Source: a virus. Taken from it: DNA of 31,269 nt. The notes beneath the pieces were generated by a model. It was not told the origin of the DNA and made no database searches. It worked only from the letters and a program-made list of their open reading frames with translations. This document shows positions 1 to 31,269 of the stretch, in pieces (the stretch's first letter is position 1; each line of letters opens with the position of its first letter). Location: the IMG/VR virus record IMGVR_UViG_3300009149_000169, positions 1 to 31,269 of that record. One strand, 5' to 3'. Position numbers and translations under genes: made by a program.

Positions 1-1
1 A

Positions 2-3000
2 ATGTCACCACAAGAGGTCATTTCGGTTAAGAGATATTCTGCCAAACGAGGAGGGGTGGCACGAGGCAAGATTAAAGTTGGCAATCTAATCTTACCTGAA
101 ATCCCCGCAGCAGAGGCAGCCAAACCTGCGGCGAAAGAGCCGTGGGAAATGAAACATACCGAATATCTTGTGAGTAAAAAATCCGGTGATGTTTTTGATT
201 TACACGAACAGTTTGTTAAAGCGGCTATCACACAAGGCAAGCCCGTCCCCCTTTCCGTCCTCGAAGAATACAAATCCGAGAAGTGGGCGCAAGAGGCTCT
301 GGCGAAGGGGGAAAAGGCCAAGGTACAGAAGCCAATAGTCAAAAAGAAAACTCCTATCCAGATAGCCAAAGAAACTCCTGCCGAGCGGAAGTATTTTACA
401 GATTTATTGCTTGATGAACGACAACGGCTTTTAGGTGAAGCGGCAGAATACAGTGAACAATTCAATGTTGAGCAATTAAGAAAAGAATATCAGCCTCGCC
501 TTGATGTTATTGATAAGGACTTGAGAGCACGTGGCTACAATCCATCAGCGTTGCCGACACTTAAAAAATCCGTGCCGGAGCAATACGAATACAAGCCCAT
601 CGAGAAGCCGAAGGGCAAACCGGGCTTTGCAGATGTAACTCCTATTCTTGAAGCTCACAAGACCTTTATGAGGGTTCTGGAGCCGAGCAAGGCCGTTGAG
701 AGAAAATTAGGCAAGGAAGCCGCTGCTGCGGTCATAAAAGGCATTCACGCCACAGATGTGGCACGGGTCGAATTTGAGCAGACCGAGCTGCCGAAAAAAG
801 ATAAAGTCATTGCTGAACTGGAAAAATACTTAGACCGCTTTCCTGATAAAGATTTAGACAATTTGATGCTCTCCAGAGGTAATCCAGTTTCGGTGAATGC
901 CCAGCTCATAAAGCGGGATGCAATTAACAAATTACCAAAAGAGCTGCGCAGTCCGCGATTGATTAAGGCAATCCAGCACATAGCCGATTTCAACTACAAG
1001 TATCTCCAGTCTGTTGTTGGTGACGATATCAATAGGGTTGCGGATTACTTTTACGGTATCTATAAGGACTCCAAGAAGGTTGATAAGTTTCTTGATTACT
1101 GGCGCACGACAAAGCGATTCACAAAAGAAAAGAAGTTGCCTACCTATGCAGATGCAAAATCCTACGGCCTTGAAATAAAAGATCCCAATCCCGTGCGGAA
1201 CTTAAAATCCGAATATGTCGCAATAGCCCACCTTGAAGGTATGAACTGGCTCAAAGACGAACTAATGCGAACGGGAGAAAGCAAATTCATAGATAATTTC
1301 ATTGATGCTCCTGTCGAATGGGACAAAGTGCAAGACCCGGCCTTTAGCGGATTGAGAGTGGAGCCGGATTTGGCGAAGTCAATCAATAATCTCATCGCCA
1401 CAAATAAACTCACCAAAATACCTATTCTCAAAACCCTGCGCGATGTAAACAATTTCCTGCGGACAGTCAAATTCATTGGTAGCGCTTTTCACCTTCTGAG
1501 TGTTGCAAAGCAATCAGTTGCCGATAGTGGTTACTTGGGATTTTATAAAATTGCAAAATTTTACAGAAAGCCTGGCGAGCGCATTCCTTTCGGTGTGAAA
1601 AAAGGCACAGCGATTCAAGGAATTACATCCGGCTTTCGTAAGAATGACCCAATATTCATAACACCGTTTTATAAACGCTATCTCCGAAATGGCGGCGGAC
1701 ACAGATACAGTGTCGAGTCTGAAAGTCGCAGGGCATTCAATAAATTCATCAAAAAATTTACCGCCAGTGAACAGAAGGCAATCAGGGTAGGGGCCTTGCC
1801 TTTGAGAATCCCGACAGGTTTTGTTAATTGGATGTTCAATAGTTACATCCCGAAGGTCAAATATGCAAAGACTCAAATGTGGTATGATGAACAAGCAAAG
1901 AAATTGGGCCGCGAATTAACTGATTCAGAACTCCAAGAAATCATTAAAGAAGGTCAGAACTTTTACGGCATGATGAACGAAAGGCTTTTTGGCAGAAGTG
2001 GTACGGTAACAACGGCATTGAGATTCTATTTTCTATCACCAGGCTATGCCGAAGGTAATTATCGAACAATGATTAAGGCCGTTACGCAATGGGGGGGCAA
2101 GGAAGGATTTAGAGCAAGCCGTTCACGGTCGAACATTGTCAATTCGTTGATTCTTACGGGCATGTTGGCGACAGTAGGGACTATGATTATGACAGGCGAA
2201 CCGCCTAAAAAGCCCGAAACAACAGAGGATGTTCGCGACCTTTTCAAAATTGATACTGGAAAGAGGGATGATAAGGATCGGCGGATAATGATAGACCTTA
2301 TGACTTATGATAAGGACTATTGGCAAGTCGCTTTCAATGTATTAAAGGGCAGACCTGATGTGGCTGTCAAAAATGCGGTTAAAAGAATAGGTGGTATGAA
2401 AGCTCCGACAGCAGATATGATTGTTGATTTGGCTCTGATTTCAATGGGTCGAGCCGTATATGATTGGAAGGGCGACCGAATTACCGAAATCACCGACCCG
2501 TTTTTGCGCCGGGCGATGAAACTTGCCGTACACGAAGTTAAGAAACTTGAGCCGATTTCGGTTAGTGTTTTCAAACAATCGCGACGTAGGGAAATAGATA
2601 CGACAATAGCAGCAATGGAGTCTTTGTTAGGTGTTAGACCGACAAAAACCGAGAAGGATAAACGAGAACAAGAAATCATAAGCAGAATTTTCTCGCTCAA
2701 AGGCCAGCAGGAAGAATTATACCAGTACCTTGGAACTATCAAAAATCCAAGGACTGCGATTGGGCGGTATAACAGAACCGTAAATGACATTCTTGAGAGC
2801 AAGTTCGTTCCCAATGAACTTCGTAAAGAATGGAAACCTAAACTACTTATTGACGTTGATAGGCTATTGCAAAACAAAGCACACTTCCTGACAAAAGTGA
2901 ATTTAACAGAAGAGGAAATCCAACGTACTGTTAAATATCTCAGAAATTTTGGTCTAACACAGGCTAATGTGGAAAACTATTTAGAGGCATACTGGAACCG

Positions 3001-3094
3001 GGAGAAAAAGATAACAGTAGGCCCGTTGGAGAGACATCCAGTTATCGGTAAAGGTCTAAAAAGAGAAAGATTAAAGGAAAGAATGGTGGAATGA
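2..3094 (+). CDS. Large polyvalent / ejection-type virion protein, C-terminal 1030 residues (5' partial)
   Basis: The frame is open from the first bases of the window, so the true start probably lies upstream even though an ATG sits at base 2. Residues about 60-100 carry an H-x-x-F-V...G-x-x-V-P-x-x-V-L-x-x-Y pattern, a signature I associate with phage and plasmid polyvalent proteins. The rest is long, charged and mostly helical, with one hydrophobic stretch near residues 711-733 (SLILTGMLATVGTMIM) that could span a membrane. Proteins of this size and make-up in podoviruses are often carried in the virion and ejected into the cell. Its position next to the virion genes (if the genome is circular or permuted, it follows the genes at the right edge) fits that role. 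No catalytic motif is visible in this part; an enzymatic domain could lie in the missing N-terminus. Role inferred. Confidence 0.6.
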   Translation: MSPQEVISVKRYSAKRGGVARGKIKVGNLILPEIPAAEAAKPAAKEPWEMKHTEYLVSKKSGDVFDLHEQFVKAAITQGKPVPLSVLEEYKSEKWAQEALAKGEKAKVQKPIVKKKTPIQIAKETPAERKYFTDLLLDERQRLLGEAAEYSEQFNVEQLRKEYQPRLDVIDKDLRARGYNPSALPTLKKSVPEQYEYKPIEKPKGKPGFADVTPILEAHKTFMRVLEPSKAVERKLGKEAAAAVIKGIHATDVARVEFEQTELPKKDKVIAELEKYLDRFPDKDLDNLMLSRGNPVSVNAQLIKRDAINKLPKELRSPRLIKAIQHIADFNYKYLQSVVGDDINRVADYFYGIYKDSKKVDKFLDYWRTTKRFTKEKKLPTYADAKSYGLEIKDPNPVRNLKSEYVAIAHLEGMNWLKDELMRTGESKFIDNFIDAPVEWDKVQDPAFSGLRVEPDLAKSINNLIATNKLTKIPILKTLRDVNNFLRTVKFIGSAFHLLSVAKQSVADSGYLGFYKIAKFYRKPGERIPFGVKKGTAIQGITSGFRKNDPIFITPFYKRYLRNGGGHRYSVESESRRAFNKFIKKFTASEQKAIRVGALPLRIPTGFVNWMFNSYIPKVKYAKTQMWYDEQAKKLGRELTDSELQEIIKEGQNFYGMMNERLFGRSGTVTTALRFYFLSPGYAEGNYRTMIKAVTQWGGKEGFRASRSRSNIVNSLILTGMLATVGTMIMTGEPPKKPETTEDVRDLFKIDTGKRDDKDRRIMIDLMTYDKDYWQVAFNVLKGRPDVAVKNAVKRIGGMKAPTADMIVDLALISMGRAVYDWKGDRITEITDPFLRRAMKLAVHEVKKLEPISVSVFKQSRRREIDTTIAAMESLLGVRPTKTEKDKREQEIISRIFSLKGQQEELYQYLGTIKNPRTAIGRYNRTVNDILESKFVPNELRKEWKPKLLIDVDRLLQNKAHFLTKVNLTEEEIQRTVKYLRNFGLTQANVENYLEAYWNREKKITVGPLERHPVIGKGLKRERLKERMVE

Positions 3095-3171
3095 TTACTG
3101 TTTTCGATGCCACGGCCACCAGATTAAGTTTTGTGGATTTAGTTTATTTGGTTCTTTAGCTCTTTGAAAAG

Positions 3172-3552
3172 TTAATTTTGTTGCTTTATAGTAAGTTCAT
3201 ACTTACTTACATATTGCTGAAAGTAACTACGTCCCCAACCGTGAAGTATTTTATTTTTATCAAACATCACAGGGGTAAGGTCGGAGTCAACAGTATAGTA
3301 AATTCCACTGCTCATTGCTGTCCGGTAGAGCCAGACTGAACCCCAAGGATATCCCTCAGACCGCGTAGGTCGTCCCATAACATTCTCCACTTCCTTTTGT
3401 GTTATACCAACTGTTAATTTCATTAAAGCAATATTATTTTCCCGGATAGTTTTTTTTCTACTACGGTATGTAGCGTGGGAATGAATAGGACTGCCAACAC
3501 AACCGGAAAAACTTACAATAAGCAACAAACTAAACACTATTACCTTTTTCAT
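3172..3552 (-). CDS. Small lipoprotein with BamE/SmpA-like motif (reverse-strand moron candidate)
   Basis: 126 residues. The N-terminus has a lysine pair, a hydrophobic core and a lipobox (F-S-G-C, Cys18), so the protein should be exported and lipid-anchored. After a basic linker, L-T-V-G-I-T-Q-K-E-V...M-G-R-P-T resembles the G-x-T-x-x-E-V...G-x-P signature of the BamE/SmpA/OmlA fold, an envelope-protein fold. An AAAGGAG ribosome site lies about 7 bases before the ATG, and a good sigma70-type promoter precedes it. It is the only convincing gene on the minus strand, sits between a virion gene and the lysis-like cassette, and has its own promoter: typical of a moron expressed independently of the lytic programme. 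Superinfection exclusion or host-envelope modification is a reasonable guess, not shown by the sequence. Confidence 0.75.
   Translation of the reverse strand: MKKVIVFSLLLIVSFSGCVGSPIHSHATYRSRKKTIRENNIALMKLTVGITQKEVENVMGRPTRSEGYPWGSVWLYRTAMSSGIYYTVDSDLTPVMFDKNKILHGWGRSYFQQYVSKYELTIKQQN
3190..3207. repeat. 18-base palindrome, copy 1 (AGTAAGT-TCAT-ACTTACT)
   Basis: A perfect 7-base dyad with a 4-base centre lies in the last codons of the reverse-strand lipoprotein gene. The same dyad recurs at 20223-20240 with only the two central bases changed (CA/T versus CG/G region). It could be an operator-like site or an RNA hairpin; which is unknown. Confidence 0.6.
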
Positions 3553-3574
3553 AACTTAACTCCTTTCGCTCTTT

Positions 3575-3602
3575 ATTATACAGGATAAAATTGGGATTGC
3601 AA
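3575..3602 (-). promoter_or_regulatory. Sigma70-type promoter of the reverse-strand lipoprotein
   Basis: On the minus strand, TTGCAA (3597-3602) is separated by 16 bases from a perfect TATAAT (3575-3580). The predicted transcript starts near 3568, just before the AAAGGAG ribosome site and the ATG at 3552. It overlaps the upstream end of the + strand gene that starts at 3603, so the two divergent units share this short region. Confidence 0.7.
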
Positions 3603-3842
3603 GTGAAAAATAGCAACAACGAGAAATTTTGGCGGATATTGAAGATTGCAGCGGGGGCGATTCTCGCTCTTGTGGCAGTAGTCTATGGTTATGGCCGGCT
3701 CAATCACAGGGTTGAGACCCTCGAAAAAATCCCCCCCAAAGTAGAACTGCACGGTGAGGCAATTATCAAGATACAAACGGACATCGAGTATATCAAGCAA
3801 AGCGTAACGAGGATTGAGGTCAAGCTAAATGACTCAAACTGA
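3603..3842 (+). CDS. Small membrane protein with C-terminal coiled coil (spanin- or XhlA-like)
   Basis: 79 residues from the GTG at 3603, chosen because GGGA lies 6 bases upstream; a TTG at 3591 in the same frame has no ribosome site. One membrane helix (about residues 8-29, KIAAGAILALVAVVYGYG) is followed by a heptad-rich tail (VETLEKI...IEYIKQSVTRIEVKL). A membrane anchor plus coiled coil is the architecture of inner-membrane spanins and of XhlA-like small lysis proteins. The gene overlaps the next by 14 bases and is first in a run of four small envelope-type genes ending at a terminator, which supports a lysis-cassette role by context only. Confidence 0.6.
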   Translation: MKNSNNEKFWRILKIAAGAILALVAVVYGYGRLNHRVETLEKIPPKVELHGEAIIKIQTDIEYIKQSVTRIEVKLNDSN

Positions 3843-4032
3843 AGAAATCAATAAGCTCGTCTTTGATTTGAACACTATTGTCTGTGAGGCTGAAAGATGT
3901 GTTATTTCACTATATAACATCTTAAAGCCGGAAGGCTTATTGAAACAAACGGAAAAAGACGTTGGAAGGCTCAAGGCCGAATTGGAAGGGCTGAAAGCCA
4001 CCATAAAAGAGAGTGAAAACGGACAAAGTTAA
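3829..4032 (+). CDS. Small coiled-coil protein of unknown function
   Basis: 67 residues, not recognised. The C-terminal half is a heptad-like helix (QTEKDVGRLKAELEGLKATI). There is no signal or membrane segment. It overlaps the preceding gene by 14 bases, so it is probably translationally coupled to it, and the holin-like gene follows after about 20 bases. It may partner the preceding coiled-coil membrane protein; this is inference from adjacency. Confidence 0.6.
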   Translation: MTQTEEINKLVFDLNTIVCEAERCVISLYNILKPEGLLKQTEKDVGRLKAELEGLKATIKESENGQS

Positions 4033-4051
4033 ATGAAAAGGAGAAAAACAA

Positions 4052-4267
4052 ATGAATATTTTTCAATTATGGGAACTGAAGAATCACTGGGACGAGATAG
4101 GGAAGATTATTTGCTACATCATAGCGGCAGCCTCGGTGATTGTTAAGTTGACACCAACCCTGAAGGACAACACTGTTTTGTTGAAGATTGTAAAGTTCGT
4201 GAGCAAGTATGTTGCTCTTAATCGGAAAACCAAGGATGACATAATAAGAAAGGGAAAAAAGAAATGA
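4052..4267 (+). CDS. Holin-like small membrane protein
   Basis: 71 residues with an AGGAG ribosome site about 11 bases before the ATG. A hydrophobic segment (about residues 18-35, IGKIICYIIAAASVIVKL) is followed by T-P-T-x-K-D-(D/N)-(T) and a V-x-K-F-V...V-A-L-N segment, then a lysine-rich tail. The A-S-x-I-V-x-L-T-P-T-x-K-D pattern recurs in small phage membrane proteins usually annotated as holins. It overlaps the downstream lipoprotein gene by ATGA. No endolysin gene is next to it, so assignment rests on size, topology and this motif. Confidence 0.6.
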   Translation: MNIFQLWELKNHWDEIGKIICYIIAAASVIVKLTPTLKDNTVLLKIVKFVSKYVALNRKTKDDIIRKGKKK

Positions 4268-4578
4268 AGCGATTAGGTTTTTTATTATTGATGGTGATGG
4301 TTTTGTCGGCTGGTTGTGCAACAAGTAAAATGACATCTACGCGGACTTCGCCCGATGGCACAGTAACAAAATATGACGTCAGGGTAAGTATAATGGGTCA
4401 AGACCTTTCCGGTAGCGACCTTGCGGCGTCACTTGACCCTCAAGGCAAAACTACGATAAAAGCGGGTGCGGTCAATACCACGACTTCACAGGTTACTGCT
4501 GATGTGACTTCTAATTTTGTAGAAGTTATAAAGTTGCTTCTTCAATACCAGATGACTCCGGCAGCGACAATACCGTAA
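4264..4578 (+). CDS. Small lipoprotein of the lysis-like cassette
   Basis: 104 residues. The signal peptide (MKRLGFLLLMVMVLSAGC) has a textbook lipobox, L-S-A-G-C, with Cys18 as the lipidation site. The mature part is Ser/Thr-rich and not recognised. The start codon overlaps the stop of the holin-like gene (ATGA), implying translational coupling. A strong intrinsic terminator 48 bases downstream ends the operon. Together with the N-terminally anchored coiled-coil protein at 3603 it could form a two-component spanin; the mature region is longer and less proline-rich than typical outer-membrane spanins, so this is tentative. Confidence 0.65.
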   Translation: MKRLGFLLLMVMVLSAGCATSKMTSTRTSPDGTVTKYDVRVSIMGQDLSGSDLAASLDPQGKTTIKAGAVNTTTSQVTADVTSNFVEVIKLLLQYQMTPAATIP

Positions 4579-4625
4579 GTGGTCTGAAGGCCAAAGTACG
4601 TTAGCTTTTCATCACCCTCCTCCGA

Positions 4626-4664
4626 AGTGCTCGTCCCGTCCCACTTGGGACGAGCGCTTTTTTT
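4626..4664 (+). terminator. Strong intrinsic terminator after the lysis-like cassette
   Basis: AGTGCTCGTCCC (4626-4637) pairs with GGGACGAGCGCT (4647-4658), including one G-U pair, around a 9-base loop and runs into seven T residues (4658-4664). Confidence 0.9.
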
Positions 4665-4738
4665 ATTTTGTAACTATTGCATATATAAGACTTTACGATT
4701 TTGTCCTAAAAAACTAAGTGTCCAATTCCAGATTTTGT

Positions 4739-4767
4739 TTGACTTTCTTGGCTCGATAGTCGATAAT
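4739..4767 (+). promoter_or_regulatory. Sigma70-type promoter of the structured RNA
   Basis: TTGACT (4739-4744), a 17-base spacer and GATAAT (4762-4767): five of six matches in each hexamer at the ideal spacing. Predicted start near 4774. It lies just downstream of a terminator, so the unit it drives is isolated from upstream transcription. Confidence 0.7.
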
Positions 4768-4773
4768 GCAAAT

Positions 4774-4900
4774 AATATGATAACTTAAAAAAGGACAAAG
4801 CATTATGGACGCAAAGCACATTATCCGAAATTTAGCCCCAGCAGGCATATCTGCCGCCTTGTGCGGTTGCTTTGCGTCCAACTGTTGGGGCTTGTTTTTT
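4774..4900 (+). ncRNA. Candidate structured small RNA with interleaved stems (pseudoknot or switch)
   Basis: Stem A is a perfect 13-base inverted repeat (TGGACGCAAAGCA 4806-4818 with 4868-4880). Stem B is 11 pairs with one G-U (AGCCCCAGCAG 4834-4844 with 4882-4892). Their arms alternate A5'-B5'-A3'-B3', so they must either form a pseudoknot or exclude each other. Stem B runs into a T-tract (CTTGTTTTTT, 4891-4900), so B acts as a terminator hairpin and A would compete with it. Between B5' and A3' lie two further small hairpins (GCAG...CTGC 4841-4854; CCGC...GCGG 4854-4866). A partial duplicate of the A5' arm (GGACAAAGC, 4793-4801) offers an alternative pairing. With the promoter this gives a self-contained transcript of about 126 bases. 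A 38-codon reading frame (4805-4921) overlaps it, so a structured small-peptide mRNA is the main alternative. Confidence 0.55.
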
Positions 4901-4921
4901 ATTCGTCCAAAACATCGGTGA
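4805..4921 (+). CDS. Possible 38-residue hydrophobic peptide inside the structured RNA
   Basis: ATG at 4805 with AAGGA about 9 bases upstream; the frame ends at TGA 4919-4921. The product has a hydrophobic, cysteine-containing middle (AGISAALCGCFASNCWGLFF) and a basic end. The strong inverted repeats overlay most of the frame, and stem A would bury the start region, as in type I toxin-like mRNAs. Equally, the frame may be accidental. No relative is recognised. Confidence 0.25.
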   Translation: MDAKHIIRNLAPAGISAALCGCFASNCWGLFFIRPKHR

Positions 4922-5039
4922 TACCAGCGAGTAAATAGAAAATAAGGGCAGCGAAGCTGAATGAAACATAACATATACAATCGGACAGATTATATCCTTT
5001 ATGCTAAAGGTCTAATTAGTTTTTTGAAAGGATAGGAAA

Positions 5040-5432
5040 ATGGCAAAGCAAAAGGAAAATGACAAAGTAAAAACCACTCACGAAAGGCATCTTTTGAAGT
5101 GCGAACTTTCCCAGGACGAGCTTCTGCAATGTGGAGATGAACTTGCAGGTGCACTTGATAATTTGCGTCAAGCGCAAGAGGAAAAGGAATCGGTCGTTAA
5201 GGATTTTAAGGCGAAAGAGGCGATGTGTGAGGCGGAGATAACCACCAAACAGCTTCTTGTCCGCAACAAGTATGAGTATCGCCAAACCGATTGCAAACTC
5301 ATTCTCGATTACACCAAACAATCTGCCACGCTCATACGCCTTGATACCGAGGGAATCGTCAATGAGCGTCAGTTGTCAGAAGAAGAAAAGCAGATGGATT
5401 TGGGCTTTGACGGAGAGGAACAAGCAGCATAA
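5040..5432 (+). CDS. Conserved phage protein of unknown function
   Basis: 130 residues; AAAGGAT lies about 8 bases before the ATG. A central helical segment rich in Glu/Gln/Lys is followed by Y-E-Y-R-x-T-D-C-K, L-I-R-L-D-T-E-G-I-V-x-E-R-x-L-S-x-E-E-K-Q. I recall this arrangement (coiled middle, Y-E-Y-R-x-V-x-C, R-x-D-T-x-E) from hypothetical proteins in many phage early regions, where it has no assigned role. It is first in a run of small + strand genes after the structured RNA. Confidence 0.75.
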   Translation: MAKQKENDKVKTTHERHLLKCELSQDELLQCGDELAGALDNLRQAQEEKESVVKDFKAKEAMCEAEITTKQLLVRNKYEYRQTDCKLILDYTKQSATLIRLDTEGIVNERQLSEEEKQMDLGFDGEEQAA

Positions 5433-5476
5433 CAGTTTTTTGATGGCAGGGAAGCCGCTAATGGGAAAGGCAAATA

Positions 5477-5788
5477 ATGACAGACCTAAAAAAGCAAGTT
5501 TCTCGAATAGCACAAGCCGTTGATAGCGGAATGGTCTTTGAGGCGGGCCACCATCGGCAAGTTGTGGTTACGCTTGTGCCGCCGAGCATCCTGCGCTTTC
5601 GTGCCAAAGGCTGCAAGCGTTCTTATGACCTTACTTATGCTGGTTGTTATGTTCAGGCGGTCAAGGCAGACGTGGCCGCTCAAAAGCGGATAAAAGCGGC
5701 GGAGAAGAAGGCTGGCAAAGCCCACAGAATCGACAGGAAGGCTGCCCAGAGGCCCGCCAGTGGACGAAGGCCGAAACAAGGCACGTAA
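5477..5788 (+). CDS. Small basic conserved phage protein
   Basis: 103 residues; AAAGG precedes the ATG by about 9 bases. The N-terminal 70 residues contain V-V-V-T-L-V-P-P-S-I-L-x-F-R-x-K-G and a Y-D-L-T-Y-A-G-C-Y segment, similar to small phage proteins with a V-T-(L/I)-x-P-x-G-(V/I)-I-x-x-R-x-x-G core. The C-terminus is Lys/Arg/Ala-rich, suggesting nucleic-acid or acidic-partner binding. Function unknown. Confidence 0.65.
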   Translation: MTDLKKQVSRIAQAVDSGMVFEAGHHRQVVVTLVPPSILRFRAKGCKRSYDLTYAGCYVQAVKADVAAQKRIKAAEKKAGKAHRIDRKAAQRPASGRRPKQGT

Positions 5789-5827
5789 TCACGAATGGTA
5801 ACGATATGAACGGAAAAGGGGCTAATA

Positions 5828-6121
5828 ATGGCTAAATACAGAAAAAAACCAATAGTCGTTGAAGCATACCAATTTTGGCGGGATGAATATTTTTTCAATA
5901 AACCGGAAAATCTGCCAAGAGGTTTGTTTGTAGATGAGTTTTCTGTTGGGGGGGCCAAAGGTACTATTCGCAACAGAGCTGGTTTCTATGTCAATACTAT
6001 CCACAACCAGAAAACGTACTTGTCTGACGGCGATTGGATTGTTGCCGAACCCGATGGCGAACATTTTTATCCCTGCAAGCCCGACATATTTGAACAAACC
6101 TACGAGAAAGTTGAGGACTAA
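5828..6121 (+). CDS. Conserved phage protein (KYRKKP...GDWI...KPDIFE..Y family)
   Basis: 97 residues. It begins M-A-K-Y-R-K-K-P-I-V-V-E-A and ends with S-D-G-D-W-I-V-A-E-P-D-G-E-x-F-Y-P-C-K-P-D-I-F-E-x-T-Y. This start-and-end signature is very common in small phage proteins (PGDYG-like) of unknown role. The start follows an AAAAGGGG ribosome site. The stop is followed within 3 bases by the next gene's ATG (TAATAATGG). Confidence 0.8.
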   Translation: MAKYRKKPIVVEAYQFWRDEYFFNKPENLPRGLFVDEFSVGGAKGTIRNRAGFYVNTIHNQKTYLSDGDWIVAEPDGEHFYPCKPDIFEQTYEKVED

Positions 6122-6123
6122 TA

Positions 6124-6534
6124 ATGGCTAATCCAGATGATTTAGAACAGAAGGTTTTGGACGCAGCAGATGAACCGAAGGGCGATTATCCTTGCCCGCA
6201 ATGCAGCGAGAGATATTTCGACTCAGAGAAAATACGCCCCTGTTTCTATTGCTCTAATAGGTTCTGTGTCAAGTGCAGGGAGAGAGATTCAGACCCCGTA
6301 ACCGGCGAGATTGTTGATATTTGCAGTACTTGCGCAGAGAAGATTCAGGAAATTGCAGACCAAGAGAGAAAAATCCGGCAACAGGCCGCCGAGATTGAGC
6401 GACTGAAAGCATTTGCTGGCGAAGTTGGTTATTTTACTTTTCGTCAAATCGAAGAAAACGTAGAGGATGGAGATGTTAAGGACTTACTGCATAAATTGGT
6501 GCAAACTGGTCGGGAATTAGCAAAAAAGCAATAA
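6124..6534 (+). CDS. Zinc-finger / coiled-coil protein
   Basis: 136 residues. Four Cys pairs (CPQC, CFYC, CVKC, CSTC at about residues 24-78) with FYVE/RING-like spacing could bind two zinc ions. A coiled coil follows (KIQEIADQERKIRQQAAEIE). The C-terminal part (FTFRQIEENV...LLHKLVQTGRELAKKQ) is helical. Probably a protein- or nucleic-acid-binding adaptor; no family is named with confidence. The start overlaps the leader TAATAATGG of the preceding gene. Confidence 0.65.
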   Translation: MANPDDLEQKVLDAADEPKGDYPCPQCSERYFDSEKIRPCFYCSNRFCVKCRERDSDPVTGEIVDICSTCAEKIQEIADQERKIRQQAAEIERLKAFAGEVGYFTFRQIEENVEDGDVKDLLHKLVQTGRELAKKQ

Positions 6535-6571
6535 TAAGAATCGCTCATTGACAAGTTAATCTGATTACTCC

Positions 6572-6724
6572 AACCGGCGGGGTTCCTACTCCTCCAACTT
6601 CAAGTATTTTACATTTAGTTCCCAGCCCAGCCGGTTTTAAGAACTATTGCTGGCGGCAATCGCAGCCCCTTTAAGCCCTGAGTTAGAGATGGCCACCGAG
6701 AAGGACGGGTTGCCCGCCAGCAAT
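6572..6724 (+). other. Gene-poor stretch with two long-range inverted repeats
   Basis: This begins a stretch of about 375 bases without a clear gene. AACCGGC (6572-6578) pairs with GCCGGTT (6630-6636). ATTGCTGGCGG (6646-6656) pairs perfectly with CCGCCAGCAAT (6714-6724) around a 57-base loop. A short frame from TTG 6647 or ATG 6689 to TAG at 6752-6754 (MATEKDGLPASNLSYGAVVK and one more residue) reads plausibly but lacks a ribosome site. It could be a structured RNA or a decayed small gene. Confidence 0.35.
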
Positions 6725-6731
6725 TTGAGCT

Positions 6732-6823
6732 ATGGGGCGGTGGTGAAGTGGTAGAAAATGTCTGGTAGTAGATGAACAGACGGGACCGTGCAGGTGAACG
6801 GTGGGGAATCCTGCCCGCCCCAT
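6732..6823 (+). other. tRNA-like folded element with oversized loops
   Basis: A 9-base perfect inverted repeat ATGGGGCGG (6732-6740) / CCGCCCCAT (6815-6823) encloses two 5-base stems: GTCTG (6760-6764)/CAGAC (6777-6781), in the anticodon-arm position, and GCAGG (6790-6794)/CCTGC (6810-6814), in the T-arm position. The T-stem abuts the acceptor strand with no gap, as in tRNA, and TGGTGAAGTGGTAGA resembles the D-arm of tRNA-Leu. However, the loops are 12 and 15 bases instead of 7, there is no TTCGA, and the D-stem is poor. It is not a normal tRNA. A 33-codon frame (6772-6873) overlaps it. Confidence 0.3.
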
Positions 6824-6845
6824 TTATTGAATCATCACTCCTCCG

Positions 6846-6886
6846 AAGGCTGGGGGTTAAGGAGAACTCTTAGCCCCAGCCTTTTA
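6846..6886 (+). terminator. Probable intrinsic terminator
   Basis: AAGGCTGGGG (6846-6855) pairs perfectly with CCCCAGCCTT (6874-6883), with an inner TAAG/CTTA, followed by TTTTATT. It lies directly upstream of the AAAGGAGGTGA ribosome site of the gene at 6911, so that gene may depend on readthrough. Confidence 0.7.
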
Positions 6887-6910
6887 TTGAAACGAAAGGA
6901 GGTGATATAT

Positions 6911-7036
6911 ATGGCAACTGACGATTGGTACGAGACCAGATGTGCTGGCGGGTGTCCCGCAAAGTGGGTGGTAGGGCGGGCTTTTATGAAACTAATCGGC
7001 GAAAGCCGGAAAGGAAACAAGGTGGCGGCAGAATAA
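6911..7036 (+). CDS. 41-residue protein of unknown function
   Basis: The start is fixed by a near-perfect ribosome site, AAAGGAGGTGA, 5-6 bases before ATG 6911; an upstream in-frame GTG at 6788 has no such site and lies within the tRNA-like element. The peptide has a C-x-x-x-C pair (CAGGC) and a basic C-terminus. Not recognised. Confidence 0.6.
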   Translation: MATDDWYETRCAGGCPAKWVVGRAFMKLIGESRKGNKVAAE

Positions 7037-7107
7037 CAAAAAAGTAAAAAGGTCAAGTTTTGAATGTTTGAGGGAAAAATATAGTTAGAAAGACGCCGTG
7101 GTCTGCC

Positions 7108-7143
7108 GCCGCCGCCTTTTATGAAAGGGAAAAGAAAATGAAA
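7108..7143 (+). repeat. Duplicated leader, copy 1 (GCCGCCGCC...AAAGGGAAAAG...ATG)
   Basis: This leader recurs at 7293-7328 with only single-base length differences. It contains the ribosome site and the start codon of the gene at 7138, and copy 2 has the same role for the gene at 7323. Confidence 0.8.
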
Positions 7144-7293
7144 GCTAAAGTTAAACAAGTCTGTACTAATCGTGGTTTGACTCATTCAGAAGCAAGAAAG
7201 GTACTCAAGCAGTTAAAAACACATCCAGAAGTATGTGATAGATGCAATATAAAGCCTTGTGTATTTGCTGTATATGTTTATGGAAAACTTTAG
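7138..7293 (+). CDS. 51-residue Cys-rich protein
   Basis: ATG at 7138 follows AAAGGG by about 9 bases; the frame ends at TAG 7291-7293. The product is basic at its N-terminus (MKAKVKQVCTNRGLTHSEAR) with a helix (ARKVLKQLKTH) and a C-D-R-C-N-I-K-P-C cluster near the C-terminus that could bind zinc. Function unknown. Confidence 0.6.
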   Translation: MKAKVKQVCTNRGLTHSEARKVLKQLKTHPEVCDRCNIKPCVFAVYVYGKL

Positions 7294-7328
7294 CCGCCGC
7301 CTTTTATGAAGGGAAAAGAAAAATGAAA
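7293..7328 (+). repeat. Duplicated leader, copy 2
   Basis: GCCGCCGCC-TTTTATGAA-GGGAAAAGAAAAATG, nearly identical to 7108-7143. It carries the ribosome site of the gene at 7323 and starts on the last base of the preceding gene's stop codon. Confidence 0.8.
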
Positions 7329-7460
7329 CGATGTAGGGATTGTAGATGGTGGCCTTGGTGGAAGATTAAACCAAAATGTCATTTTATGGATGTCACCGAT
7401 GGTAACAGCAAAATGGTTTGTTACGTCCGCAAATGGTGGAAATTCTGGAGACCAAAATGA
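7323..7460 (+). CDS. 45-residue Trp/Cys-rich basic peptide
   Basis: The start at ATG 7323 is supported by the repeated AAGGG leader; the longer frame from 7242 lies inside the previous gene. The peptide has C-R-D-C, later single Cys residues and seven Trp (RWWPWWK, RKWWKFW), with strong positive charge: possibly zinc-binding or membrane-active. It overlaps the next gene by ATGA. Confidence 0.6.
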   Translation: MKRCRDCRWWPWWKIKPKCHFMDVTDGNSKMVCYVRKWWKFWRPK

Positions 7461-7795
7461 AACAGGTAATTACATATCTTGGTGTTGTCATTCTTTGTCA
7501 AGTTCTTGGCTTTTGTCTTGGCATTCTCTACTGGGCGAGCAAGCCGGTGAGCTTCTATCACACTCTCGGCTTTCGCCCTGTTTGCTCAACGAGCAGCCCG
7601 GTCAAAATACAGGCGGCACAGGCCGAACTCTGTCGGCTTGGCTGCGACATCGGGCCGGATGGTGTGGATGGCAAGTGGGGCAAAAACTCTGCATTAGCGT
7701 TTTGTAAACTTGTAACTGATTTAGAAAACAGGGCGAGGAGGCTAAAGGAGACGAAAAATGGACAAAAAAGAACATCGCAAAACCATTCCTTGTGA
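7457..7795 (+). CDS. Membrane-anchored peptidoglycan-binding (PG_binding_1-like) protein
   Basis: 112 residues from ATG 7457, which overlaps the preceding stop (ATGA) and has GGAG about 7 bases upstream. An N-terminal membrane helix (about residues 3-24, VITYLGVVILCQVLGFCLGI) is followed by V-K-I-Q-A-A-Q-A-E-L-C-x-L-G-C-D-I-G-P-D-G-V-D-G-K-W-G-x-x-S-A-L-A-F, which matches the helix-loop pattern of peptidoglycan-binding domain 1 (Q-x-x-L...L-G...G-x-D-G-x-x-G-x-x-T-x-x-A-(L/V)-x-x-F). There is no catalytic domain. It would sit in the inner membrane with the binding domain in the periplasm; a role in cell-wall targeting, lysis control or exclusion is possible. Confidence 0.65.
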   Translation: MKQVITYLGVVILCQVLGFCLGILYWASKPVSFYHTLGFRPVCSTSSPVKIQAAQAELCRLGCDIGPDGVDGKWGKNSALAFCKLVTDLENRARRLKETKNGQKRTSQNHSL

Positions 7796-8069
7796 TGACC
7801 AGCCCGCCACACAGACGGGGGAATTGGCGAAAAGGTTAAGAAAAAGAGCTGGAACAGAAAGAACATTGTTCCCAAATGATTGGCGGGGAAACGAAGGAGC
7901 CGAAATTTACGAGCAAGCCGCCGCCTACATCGAGGCGTTGGAGAAGGCGTGTGGTTTGGCTTATGAGGGTTTATGCACTAATGACCTCGACGCCTGTGAA
8001 AGAGCCATTAAGTTTATAGACCAAATTATGCCTGATAAGAAAGCCGCTCTCGGCGAGGAGAAGAAATGA
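7758..8069 (+). CDS. Hypothetical phage protein
   Basis: 103 residues; AAAGGAGA lies about 7 bases before the ATG, although the gene overlaps the previous one by 38 bases. It is mainly helical (AEIYEQAAAYIEALEKACG) and highly charged, with no membrane segment. Its stop overlaps the YopX-like start (ATGA). Not recognised beyond resembling other small early phage proteins. Confidence 0.6.
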   Translation: MDKKEHRKTIPCDDQPATQTGELAKRLRKRAGTERTLFPNDWRGNEGAEIYEQAAAYIEALEKACGLAYEGLCTNDLDACERAIKFIDQIMPDKKAALGEEKK

Positions 8070-8311
8070 GACCTATAAAATATCGAGCGTGGGACAACAA
8101 AAAGCATTTTTGGCTTAACCCTGAATACTTCTATGTTACAGGCGAAGGTCGTGGGTTTACTTGTGAGCATAGCAAAGGGATGTATTCAGACTCTTACGAG
8201 TTAATGGGTACTAATCGTTATACTATTATCCAGTTCACCGGCCTTTTGGACAAGAACGGCAAAGAGATATACGAGGGGGATATAGTAAGACACAAAGCAG
8301 GAGATGTATAG
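8066..8311 (+). CDS. YopX-like protein, N-terminal half, ended by amber codon
   Basis: 81 residues up to TAG 8309-8311. It begins M-R-P-I-K-Y-R-A-W-D and contains I-I-Q-F-T-G-L-L-D-K-N-G-K-E-I-Y-E-G-D-I-V-R, the hallmark of the YopX family of small phage/plasmid proteins (function unsettled). The usual C-terminal half (V-x-F...I-E-V-I-G-N-I-x-E-x-P-E-L) is present in the same frame directly after the TAG, so the protein is cut in the middle. The start is coupled to the previous gene by ATGA. The truncated form lacks half the conserved fold. Confidence 0.85.
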   Translation: MRPIKYRAWDNKKHFWLNPEYFYVTGEGRGFTCEHSKGMYSDSYELMGTNRYTIIQFTGLLDKNGKEIYEGDIVRHKAGDV

Positions 8312-8575
8312 GTTGTTAAATTTGAGTACAGAGAAAATGAGGGTTGGGCGTGGAATGGTTATAATTGTTTTGTAAAATCAGAGTGGGGCTTAATTGAAGT
8401 CATCGGCAACATCCACGAATCCCCCGAACTCATAGAGGAGACGAAATGCGACAAGTGTGGCAGTCCTGATGTTTATAAGGAATGGGACAATGTAAAACTC
8501 TGCCGAATATGCTTTGAGGATTTAGAAGCAGAGGCACGAACATTAACGGAACCCAATAACGAGGAGAGCGAATGA
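8312..8575 (+). pseudogene. YopX-like C-terminal half plus zinc ribbon, downstream of in-frame TAG
   Basis: The frame of the YopX-like gene continues without another stop for 87 codons after TAG 8309-8311 and ends at TGA 8573-8575, overlapping the next ATG (ATGA at 8572). It encodes V-V-K-F-E-Y...I-E-V-I-G-N-I-H-E-S-P-E-L-I-E, the YopX C-terminus, then a CxxC...CxxC ribbon (CDKCGS...CRIC). I found no ATG, GTG or TTG in frame to start it independently. Either the TAG is a recent nonsense mutation (or a base-call error), or it is read through to a 169-residue protein. TAG is used as an ordinary stop elsewhere in the window. Confidence 0.7.
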
Positions 8576-8883
8576 CCCCACAGATGACATTCTTGCAATT
8601 GCAACGCCGCCCGCCGGAGGTTTTGTTGAATCCTTCTGTTGACGATGAGGATTTGCCGAGACTTAGCAGGCAATGCCGCAAGATTCTACGGCGTTTGCTT
8701 AATAAGGATTTATCTGCGCCGTCCAATAAAGAGCTAAGCGCAATTGCACTTAAATATACTGGCCGATTATCGGAAATAAGACAGGCTTTACAGCAAGTCG
8801 GCTGGAATGTGGTAGTTATCAAAAGGTTAAAGAGCGGGCTTAATTATTACGGTATTGTCGAAAGCGAGGTTAATGATGGCTGA
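8572..8883 (+). CDS. Winged-helix DNA-binding protein (HTH_39-like)
   Basis: 103 residues. Residues about 27-95 read L-S-R-Q-C-R-K-I-L-R-R-L-L...S-N-K-E-L-S-A-I-A-L-K-Y-T-G-R-L-S-E-I-R-Q-A-L-Q-Q-V-G-W-x-V, then a strand with Y-Y-G-I-V. This is the pattern of small phage winged-helix proteins (Q-x-x-I-L-x-x-L...R-I-x-x-L-R-x-x-G), known as HTH_39. It may regulate early genes or assist replication. It is translationally coupled to the read-through YopX frame (ATGA) and overlaps the next gene. Confidence 0.6.
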   Translation: MTPQMTFLQLQRRPPEVLLNPSVDDEDLPRLSRQCRKILRRLLNKDLSAPSNKELSAIALKYTGRLSEIRQALQQVGWNVVVIKRLKSGLNYYGIVESEVNDG

Positions 8884-9193
8884 ATTTACAAAAGGTGAAT
8901 GGAAAATATTTACTGAGTCAGAAGGCTATTTAAGCATATCCCCTATCGATGCATACATTGACCACGGCAGTACGGATATAACAGAAGAAGATAGAGCCAA
9001 CGCTCGTCTTATTGCCGCTGCGCCAGACCTGTATGCGGCGTGCAAAGAAATCGACCATTTTTTCAATGAAAGCGTAGGCCAAGTTTGTACTGAAAAGCAG
9101 GCGTACGATGCGTACCATAATTCTGGAACAAGCGATAGGGTCAAGGCTGCTCTTACCAAGGCAGACAAATTGAAAGGAGAAAATGATGGCTGA
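8876..9193 (+). CDS. Conserved phage protein (ANARLIAAAPDLYAA family)
   Basis: 105 residues from ATG 8876 (GAGG 7 bases upstream); ATG 8873 is also possible. It contains E-E-D-R-A-N-A-R-L-I-A-A-A-P-D-L-Y-A-A-C, a signature very widespread in small phage early proteins of unknown function. It overlaps the genes on both sides by a few bases, consistent with one operon. Confidence 0.75.
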   Translation: MAEFTKGEWKIFTESEGYLSISPIDAYIDHGSTDITEEDRANARLIAAAPDLYAACKEIDHFFNESVGQVCTEKQAYDAYHNSGTSDRVKAALTKADKLKGENDG

Positions 9194-9986
9194 TACAGAA
9201 ACAGAAATTCAAGAAGTAGTGGCTGAAAAAGTTGGAATGCCCACTCCGCTCGAAGTGGAACTCGACAGCCAAAAGGCAATAGCTCGTATATCGGCTATTG
9301 CCCACGTAATTGATGGTTGTGCTAAGGTATCAATTCAACGCACAAATCCGAAAGACTGGGTGAAAATGGGAGATTCGTATTATTTACAAGCTGCTGGTGC
9401 CCAAAAAATACGGCCTATCTGGGGCATTTATTATCGAGACCGTGAAGTAACAAGAGAAAGCAATCCTGATGGTAGTTACAGCTACATAGTAACCGGCAAA
9501 GTCGGAAGTAAAGTTCTCGACCAGCTTTACGGCGAAGTAATAATTGAGATTGATGGAGGTCGGTCATCTTCGGATGCTTTCTTTACCGGCAAAGATGGCA
9601 ATAAGGTTCCAGACCCAATGGACATTCGGAAAGCGGCTCTTGCAAACTGGGAGGCCCGGGCAGTAACCGCCTTGCTTGGCTTAAAGAATATGAGCGCCGA
9701 AGATTTGCAACATAACGGCATTAGCGTTAGTGGCATCGCAAAAGTGGATTATCAAAAAGGTGCGGAGGGCGGTGGCAAAACCGAGTTTATCTCAGCAGCA
9801 CAACAGAAGCGACTGTTTGCAATCTGCAAGGCCAATGGTCTGAGCGAAAATCAATTAAAGACCTATCTGACTCTGCATCACAACGTAGATTCGACCTCAC
9901 AGATTAAGCGTGGCAAGCAATATGAAAATATTTGCTATTGGGCCGAGACTGGCGGAAGTGCAAAAGAGCCTGGTGAAGGAGAGTAA
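9183..9986 (+). CDS. Probable single-strand annealing / recombination protein
   Basis: 267 residues; AGGAGA precedes the ATG. The N-terminal domain reads D-W-V-K-M-G-D-S-Y-Y-L-Q-A-A-G-A-Q-K-I-R, later D-P-M-D-I-R-K-A-A-L-A-N-W-E-A-R-A-V-T-A-L-L-G-L, similar to phage recombination proteins I associate with RecT/Erf/Rad52-like annealases. The C-terminus (about residues 200-255) has I-S-A-A-Q-Q-K-R-L-F-A-I-C-K-A-N-G-L and I-K-R-G-K-Q-Y-E-N-I-C, a short helical module often found at the C-terminus of such proteins. A Cas4/RecB-like nuclease follows one small gene later, the standard partner in annealing-type recombination modules. Exact family uncertain. Confidence 0.55.
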   Translation: MMADTETEIQEVVAEKVGMPTPLEVELDSQKAIARISAIAHVIDGCAKVSIQRTNPKDWVKMGDSYYLQAAGAQKIRPIWGIYYRDREVTRESNPDGSYSYIVTGKVGSKVLDQLYGEVIIEIDGGRSSSDAFFTGKDGNKVPDPMDIRKAALANWEARAVTALLGLKNMSAEDLQHNGISVSGIAKVDYQKGAEGGGKTEFISAAQQKRLFAICKANGLSENQLKTYLTLHHNVDSTSQIKRGKQYENICYWAETGGSAKEPGEGE

Positions 9987-9988
9987 TT

Positions 9989-10153
9989 ATGGATTTATGT
10001 TCTGAGAAACACGAGGAAGTTTGTTATGAAGGCCGAATATGCCCTGTTTGCGATACACGAGACGATTTACAAGGCCAAATCGATGAGATTGCAAAAGAGT
10101 TAAGTTCGGCTGAAAAATATATTGAAGAATTGGAGGCATCACAAAATGATTAA
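9989..10153 (+). CDS. 54-residue Cys-motif/coiled-coil protein
   Basis: ATG 9989 follows GAAGGAGAG by 6 bases; the stop TAA 10151-10153 overlaps the nuclease start. C4, H8, C12 and the pair C18-P-V-C21 could bind one zinc; the second half is a coiled coil (QGQIDEIAKELSSAEKYIEE). It sits between the annealing protein and the nuclease, so it may help recombination. Inferred from position only. Confidence 0.6.
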   Translation: MDLCSEKHEEVCYEGRICPVCDTRDDLQGQIDEIAKELSSAEKYIEELEASQND

Positions 10154-11090
10154 CATCGTAGAAAAAGTAGCTGACTATCTGCTTGGTGAGCGAGTACGTC
10201 GTCCTTGTTACGCAAACACCGGCTCGAAAGTTGGTTTTCCTTGTGCAAGATGTTTGGTTTACAGTCGGCTCAACTGGAAAGAATCTGTCTTGCCAGAACT
10301 TAGTTTGGCTTATATCTTCGAGGAAGGTAAGACGCACGAGAAGGCGACTATACAGTTGTTGATGAATGCAGGGTTTGAGTTCACGAAATCGCAGACGACT
10401 CTCAGTTGGCCAGATATACAAGCATCGGGTCATATAGATGGTGAACTTACTTTTAACGGTGAGACTTGTCCTATAGAAATCAAGACTTCTAACCAATTCA
10501 CTTGGGAAAAATTAAACAACCAAGAGGATTTGAAAGCATCAGATAAAATCTGGGTAAAGAACTGGTACGGGCAATTGCAGCTTTACTTATGGATGATGAG
10601 TCAGCCACGAATGATATTGTTGCTAAAGAACAAGCAGAGCGGCCAGCTAAAGCAGATAGAGATAACAATAGATATGGATTACTCCGATAAGCTGGTGAAA
10701 AAGTTGGAACTTGTCAACAAGCACGTGGCCGAAAAGACATATCCCGACCGTATTTCCGACCGCACAGTTTGTCAGTATTGCGATTTTCGACATATCTGTT
10801 TGCCGGACGAGGACTCCGACCAAATCAAGATTACAGACAATACTGAGCTTCTCGAATTGCTTGAAGAACGAGAAGAGTTACGACAGGCCGCAAAGGACTA
10901 TGAGGCAGTAGATAAGAAGTTGAAAGAATATTGGAAACATACAGAAACCGGTACTTATCTTGTCGGCGGAAAGTATCAGGTCAAACTCTCAATGTGCAAG
11001 CGAATAATCTACACCGTTCCGCCAGAGATAAAAGAACAATACAAAGATTCGATGGAATATCCGAGGGCCACAATTACAAAGATACAATGA
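10146..11090 (+). CDS. PD-(D/E)XK nuclease, Cas4/RecB-like with Fe-S cysteines
   Basis: 314 residues from ATG 10146 (GGAGG 9 bases upstream). Visible active-site elements: H64 (GKTHEK), D98 (GHIDGE), and E111-I-K113 (PIEIKTS), the D...E-x-K core of RecB-family exonucleases. C33/C36 near the N-terminus and C209, C212, C218 near the C-terminus match the split cysteine set that holds a 4Fe-4S cluster in Cas4 and AddB. The family trims DNA ends to produce single strands. Placed just after the annealing protein, it is the likely exonuclease of the phage recombination module. No CRISPR array or other cas gene is present. Confidence 0.85.
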   Translation: MINIVEKVADYLLGERVRRPCYANTGSKVGFPCARCLVYSRLNWKESVLPELSLAYIFEEGKTHEKATIQLLMNAGFEFTKSQTTLSWPDIQASGHIDGELTFNGETCPIEIKTSNQFTWEKLNNQEDLKASDKIWVKNWYGQLQLYLWMMSQPRMILLLKNKQSGQLKQIEITIDMDYSDKLVKKLELVNKHVAEKTYPDRISDRTVCQYCDFRHICLPDEDSDQIKITDNTELLELLEEREELRQAAKDYEAVDKKLKEYWKHTETGTYLVGGKYQVKLSMCKRIIYTVPPEIKEQYKDSMEYPRATITKIQ

Positions 11091-11329
11091 CAGTTATTAA
11101 ATTAGTGCAGTTGCTCCGAGATGAGTATTTTCAGGATTTGCGAAGTGAAAAAGAAAAGCAATTTGTCGAAGATATGTTCGATGGGTTACAAGGTTTGCCA
11201 CAGAATCTTAGTGTTACAGACCTTGACGAATATCTTACCCCACGACAGATACAATGGATTCGTGACATAGCTCAATATGTAGGGATAGCTGTTAGCGGGA
11301 CAACGAAACTTAGAAAGGAAATATTATGA
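11087..11329 (+). CDS. Small hypothetical protein coupled to the nuclease
   Basis: 80 residues from ATG 11087, which overlaps the nuclease stop (ATGA); a longer frame from 10931 lies inside the nuclease and lacks a ribosome site. It is acidic, with L-T-P-R-Q-I-Q-W-I-R-D-I-A-Q-Y near the C-terminus, a helix also seen in small phage proteins of unknown function. It ends in ATGA with the next gene. Confidence 0.6.
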   Translation: MTVIKLVQLLRDEYFQDLRSEKEKQFVEDMFDGLQGLPQNLSVTDLDEYLTPRQIQWIRDIAQYVGIAVSGTTKLRKEIL

Positions 11330-11568
11330 AAATGGTAATTACAAGAGATGATGATGGATTTATGGAGTTGTGGCCGATTGGGGCGTTTGAAAATTTATAT
11401 AAAGAAGATGGCGATTGGGTCGGTTCGAGGCATAACAGCATTTTAAGCACAGACGATTGGTATGTTCCTTATCTGCACTTCAAGGGCGTCTGCAAGCTCC
11501 TCGGCTTCGTACCCCGCAAGGGTTCAAAGCAAGTAGTAGATATTACAGTAAAGAGATTGAAAAAGTAA
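11326..11568 (+). CDS. Small hypothetical protein
   Basis: 80 residues, coupled by ATGA to the preceding gene with AAAGGAAA upstream. It contains D-G-F-M-E-L-W-P and G-D-W-V-G-S-R, then a basic C-terminus. No family recognised. Context is the recombination/early operon. Confidence 0.6.
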   Translation: MKMVITRDDDGFMELWPIGAFENLYKEDGDWVGSRHNSILSTDDWYVPYLHFKGVCKLLGFVPRKGSKQVVDITVKRLKK

Positions 11569-11579
11569 AGGACTAAAAA

Positions 11580-11993
11580 ATGGCAAAGAAACAAGGATTT
11601 AGTAGATGGGATGATTTGCAGCGTTACCAGCTTAATGGACACAAACCCAAAAAACTTGCCAGAGAGCTTGTTAAGGAAGCAAAAAACTTCCTGCCGGAAT
11701 ACAAATTTGAGTTTTGCGGTGGCATTTGGTTATGTAGAGGTGACGGGGCTTGTGATGATTATGTTTTTCACTTTGCAATCGCAATGAAACAAGAGCAAAT
11801 CTGGAATTACCCGGAGTATCAGGCCGGATATGCTTTCGGCCTAAATTCCAAAGAGCCATATCGGAGTGCAAATCCTTATGAGGAAAGGTCGCGTCGCAGA
11901 AGCTGGGATTGTGGTTATATCTACGGTCTGTATGACGCAGAAAAGAAGCCCAAAGTAAAGGACGATACGCAGGGACGCTGTGAATGTGGATAG
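11580..11993 (+). CDS. Hypothetical protein with C-terminal CxC
   Basis: 137 residues; AAAGG lies about 9 bases before the ATG. It begins basic (MAKKQGFSRWDDLQRYQLNG), has aromatic Tyr/Trp/Gly-rich segments (GYAFGLNSKEPY, WDCGYIYGLYD) and ends C-E-C-G. Not recognised. The downstream gene lies in the same frame after two in-frame TAGs, with no evidence of readthrough. Confidence 0.6.
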   Translation: MAKKQGFSRWDDLQRYQLNGHKPKKLARELVKEAKNFLPEYKFEFCGGIWLCRGDGACDDYVFHFAIAMKQEQIWNYPEYQAGYAFGLNSKEPYRSANPYEERSRRRSWDCGYIYGLYDAEKKPKVKDDTQGRCECG

Positions 11994-12020
11994 TACCGAA
12001 GAATATAGAAAGGGAATATT

Positions 12021-12437
12021 GTGAAATTGTATGAATTTATAACACCAAGCGACCCTATAACATTTTATGCACCAGATAATGATATTGCAGAGGCAATTGC
12101 TCTTTTTGTAGGCAATGGCAAGGCGGGCATTAAGTCTGTCGATGGTAACGAAGTGCCTAACACAATAACTTTTATTACTGGAATAGCAGAGAACCAATTA
12201 GAAAGACTCAAAGAAACAATGAACAAAAGAATAAACGAGGTAATTGCTGCCGGTAAAACATTTGCAGTTTGTGATGCAGGATTTCGTGAAGAATATGACG
12301 AACTTACAAAGAACAGCACAGATACAAATCGGGTGGAAAAGTGGGACAATAAGCATCGCTCGTCAATGTCTGATTGGTGTGGCTATGCAAGGAACTTAAA
12401 AATCAAGCCGGTTCCAACAGGCGGAAAAGGCATTTAG
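12021..12437 (+). CDS. Conserved phage protein (MKLYEFITPSDPITF family)
   Basis: 138 residues starting at GTG 12021 with AAAGGGA about 9 bases upstream. The N-terminus K-L-Y-E-F-I-T-P-S-D-P-I-T-F-x-A-x-D, then A-x-A-L-F-V-G-N-G-K-A-G, and the C-terminal R-S-S-M-S-D-W-C segment recur in a common phage family of unknown function; related proteins also often start at GTG. Confidence 0.75.
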   Translation: MKLYEFITPSDPITFYAPDNDIAEAIALFVGNGKAGIKSVDGNEVPNTITFITGIAENQLERLKETMNKRINEVIAAGKTFAVCDAGFREEYDELTKNSTDTNRVEKWDNKHRSSMSDWCGYARNLKIKPVPTGGKGI

Positions 12438-12455
12438 ATATTTAATGGAAAAGAT

Positions 12456-12788
12456 ATGAACGAAAAACGCTGCTCAAAATGCAAAGAACTCTTGCCCCAT
12501 AGCGAGTTCTATAAAAACGACACGCACAAGGACGGCTGTGGTTCGTTTTGCAAACAATGCACGAAAATAAATGCTGCTATATCAAAAACAAAACGAAAAA
12601 CACTTTCTTGCAATCCTAAATACAGAGACCTCACGCCGCAACAATTATGCGAAGCTGGTATCTGTCCTAATTGCAAAAGGCCAAACCTAACGAATCGGTT
12701 TTGGCGAAGGCCGAACGATAACATCGCCTATATTTGTAGCTGGTGTGAGACGGAATATGATAAGAACGGAAAGGTTATAGGTGAATAA
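12456..12788 (+). CDS. Double zinc-ribbon protein (HNH-like N-terminus without HNH)
   Basis: 110 residues. C-S-K-C-K-E-L-L-P-H-S-E-F-Y-K-N-x-T-H-K-D-G...F-C-K-Q-C is the zinc knuckle commonly found before HNH endonuclease domains in phages. A second C-P-N-C...C-S-W-C ribbon follows at about residues 70-100, where an HNH domain would be expected. No His-Asn-His core is visible, so it is probably a nucleic-acid-binding relative rather than an active nuclease. It has no strong ribosome site (GGAAAAG). Confidence 0.6.
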   Translation: MNEKRCSKCKELLPHSEFYKNDTHKDGCGSFCKQCTKINAAISKTKRKTLSCNPKYRDLTPQQLCEAGICPNCKRPNLTNRFWRRPNDNIAYICSWCETEYDKNGKVIGE

Positions 12789-12789
12789 G

Positions 12790-13224
12790 ATGGATGAAGA
12801 AACGCAGAATGAAACAAAAAAAGAAACATCAATAGAAGCAATGGAAAAAGCAGTTCATTTTTTGCTTGAGGCAACGAAACGAGTAGATTGGGCACTTCAA
12901 AAACATAAGCAACTCCAAGCCGAGAACGAGCGGCTGAAAGAAATTTTGAATCTACAAAAAGAAACGGGCGAGTGGGCAAACGAAACCTTCGGGAAAGGCC
13001 AAACAGTAATAGGAATTATCAATCATTTAATAAAAGAAGTTTGTGAATTGCGGGATTCTGACAGGCCAGAAGAGGCGGCTGATTGCTTATTGTTGTTGTT
13101 TCAACACGCTCACGAATGCAAATATGATTTGCTTGAAGAAGCCAAAAAGAAGCACGAAATAAATCTAAAGCGAAAATGGGGCAAGCCTGACGAATATGGA
13201 GTAATAGAACATATCAAGCCCTAA
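12790..13224 (+). CDS. DUF550 / MazG-like nucleotide pyrophosphohydrolase
   Basis: 144 residues from ATG 12790, chosen because AGGTGA lies 5 bases upstream; GTG 12781 is an alternative with AAAGG upstream. After a coiled-coil N-terminus, G-E-W-A-N-E-T-F-G...I-N-H-L-I-K-E-V-C-E-L-R...E-E-A-A-D-C-L-L-L-L carries the E-x-x-E and E-x-x-D metal ligands of all-alpha NTP pyrophosphohydrolases, and K-R-K-W-G-K-P-D-E-Y-G-V-I-E-H-I matches the end of DUF550 proteins. These hydrolyse (d)NTPs to monophosphates and may adjust nucleotide pools during phage replication. Confidence 0.75.
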   Translation: MDEETQNETKKETSIEAMEKAVHFLLEATKRVDWALQKHKQLQAENERLKEILNLQKETGEWANETFGKGQTVIGIINHLIKEVCELRDSDRPEEAADCLLLLFQHAHECKYDLLEEAKKKHEINLKRKWGKPDEYGVIEHIKP

Positions 13225-13241
13225 GAACGGAGTCTTAAAAG

Positions 13242-14393
13242 TTGAAGTTTGAGGACTGTATAAATTCTATTGTGTGCGAAGAAATAAAATTTAAGCAGGA
13301 TACGGCTGAGCGCAAGAATTGGTTTACTGGAATGTCGTTTTCACATCCAGCTAAAATGATTTTGGGTTTGCAGATATACCTTATCGAGCGATATTCCAAA
13401 GTCGGCGAGACCATACTTGACCCGATGGCCGGTAGCGGCACGGCCTTATTTGGCGCGACAATAGGCCGTAATGTCATCTGCGTGGAGCTGGAAAAGAAAT
13501 TCTGCGATATGATGGAGAAAAACTGGCAAAAGATAAAGAGTAAGGGTGCGATGCTCGGCTATACTATGGGCGAGGCTGCAATAATTCAGGGGGATGCAAG
13601 GCAGTTGCCGAAGGTGCTGGCAGACACCTGTATTTTTTCACCTCCATACGCAGAAAGTAATCAAGAAACATCTCAAAAAAAACGACAATGGGAAATAGGC
13701 AATAGTTTTGGTAAACAAATATTTACAAAACTCAACAACCCCTCCAACATTGGCAATCTAAAGTACGGCTCGATAGACAAGATAATCTCAAGCCCGCCGT
13801 ATGAAGGGAGCATATCAGGTCAGGAGCTTCCTGAATCAGAAAAACTGGTTGAGCGTAAATCAGGAAAAGAAAAATGGGGCAAGCATCTTCGGCTCGGCCA
13901 ATCGCAGCTTACCAAATACGCCGACGCCGTTATTACCTCGCCGCCGTATGAAGAAGCACATAATAAAAAAATTGGTGGAGTTACTAATAAAGATAGGCCC
14001 GACCTAATACCTTATTCGTGGACAAAATCAGATACCCAAGACAACATCGGCAACTTAAAATCCGACAATTACTTGGCGGCTATGCTTGAGGTTTATCGGG
14101 GCTGTTTTTCCGTACTCAAGGATAACGGGCTTATGGTATTAGTTGTTAAAAATTTTATCCGCGATAAGAAAATTATCAGGCTTGATACCGATACCACAAA
14201 GCTCTGTGAGGCCGCAGGATTTACACTGAAAGAAAGACTGAAAAGGAAATTAACTCAGCAGTCATTTTGGCGGACGATTTATTATCAAAAGTATCCGTCA
14301 GTGCCAAAGATAGAATATGAAGATGTGCTGGTTTTTAAGAGGGCAGATGCCCTTGTTTGGAACGGAGTCGTGAAAAATGAGCAGAAGGAATGA
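13242..14393 (+). CDS. DNA methyltransferase with three SPPY motifs
   Basis: 383 residues from TTG 13242 (GGAG 9 bases upstream). Motif I is D60-P-M-A-G-S-G-T (AdoMet binding), with the acidic motif II at V-E-L-E (81-84) and G-D-A-R (117-120). Catalytic motif IV, S-P-P-Y, occurs three times (133-136, 184-187, 233-236); one is normal for amino-methyltransferases. The order I then IV, and the S-P-P-Y form, fit amino (N4-cytosine or N6-adenine) methylation. No restriction partner is nearby, so it is probably an orphan phage enzyme that protects DNA or regulates. The second and third SPPY lie in a region with little other motif support, so which is catalytic is unclear. It overlaps the replication gene by 17 bases. 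Confidence 0.85.
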   Translation: MKFEDCINSIVCEEIKFKQDTAERKNWFTGMSFSHPAKMILGLQIYLIERYSKVGETILDPMAGSGTALFGATIGRNVICVELEKKFCDMMEKNWQKIKSKGAMLGYTMGEAAIIQGDARQLPKVLADTCIFSPPYAESNQETSQKKRQWEIGNSFGKQIFTKLNNPSNIGNLKYGSIDKIISSPPYEGSISGQELPESEKLVERKSGKEKWGKHLRLGQSQLTKYADAVITSPPYEEAHNKKIGGVTNKDRPDLIPYSWTKSDTQDNIGNLKSDNYLAAMLEVYRGCFSVLKDNGLMVLVVKNFIRDKKIIRLDTDTTKLCEAAGFTLKERLKRKLTQQSFWRTIYYQKYPSVPKIEYEDVLVFKRADALVWNGVVKNEQKE

Positions 14394-15219
14394 ATCTTAT
14401 GTGCCTTTGCTTTGTGATTATCCTGATTCGGAGAAGATAAACAAGGTTAGTGAAGGCGCAGAGGCTATGTTTTGCCGCTTGCTGGCAAAGTGCGATGACG
14501 AAGGGAATTATTACGGTTCACCGAAACGGTTGCTCGGCAAGCTCTTTGCCTTGCGTTACGAGAATGGAACGATGACGGCCCGAAAAGTGTTACGTTGTCG
14601 GGACGAACTTGTTACGGCCACGTTGATAACTCTTTACGAACACGAGGGGGTTGAATATGTCCACATAAATAGTTGCAAAAAGAGTTTGCGAAAGGATGTT
14701 GCGGTCAAAGTGTGTTTTCCCGAATTTACAGAACCATTGGTTACACAAAATACGACAGTTAAAGAACTTAACGAAACCGTAACGGGTACGGGACGGGTGC
14801 GGGCCGAACACGTAACACCAATCCAATCCAATCCAATCCAATCCAATCCAAAAGAAAAGACGCGTTTCCTCGATTTTATTTTTATCTCCAAAGAGGAACA
14901 TTCAAAACTGATAGCAAAATTCGGGGAATCCCGAACCGCTAACCTCATTGAGGAATTGAACACCGGCATTGGCTCGAAGGGTTATAAATACAAATCTCAC
15001 TATTTCACGATATTAAGCTGGGCGAGGCGTAACGATAAAGAAAATCCCCCAGAGCCGCGACGTGGCGAAACCCCAAAAGAAAACCGCAAGAGGGTTCGTG
15101 AGGATTACGAGGCTTATTTGCGAGCCAAAACAACGCCTGCCCTAAAGGATTTGAGAAAGGACAAAGGCCAGATTTCGATAGCACATTGGCTGATAGACGA
15201 AATTTTGAAAGAAAGGTAA
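14377..15219 (+). CDS. Phage replication initiator / replisome organiser (DnaD- or O-like)
   Basis: 280 residues; AGTCG-type upstream sequence only, but the start overlaps the methyltransferase end. The N-terminal winged-helix region (about 1-120) reads L-L-C-D-Y-P-D-S-E-K-I...A-E-A-M-F-C-R-L-L-A-K-C-D-D-E-G. A low-complexity linker (I-Q-S-N-P repeat, 150-158) leads to a C-terminal region F-G...G-S-K-G-Y-K-Y-K-S-H-Y-F-T-I-L-S-W-A-R-R, typical of phage initiator proteins that bind the origin and recruit helicase. No helicase or loader gene is recognised nearby. Confidence 0.75.
   Translation: MSRRNESYVPLLCDYPDSEKINKVSEGAEAMFCRLLAKCDDEGNYYGSPKRLLGKLFALRYENGTMTARKVLRCRDELVTATLITLYEHEGVEYVHINSCKKSLRKDVAVKVCFPEFTEPLVTQNTTVKELNETVTGTGRVRAEHVTPIQSNPIQSNPKEKTRFLDFIFISKEEHSKLIAKFGESRTANLIEELNTGIGSKGYKYKSHYFTILSWARRNDKENPPEPRRGETPKENRKRVREDYEAYLRAKTTPALKDLRKDKGQISIAHWLIDEILKER
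14818..14850 (+). repeat. Pentanucleotide repeat, (ATCCA)x6 preceded by CCA
   Basis: Six perfect ATCCA units at 14821-14850 lie in the linker of the replication initiator. Because 5 is not a multiple of 3, gain or loss of one unit changes the frame; the current number gives IQSNPIQSNP. It may serve as an iteron-like origin inside the initiator gene, as in lambda O. Confidence 0.85.
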
Positions 15220-15245
15220 CTTTGAAAGGGTTTTGAAATTTGAAA

Positions 15246-15286
15246 GGCGGGGCACGGATGGAGGGCAACGGAGTGCCCGCCCCGCC
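15246..15286 (+). other. GC-rich hairpin before a small membrane gene
   Basis: GGCGGGGC (15246-15253) pairs perfectly with GCCCCGCC (15279-15286); an alternative register extends to GGCGGGGCAC/GTGCCCGCC with one bulge. It ends just before the GGAAAGGAG ribosome site of the gene at 15301. There is no T-tract, so it is more likely an mRNA-stability or translation element than a terminator. Confidence 0.5.
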
Positions 15287-15300
15287 GGAAAGGAGAACGA

Positions 15301-15447
15301 ATGAAACCACCAGCAAAATGGGTCGTGTTTGTATTGACTTTAGGCATTGCTTATATAGGTGCCAAATGGAGCGGCTGGTCTGAAAATACAATGTGTTTAT
15401 ATATTATTGTGTGTTTTATTATGCACATTTACTGGAGGCAGAAATGA
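15301..15447 (+). CDS. 48-residue small membrane protein
   Basis: ATG 15301 follows AAAGGAGA by 6 bases. Two hydrophobic segments (WVVFVLTLGIAYIGA and MCLYIIVCFIMHIYW) flank a short polar turn: a helical hairpin. It overlaps the next start by ATGA. Function unknown. Confidence 0.65.
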   Translation: MKPPAKWVVFVLTLGIAYIGAKWSGWSENTMCLYIIVCFIMHIYWRQK

Positions 15448-15509
15448 CCGACCCGAATATGATTTTAGGCGGATGCTGGAAGTGGCGGTGGACGCCCTTG
15501 ACCAAATGA
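15444..15509 (+). CDS. 21-codon frame, possibly frameshifted remnant
   Basis: ATG 15444 has a good ribosome site (GGAGG) and overlaps the preceding stop (ATGA), but the frame ends after 21 codons. The overlapping -1 frame continues sensibly from DFRRMLEVAVDALDQMNQIA to TGA at 15530-15532. One product could therefore arise by frameshift, or a base error or mutation has split a 30-residue gene. The N-terminus M-T-D-P-N resembles M-V-D-P-N of the next gene. Confidence 0.35.
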   Translation: MTDPNMILGGCWKWRWTPLTK

Positions 15510-15534
15510 ACCAAATCGCAAAGGAGAAATGATT

Positions 15535-15672
15535 ATGGTTGACCCGAATATTGCAATGACAATTGAGGGATTAACAGAACAAATGGCAGTCAATAACCTT
15601 ACTCAGAGCATACAGGTTTTGGGAATAGCTCTAATTCTTCTTGGAATAATGTTCGCCTTGCGACAGAGATAG
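15535..15672 (+). CDS. 45-residue single-span membrane protein
   Basis: ATG 15535 follows AAAGGAGA by 7 bases; the stop is TAG 15670-15672. A polar N-terminus (MVDPNIAMTIEGLTEQMAVN) precedes one membrane helix (IQVLGIALILLGIMFAL) and a basic end (RQR). Function unknown. Confidence 0.65.
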   Translation: MVDPNIAMTIEGLTEQMAVNNLTQSIQVLGIALILLGIMFALRQR

Positions 15673-15676
15673 TTTA

Positions 15677-16129
15677 ATGGCTAAATCCCTAAATAGTTCA
15701 GCTAAGCGCAAGGCGTGGAATATGTTAAGCCGTTACATACGGATTAGGGATTGTCTTGCCACGACTAACTTTCCTTTTGCCGGTCTATGTAAAACGTGCC
15801 TCAAAAGGTTTCACATAGATTTTCTCGATGCCGGTCATTTATTTGCAGGTGGCGGCAATGCCAAGACGTTCCCCAAAGATGACAGGCAGATATGCGCACA
15901 GTGCAGAATCTGTAATCAGGGCAGAGACGGGCGGCATAAGAAATTCAGAAAAATTATGGAGGAGCGATACGGAAAAGAATTAGTTGCGCAATGGGAGATA
16001 GACGGCAAAAAAGTAATTCACGATAATGAAATGGACTTTGGCGCCATTGAAAAAAAGTACAAAGAGAAGTATTTGGGACTTTTACGCGATGCGGGGTATC
16101 GAGATTATGACGACCACAGGAATAGTTAA
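15677..16129 (+). CDS. NinG/Rap-like recombination nuclease
   Basis: 150 residues. It reads A-W-N-M-L-S-R-Y-I-R-I-R-D, C-K-T-C (about 37-40), D-A-G-H (55-58) and C-A-Q-C...C-N-Q-G-R-D-G. This is the Cys/His arrangement of the NinG/Rap family of lambdoid phages (Holliday-junction-type recombination nuclease). The W-x-x-(L/F)-S-x-Y-I-R-x-R-D start is characteristic. It complements the annealing protein and nuclease of the recombination module. No clear ribosome site; the start sits 4 bases after the previous stop. Confidence 0.8.
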   Translation: MAKSLNSSAKRKAWNMLSRYIRIRDCLATTNFPFAGLCKTCLKRFHIDFLDAGHLFAGGGNAKTFPKDDRQICAQCRICNQGRDGRHKKFRKIMEERYGKELVAQWEIDGKKVIHDNEMDFGAIEKKYKEKYLGLLRDAGYRDYDDHRNS

Positions 16130-16143
16130 GGGAGCGTAGCGAA
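16130..16143 (+). repeat. GGGAGCGTAGCG leader, copy 1
   Basis: GGGAGCGTAGCG(AA) directly precedes ATG 16144. The same leader precedes the next two genes (16345-16358 and 16545-16558). It contains the GGAG ribosome site. Confidence 0.8.
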
Positions 16144-16356
16144 ATGAAAACAAGATATAAATACATTCACTTTGAGCAAACAATTCTTAACGGCTTTTGG
16201 AATTGTATAAACAATAAACACGGAACTGTCTTGGGTACGGTTTCGTATTACAAGCCCTGGAGGCATTACGTTTTCAATGCCGAATGTGAAGATGTTGTTT
16301 TTAGTCGGGACTGCCTTACCGATATTCTTGACTTTATGAACCAATTAGGAGCGTAG
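16144..16356 (+). CDS. Conserved small phage protein (YKYIHFE...W..YVF...CL.DI family)
   Basis: 70 residues: K-Y-I-H-F-E, then L-G-T-V-S-Y-Y-K-P-W-R-H-Y-V-F and V-F-S-R-D-C-L-T-D-I-L-D-F. I recall this combination from many phage proteins of unknown function, often next to replication or recombination genes. Stop TAG overlaps the repeated leader. Confidence 0.7.
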   Translation: MKTRYKYIHFEQTILNGFWNCINNKHGTVLGTVSYYKPWRHYVFNAECEDVVFSRDCLTDILDFMNQLGA

Positions 16357-16358
16357 CG
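16345..16358 (+). repeat. GGAGCGTAGCG leader, copy 2
   Basis: TTAGGAGCGTAGCG immediately before ATG 16359; the TAG in it also ends the preceding gene. Confidence 0.8.
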
Positions 16359-16556
16359 ATGGCGACAACAATCAAATTGCAGCAAGCTCGGAAAAGAGAA
16401 TTTAAGATAGGGGATTATGATTTTACGTGCCCCAAATGCCGAAATGTTTTTATGGTCGTACAGATATATTATTCAGTTACTATCTTACTTAGTTTTGAAT
16501 GTCCTAAATGTGGGAAAAATATTTATTTCTCAAAGTTTGTGTTTAAGGGAGCGTAG
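16359..16556 (+). CDS. 65-residue zinc-ribbon protein
   Basis: C-P-K-C (about 24-27) and C-P-K-C-G (48-52) form a typical zinc ribbon, with a hydrophobic strand region between them (VVQIYYSVTILLSF). Basic N-terminus. It may bind nucleic acid; no specific family. It starts from the repeated leader. Confidence 0.65.
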   Translation: MATTIKLQQARKREFKIGDYDFTCPKCRNVFMVVQIYYSVTILLSFECPKCGKNIYFSKFVFKGA

Positions 16557-16558
16557 CG
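16545..16558 (+). repeat. GGGAGCGTAGCG leader, copy 3
   Basis: AAGGGAGCGTAGCG immediately before ATG 16559; the preceding gene stops at the TAG within it. Confidence 0.8.
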
Positions 16559-16756
16559 ATGTTAAGCAAAGATGGTTATAAATTACGAGAGGCAATAGCC
16601 GAGGCAGGTTTTGAAATAACGCCAGATGAACTTGACGAGGCATTATTAGAAGCCCACGAAAGAATTGGCGGTGGCAAATGTCGCTTTTGCGGAAAGGGCG
16701 ATGAAAATACAGAATTAAGATATGGTATGTGTTTCAAATGTTTTAGTAAGCCCTAA
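16559..16756 (+). CDS. 65-residue protein with C-terminal zinc ribbon
   Basis: A helical N-terminal half (KLREAIAEAGFEITPDELDE) is followed by C-R-F-C-G-K...C-F-K-C, a small zinc ribbon. It starts from the repeated leader and is the last gene before the terminase promoter. Function unknown. Confidence 0.65.
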   Translation: MLSKDGYKLREAIAEAGFEITPDELDEALLEAHERIGGGKCRFCGKGDENTELRYGMCFKCFSKP

Positions 16757-16790
16757 AGGGAGTTGCAAAATAAGCGAAAAAGTAAAAGCC

Positions 16791-16819
16791 TTGAAAAATA
16801 AACGGCCTTTTGGTATAAT
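16791..16819 (+). promoter_or_regulatory. Strong sigma70-type promoter of the terminase operon
   Basis: TTGAAA (16791-16796), a 17-base spacer and TATAAT (16814-16819). The predicted start is near 16826, only about 3 bases before ATG 16829, and no ribosome site lies between them. The packaging operon thus appears to begin with an essentially leaderless mRNA. Confidence 0.85.
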
Positions 16820-16828
16820 GCGAGTGTT

Positions 16829-17296
16829 ATGAAGAAAGAAGCTACAAAGACCAAGTCGGCAGGGGACAAACTAAACCCTCTACAACGGGAGTTCTGTAAG
16901 CTTTTTGCAACCGATAGAGAGTTTTTTGGCAATGGCGTTCAGGCTTACGCAGAAGCTTATGACATAGATTTAAGCACAAAGGGGGCTTATCAATCAGCGA
17001 AAGCAGCGGCAAGTCGGTTGTTAACCAATGTTAACCTTTTGGCTTACATCAACAAACTACTTGATTTATCTTTGAACGAGGCGCACGTTGACAAGCAATT
17101 GGCTTTTCTAATAACTCAAGATGCGGACTTTGGGGCCAAGCTGGGGGCAATAAGAGAGTTTAATGCTTTAAGAAAACGTATCACGAAGAAATTTGAAGGA
17201 ACGATGAACATAACTAATTCATTATTGGATATGGTTGATGGTACAAGTAAAGGTAAACTCCCTGACGCAAAAGAGAAAAAAGACGCTCGGAAATAG
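16829..17296 (+). CDS. terS: Terminase small subunit
   Basis: 155 residues. The N-terminal region L-N-P-L-Q-R-E-F-C-K-L-F...N-G-V-Q-A-Y-A-E-A-Y...A-A-A-S-R-L-L-T-N-V-N-L-L-A-Y-I matches the helix-turn-helix pattern of small terminases (x-L-T-x-K-Q-x-x-F...A-A-x-x-A-G-Y...A-x-x-L-L). It recognises the packaging site and recruits the large subunit, which follows at once and overlaps by about 59 bases. The start codon has no ribosome site and lies just after the promoter -10 box. Confidence 0.85.
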   Translation: MKKEATKTKSAGDKLNPLQREFCKLFATDREFFGNGVQAYAEAYDIDLSTKGAYQSAKAAASRLLTNVNLLAYINKLLDLSLNEAHVDKQLAFLITQDADFGAKLGAIREFNALRKRITKKFEGTMNITNSLLDMVDGTSKGKLPDAKEKKDARK

Positions 17297-18779
17297 GTGG
17301 TGGCGTCTTAACAACCTCTATTGGATAACAACCGAGCAAGGGGAGAAGATTCCATTCAAACTCAACAAGGTTCAGGAGATTCTTTATTTTGCTTTGTGGT
17401 GGCTCAACGTAATCCCCAAGAGCCGCCAGCACGGAATCACTACGTTCATAGCCATATTCTTATTGGATGCCTGTCTGTTTAATTCAAATGTCCGGGCAGG
17501 CATTATTGCTCACAAACTCGCGGACGCCAAAAAGATATTCAGAGACAAAATACATTTTGCTTATGATAGACTACCAGCGGATGTAAAGGATGCAAGACAG
17601 CTTATCAAAGACGATGCTCAAGAGTTGTTATTTAGTAATAACTCAAGCATTTACGTTGGTACATCTATGCGGTCGGGGACGCTTCAATATCTTCACGTTT
17701 CAGAGTATGCTTGGCTTTGCGTCCACGCCCCAAAGAAAGCAAAGGAAATCAAAACGGGGGCAATGGAGACAATACACAAGGAGGGTGTGATATTCGTAGA
17801 GAGTACAGCAGAGGGCAATTTCGGTGACTTCAAGGATATGTGTGATGTGGCTGAAACCAAAAGACAGACAGGCGATGCATTAAGCCCGATGGACTACAAA
17901 ATACACTTCTTTGCCTGGCATCAGAAAGACAGCAACATAACAGACCCGTCCTTCGTAGAGACACCAAAGCAGCTACATAAGTATTTCGACAAGCTCGAAA
18001 AGATATTCGGCAAGGTAATCACGCCCGAACAAAGGGCTTGGTACACCCAAAAGAAGAAAAGGCTCAAGCATGATATGTTCAAAGAGCACCCATCAACTTA
18101 CGAAGAAGCATTTATCGCCAGCGTAGAGGGTGCATACTATGCCGAGGAAATGGCACAAATGAGAGAGGAAGGACGTATTTGCAGAGTGCCGCATTTACCT
18201 CACTACCCTGTCCATGCAGTTTGCGACCTCGGACTCAGTAGTAGGATGCCCTGGATATTCTTTCAGGCTGTCGGTTTGGAAGTTCACATAGTCAACTGTT
18301 TCAGTCTATCGGAAAAAGATGATATAGCTGGCGGTGCGGCGTTTTATAAAAGAATGTTAGACAACTACCGCGAGAAGTACCAATACAGCTATGGTCAATA
18401 CTTCTGTCCCTTTGACATTTCAAAAGGCGAAATCGGTACTGGACAGGCAATTTATGATACATTCAAGCAGCAGGGCATCAAATTTACAGTCTTGGACAGA
18501 GAGAAATGGGTGATAGACGGCATCCAAAGACTCAGGAACTTATTTCCCAGGATTTATATTGACGCTGATAATTGCCAGCCTGTAATAACAGCTTGGTCGA
18601 GTTATCACCGGGAATGGATAGAAAAAGATGGTGTTTATGACGAACATCCGGCCCACGACAAACCAAGCCACTATGCAGATGCCGGCAGATACCTTACATT
18701 GGCATTGAAAAAAATAAGCTCCGGCGGTATGACCGCCGAAGAAAGTAAGGAAATATGGGAACGGCACAAGAGGCCTTAG
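17238..18779 (+). CDS. terL: Terminase large subunit (ATPase and nuclease)
   Basis: 513 residues from ATG 17238, overlapping the small subunit. The adenine/Walker A region is K-S-R-Q-H-G-I-T-T (about 61-69), Walker B with the catalytic acid is L-Q-Y-L-H-V-S-E (about 150-157), and V-E-S-T-A-E-G (about 188-194) is the coupling motif. E-H-P-S-T-Y-E-E-A-F precedes the nuclease domain, where the acidic residues D (CDLG, about 330), D (CPFDIS, about 393) and H-x-A-D-A-x-R-Y (about 478-485) match the RNase H-like fold. It pumps DNA through the portal. No strong ribosome site is present; translation is probably coupled to the small subunit. Confidence 0.95.
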   Translation: MVQVKVNSLTQKRKKTLGNRWWRLNNLYWITTEQGEKIPFKLNKVQEILYFALWWLNVIPKSRQHGITTFIAIFLLDACLFNSNVRAGIIAHKLADAKKIFRDKIHFAYDRLPADVKDARQLIKDDAQELLFSNNSSIYVGTSMRSGTLQYLHVSEYAWLCVHAPKKAKEIKTGAMETIHKEGVIFVESTAEGNFGDFKDMCDVAETKRQTGDALSPMDYKIHFFAWHQKDSNITDPSFVETPKQLHKYFDKLEKIFGKVITPEQRAWYTQKKKRLKHDMFKEHPSTYEEAFIASVEGAYYAEEMAQMREEGRICRVPHLPHYPVHAVCDLGLSSRMPWIFFQAVGLEVHIVNCFSLSEKDDIAGGAAFYKRMLDNYREKYQYSYGQYFCPFDISKGEIGTGQAIYDTFKQQGIKFTVLDREKWVIDGIQRLRNLFPRIYIDADNCQPVITAWSSYHREWIEKDGVYDEHPAHDKPSHYADAGRYLTLALKKISSGGMTAEESKEIWERHKRP

Positions 18780-18793
18780 GAGATTAAGAAATG
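18751..18793 (+). repeat. 43-base leader repeat, copy 1
   Basis: AAATATGGGAACGGCACAAG through AGGAGATTAAGAAATG: the 3' end of the large terminase gene plus the ribosome site and start of the next gene. It is repeated with about two changes at 19397-19439 and more loosely at 19083-19127. Confidence 0.85.
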
Positions 18794-19084
18794 GGAGACA
18801 GTATTGAAATTAAAGGCATTAGGACCAAAGAGCCTTTTGATGAACGGTGTGGTTATGCGAAGTTTATCGAGTTGACAGGGGATAAAATTGTTGACCAATA
18901 TGCTGTAACTGATTTACTTGCTGCAATGTGCGGTTACATACCTATTGACCATTTAAGCGGAGTTATATTTATATTTCACCCACTCGGCACCGCAGGTACA
19001 GGATTTTTGGAAGATGGAGAGAAATCTACATTTGCTTGGAAATATGCTTATAAGAAATACCAAAAGTCGAAAGGGATTGAATAA
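18791..19084 (+). CDS. Hypothetical protein after terminase
   Basis: 97 residues; TTAGGAG lies about 9 bases before the ATG, within the repeated leader. It contains I-E-I-K-G-I-R-T and a hydrophobic I-P-I-D-H-L-S-G-V-I-F-I-F-H-P-L-G segment. Not recognised. Confidence 0.6.
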   Translation: MGDSIEIKGIRTKEPFDERCGYAKFIELTGDKIVDQYAVTDLLAAMCGYIPIDHLSGVIFIFHPLGTAGTGFLEDGEKSTFAWKYAYKKYQKSKGIE

Positions 19085-19127
19085 ATATGGGAAAGACACA
19101 AGAGACCATAGAAAGGAGAATTTTATG
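19083..19127 (+). repeat. Leader repeat, diverged copy 3
   Basis: AAATATGGGAAAGACACAAG...GAGACCATAGAAAGGAGAA...ATG begins at the stop of the preceding gene and provides the AAAGGAG site of the gene at 19125. It is a looser match to the 18751 and 19397 copies. Confidence 0.65.
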
Positions 19128-19433
19128 ATTAGAAGACATATTATGTGGCCTCCGTTTGGAAGGCCGTATATTGATAAAGATTTGGACGAGGATTCCGAGG
19201 AATACAAAGCCGCCTATAAGTTAAATAGGCACCTGTTGCGAACATACGAAGCCCTGTCCGATGAAGAAGTTTACGCAATATCATTGGATATGACTCACGA
19301 ACTTGAGACGGGGAAACCCAAATCATCTAAAGAAACAAGGCTAAAACTCGCAATGGTAGCATTACTTGAAGCTGTTGATGTAATAAACAAGATAAGAAAT
19401 ATGGGAACGGCACAAAAGACCTTAGGAGATTAA
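19125..19433 (+). CDS. Hypothetical helical protein
   Basis: 102 residues from ATG 19125, fixed by AAAGGAGA 7 bases upstream; the longer frame from 19014 overlaps the previous gene. It is helical and acidic (DKDLDEDSEEYKAAYKLNRH, LKLAMVALLEAVDVINKI). The C-terminal residues are encoded by the repeated leader. Not recognised. Confidence 0.6.
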   Translation: MIRRHIMWPPFGRPYIDKDLDEDSEEYKAAYKLNRHLLRTYEALSDEEVYAISLDMTHELETGKPKSSKETRLKLAMVALLEAVDVINKIRNMGTAQKTLGD

Positions 19434-19439
19434 GAAATG
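19397..19439 (+). repeat. 43-base leader repeat, copy 2
   Basis: AAATATGGGAACGGCACAAA...AGACCTTAGGAGATTAAGAAATG, about 41 of 43 identical to 18751-18793 but read in a different frame upstream (ends ...TLGD). The ATG it supplies at 19437 opens only a 13-codon frame; the next real start is at 19453. Confidence 0.85.
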
Positions 19440-19452
19440 ATAGGAGACCATA

Positions 19453-19596
19453 ATGGAAAAGATAGATTTAAACCCTAATGAACTGTCGATAGATAGGCTT
19501 GAGCAAGTTACGGTCAAGCTCAATGAAATCGTGGACTGGATAAATGCACTTGAAGCTATTGATATTAAGTTTGGCACAGAGACAGATACAGAGTAG
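19453..19596 (+). CDS. 47-residue hypothetical protein
   Basis: ATG 19453 with AGGAGACC 6 bases upstream; stop TAG 19594-19596. The product is acidic and helical (LSIDRLEQVTVKLNEIVDWI). Not recognised; it resembles small accessory proteins in terminase-portal intervals. Confidence 0.55.
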   Translation: MEKIDLNPNELSIDRLEQVTVKLNEIVDWINALEAIDIKFGTETDTE

Positions 19597-19607
19597 GAGA
19601 CCTTAAA

Positions 19608-19718
19608 ATGAAGTGGCTTTTAATCGTAATGATTATTTATTTGGTGATTTCGTGGCGGACCGTCGTATCGTTTTATATGTGGATATTCAGCGGCCATAAC
19701 GATAAGTGGCTACCGTAG
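19608..19718 (+). CDS. 36-residue membrane peptide
   Basis: ATG 19608 follows TAGGAGACCTTAAA, a leader repeated before the gene at 19747. The peptide is one membrane helix (WLLIVMIIYLVISW) with an aromatic second half (VVSFYMWIFSG). Function unknown. Confidence 0.55.
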   Translation: MKWLLIVMIIYLVISWRTVVSFYMWIFSGHNDKWLP

Positions 19719-19746
19719 GCGCAGATGCAGATTAGGAGACCTTAAA

Positions 19747-19971
19747 ATGGGAATATTTGAAGAACTTTTCGGGCAATCGCCATTGAGCTTAGGCTTTTCC
19801 CAACACCTGGCCGCGATTGACCCTTTTATCTTCTATGCGCCGCCACCAGATATACCAGATTATGAAAGGTTGAGTAAGCGTAAGAGAGTGGAAAGTCGTG
19901 AAGTTAGTCCAAAAGAATCTGTTCGCAATGCTGTTCAAGCGGTTAAAAACGCACAAAATCTTTTAACCTAA
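19747..19971 (+). CDS. Hypothetical protein
   Basis: 74 residues; leader TTAGGAGACCTTAAA before the ATG matches that of the previous gene. Proline- and aromatic-rich middle (DPFIFYAPPPDIPDYERL), a charged segment and a helical end (SVRNAVQAVKNAQNLL). Not recognised. Confidence 0.55.
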   Translation: MGIFEELFGQSPLSLGFSQHLAAIDPFIFYAPPPDIPDYERLSKRKRVESREVSPKESVRNAVQAVKNAQNLLT

Positions 19972-20001
19972 CTTCTTGCCGATAAGCAAATTAGAATAAA
20001 A

Positions 20002-20211
20002 ATGCCTGATAAGGAAAAAAATAGTTTGACATTAGACTGTGTGCCTGATATAATACCGACCAACGATGAGAAAAGGATACTCCAGAATCTACGTAACGAA
20101 GCAGGCAGAAGGCCCCACGGGCATTTCGGGCCTGTTGTTTTTTTTACTCACGGCGGAGAATTGAAGCACGGAATATTCAAAGAAACTCAGGATATAGAGA
20201 CGCGAATTTGA
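20002..20211 (+). CDS. Small hypothetical protein overlapping a promoter-terminator unit
   Basis: 69 residues; the ribosome site is weak. The second half, L-Q-N-L-R-N-E-A-G-R-R-P-H-G-x-F-G-P-V-V-F-F-T-H-G-G-E-L, loosely resembles short phage proteins with L...A-x-R-R-P-x-G and a beta-hairpin. A consensus promoter and an intrinsic-type terminator lie wholly inside the frame, so either the DNA is used twice or the frame is not translated. Weak call. Confidence 0.45.
   Translation: MPDKEKNSLTLDCVPDIIPTNDEKRILQNLRNEAGRRPHGHFGPVVFFTHGGELKHGIFKETQDIETRI
20026..20054 (+). promoter_or_regulatory. Perfect-consensus sigma70-type promoter
   Basis: TTGACA (20026-20031), exactly 17 bases, TATAAT (20049-20054): a full match to the consensus in both hexamers. 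Predicted start near 20061. A terminator-like hairpin lies 50-85 bases downstream. Confidence 0.85.
20061..20145 (+). ncRNA. Candidate small RNA of about 85 bases
   Basis: The consensus promoter at 20026-20054 would start a transcript near 20061. It would end at AGGCCC (20110-20115) / GGGCCT (20128-20133) followed by GTTG and eight T residues (20138-20145). This makes a compact promoter-to-terminator unit like the one at 4739-4900. It overlaps the frame at 20002-20211. Alternatively the promoter serves the portal operon and reads through this and the next hairpin. Confidence 0.45.
20110..20145 (+). terminator. Intrinsic-type terminator inside the 20002 frame
   Basis: A 6-base GC-rich stem AGGCCC/GGGCCT with a 12-base loop is followed four bases later by eight T residues. 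The gap between stem and T-run weakens it slightly. Confidence 0.6.
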
Positions 20212-20222
20212 CAATTTAGTTA

Positions 20223-20240
20223 AGTAAGTTCGGACTTACT
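20223..20240. repeat. 18-base palindrome, copy 2 (AGTAAGT-TCGG-ACTTACT)
   Basis: The same 7-base dyad as at 3190-3207, here with TCGG at its centre, lies 16 bases before the terminator hairpin upstream of the portal gene. It could be an operator or an RNA hairpin with a UCGG loop. Confidence 0.65.
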
Positions 20241-20255
20241 GCCCACAATAGCAAT

Positions 20256-20297
20256 AGCCCGATAGTTACGAGAAATCGTGATTGTCGGGCTTTTTAT
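20256..20297 (+). terminator. Long hairpin with GAAA loop just before the portal gene
   Basis: AGCCCGATAGTTACGA (20256-20271) pairs with TCGTGATTGTCGGGCT (20276-20291) over 16 positions (three G-U pairs) around a GAAA tetraloop and runs into TTTTTATTT. The portal ATG is only about 12 bases past the T-tract. Confidence 0.85.
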
Positions 20298-20308
20298 TTG
20301 GGAAAAAG

Positions 20309-22216
20309 ATGTCGGAAGACCAGAACAAAGAGAAAGATTTCGAAGAGGCTTTTAATAATTCGTATGACCGGTGGTTTCCTTTTATAGAGCAAGCTCATCT
20401 TGACTTCAAATACACTATAGACGACCCCTGGACGGCCGCGGACAAGCAGTATTTCAAGGACCAGAACCGCGAGGTTCTCAACTTCAATATCATTCGCCGC
20501 ATCGTGAATATGATTTCAGGCTATGAAATCAAGAATCGGTTAGCACTTAAAATCGGACCGGCTGAAGGTTCTGACGACAAGGTCGCCTCGCAGTTGACTG
20601 GCATTGTAATGCCCCTTATGGAGAACCATCACGGTTACGAGGTTTTAAGTGATGCTTTCGAGTTAGGTGCCCTTACGACAGGTCTGAACCTGGTAGAAAT
20701 ATATCTTGACCGGAAAGGTGATATTCAATTCAGCCGCAAACCATATAACAAATTCCTTCTGGACCCGGGCTTTACCAAGCAGGACTTATCTGATTGCGGA
20801 CATATCATCATCCACGAGGAAGGAATGCTCGTTGACGATGTAAAGAGTATCCTGCCTGGCTCGGAAAGCCTGATTGAAACATACGCAAAGCAGACTGAAT
20901 CCCAGATAACCCTGCCATTTTCAGCATACCAAGGAAAAGGCCGCGAGGATAAGCGATGTAATTATTCAGCATTTTGGGAGAGGGACACTAAGAAGGTTAA
21001 AATTTTAGCCAACCGCAAGACAGGAGACAGTTTCCCCTGGCTCGGCAAAAAAGAAGACCTTGATATGATTCTGGCTCGATACGCCATGCAGTTGACGTCA
21101 TGGGATGATTACATTGACACTGTGAAGCTATCACATTACGTAAACGGCAAATTCATCACCAAAGGCCCCGACCCGAACAAAATAGATGATTACCCGTTTA
21201 TCGGTGTCTTTGGTTATTGGTATCCTGAATATGACGACCAATCCCTGAAGCTTCAGGGTATCGTCCGTTCCCTACGTGGCCCGCAAAGAGAGGTTTCAAA
21301 ACGTCTATCTAAGATTCTTGATATTATCGACAGCCAGGTGAGCTCGGGATTTATGGCCGAAGAGAAGACGCTTGTTAATCCTGATGACATTCACGCATCA
21401 GGCCAGGGCAAAGGAATCTGGTTAAAAGAAGGAGCTTTGTCGGGCAAAAAGGTGGAGCGAATTACCGCCCCAGATATACCACAAGGTTTATTCCAACTCA
21501 ACAGGGACCTTCAGACATTCATAAATGACATAGCCGGTGTAAATGAGGCATTGTTTGGCAAGGACGAATTAAACGCCCAGGTATCTGGTTATCTGACCAA
21601 GCTGCGCCAGGGCGCTGCTTTAATAGCACAAGGTGGACTTTTCAATAAGTTACGATTCAGCAAGCAGAATTTTACCTTTAAGTTGGCAAAGTTCATTCAG
21701 AAAAATTACAACAAGAACAAGGTCGCCCGGATACTCAACGAGCAGCCCGTACCGCAGTTCTATACTGAAGACCTTTCCCGCTATGACCTTGTACCACAGG
21801 AGGGGCTACTTACCGAAACCCAGCAGCAGATGTTCTACATTGAATTACGGCAGGCCAAAGCCGAAGGTGCTCCGATTACCTGGACAATGATATTTGAAAA
21901 CGCCCCGATGCAGATGAAGGACAAACTCTTAAAGATGATGAAGGAAGAAGAGCAGCGACAGCAGCAGGCCCAGCAGGAGCAGCTCAAAGAAAAGCAGTTA
22001 CTCGACCAGATGAGAATGGCAAAGATTGACGCTGACCTCGGCAGGGGGGCGGAACGCAGGGCGCAAGAGGAAGAAAACAGGGCAGGTGCGGCATTGAGCC
22101 GTATCAAGACAGCCAAAGAGATTGAGGAAATGGGCTTCGATAGAGTATTGAAGTTTATTGACAGGGCGATTGCCTTCGAGGGCGTAAACCAGAAAAAGGC
22201 AATGACGAAACGGTAA
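20309..22216 (+). CDS. Portal protein (P22 gp1-like)
   Basis: 635 residues from ATG 20309 (GGGA upstream); an in-frame TTG at 20282 lies inside the terminator. Near the N-terminus L-N-F-N-I-I-R-R-I-V-N-M-I-S-G-Y-E and A-F-E-L-G-A-L-T-T-G-L-N-L, later Y-P-F-I-G-V-F-G-Y-W, and G-V-N-E-A-L-F-G-K...S-G-Y-L-T-K-L-R-Q-G-A-A-L are typical of the P22-type portal family. The C-terminal region is Gln/Glu-rich coiled coil (about 545-625). The portal ring at the capsid vertex is the DNA channel and the docking site of the terminase and the adaptor. Position after terminase and before scaffold fits. Confidence 0.9.
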   Translation: MSEDQNKEKDFEEAFNNSYDRWFPFIEQAHLDFKYTIDDPWTAADKQYFKDQNREVLNFNIIRRIVNMISGYEIKNRLALKIGPAEGSDDKVASQLTGIVMPLMENHHGYEVLSDAFELGALTTGLNLVEIYLDRKGDIQFSRKPYNKFLLDPGFTKQDLSDCGHIIIHEEGMLVDDVKSILPGSESLIETYAKQTESQITLPFSAYQGKGREDKRCNYSAFWERDTKKVKILANRKTGDSFPWLGKKEDLDMILARYAMQLTSWDDYIDTVKLSHYVNGKFITKGPDPNKIDDYPFIGVFGYWYPEYDDQSLKLQGIVRSLRGPQREVSKRLSKILDIIDSQVSSGFMAEEKTLVNPDDIHASGQGKGIWLKEGALSGKKVERITAPDIPQGLFQLNRDLQTFINDIAGVNEALFGKDELNAQVSGYLTKLRQGAALIAQGGLFNKLRFSKQNFTFKLAKFIQKNYNKNKVARILNEQPVPQFYTEDLSRYDLVPQEGLLTETQQQMFYIELRQAKAEGAPITWTMIFENAPMQMKDKLLKMMKEEEQRQQQAQQEQLKEKQLLDQMRMAKIDADLGRGAERRAQEEENRAGAALSRIKTAKEIEEMGFDRVLKFIDRAIAFEGVNQKKAMTKR

Positions 22217-22230
22217 ATAGGGAGACGTAA

Positions 22231-22386
22231 ATGAAGGATTATACTGTAGGCCGCCTTCTCTGTAGATGCTCAGTGAGGATGCACCTTAAAGGCAAGGATA
22301 TCAGGATATACGAATACACGAACAGAAGGCAGAAGTGTCCTAATTGTGGGCGACTCCGCAAAGTTATGGTCACAAAGGTAGCGTAA
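22231..22386 (+). CDS. 51-residue zinc-ribbon-like protein
   Basis: ATG 22231 follows AGGGAGACG by 4-5 bases. C11-R-C13 and C36-P-N-C39-G may bind zinc; the product is basic (MKDYTVGRLLCRCSVRMHLK). The stop TAA overlaps the next ATG (TAATG). Function unknown. Confidence 0.6.
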   Translation: MKDYTVGRLLCRCSVRMHLKGKDIRIYEYTNRRQKCPNCGRLRKVMVTKVA

Positions 22387-22754
22387 TGGGAATCCGTAAA
22401 GTCCAGATAGGTGAGATTATTCCGATGATGACAGAGGAGCTTGAGAAAGGCTTTGAGGCCTGTGTCGCTAAGAACAAGCACAGAAGGGAGCCTTATTATA
22501 TTCTTTTTACTGCTGATTGGTACAAGAACGGCGAGCAACTAAGGACTGTCTTTTCAGCGCGGGAAACTTGCCCGCCAATAATGCTGAACACGATGTGCTG
22601 GCGGATAGATAACAAATCCGGCCAGGTCAAGGAATTGTGGGTATTGCCGAAGGACGCTCCTATTCAGCCAGTAGTAACGGATGGGGCAAGTGAATCAATA
22701 GCTAAAGCGGCGATGCGTATGCCGCTTATTTATCCAAGTAGAGAATTGAACTAA
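22386..22754 (+). CDS. Conserved phage protein between portal and scaffold
   Basis: 122 residues from ATG 22386, coupled to the previous stop by TAATG; the earlier GTG/ATG at 22344 lies inside the previous gene. It contains P-Y-Y-I-L-F-T-A-D-W, P-P-I-M-L-N-T-M-C-W-R-I-D-N-K-S-G and E-L-W-V-L-P-K-D-A-P-I-Q-P, a pattern I associate with uncharacterised proteins found beside P22-like portals. Role unknown. Confidence 0.7.
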   Translation: MGIRKVQIGEIIPMMTEELEKGFEACVAKNKHRREPYYILFTADWYKNGEQLRTVFSARETCPPIMLNTMCWRIDNKSGQVKELWVLPKDAPIQPVVTDGASESIAKAAMRMPLIYPSRELN

Positions 22755-22851
22755 AAAGAATGACAAAAGAAGAAATAACTTTTAGGGGCTTATGGCGTTA
22801 AATCCGTGAGTGTTCGCCGACTCCGGAGCCCTATCGAAAGGGGATTTTATT

Positions 22852-23604
22852 ATGGCAGATCTGGAAATAACAGAAGAAGTTCAAACTGAAGAGCAGATTG
22901 CAGCTCAGGCAGAAGCTGAAGCTCAGGCAGAAGTTGAAGTTGAGGCAGCAGGCGAGGTTAAAGACCAAGAACCTAAGACCGTATCTTACGAGCGCTTTCA
23001 GGAGATGGTCGATAAGGTAAAAGGGCTCGAAGGACAAGTCGAAGTTGCTAACCAGCAGATGGCCCTTGCCAGGGCGAACCCAGTACAAGGCCCACAGGCC
23101 CGGGTTCCGCAGTTTGAGATCTTCAAAGAGGCTGGCTTGGAAGACGAAGATGATGTCCCCACGGTAAAGCAGCATAGGCAAATCCTGGAGCATTATGGCA
23201 AGGTCTTCGATTCTCGTTTGGCCGAGATTGCATTTCACCAAGCCCATTCGGATTATGCCGACCTTGTAGGAACCGCCGATGAGATAATGTCAGGCAAGTA
23301 TGCCGAACCTCTCGCGGCGGCAATTAAACAAAACCCGGCCCTGCTAACTATGATTGCAAAGAGCGGCGACCCGCGATTAGCAGCTTACGAAATTGCGAAG
23401 TTGCAGAAGACAAGGACCGCTGATAAGCCCGTTAAAGCGAAAGATGCCAAGGCCGCAATTGATGAAGCTGTCGAGAATGCGGCACGAGTTAAGTCCTCTG
23501 CGAATATCAAGGGCGGCGGCGCTCTATCTGAGGAAGGACGTTATGAAGGTATGTCTGATGCGGATTTCCTCAAACTTGCACTCTCACACGGGGCCATAGT
23601 GTAG
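22852..23604 (+). CDS. Scaffolding protein
   Basis: 250 residues from ATG 22852 (AAAGGGG 8-10 bases upstream). The N-terminus is a strongly acidic Ala/Glu/Val repeat (AEAEAQAEVEVEAAGEV), the centre a coiled coil (Q-E-M-V-D-K-V-K-G-L-E-G-Q-V), and the C-terminus alternates Lys and Ala, ending F-L-K-L-A-L-S-H-G. Acidic, helical proteins directly before the major capsid gene are typical scaffolds, which direct shell assembly and then leave. The N-terminal codons contain short near-duplications (GCTCAGGCAGAA). Confidence 0.8.
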   Translation: MADLEITEEVQTEEQIAAQAEAEAQAEVEVEAAGEVKDQEPKTVSYERFQEMVDKVKGLEGQVEVANQQMALARANPVQGPQARVPQFEIFKEAGLEDEDDVPTVKQHRQILEHYGKVFDSRLAEIAFHQAHSDYADLVGTADEIMSGKYAEPLAAAIKQNPALLTMIAKSGDPRLAAYEIAKLQKTRTADKPVKAKDAKAAIDEAVENAARVKSSANIKGGGALSEEGRYEGMSDADFLKLALSHGAIV

Positions 23605-23616
23605 GAGTAAATTAAA

Positions 23617-24582
23617 ATGGCTGATAATTTTACAACAACCTCTATTATTACTCCGGCGGTAAACGCTTACTTTAATAAGCTATTGCTCGTCCGGAACAAA
23701 CCAAAACTCGTACACGGTCTTTTTGCCGACCGTGAAACCCTTCCAGCCGGTGTAGGCAAGATTATCGTATGGCGCCGGTTCGCGCAGATTGCTACCGCAA
23801 CTACCGAGATTCTCGAAGGTATCACCCCTCCGGGAAAATACCTTACAAAACAGGACATTCGCGCCACAGTCGCTCAGTATGGCGACTTCATCCATATCAC
23901 TGACGTATTGCAGTTTACCTGCGAGAACAAGATTCTCAATGTAGGTGTCAGTGAGCTTAACGACCAGATGTACCGCACTGAGGATGAACTGATAAGAAAC
24001 GTCATAGTGAGCACGGCTTCGAGCTTGACCGCCTCAAACGGCGACCCCACAACGACAGCTTTGAATGAGACCGACATCGACACCATAGCAAATACTCTTC
24101 AGAACAACGATTCCTCTCCGGTAACACCATTGATTAGGGCATCGGTTGGTCAAGGTACATCGCCCGTTCTTCCTTCTTATTGGGCCATTATGAACACGGC
24201 CCTAAATAAAGACCTGAAGGCTGTAACCGGCTTTATGAACACCTCAGAATATGCCAACCAGGGCACGGTACTTGAGTCCGAGCGAGGTTCCGTCAACGAG
24301 GTCCGCTTCTTAGCCAGTTCAGTTGCCCACAAGGAAGGTTCAGCTACTGAGGCGTTCCCATCAACAGCGGGAACTTACTACTACATCCCGATACTCGCAA
24401 GGCACGGATACGGTGTGGTTTCTCTTGAGAAGGCAAACGCCAAGTTAATCATCCACACCAAAGGTTCAGCAGGCTCAGCCGACCCTATGGACCAGAGACA
24501 AACAGCCGCCTGGAAGTTTATGAATGTGTGCCGAATCCTCAATGACAACAACATTATCGTTTTTAAGGTAACGGCGGCCTAA
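23617..24582 (+). CDS. Major capsid protein (N4 gp56-like family)
   Basis: 321 residues; AGGAG lies 7-8 bases before the ATG. It has N-K-P-K-L-V-H-G-L-F-A-D, K-I-I-V-W-R-R-F, I-T-P-P-G-K-Y-L, V-A-Q-Y-G-D-F-I-H-I-T-D-V-L and T-E-D-E-L-I-R-N-V-I-V, closely matching the N4-gp56 family of HK97-fold capsid proteins (P-x-L-x-x-x-x-F-G...G-K-x-x-x-F-R-R...E-G-x-T-P...Y-G-x-x-x-x-x-T-D). It is the shell subunit, and its position after the scaffold agrees. Confidence 0.93.
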   Translation: MADNFTTTSIITPAVNAYFNKLLLVRNKPKLVHGLFADRETLPAGVGKIIVWRRFAQIATATTEILEGITPPGKYLTKQDIRATVAQYGDFIHITDVLQFTCENKILNVGVSELNDQMYRTEDELIRNVIVSTASSLTASNGDPTTTALNETDIDTIANTLQNNDSSPVTPLIRASVGQGTSPVLPSYWAIMNTALNKDLKAVTGFMNTSEYANQGTVLESERGSVNEVRFLASSVAHKEGSATEAFPSTAGTYYYIPILARHGYGVVSLEKANAKLIIHTKGSAGSADPMDQRQTAAWKFMNVCRILNDNNIIVFKVTAA

Positions 24583-24589
24583 AAATAAC

Positions 24590-24604
24590 GCCGTAATAAA
24601 CGGC
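24590..24604 (+). other. Small hairpin after the major capsid gene
   Basis: GCCGT (24590-24594) pairs with ACGGC (24600-24604) around AATAA, with no T-tract. It lies between the capsid and decoration-like genes and may affect mRNA stability or processing. Confidence 0.35.
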
Positions 24605-24624
24605 ATAAATTAAGGAGTATAACA

Positions 24625-25275
24625 ATGAAAATGGTTCAAAGAACACTTATTGGTCAAGGTGTCGCTATCAACCTTGAACTTGGTTTTATCCCCACTTATG
24701 TAGAGATTTACAAACAGCACGGAACGATTACCAGCGCTTCTTTTTTGAAATGGTGGGGCAAAGAATACGAAGACGATGCTGTTGTTGATGCAGCCGACCA
24801 GGAATATGGTGTCATAGATACAGGTGGTACTTTCAGTGAAGCGGACGCTAACACGGGCATATCATCTTATAATGGCGCCAAGACGCCGCAAGTTTTGGTC
24901 GAATCTCCGATACCAGGAACGGGCGACCTCAAGAAAGACTGTTTCAATTATGCCTACCAGATAGCCAATACCGTAACGCCAACGGCCCGAAGCGCAACGG
25001 TAATAGGTACTATGGTACGTCCGAACACGGCCAACGGCTATGTTTACGAATGTACCACTTCAGGAGGTGCTTGTGCAGTACAACCCACCTGGCCTACAAC
25101 AGTAGGCGGAACTGTTACAGATTCAGCGAACAACGTCTGGACCTGCCGCGAAGAGAACATCGTTGCGAACAAGGGTCTTGGTATCACATTAGGTTTAACT
25201 CTCGCCGCAGCCAGTATACCTCTGTTTATAACAGCGTGGGAGGCTGACCAGTACACCGACCTCGGCACCGTGTAA
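24625..25275 (+). CDS. Probable head decoration or minor virion protein
   Basis: 216 residues; AAGGAG about 8 bases before the ATG. The first 110 residues are beta-rich and unrecognised. About residues 120-175 read T-M-V-R-P-x-T-A-N-G-Y-V-Y-E-C-T-T-S-G...P-T-W-P-T-T-V-G-G-T-V-T-D-S-x-x-x-W-T-C, a small module repeated in many phage virion proteins (Y-x-C-x-x-x-G...P-x-W-P-x-x-x-G-x-x-x-x-D-G-x-x-x-W). It may decorate the capsid surface or bind carbohydrate. Position right after the major capsid gene supports decoration. Confidence 0.55.
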   Translation: MKMVQRTLIGQGVAINLELGFIPTYVEIYKQHGTITSASFLKWWGKEYEDDAVVDAADQEYGVIDTGGTFSEADANTGISSYNGAKTPQVLVESPIPGTGDLKKDCFNYAYQIANTVTPTARSATVIGTMVRPNTANGYVYECTTSGGACAVQPTWPTTVGGTVTDSANNVWTCREENIVANKGLGITLGLTLAAASIPLFITAWEADQYTDLGTV

Positions 25276-25301
25276 GTTAAAAACTGAATAGTTAGGAACC
25301 A

Positions 25302-25356
25302 GGAAACGGCTTGTATAGGAAGCCTATACCTTCTCTATACGGCCGTTTTCTATTTT
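25302..25356 (+). terminator. Terminator-like hairpin after the decoration gene
   Basis: GGAAACGGC (25302-25310) pairs with GCCGTTTTC (25342-25350), with an inner TATAGG (25314-25319)/CCTATA (25323-25328), then TATTTTG. The T-run is short; partial termination would lower expression of distal virion genes relative to capsid. Confidence 0.6.
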
Positions 25357-25370
25357 GAAAGGGAATTGTT

Positions 25371-25811
25371 ATGGCAAAGCAGGATGGGATTCATTTTTCG
25401 GATGGAACGAAAGCTGTTTGTGGCGCTAAAGACGGACCGGCGGTAGCAGATGAGCAGAAGGTAATCTGCAAGAAATGCCAAGCGTGGCTGGCCAAGAAGG
25501 CGCAGGCTGAAGGCGACCCGCTTATAGCGGTCCGCGTCAAGAATATGGACCTCGAAGACGGTGTGGATTGGGTATTCAGCTTCGAGTATGACGAGGACAA
25601 AAAGCAGATGAAGAGCTATCACCTTGTCAACAATGCCGTTCACATGCTGCCGAAAAGCGTAGTTAATCATCTTAGAAAGGTCGTCTATCCCTATAAACGA
25701 TACGTTCCAGGTGCAGAGTCCGGCCACGCTATGCAGGTTGCGGGTGAATATCGCCGTTTCAGTGTGACGGAAGTAGAAAAAGAAGACATCGATGCCGTAG
25801 CAGTTGCATAA
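25371..25811 (+). CDS. Hypothetical virion-region protein with N-terminal Cys motif
   Basis: 146 residues; AAAGGGA precedes the ATG. C17 and C33-K-K-C36 may bind zinc. The C-terminal part (N-A-V-H-M-L-P-K-S-V-V-N-H-L, V-Y-P-Y-K-R-Y-V-P-G) resembles small proteins encoded beside capsid genes of related phages. It may be a structural or assembly protein; not confirmed. Confidence 0.55.
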   Translation: MAKQDGIHFSDGTKAVCGAKDGPAVADEQKVICKKCQAWLAKKAQAEGDPLIAVRVKNMDLEDGVDWVFSFEYDEDKKQMKSYHLVNNAVHMLPKSVVNHLRKVVYPYKRYVPGAESGHAMQVAGEYRRFSVTEVEKEDIDAVAVA

Positions 25812-25828
25812 ATTTTAGGAGACCAATT

Positions 25829-26188
25829 ATGAAACCACCAACAACATATGAAGTAAATACGCCCAGACAGCTTGTCTTGTATCTCACCAAATTAGTTGGT
25901 GAGGTAAATGATAACAGTCTGGCACTCATTCCATTGAAAGAGCAGGCAGCGGAAGTTGAGGCCACAACCAGAGCCCAAAAGCAGGCTAAAACTGAAGCCC
26001 AGTCTAAAGTAGAGGCCAAAGCCCAGGCCAAAGCAGACAAGTTCGCTGAAGCCAAGCGGATAGTTGCAGCGGCGGAGGCCAGGCTAAAGGCAAAAGAGCA
26101 AGCGAAAGCAAACGCCAAAACCGAAGCGAAAGAACTGCTCGAAGCAAGAAAACTTTTAGGTATCAAGGAGACCGAAAATGAAATGTAA
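25829..26188 (+). CDS. Ala/Lys/Glu-rich coiled-coil protein
   Basis: 119 residues; TTTAGGAGACC leader before the ATG. From about residue 40 the sequence is a long charged helix (QAKTEAQSKVEAKAQAKADK). It may be a virion-internal or tail-fibre-anchoring helical protein. It overlaps the next gene by 11 bases. Confidence 0.6.
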   Translation: MKPPTTYEVNTPRQLVLYLTKLVGEVNDNSLALIPLKEQAAEVEATTRAQKQAKTEAQSKVEAKAQAKADKFAEAKRIVAAAEARLKAKEQAKANAKTEAKELLEARKLLGIKETENEM

Positions 26189-29100
26189 GAAACTACTAAT
26201 AGCGATTCTGGTACTATTGTTAGCCAGCACCTGTTTTGCCCCGTACCCGATTACCCACAGGAACGTGAGTAATCCTAATTTATTGACCCGGCTACTTCAG
26301 GACAGGATAGGCACGCTGGACGACCAAGTATCCGACCTGGAAGCCCTGAGTGGCGGAGTGTTCGACAATATCGGCACGGGCAGTATTTTCTATTGCGACA
26401 GCGGCGCCGCCGCGGATGGCGCAGGTACTACCTGGGCAACGGCGGTCGATACATTACAGGAGGCTGTTGACCTTTGCACGGACAACGCCGGTGATGTTAT
26501 TTATGTCGCACAGAACCACGGAGAAACCGTTGCTTCTGCTGCGGCCCTGAACTTTGACAAAGCCGGTATCACTGTTGTCGGTATTGGTAACGGTGAGGAC
26601 CAACCAACGATTTCTATGATAACCGCCGCTTCGGCCACCGTCCAGATTTCGGCTGCTGATGTGATGCTTTACAATCTTCGGTTCTTGGGCGCTTACACCA
26701 ACGGAATAACCGAATGTCTGGATATTACCGCTAATGGTGACGGCGCAATAATCGCGGGTTGTCAGTTCAGAGAAACAACTAACGATATGGAACTGCTGAT
26801 AATGATTACCGTAACGGCTGCTGCCGATGAGCTGGTTATTGTCGGAAACAGATTTATCGGTATAGACGGTGGAAATGACAGTGTTGCTATCGCTTTAGAA
26901 GGCGCTTCAAACCAGTCCGTTATCGCTAACAACTACTTTTTTGGCGAATGGAGCGATTATGTTATTGCGAATGGGGCTACTTCCATAAGTATGCTCATCG
27001 AGAACAACGTGATTTGCAACGTAAATACGACTGGTAAGTTGATGTCCTTTTCTGCCGCATCCACTGGTAGTCTGATTAACAACAAATGCTACGGTAACGG
27101 TACGAGTTTTGCTCTTGTCGCTGCTGCTATGTTCGTAGGTCCTGACAATGTGTTTATGCAAACAAAGAACGTGGCAACGAGGAACTTTGAGACTATGTTC
27201 GGTCCTTACAGGGGCGATGCCGCCGGAACCGCTGGTGATAGCGTTTTTGCTGATTTCGTTCTTATTGACGCCCTCCTCGACCTGATTCTCGCAGACTTCA
27301 CAGATTACCAGCTTGACCACGTTGCCGGTGCATCCACAACTGTTGACGCAGATGCTGATTTAACAACTTACATAGCTGATAAGTCTTCACTTTCGCACGT
27401 TATGACGACTGGGGCAGACACCAGTGATTATCGAGCCTCTACTATGTCTCTTCAGGCGTTAGGAGCGGATACCGACACTATTATTACGGCTGTCGGAACG
27501 ACTCTACCGGCTACATTGACAGGTATTAACAACACCATCGCTTCTATAACCGCATCATCTAACGGTTACGCAGGGACTTGTGAAGTTAATGCCGGTGGAA
27601 CTACCTTTGCCGTATGCGCTTCTTTGGCCGGTTTTGGTGATGATTACTTTAATACCGGCTGGTCTTTGATGGTTGTTCTTAACTTTGATACCGCTGGCGG
27701 CACTCCCGAAGGTGAGATTATCGACATCATTGATTATGATACGGGAACCGGGACATTTGAACTCAATGTCGCTGCTGGCGCTGCGATAACAACCGGTGAT
27801 GGTATCTGGATTATGCGCAAAGAGGAGTTGAACCTTGACGATAAAACGATATTAGGTTGTGCCGGAACTATTCGGTATGTTGACAGCGGCACGTCCGGCG
27901 ACGGTTCAGGCTTGACGTTGGAAAACGCCTACGCCACTTTCGCACTTGCTGAGGCCGGTTGTAGTGCTGGTGATGTTGTTTATATCGCTGACGGCCACGA
28001 TGAGGAAATAGGCGATATTGTTATAGATGTAGCCAATGTTTCATTTATCGGTATGGGTGAAGGTGATGCCAAGCCGCTATTGACCTGTGATGCAGGCACT
28101 GATGAAATTACCTTAGATGCTGCCGGTATTACGGTTAAGAATGTTCGGTTACAAGCTGGTGCTGACCAAGTGGTTACTGCTTTTCGAGTAGAAGATGCCG
28201 GTATCGGCTGTACGCTTGAGAATATCTCATTTATTAAAGGTGAGGGTGCTAACGAGGAATTTGTAATATGTATTGACGTTGACGCCGCCGCCGCACAGCT
28301 AACTATTAAGGACTGCACATATTACAATTCAAACGCTACAACCGCTCACGCCAGTTGTTTTATCGACCTTACGGACGGCACTATTGACCAAACTACGATA
28401 ACCGGCTGTACCGCATTCGGTGAATTTGCGAATGGCTGTATCTATTCAGACCAGGTTCTGACGAATCTGTCTATTATAGACAACGTGATAAGTAACACCA
28501 CCTCGACCAAATATGCTATCCAGTTGAGTGCTGCTGCAACCGGCGTATTAACTAACAACAGATTGTACTCCGACTCTTATCTTACGATGCTTGACCCTGG
28601 TTCTTTGAAATGTTCAGGCAATCTTGGTGTTGATGCAATTGACCAGCAGGCAATAGCTATCCCGATAAGCGCCGAGACTTCGGATGTTACAGAAGTTGCC
28701 GCCGGTTCTAACCTCGAGAGGCTCGAATGGCTCCAAAAACAGACCGATGACATCGCATCCGTTCTTGGCATAGATTCTACGGCCGACAATGTATTTTACG
28801 TTGACGCGAGTGTTGCTGGTGGTAGTGGACTTGGTACAAGTTGGATTGATGCTGAGGCTACGTTGGTTCTTGCCATAGGCGATGCGACCACTAACACGGG
28901 CGCTTATATATTTGTAGCTTCAAATCACGCAGAGAATATTGTCGGCTCTGTAGCTGTTAATAAGGCTGGTATTTCGATAATTGGATTAGGCGTTGGTGAA
29001 GCTCGTCCGATATTTACGTTTGATACCGCAAACGATAGCCTTGCTCATACCGTACCTGATGTAAAGTATAAAAACCTTATCTTCACGCCCTCTACTCAGG

Positions 29101-30113
29101 ACAATACCGTGGGCATTAGTTTAGATGCCAGTTCTGATGGTGCGATTTTCGAGGACTGCGAGTGGCGAAATGCGACAACAAATGAATTTGTTGATATGGT
29201 TACTTTAGCGTCCGGCACGGACAATGTCCGATTTACCAGATGCAGGTTTATCAATAACACCGCCGCTGGCAGCAATGTGTCTGCTATTACGAACACCTCC
29301 GGTACTTGTACCGGTATGGTAATTGAGGACTGTTACTTTTATGGTGCTTTCACAACGGCAGCTATCGAAGGCGACCAGGCCGATACTAATGTGAGAATCA
29401 TCAACAACACTATCCATAATTCTTCAACTGGTGATTATGCTGTAAAATGGGCTTCAAACACTTCGTTCGGTGAATTTACCAACAACAGACTGTACGCCGA
29501 CACCGTAGCGACTATCCTTGACCCGGGCGGTTTGAAGTGTTTTGGCAACCTGGCTACCGATGCGATTGACGAGGGCGGTATTCCAATACCAACGAGTCAG
29601 GACACTACTGTTGTAACTTTGGATGCTGATGGCTCTGTTCTGGAACGTCTTGAGTTTATCCAGCAACAGTACAGCGTTTCCAAATCAATAACTACTCTTG
29701 TTGATGTTGATGTTGCTATGAACGGCTTGTTTACGATAGCAGGCGGGCCGATTCTGGTAACGAACATCGTTACTTACATTGATACCAATATCGCCACCGA
29801 GGGTTGTCTGATTGGTTACAATATGAACCCGACAACACCAGCGGCCGATACAGAATTTGGTCAGACATCGCCCGCTTTAGAGTGTAATGGTATGGCGGCT
29901 GGAACTGTACTGGTTTGGGATGGAGTTATTGCCAATGACCTGACAGCAACGACCAATGGAGTTGCTTTACACGCAGCTGTTGGAGTTGGTTTGATTCTTC
30001 CACCCGGTTCGGTAGAACTTGACGTTGACCACGATGGTACTTGTGCCGGAGCGGTTACGGTTTATATGTCATACGAACCGATGGCTCCTGGTGTAACAGT
30101 TGTGGCACAATAA
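26178..30113 (+). CDS. 1311-residue beta-helix protein with signal-like N-terminus
   Basis: AAGGAGACC precedes ATG 26178. The N-terminus (MKCKKLLIAILVLLLASTCF) has a basic start, a hydrophobic core and a small-residue end like a Sec signal peptide. Then follow three long related modules starting near residues 70, 563 and 870. Each has a Y-x-D-S/A...G-x-G opening, an A-x-x-x-A-x-x-x-(A/C) helix, a D/G-x-x-Y/I-V-A-x-x-H strand pair, an I-G-x-G-x-G-x-A/D-x-P segment, and ladder-like strands with C/N/S-rich turns, as in right-handed parallel beta-helices. Modules 2 and 3 share an ending (T-N-N-R-L-Y...L-D-P-G-x-L-K-C). The C-terminal about 125 residues form a separate Gly/Val-rich domain. It may be a receptor-binding or enzymatic tail protein, or a secreted protein. 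No catalytic residues are identified. Confidence 0.8.
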   Translation: MKCKKLLIAILVLLLASTCFAPYPITHRNVSNPNLLTRLLQDRIGTLDDQVSDLEALSGGVFDNIGTGSIFYCDSGAAADGAGTTWATAVDTLQEAVDLCTDNAGDVIYVAQNHGETVASAAALNFDKAGITVVGIGNGEDQPTISMITAASATVQISAADVMLYNLRFLGAYTNGITECLDITANGDGAIIAGCQFRETTNDMELLIMITVTAAADELVIVGNRFIGIDGGNDSVAIALEGASNQSVIANNYFFGEWSDYVIANGATSISMLIENNVICNVNTTGKLMSFSAASTGSLINNKCYGNGTSFALVAAAMFVGPDNVFMQTKNVATRNFETMFGPYRGDAAGTAGDSVFADFVLIDALLDLILADFTDYQLDHVAGASTTVDADADLTTYIADKSSLSHVMTTGADTSDYRASTMSLQALGADTDTIITAVGTTLPATLTGINNTIASITASSNGYAGTCEVNAGGTTFAVCASLAGFGDDYFNTGWSLMVVLNFDTAGGTPEGEIIDIIDYDTGTGTFELNVAAGAAITTGDGIWIMRKEELNLDDKTILGCAGTIRYVDSGTSGDGSGLTLENAYATFALAEAGCSAGDVVYIADGHDEEIGDIVIDVANVSFIGMGEGDAKPLLTCDAGTDEITLDAAGITVKNVRLQAGADQVVTAFRVEDAGIGCTLENISFIKGEGANEEFVICIDVDAAAAQLTIKDCTYYNSNATTAHASCFIDLTDGTIDQTTITGCTAFGEFANGCIYSDQVLTNLSIIDNVISNTTSTKYAIQLSAAATGVLTNNRLYSDSYLTMLDPGSLKCSGNLGVDAIDQQAIAIPISAETSDVTEVAAGSNLERLEWLQKQTDDIASVLGIDSTADNVFYVDASVAGGSGLGTSWIDAEATLVLAIGDATTNTGAYIFVASNHAENIVGSVAVNKAGISIIGLGVGEARPIFTFDTANDSLAHTVPDVKYKNLIFTPSTQDNTVGISLDASSDGAIFEDCEWRNATTNEFVDMVTLASGTDNVRFTRCRFINNTAAGSNVSAITNTSGTCTGMVIEDCYFYGAFTTAAIEGDQADTNVRIINNTIHNSSTGDYAVKWASNTSFGEFTNNRLYADTVATILDPGGLKCFGNLATDAIDEGGIPIPTSQDTTVVTLDADGSVLERLEFIQQQYSVSKSITTLVDVDVAMNGLFTIAGGPILVTNIVTYIDTNIATEGCLIGYNMNPTTPAADTEFGQTSPALECNGMAAGTVLVWDGVIANDLTATTNGVALHAAVGVGLILPPGSVELDVDHDGTCAGAVTVYMSYEPMAPGVTVVAQ

Positions 30114-30128
30114 GTAATAAGTTTAAGG

Positions 30129-30158
30129 AGTGGGGGGCTTTAATAGCCCCCACTTTTT
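30129..30158 (+). terminator. Intrinsic terminator after the beta-helix gene
   Basis: AGTGGGGGGCT (30129-30139) pairs with AGCCCCCACT (30145-30154), with one bulged G, around TTAAT, and runs into five T residues (30154-30158). Confidence 0.85.
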
Positions 30159-30161
30159 ACT

Positions 30162-30308
30162 ATGGATTTTTGGCTGAAATTGTGGTTGTCGGTAGGTTTC
30201 TGGATTCTGTATTCAGCGACCATAATTTACTTTGCACATAGAGGTTCAAATGGCCATAACCTGGACATTAGCAGAGATACGAGCGAAGGTACGCGAGATA
30301 ACCGGTGA
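30162..30308 (+). CDS. Possible 48-residue membrane peptide
   Basis: ATG 30162 opens a frame with one hydrophobic helix (FWLKLWLSVGFWILYSATII) and a polar tail, ending at TGA 30306-30308. There is no ribosome site (it starts right after the terminator T-tract) and the last 20 codons overlap the next gene in another frame. Weak. Confidence 0.25.
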   Translation: MDFWLKLWLSVGFWILYSATIIYFAHRGSNGHNLDISRDTSEGTRDNR

Positions 30309-30897
30309 ACTGACAACAGAGGATATAGAAGACGCTGACCTTAATAACAGGATAAATGACTTTTACCGCAATATCTTCCCGCTTGAAGTCTATGTAGCGG
30401 AGTTTGAGGATTGGTTCACTCAAGCTACGGCGGATGAGGATGGTGGGGAATATACTGTCAGCCAAGACTATCTGAGACTTATGACACCGATGACAACTAT
30501 GGACTCAGATGATGTTCTGGCGACCGTCAAGTTCTATCAGGATAAAGATGAGTTCTTTCATTTATATCCAGAGGAAGCGGACCCCACTGAAGCCCGACCG
30601 GCCGCGGCATTACTTTATGGCGGCAAACTCTATCTTCGACCTGAGCCTGATGCGATTTACACGTTCAGGGCAGCCTGTATAAAAAAGCCCGATGCACTCA
30701 CTGAGAGTACAGCACCGGTAGATGTACGGTGGGGGCCTTGTATAGCATACGGTACGGCAATCGAAATGAAGATGGAAGATATGGACAGGGCGGCGGCTGA
30801 GGAGTTAGCGCCCATTTACGAGTATTTTCAGAAAATGGTAAGTCAAAAGAAACTTGTGCAGAAAGCAATTAACCAACGGGCGACCCCTCGCTTTTAA
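30250..30897 (+). CDS. Head-tail adaptor protein
   Basis: 215 residues from ATG 30250 (AGAGG 5 bases upstream). It has L-A-E-I-R-A-K-V-R-E-I-T-G...L-N-N-R-I-N-D-F-Y-R-N-I-F-P, then G-x-Y-T-V-S-Q-D-Y-L-R-L, G-G-K-L-Y-L-R-P-E-P-D-A-I-Y-T-F, and a C-terminal helix ending A-T-P-R-F. This matches the adaptor family that sits below P22-like portals. Such proteins form the first ring of the neck. Confidence 0.75.
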   Translation: MAITWTLAEIRAKVREITGELTTEDIEDADLNNRINDFYRNIFPLEVYVAEFEDWFTQATADEDGGEYTVSQDYLRLMTPMTTMDSDDVLATVKFYQDKDEFFHLYPEEADPTEARPAAALLYGGKLYLRPEPDAIYTFRAACIKKPDALTESTAPVDVRWGPCIAYGTAIEMKMEDMDRAAAEELAPIYEYFQKMVSQKKLVQKAINQRATPRF

Positions 30898-30907
30898 GGA
30901 GATGATT

Positions 30908-31269
30908 ATGTCGAGTATTGACGAACGCCACAAGGGCAGAAAAAAACCTGTAGTCAGAGTTGAGGTGCCAACCATAACCTGTCTTGCCGCCGACAGCAGT
31001 CATCTTGAGGTTACGGCGACCGTAAACATCAATATGACAATCAAGACGATTGTTGTAAGGATAAGCACGGCGACAGATGGTTCGGTATCCTTTACCCTGC
31101 AGTTGCGGGACGATAATGCCGCAATTCACGTCTCGGTAGCATCACTGGCCGATGCGGCAAAGACCGTTTTGAACTCTCAAAAAGCGGCCCCGGACTTTGA
31201 TGAAGTATCTGTCAACGGTCTCATTACAATTGGTATAGACCCCGATAAAGACGTCGGGACTAATGATGT
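30908..31269 (+). CDS. Virion-region protein, 3' partial
   Basis: 120 codons from ATG 30908 (AAGGAG about 8 bases upstream), open to the window end. After a basic start (MSSIDERHKGRKKPVVRVEV) it is beta-rich (VNINMTIKTIVVRIST, VSFTLQLRDD). Probably a neck or tail protein by position; function not identifiable. Confidence 0.6.
   Translation, partial: MSSIDERHKGRKKPVVRVEVPTITCLAADSSHLEVTATVNINMTIKTIVVRISTATDGSVSFTLQLRDDNAAIHVSVASLADAAKTVLNSQKAAPDFDEVSVNGLITIGIDPDKDVGTND

What the first reader, a model, noticed from the sequence alone, without database searches (positions are those of the whole stretch)
4739..4921. Promoter-driven RNA with two interleaved perfect stems and a U-tract: undescribed small RNA, switch or toxin-type mRNA
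A 17-spaced promoter opens a unit whose two long stems (13 pairs 4806-4818/4868-4880; 11 pairs 4834-4844/4882-4892) alternate in order. They must form a pseudoknot or compete. The second stem is also the terminator hairpin, so the fold would decide whether transcription continues into the early genes. A 38-codon hydrophobic frame overlies it.
Basis: partly seen in the sequence, partly recalled or inferred. Interest (0 to 1): 0.7.

Follow-up and report, generated by a model that had tools for sequence, protein, structure and literature searches.

The report
Phage leader RNA with interleaved stems
Right after an early phage promoter lies a short RNA leader in which one stem can lock a tiny gene's start codon and an overlapping, competing stem can stop transcription; the same layout, with mostly unrelated sequences, recurs in about fifteen viruses of Planctomycetota-type bacteria and looks like an undescribed on/off switch for phage operons.

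Summary
S1 is a perfect 13-bp stem; S2 is 11 bp with one G·U and a U-tract. They are interleaved, 38 nt behind a 10/12 promoter, and no Rfam family matches. It is not a one-off: 18 elements in about 15 phages, plus one in a Planctomycetota contig, share the order promoter, S1 5', S2 5', S1 3', S2 3', U-tract, first gene, with mostly unrelated stem sequences. Shuffled DNA gave none with a promoter. The host signal is Planctomycetota (Phycisphaerae). A homologous pair has one C-G to U-A compensatory change plus a G-U in S1. In 14 of 17 independent elements an ATG at -11..+12 of S1 (mostly -1 to -6) opens a frame across both stems (1.5 expected, P about 6e-13), though the peptides are unrelated. 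S1 is predicted to fold first; if its 5' arm is blocked, S2 forms; the two states differ by a median 2 kcal/mol. Best reading: a translation-coupled attenuator, in which S1 covers the start of a leader ORF and S2 is the terminator. A trans-acting, immunity-type RNA (P4 CI / P1 C4-like) is not excluded. Toxin and ligand-riboswitch readings are disfavoured. New variant of a known kind; no expression data.

The parts
4703..4725 (+). GTCCTAAAAA ... GTCCAA boxes upstream of the promoter (4703-4712 and 4720-4725), shared with other phages carrying such elements
   Evidence: pattern scan of viral contigs: 8 stretches, including G046 and L279/L282, which both have interleaved-stem elements
4739..4767 (+). 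sigma-70-type promoter TTGACT-17-GATAAT; predicted transcript start about 4774
   Evidence: 10 of 12 matches
4789..4796 (+). Shine-Dalgarno-like AAAAGGAC ahead of the leader ORF
   Evidence: sequence; 9 nt between AGGA and the AUG
4805..4921 (+). leader ORF of 38 codons spanning both stems (MDAKHIIRNLAPAGISAALCGCFASNCWGLFFIRPKHR)
   Evidence: such a frame in 14 of 17 independent elements, 1.5 expected
4806..4818 (+). S1 5' arm (TGGACGCAAAGCA), overlaps the start codon and codons 2-5
4834..4844 (+). S2 5' arm (AGCCCCAGCAG)
4868..4880 (+). S1 3' arm (TGCTTTGCGTCCA), lies in the loop of S2
4882..4892 (+). S2 3' arm (CTGTTGGGGCT)
4893..4903 (+). U-tract TGTTTTTTATT: predicted terminator end
   Evidence: sequence; T-rich tail in nearly all members, also in those found without using it (G034, L279, G016)
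5040..5432 (+). first gene of the operon behind the leader (130 aa, no family match)

Best explanation
The element is the leader of a phage operon and works as an RNA attenuator coupled to translation. RNA polymerase starts behind 4739-4767 and makes S1 5', which contains the start codon and first codons of a short leader ORF. (a) If a ribosome loads before S1 3' has been made and follows polymerase, it keeps S1 and S2 apart and polymerase reads on into the operon. (b) If the S1 5' arm is merely occupied, or the ribosome stalls there, S2 forms as an intrinsic terminator and transcription stops after about 126 nt. (c) If no ribosome loads, S1 folds first and hides the start codon; S1 and S2 then compete, or form a strained pseudoknot. 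Shown: anatomy, recurrence, frame enrichment, predicted folding order and near-equal state energies. Inferred: real transcription, termination, ribosome coupling, mutual exclusion in most members, and which state is 'off' in the cell.
For: Same order promoter-S1 5'-S2 5'-S1 3'-S2 3'-U-tract-gene in 19 elements with mostly unrelated stems; none with promoter in shuffles. G005, L279, G016 and G034 were found by synteny, promoter pattern or sequence homology and also have it. One compensatory change and one G-U in S1 of G011/G034. An ATG frame starting at S1 and spanning the element in 14 of 17 independent elements, 1.5 expected, peptides unrelated. The first gene starts 7-27 nt after S2 in 15 of 19, and the leader stop overlaps or abuts that start in seven. 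Predicted folds: S1 complete before S2 3' exists in 18 of 19, S2 complete in 19 of 19 when S1 5' is blocked, median difference 2.1 kcal/mol.
Against: No transcript, termination or translation data. Three elements (G003, G009a, G043) lack the ATG frame. In the window the leader stop is 118 nt before the next gene, so no translational coupling to it there. G005 lacks a U-tract; its S2 3' arm instead overlaps the ribosome site of the next gene. S2 has long loops, unlike efficient terminators. Covariation rests on a single pair of sequences, which cannot beat the shuffle control.
Confidence: 0.55

Rival explanations
1. Trans-acting immunity or timing RNA. The terminated RNA has S2 closed and S1 open, so its S1 3' arm (in the S2 loop) can pair with the start-codon region of new transcripts, blocking leader translation and S1, which favours S2 and more terminated RNA: a self-propagating off state, and immunity against phages with the same stems.
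For: Long, nearly perfect S1; the antisense arm sits in the terminator loop and its target is the start codon. Homologous promoters carry unrelated stems (window, G046, L279), as expected of immunity groups. Integrases in G013, G029, G040 and G046 and in G043.
Against: No integrase in the window's virus or its nearest relatives. No second target of the S1 arms beyond chance in the genomes. Two different elements in one phage (G009, G026). The S1 arms are not especially accessible in the S2 state. A purely structural cis element would diverge in the same way.
Confidence: 0.2
2. Type I toxin or other small-protein gene whose mRNA is kept inert by long-range pairing: the peptide is the product.
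For: Frame with start codon and, in several members, a Shine-Dalgarno-like site; S1 covers the start codon; the middle of the window peptide is hydrophobic.
Against: Peptides unrelated in sequence and character; frames of the homologues G011/G034 drift apart by an indel; no antisense promoter of 9/12 or better on the minus strand over the element; three members have no frame.
Confidence: 0.07
3. Stable stand-alone small RNA or 5' cap structure (pseudoknot) that protects the transcript or acts on other targets, with read-through incidental.
For: S1 joins the region near the transcript's 5' end to its terminator; about 126 nt unit; short distance from promoter to S1 in most members.
Against: Loop lengths vary from 1 to 50 nt and G003 cannot form both stems; the enriched leader frame and the adjacent first gene are not explained.
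Confidence: 0.13
4. Ligand-binding riboswitch with a pseudoknot aptamer.
For: Switch-like alternative stems with terminator (most members) or ribosome-site (G005) outputs.
Against: No conserved loop nucleotides across members, very variable loops, no Rfam match even at a loose threshold; first genes unrelated (HNH nuclease, DnaD/HTH protein, DUF7736, integrase, unknown).
Confidence: 0.03

Closest known systems
Leader-ORF transcription attenuators (trp, pyrBI kind; from general knowledge)
   Same: Promoter-proximal leader with a short ORF, an earlier-folding stem and an intrinsic terminator at the head of an operon; the ribosome's position is proposed to choose the stem.
   Different: The two stems share no arm but are interleaved; the ORF begins inside or just before the first stem and spans the terminator; no regulatory codons; stems unrelated in sequence between relatives.
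Phage P4 CI RNA and P1/P7 C4 RNA immunity systems (from general knowledge; C4 is in Rfam)
   Same: Short RNA from the leader of its own target operon with complementarity to that leader; in P1 a small ORF (icd) lies between the antisense target and the regulated gene.
   Different: No Rfam match, no separate target copies found, everything lies within about 100 nt, and action in trans is untested.
Riboswitch pseudoknots
   Same: Interleaved stems with terminator or ribosome-site outputs.
   Different: No conserved aptamer nucleotides, widely varying loops.
HK022 put antitermination RNA (from general knowledge)
   Same: Structured RNA at the start of phage early transcripts that affects termination.
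   Different: put is two consecutive hairpins, without a leader ORF or a terminator of its own.

Membership tests
Leader-ORF transcription attenuator | Short translated-looking ORF in the leader before the first gene | tested here: met
   14 of 17 independent elements against 1.5 expected; translation itself not shown
Leader-ORF transcription attenuator | Intrinsic terminator in the leader | tested here: met
   G+C-rich S2 followed by a T-run in the window and nearly all members by sequence; activity not shown, loops long
Leader-ORF transcription attenuator | Alternative structure that excludes the terminator | tested here: inconclusive
   S1 predicted to form first and near-equal in energy; strict exclusion by geometry only in G003, pseudoknot possible elsewhere
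Leader-ORF transcription attenuator | Regulatory codons or ribosome stalling signal in the ORF | tested here: not met
   unrelated peptides, no shared codon run; so it is not filed as an amino-acid-sensing leader peptide
Leader-ORF transcription attenuator | Read-through depends on translation | not testable with these tools
   needs reporter assays
P4 CI / P1 C4 immunity RNA | Complementary target site elsewhere in the regulated transcript or genome | tested here: not met
   no further targets of the arms beyond chance; the only complement is the element's own S1 5' arm
P4 CI / P1 C4 immunity RNA | Match to the Rfam C4 model | tested here: not met
   no match at gathering threshold nor at E up to 10
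P4 CI / P1 C4 immunity RNA | Action in trans on superinfecting phage | not testable with these tools
   needs plasmid and reporter test
Riboswitch | Conserved aptamer core | tested here: not met
   loops of 1-50, 5-34 and 1-24 nt without shared core; no Rfam match
Type I toxin mRNA | Conserved small hydrophobic peptide | tested here: not met
   unrelated peptides in the members; no tblastn match in cultured phages
Type I toxin mRNA | Antisense RNA promoter | tested here: not met
   no minus-strand promoter of 9/12 or better over the element in the window

The most novel reading that the evidence does not exclude
A self-propagating RNA switch that gives phages heteroimmunity without a repressor protein: the terminated leader carries the antisense of its own start-codon arm in the terminator loop, so termination breeds termination, and each phage lineage has its own stem 'password'.
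Probability: 0.17. Interest if true: 0.92.

Novelty: new variant of a known kind. Interest (0 to 1): 0.72.

Why it matters
It would be an undescribed regulatory RNA architecture, kept in shape, place and reading frame but not in sequence, so it escapes Rfam and sequence-based searches. It stands at the head of operons in viruses of Planctomycetota, whose phages are hardly studied. It gives a simple, testable model of how these phages couple operon transcription to translation, and possibly of RNA-based immunity.

Tried and rejected
Rfam at gathering and loose thresholds: nothing. Similar DNA in cultured phages: only short chance matches; the peptide: none. Early-gene proteins as bait: only the same virus. 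Further targets of the S1 arms in the same genomes: a single 12-mer inside the terminase gene of the window, about 0.3 expected, taken as chance. Pattern scan for the G011-type S2: six stretches, one of them (L364) a chance match without promoter or S1, the rest already known. Lambda-like control: only tandem operator arrays of one repeat, no such element; it covers mostly late genes, so it says little about other hosts. Literature: no paper found on such an element. The first family scans of the leader peptide (last protein) used coordinates one base off and are disregarded; the correct frame was tested only by tblastn. Accessibility of the S1 arms in the S2 state was unremarkable.

Full report
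What is there. The window is a 31.3-kb fragment of a P22-like podovirus (portal PF16510); a longer contig of the same virus (43.6 kb, 99.98% identical over 9.1 kb) exists. After the lysis/lipoprotein-type genes comes a terminator (4624-4660), then a promoter TTGACT-17-GATAAT, then the element: S1 4806-4818/4868-4880 (13 bp, perfect), S2 4834-4844/4882-4892 (11 bp with one G·U), arms strictly interleaved, and TGTTTTTTATT after S2. A 38-codon frame with an SD-like AAGGA starts at 4805, one base before S1, and runs over everything to 4921. No Rfam family matches.

Host. The box TTTCATnACCCTCCTCCGAA in front of the upstream terminator occurs in 45 stretches of viral contigs, followed by a G+C-rich hairpin and usually a T-run, and in at least 117 stretches of genome contigs; 78 of the 80 listed are titled planctomycete, Planctomycetota or Phycisphaerae-type bacteria. 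The phage therefore most likely infects Phycisphaerae (inference).

Recurrence. In relative G005 (50% identity in the large protein of the window), at the same place behind the same box and a recognisably similar promoter region (CCAGATTTnnTTTGACTT), the two best inverted repeats in 700 nt are again interleaved, 14 bp and 13 bp, with unrelated sequence. I then fetched the contigs of 48 such phages and scanned 1.49 Mb. Interleaved stems with a U-tract: 18 hits counting both strands, about a dozen elements, against 0-2 in Markov shuffles; with a promoter of at least 9/12: 7 against 0. A second detector that starts from promoters and allows G·U added G002 and G026b: 9 against 0 in shuffles, 0 in 0.78 Mb of lambda-like phages, 1 in 0.86 Mb of host contigs (L086; an integrase-like protein is encoded 1.8 kb downstream). 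Homology-based finds brought in G034, G013, G016 and L279/L282. The final list has 19 elements, 17 of them independent; G034 and G013 are homologues of G011 and G040. S1 is 7-14 bp, S2 7-13 bp, loops 1-50, 5-34 and 1-24 nt.

Evidence for pairing that is not circular. Elements found by a stem search cannot prove pairing. But G005 (synteny), L279 (promoter pattern), G016 (a tail match to L279) and G034 (sequence homology) were found otherwise and have the interleaved stems. In G011/G034 the S1 pair C-G became U-A and another G-C became G-U; all 20 pairs stay paired, and sliding the partner by one column drops pairing to 43-56%. In G040/G013 S2 is invariant while S1 is shortened. Two sequences cannot beat the shuffle control, so this is suggestive only.

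The leader frame. In 14 of 17 independent elements an ATG lies at -11 to +12 of the S1 start (most often -1 to -6) and its frame is open past S2. Randomised sequences with the same pairing and composition give 1.5; P about 6e-13 (9 of 12, P 3e-8, on the first set). Peptides are unrelated. In G011 and G034 an indel shifts the frame in the second half and both stay open. So what is kept is an open frame starting at S1, not a peptide. The first gene starts 7-27 nt after S2 in 15 of 19, and the leader stop overlaps or abuts that start in G002, G005, G009b, G026b, G028, G040 and G046. In the window it does not: the next gene starts at 5040.

Folding. Before S2 3' is made, S1 is fully formed in the predicted fold of 18 of 19; with S1 5' unavailable S2 is fully formed in 19 of 19; the S1 and S2 states differ by a median of 2.1 kcal/mol. 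In G003 (loops 1, 10, 1) the two stems cannot coexist by geometry; in the window (third loop 1 nt) coexistence would be strained. The first loop is A-rich and G-poor (41% A, 13% G).

Mechanism. I infer a translation-coupled attenuator: S1 covers about the first five codons of the leader ORF, S2 is the terminator, a ribosome that loads early keeps both open, and anything that only occupies the S1 5' arm lets S2 form. Which state dominates in the cell is not known. The same anatomy would also serve a trans-acting RNA, since the terminated RNA carries the complement of its own start-codon arm in the S2 loop. Homologous promoters with unrelated stems (window, G046, L279) fit that idea but do not prove it. 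Toxin and riboswitch readings fail defining tests (unrelated peptides; no aptamer core).

Limits. There is no expression evidence. Host assignment rests on the box. The controls from other phage groups are mostly late regions. The literature search covers open-access papers only. Comparisons with trp/pyrBI, P4 CI, P1 C4 and put rest on general knowledge, not on a test here beyond the Rfam scan.

Noticed in passing
window 4604-4660: A 24-nt box (AGCTTTTCATCACCCTCCTCCGAA) sits directly before an intrinsic terminator. It recurs in 45 viral stretches and at least 117 genome stretches, almost all Planctomycetota, in front of hairpins; no Rfam match and no paper found. It may be an undescribed terminator-associated RNA motif of Phycisphaerae and deserves its own study.
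   Followed up: partly
window 4703-4725; L074, L279, L281, L278: GTCCTAAAAA-n-GTCCAA boxes about 15-40 nt upstream of the -35 element are shared by phages with unrelated downstream RNAs; possibly a regulator binding site.
   Followed up: partly
window 1-123; L002 6000-6374: The window begins inside a repeat: in the longer contig L002 the first 123 bases occur twice, 252 nt apart, so the window probably ends at an assembly break there.
   Followed up: no
window 4867-4875 and 5043-5051: TTGCTTTGC in the S1 3' arm region is complementary to GCAAAGCAA right after the start codon of the next gene; could be chance.
   Followed up: no
window 4819-4833; L225 and L017 elements: The first loop of the window, G026b and G002 shares ATCCGAAA / ACCCGAAAC, hinting that some elements are distant homologues despite unrelated stems.
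   Followed up: no
L086 (minus strand, about 2430-2720): One element of the same design in a Planctomycetota contig with an integrase-like protein encoded downstream: probably a prophage or other mobile element.
   Followed up: no
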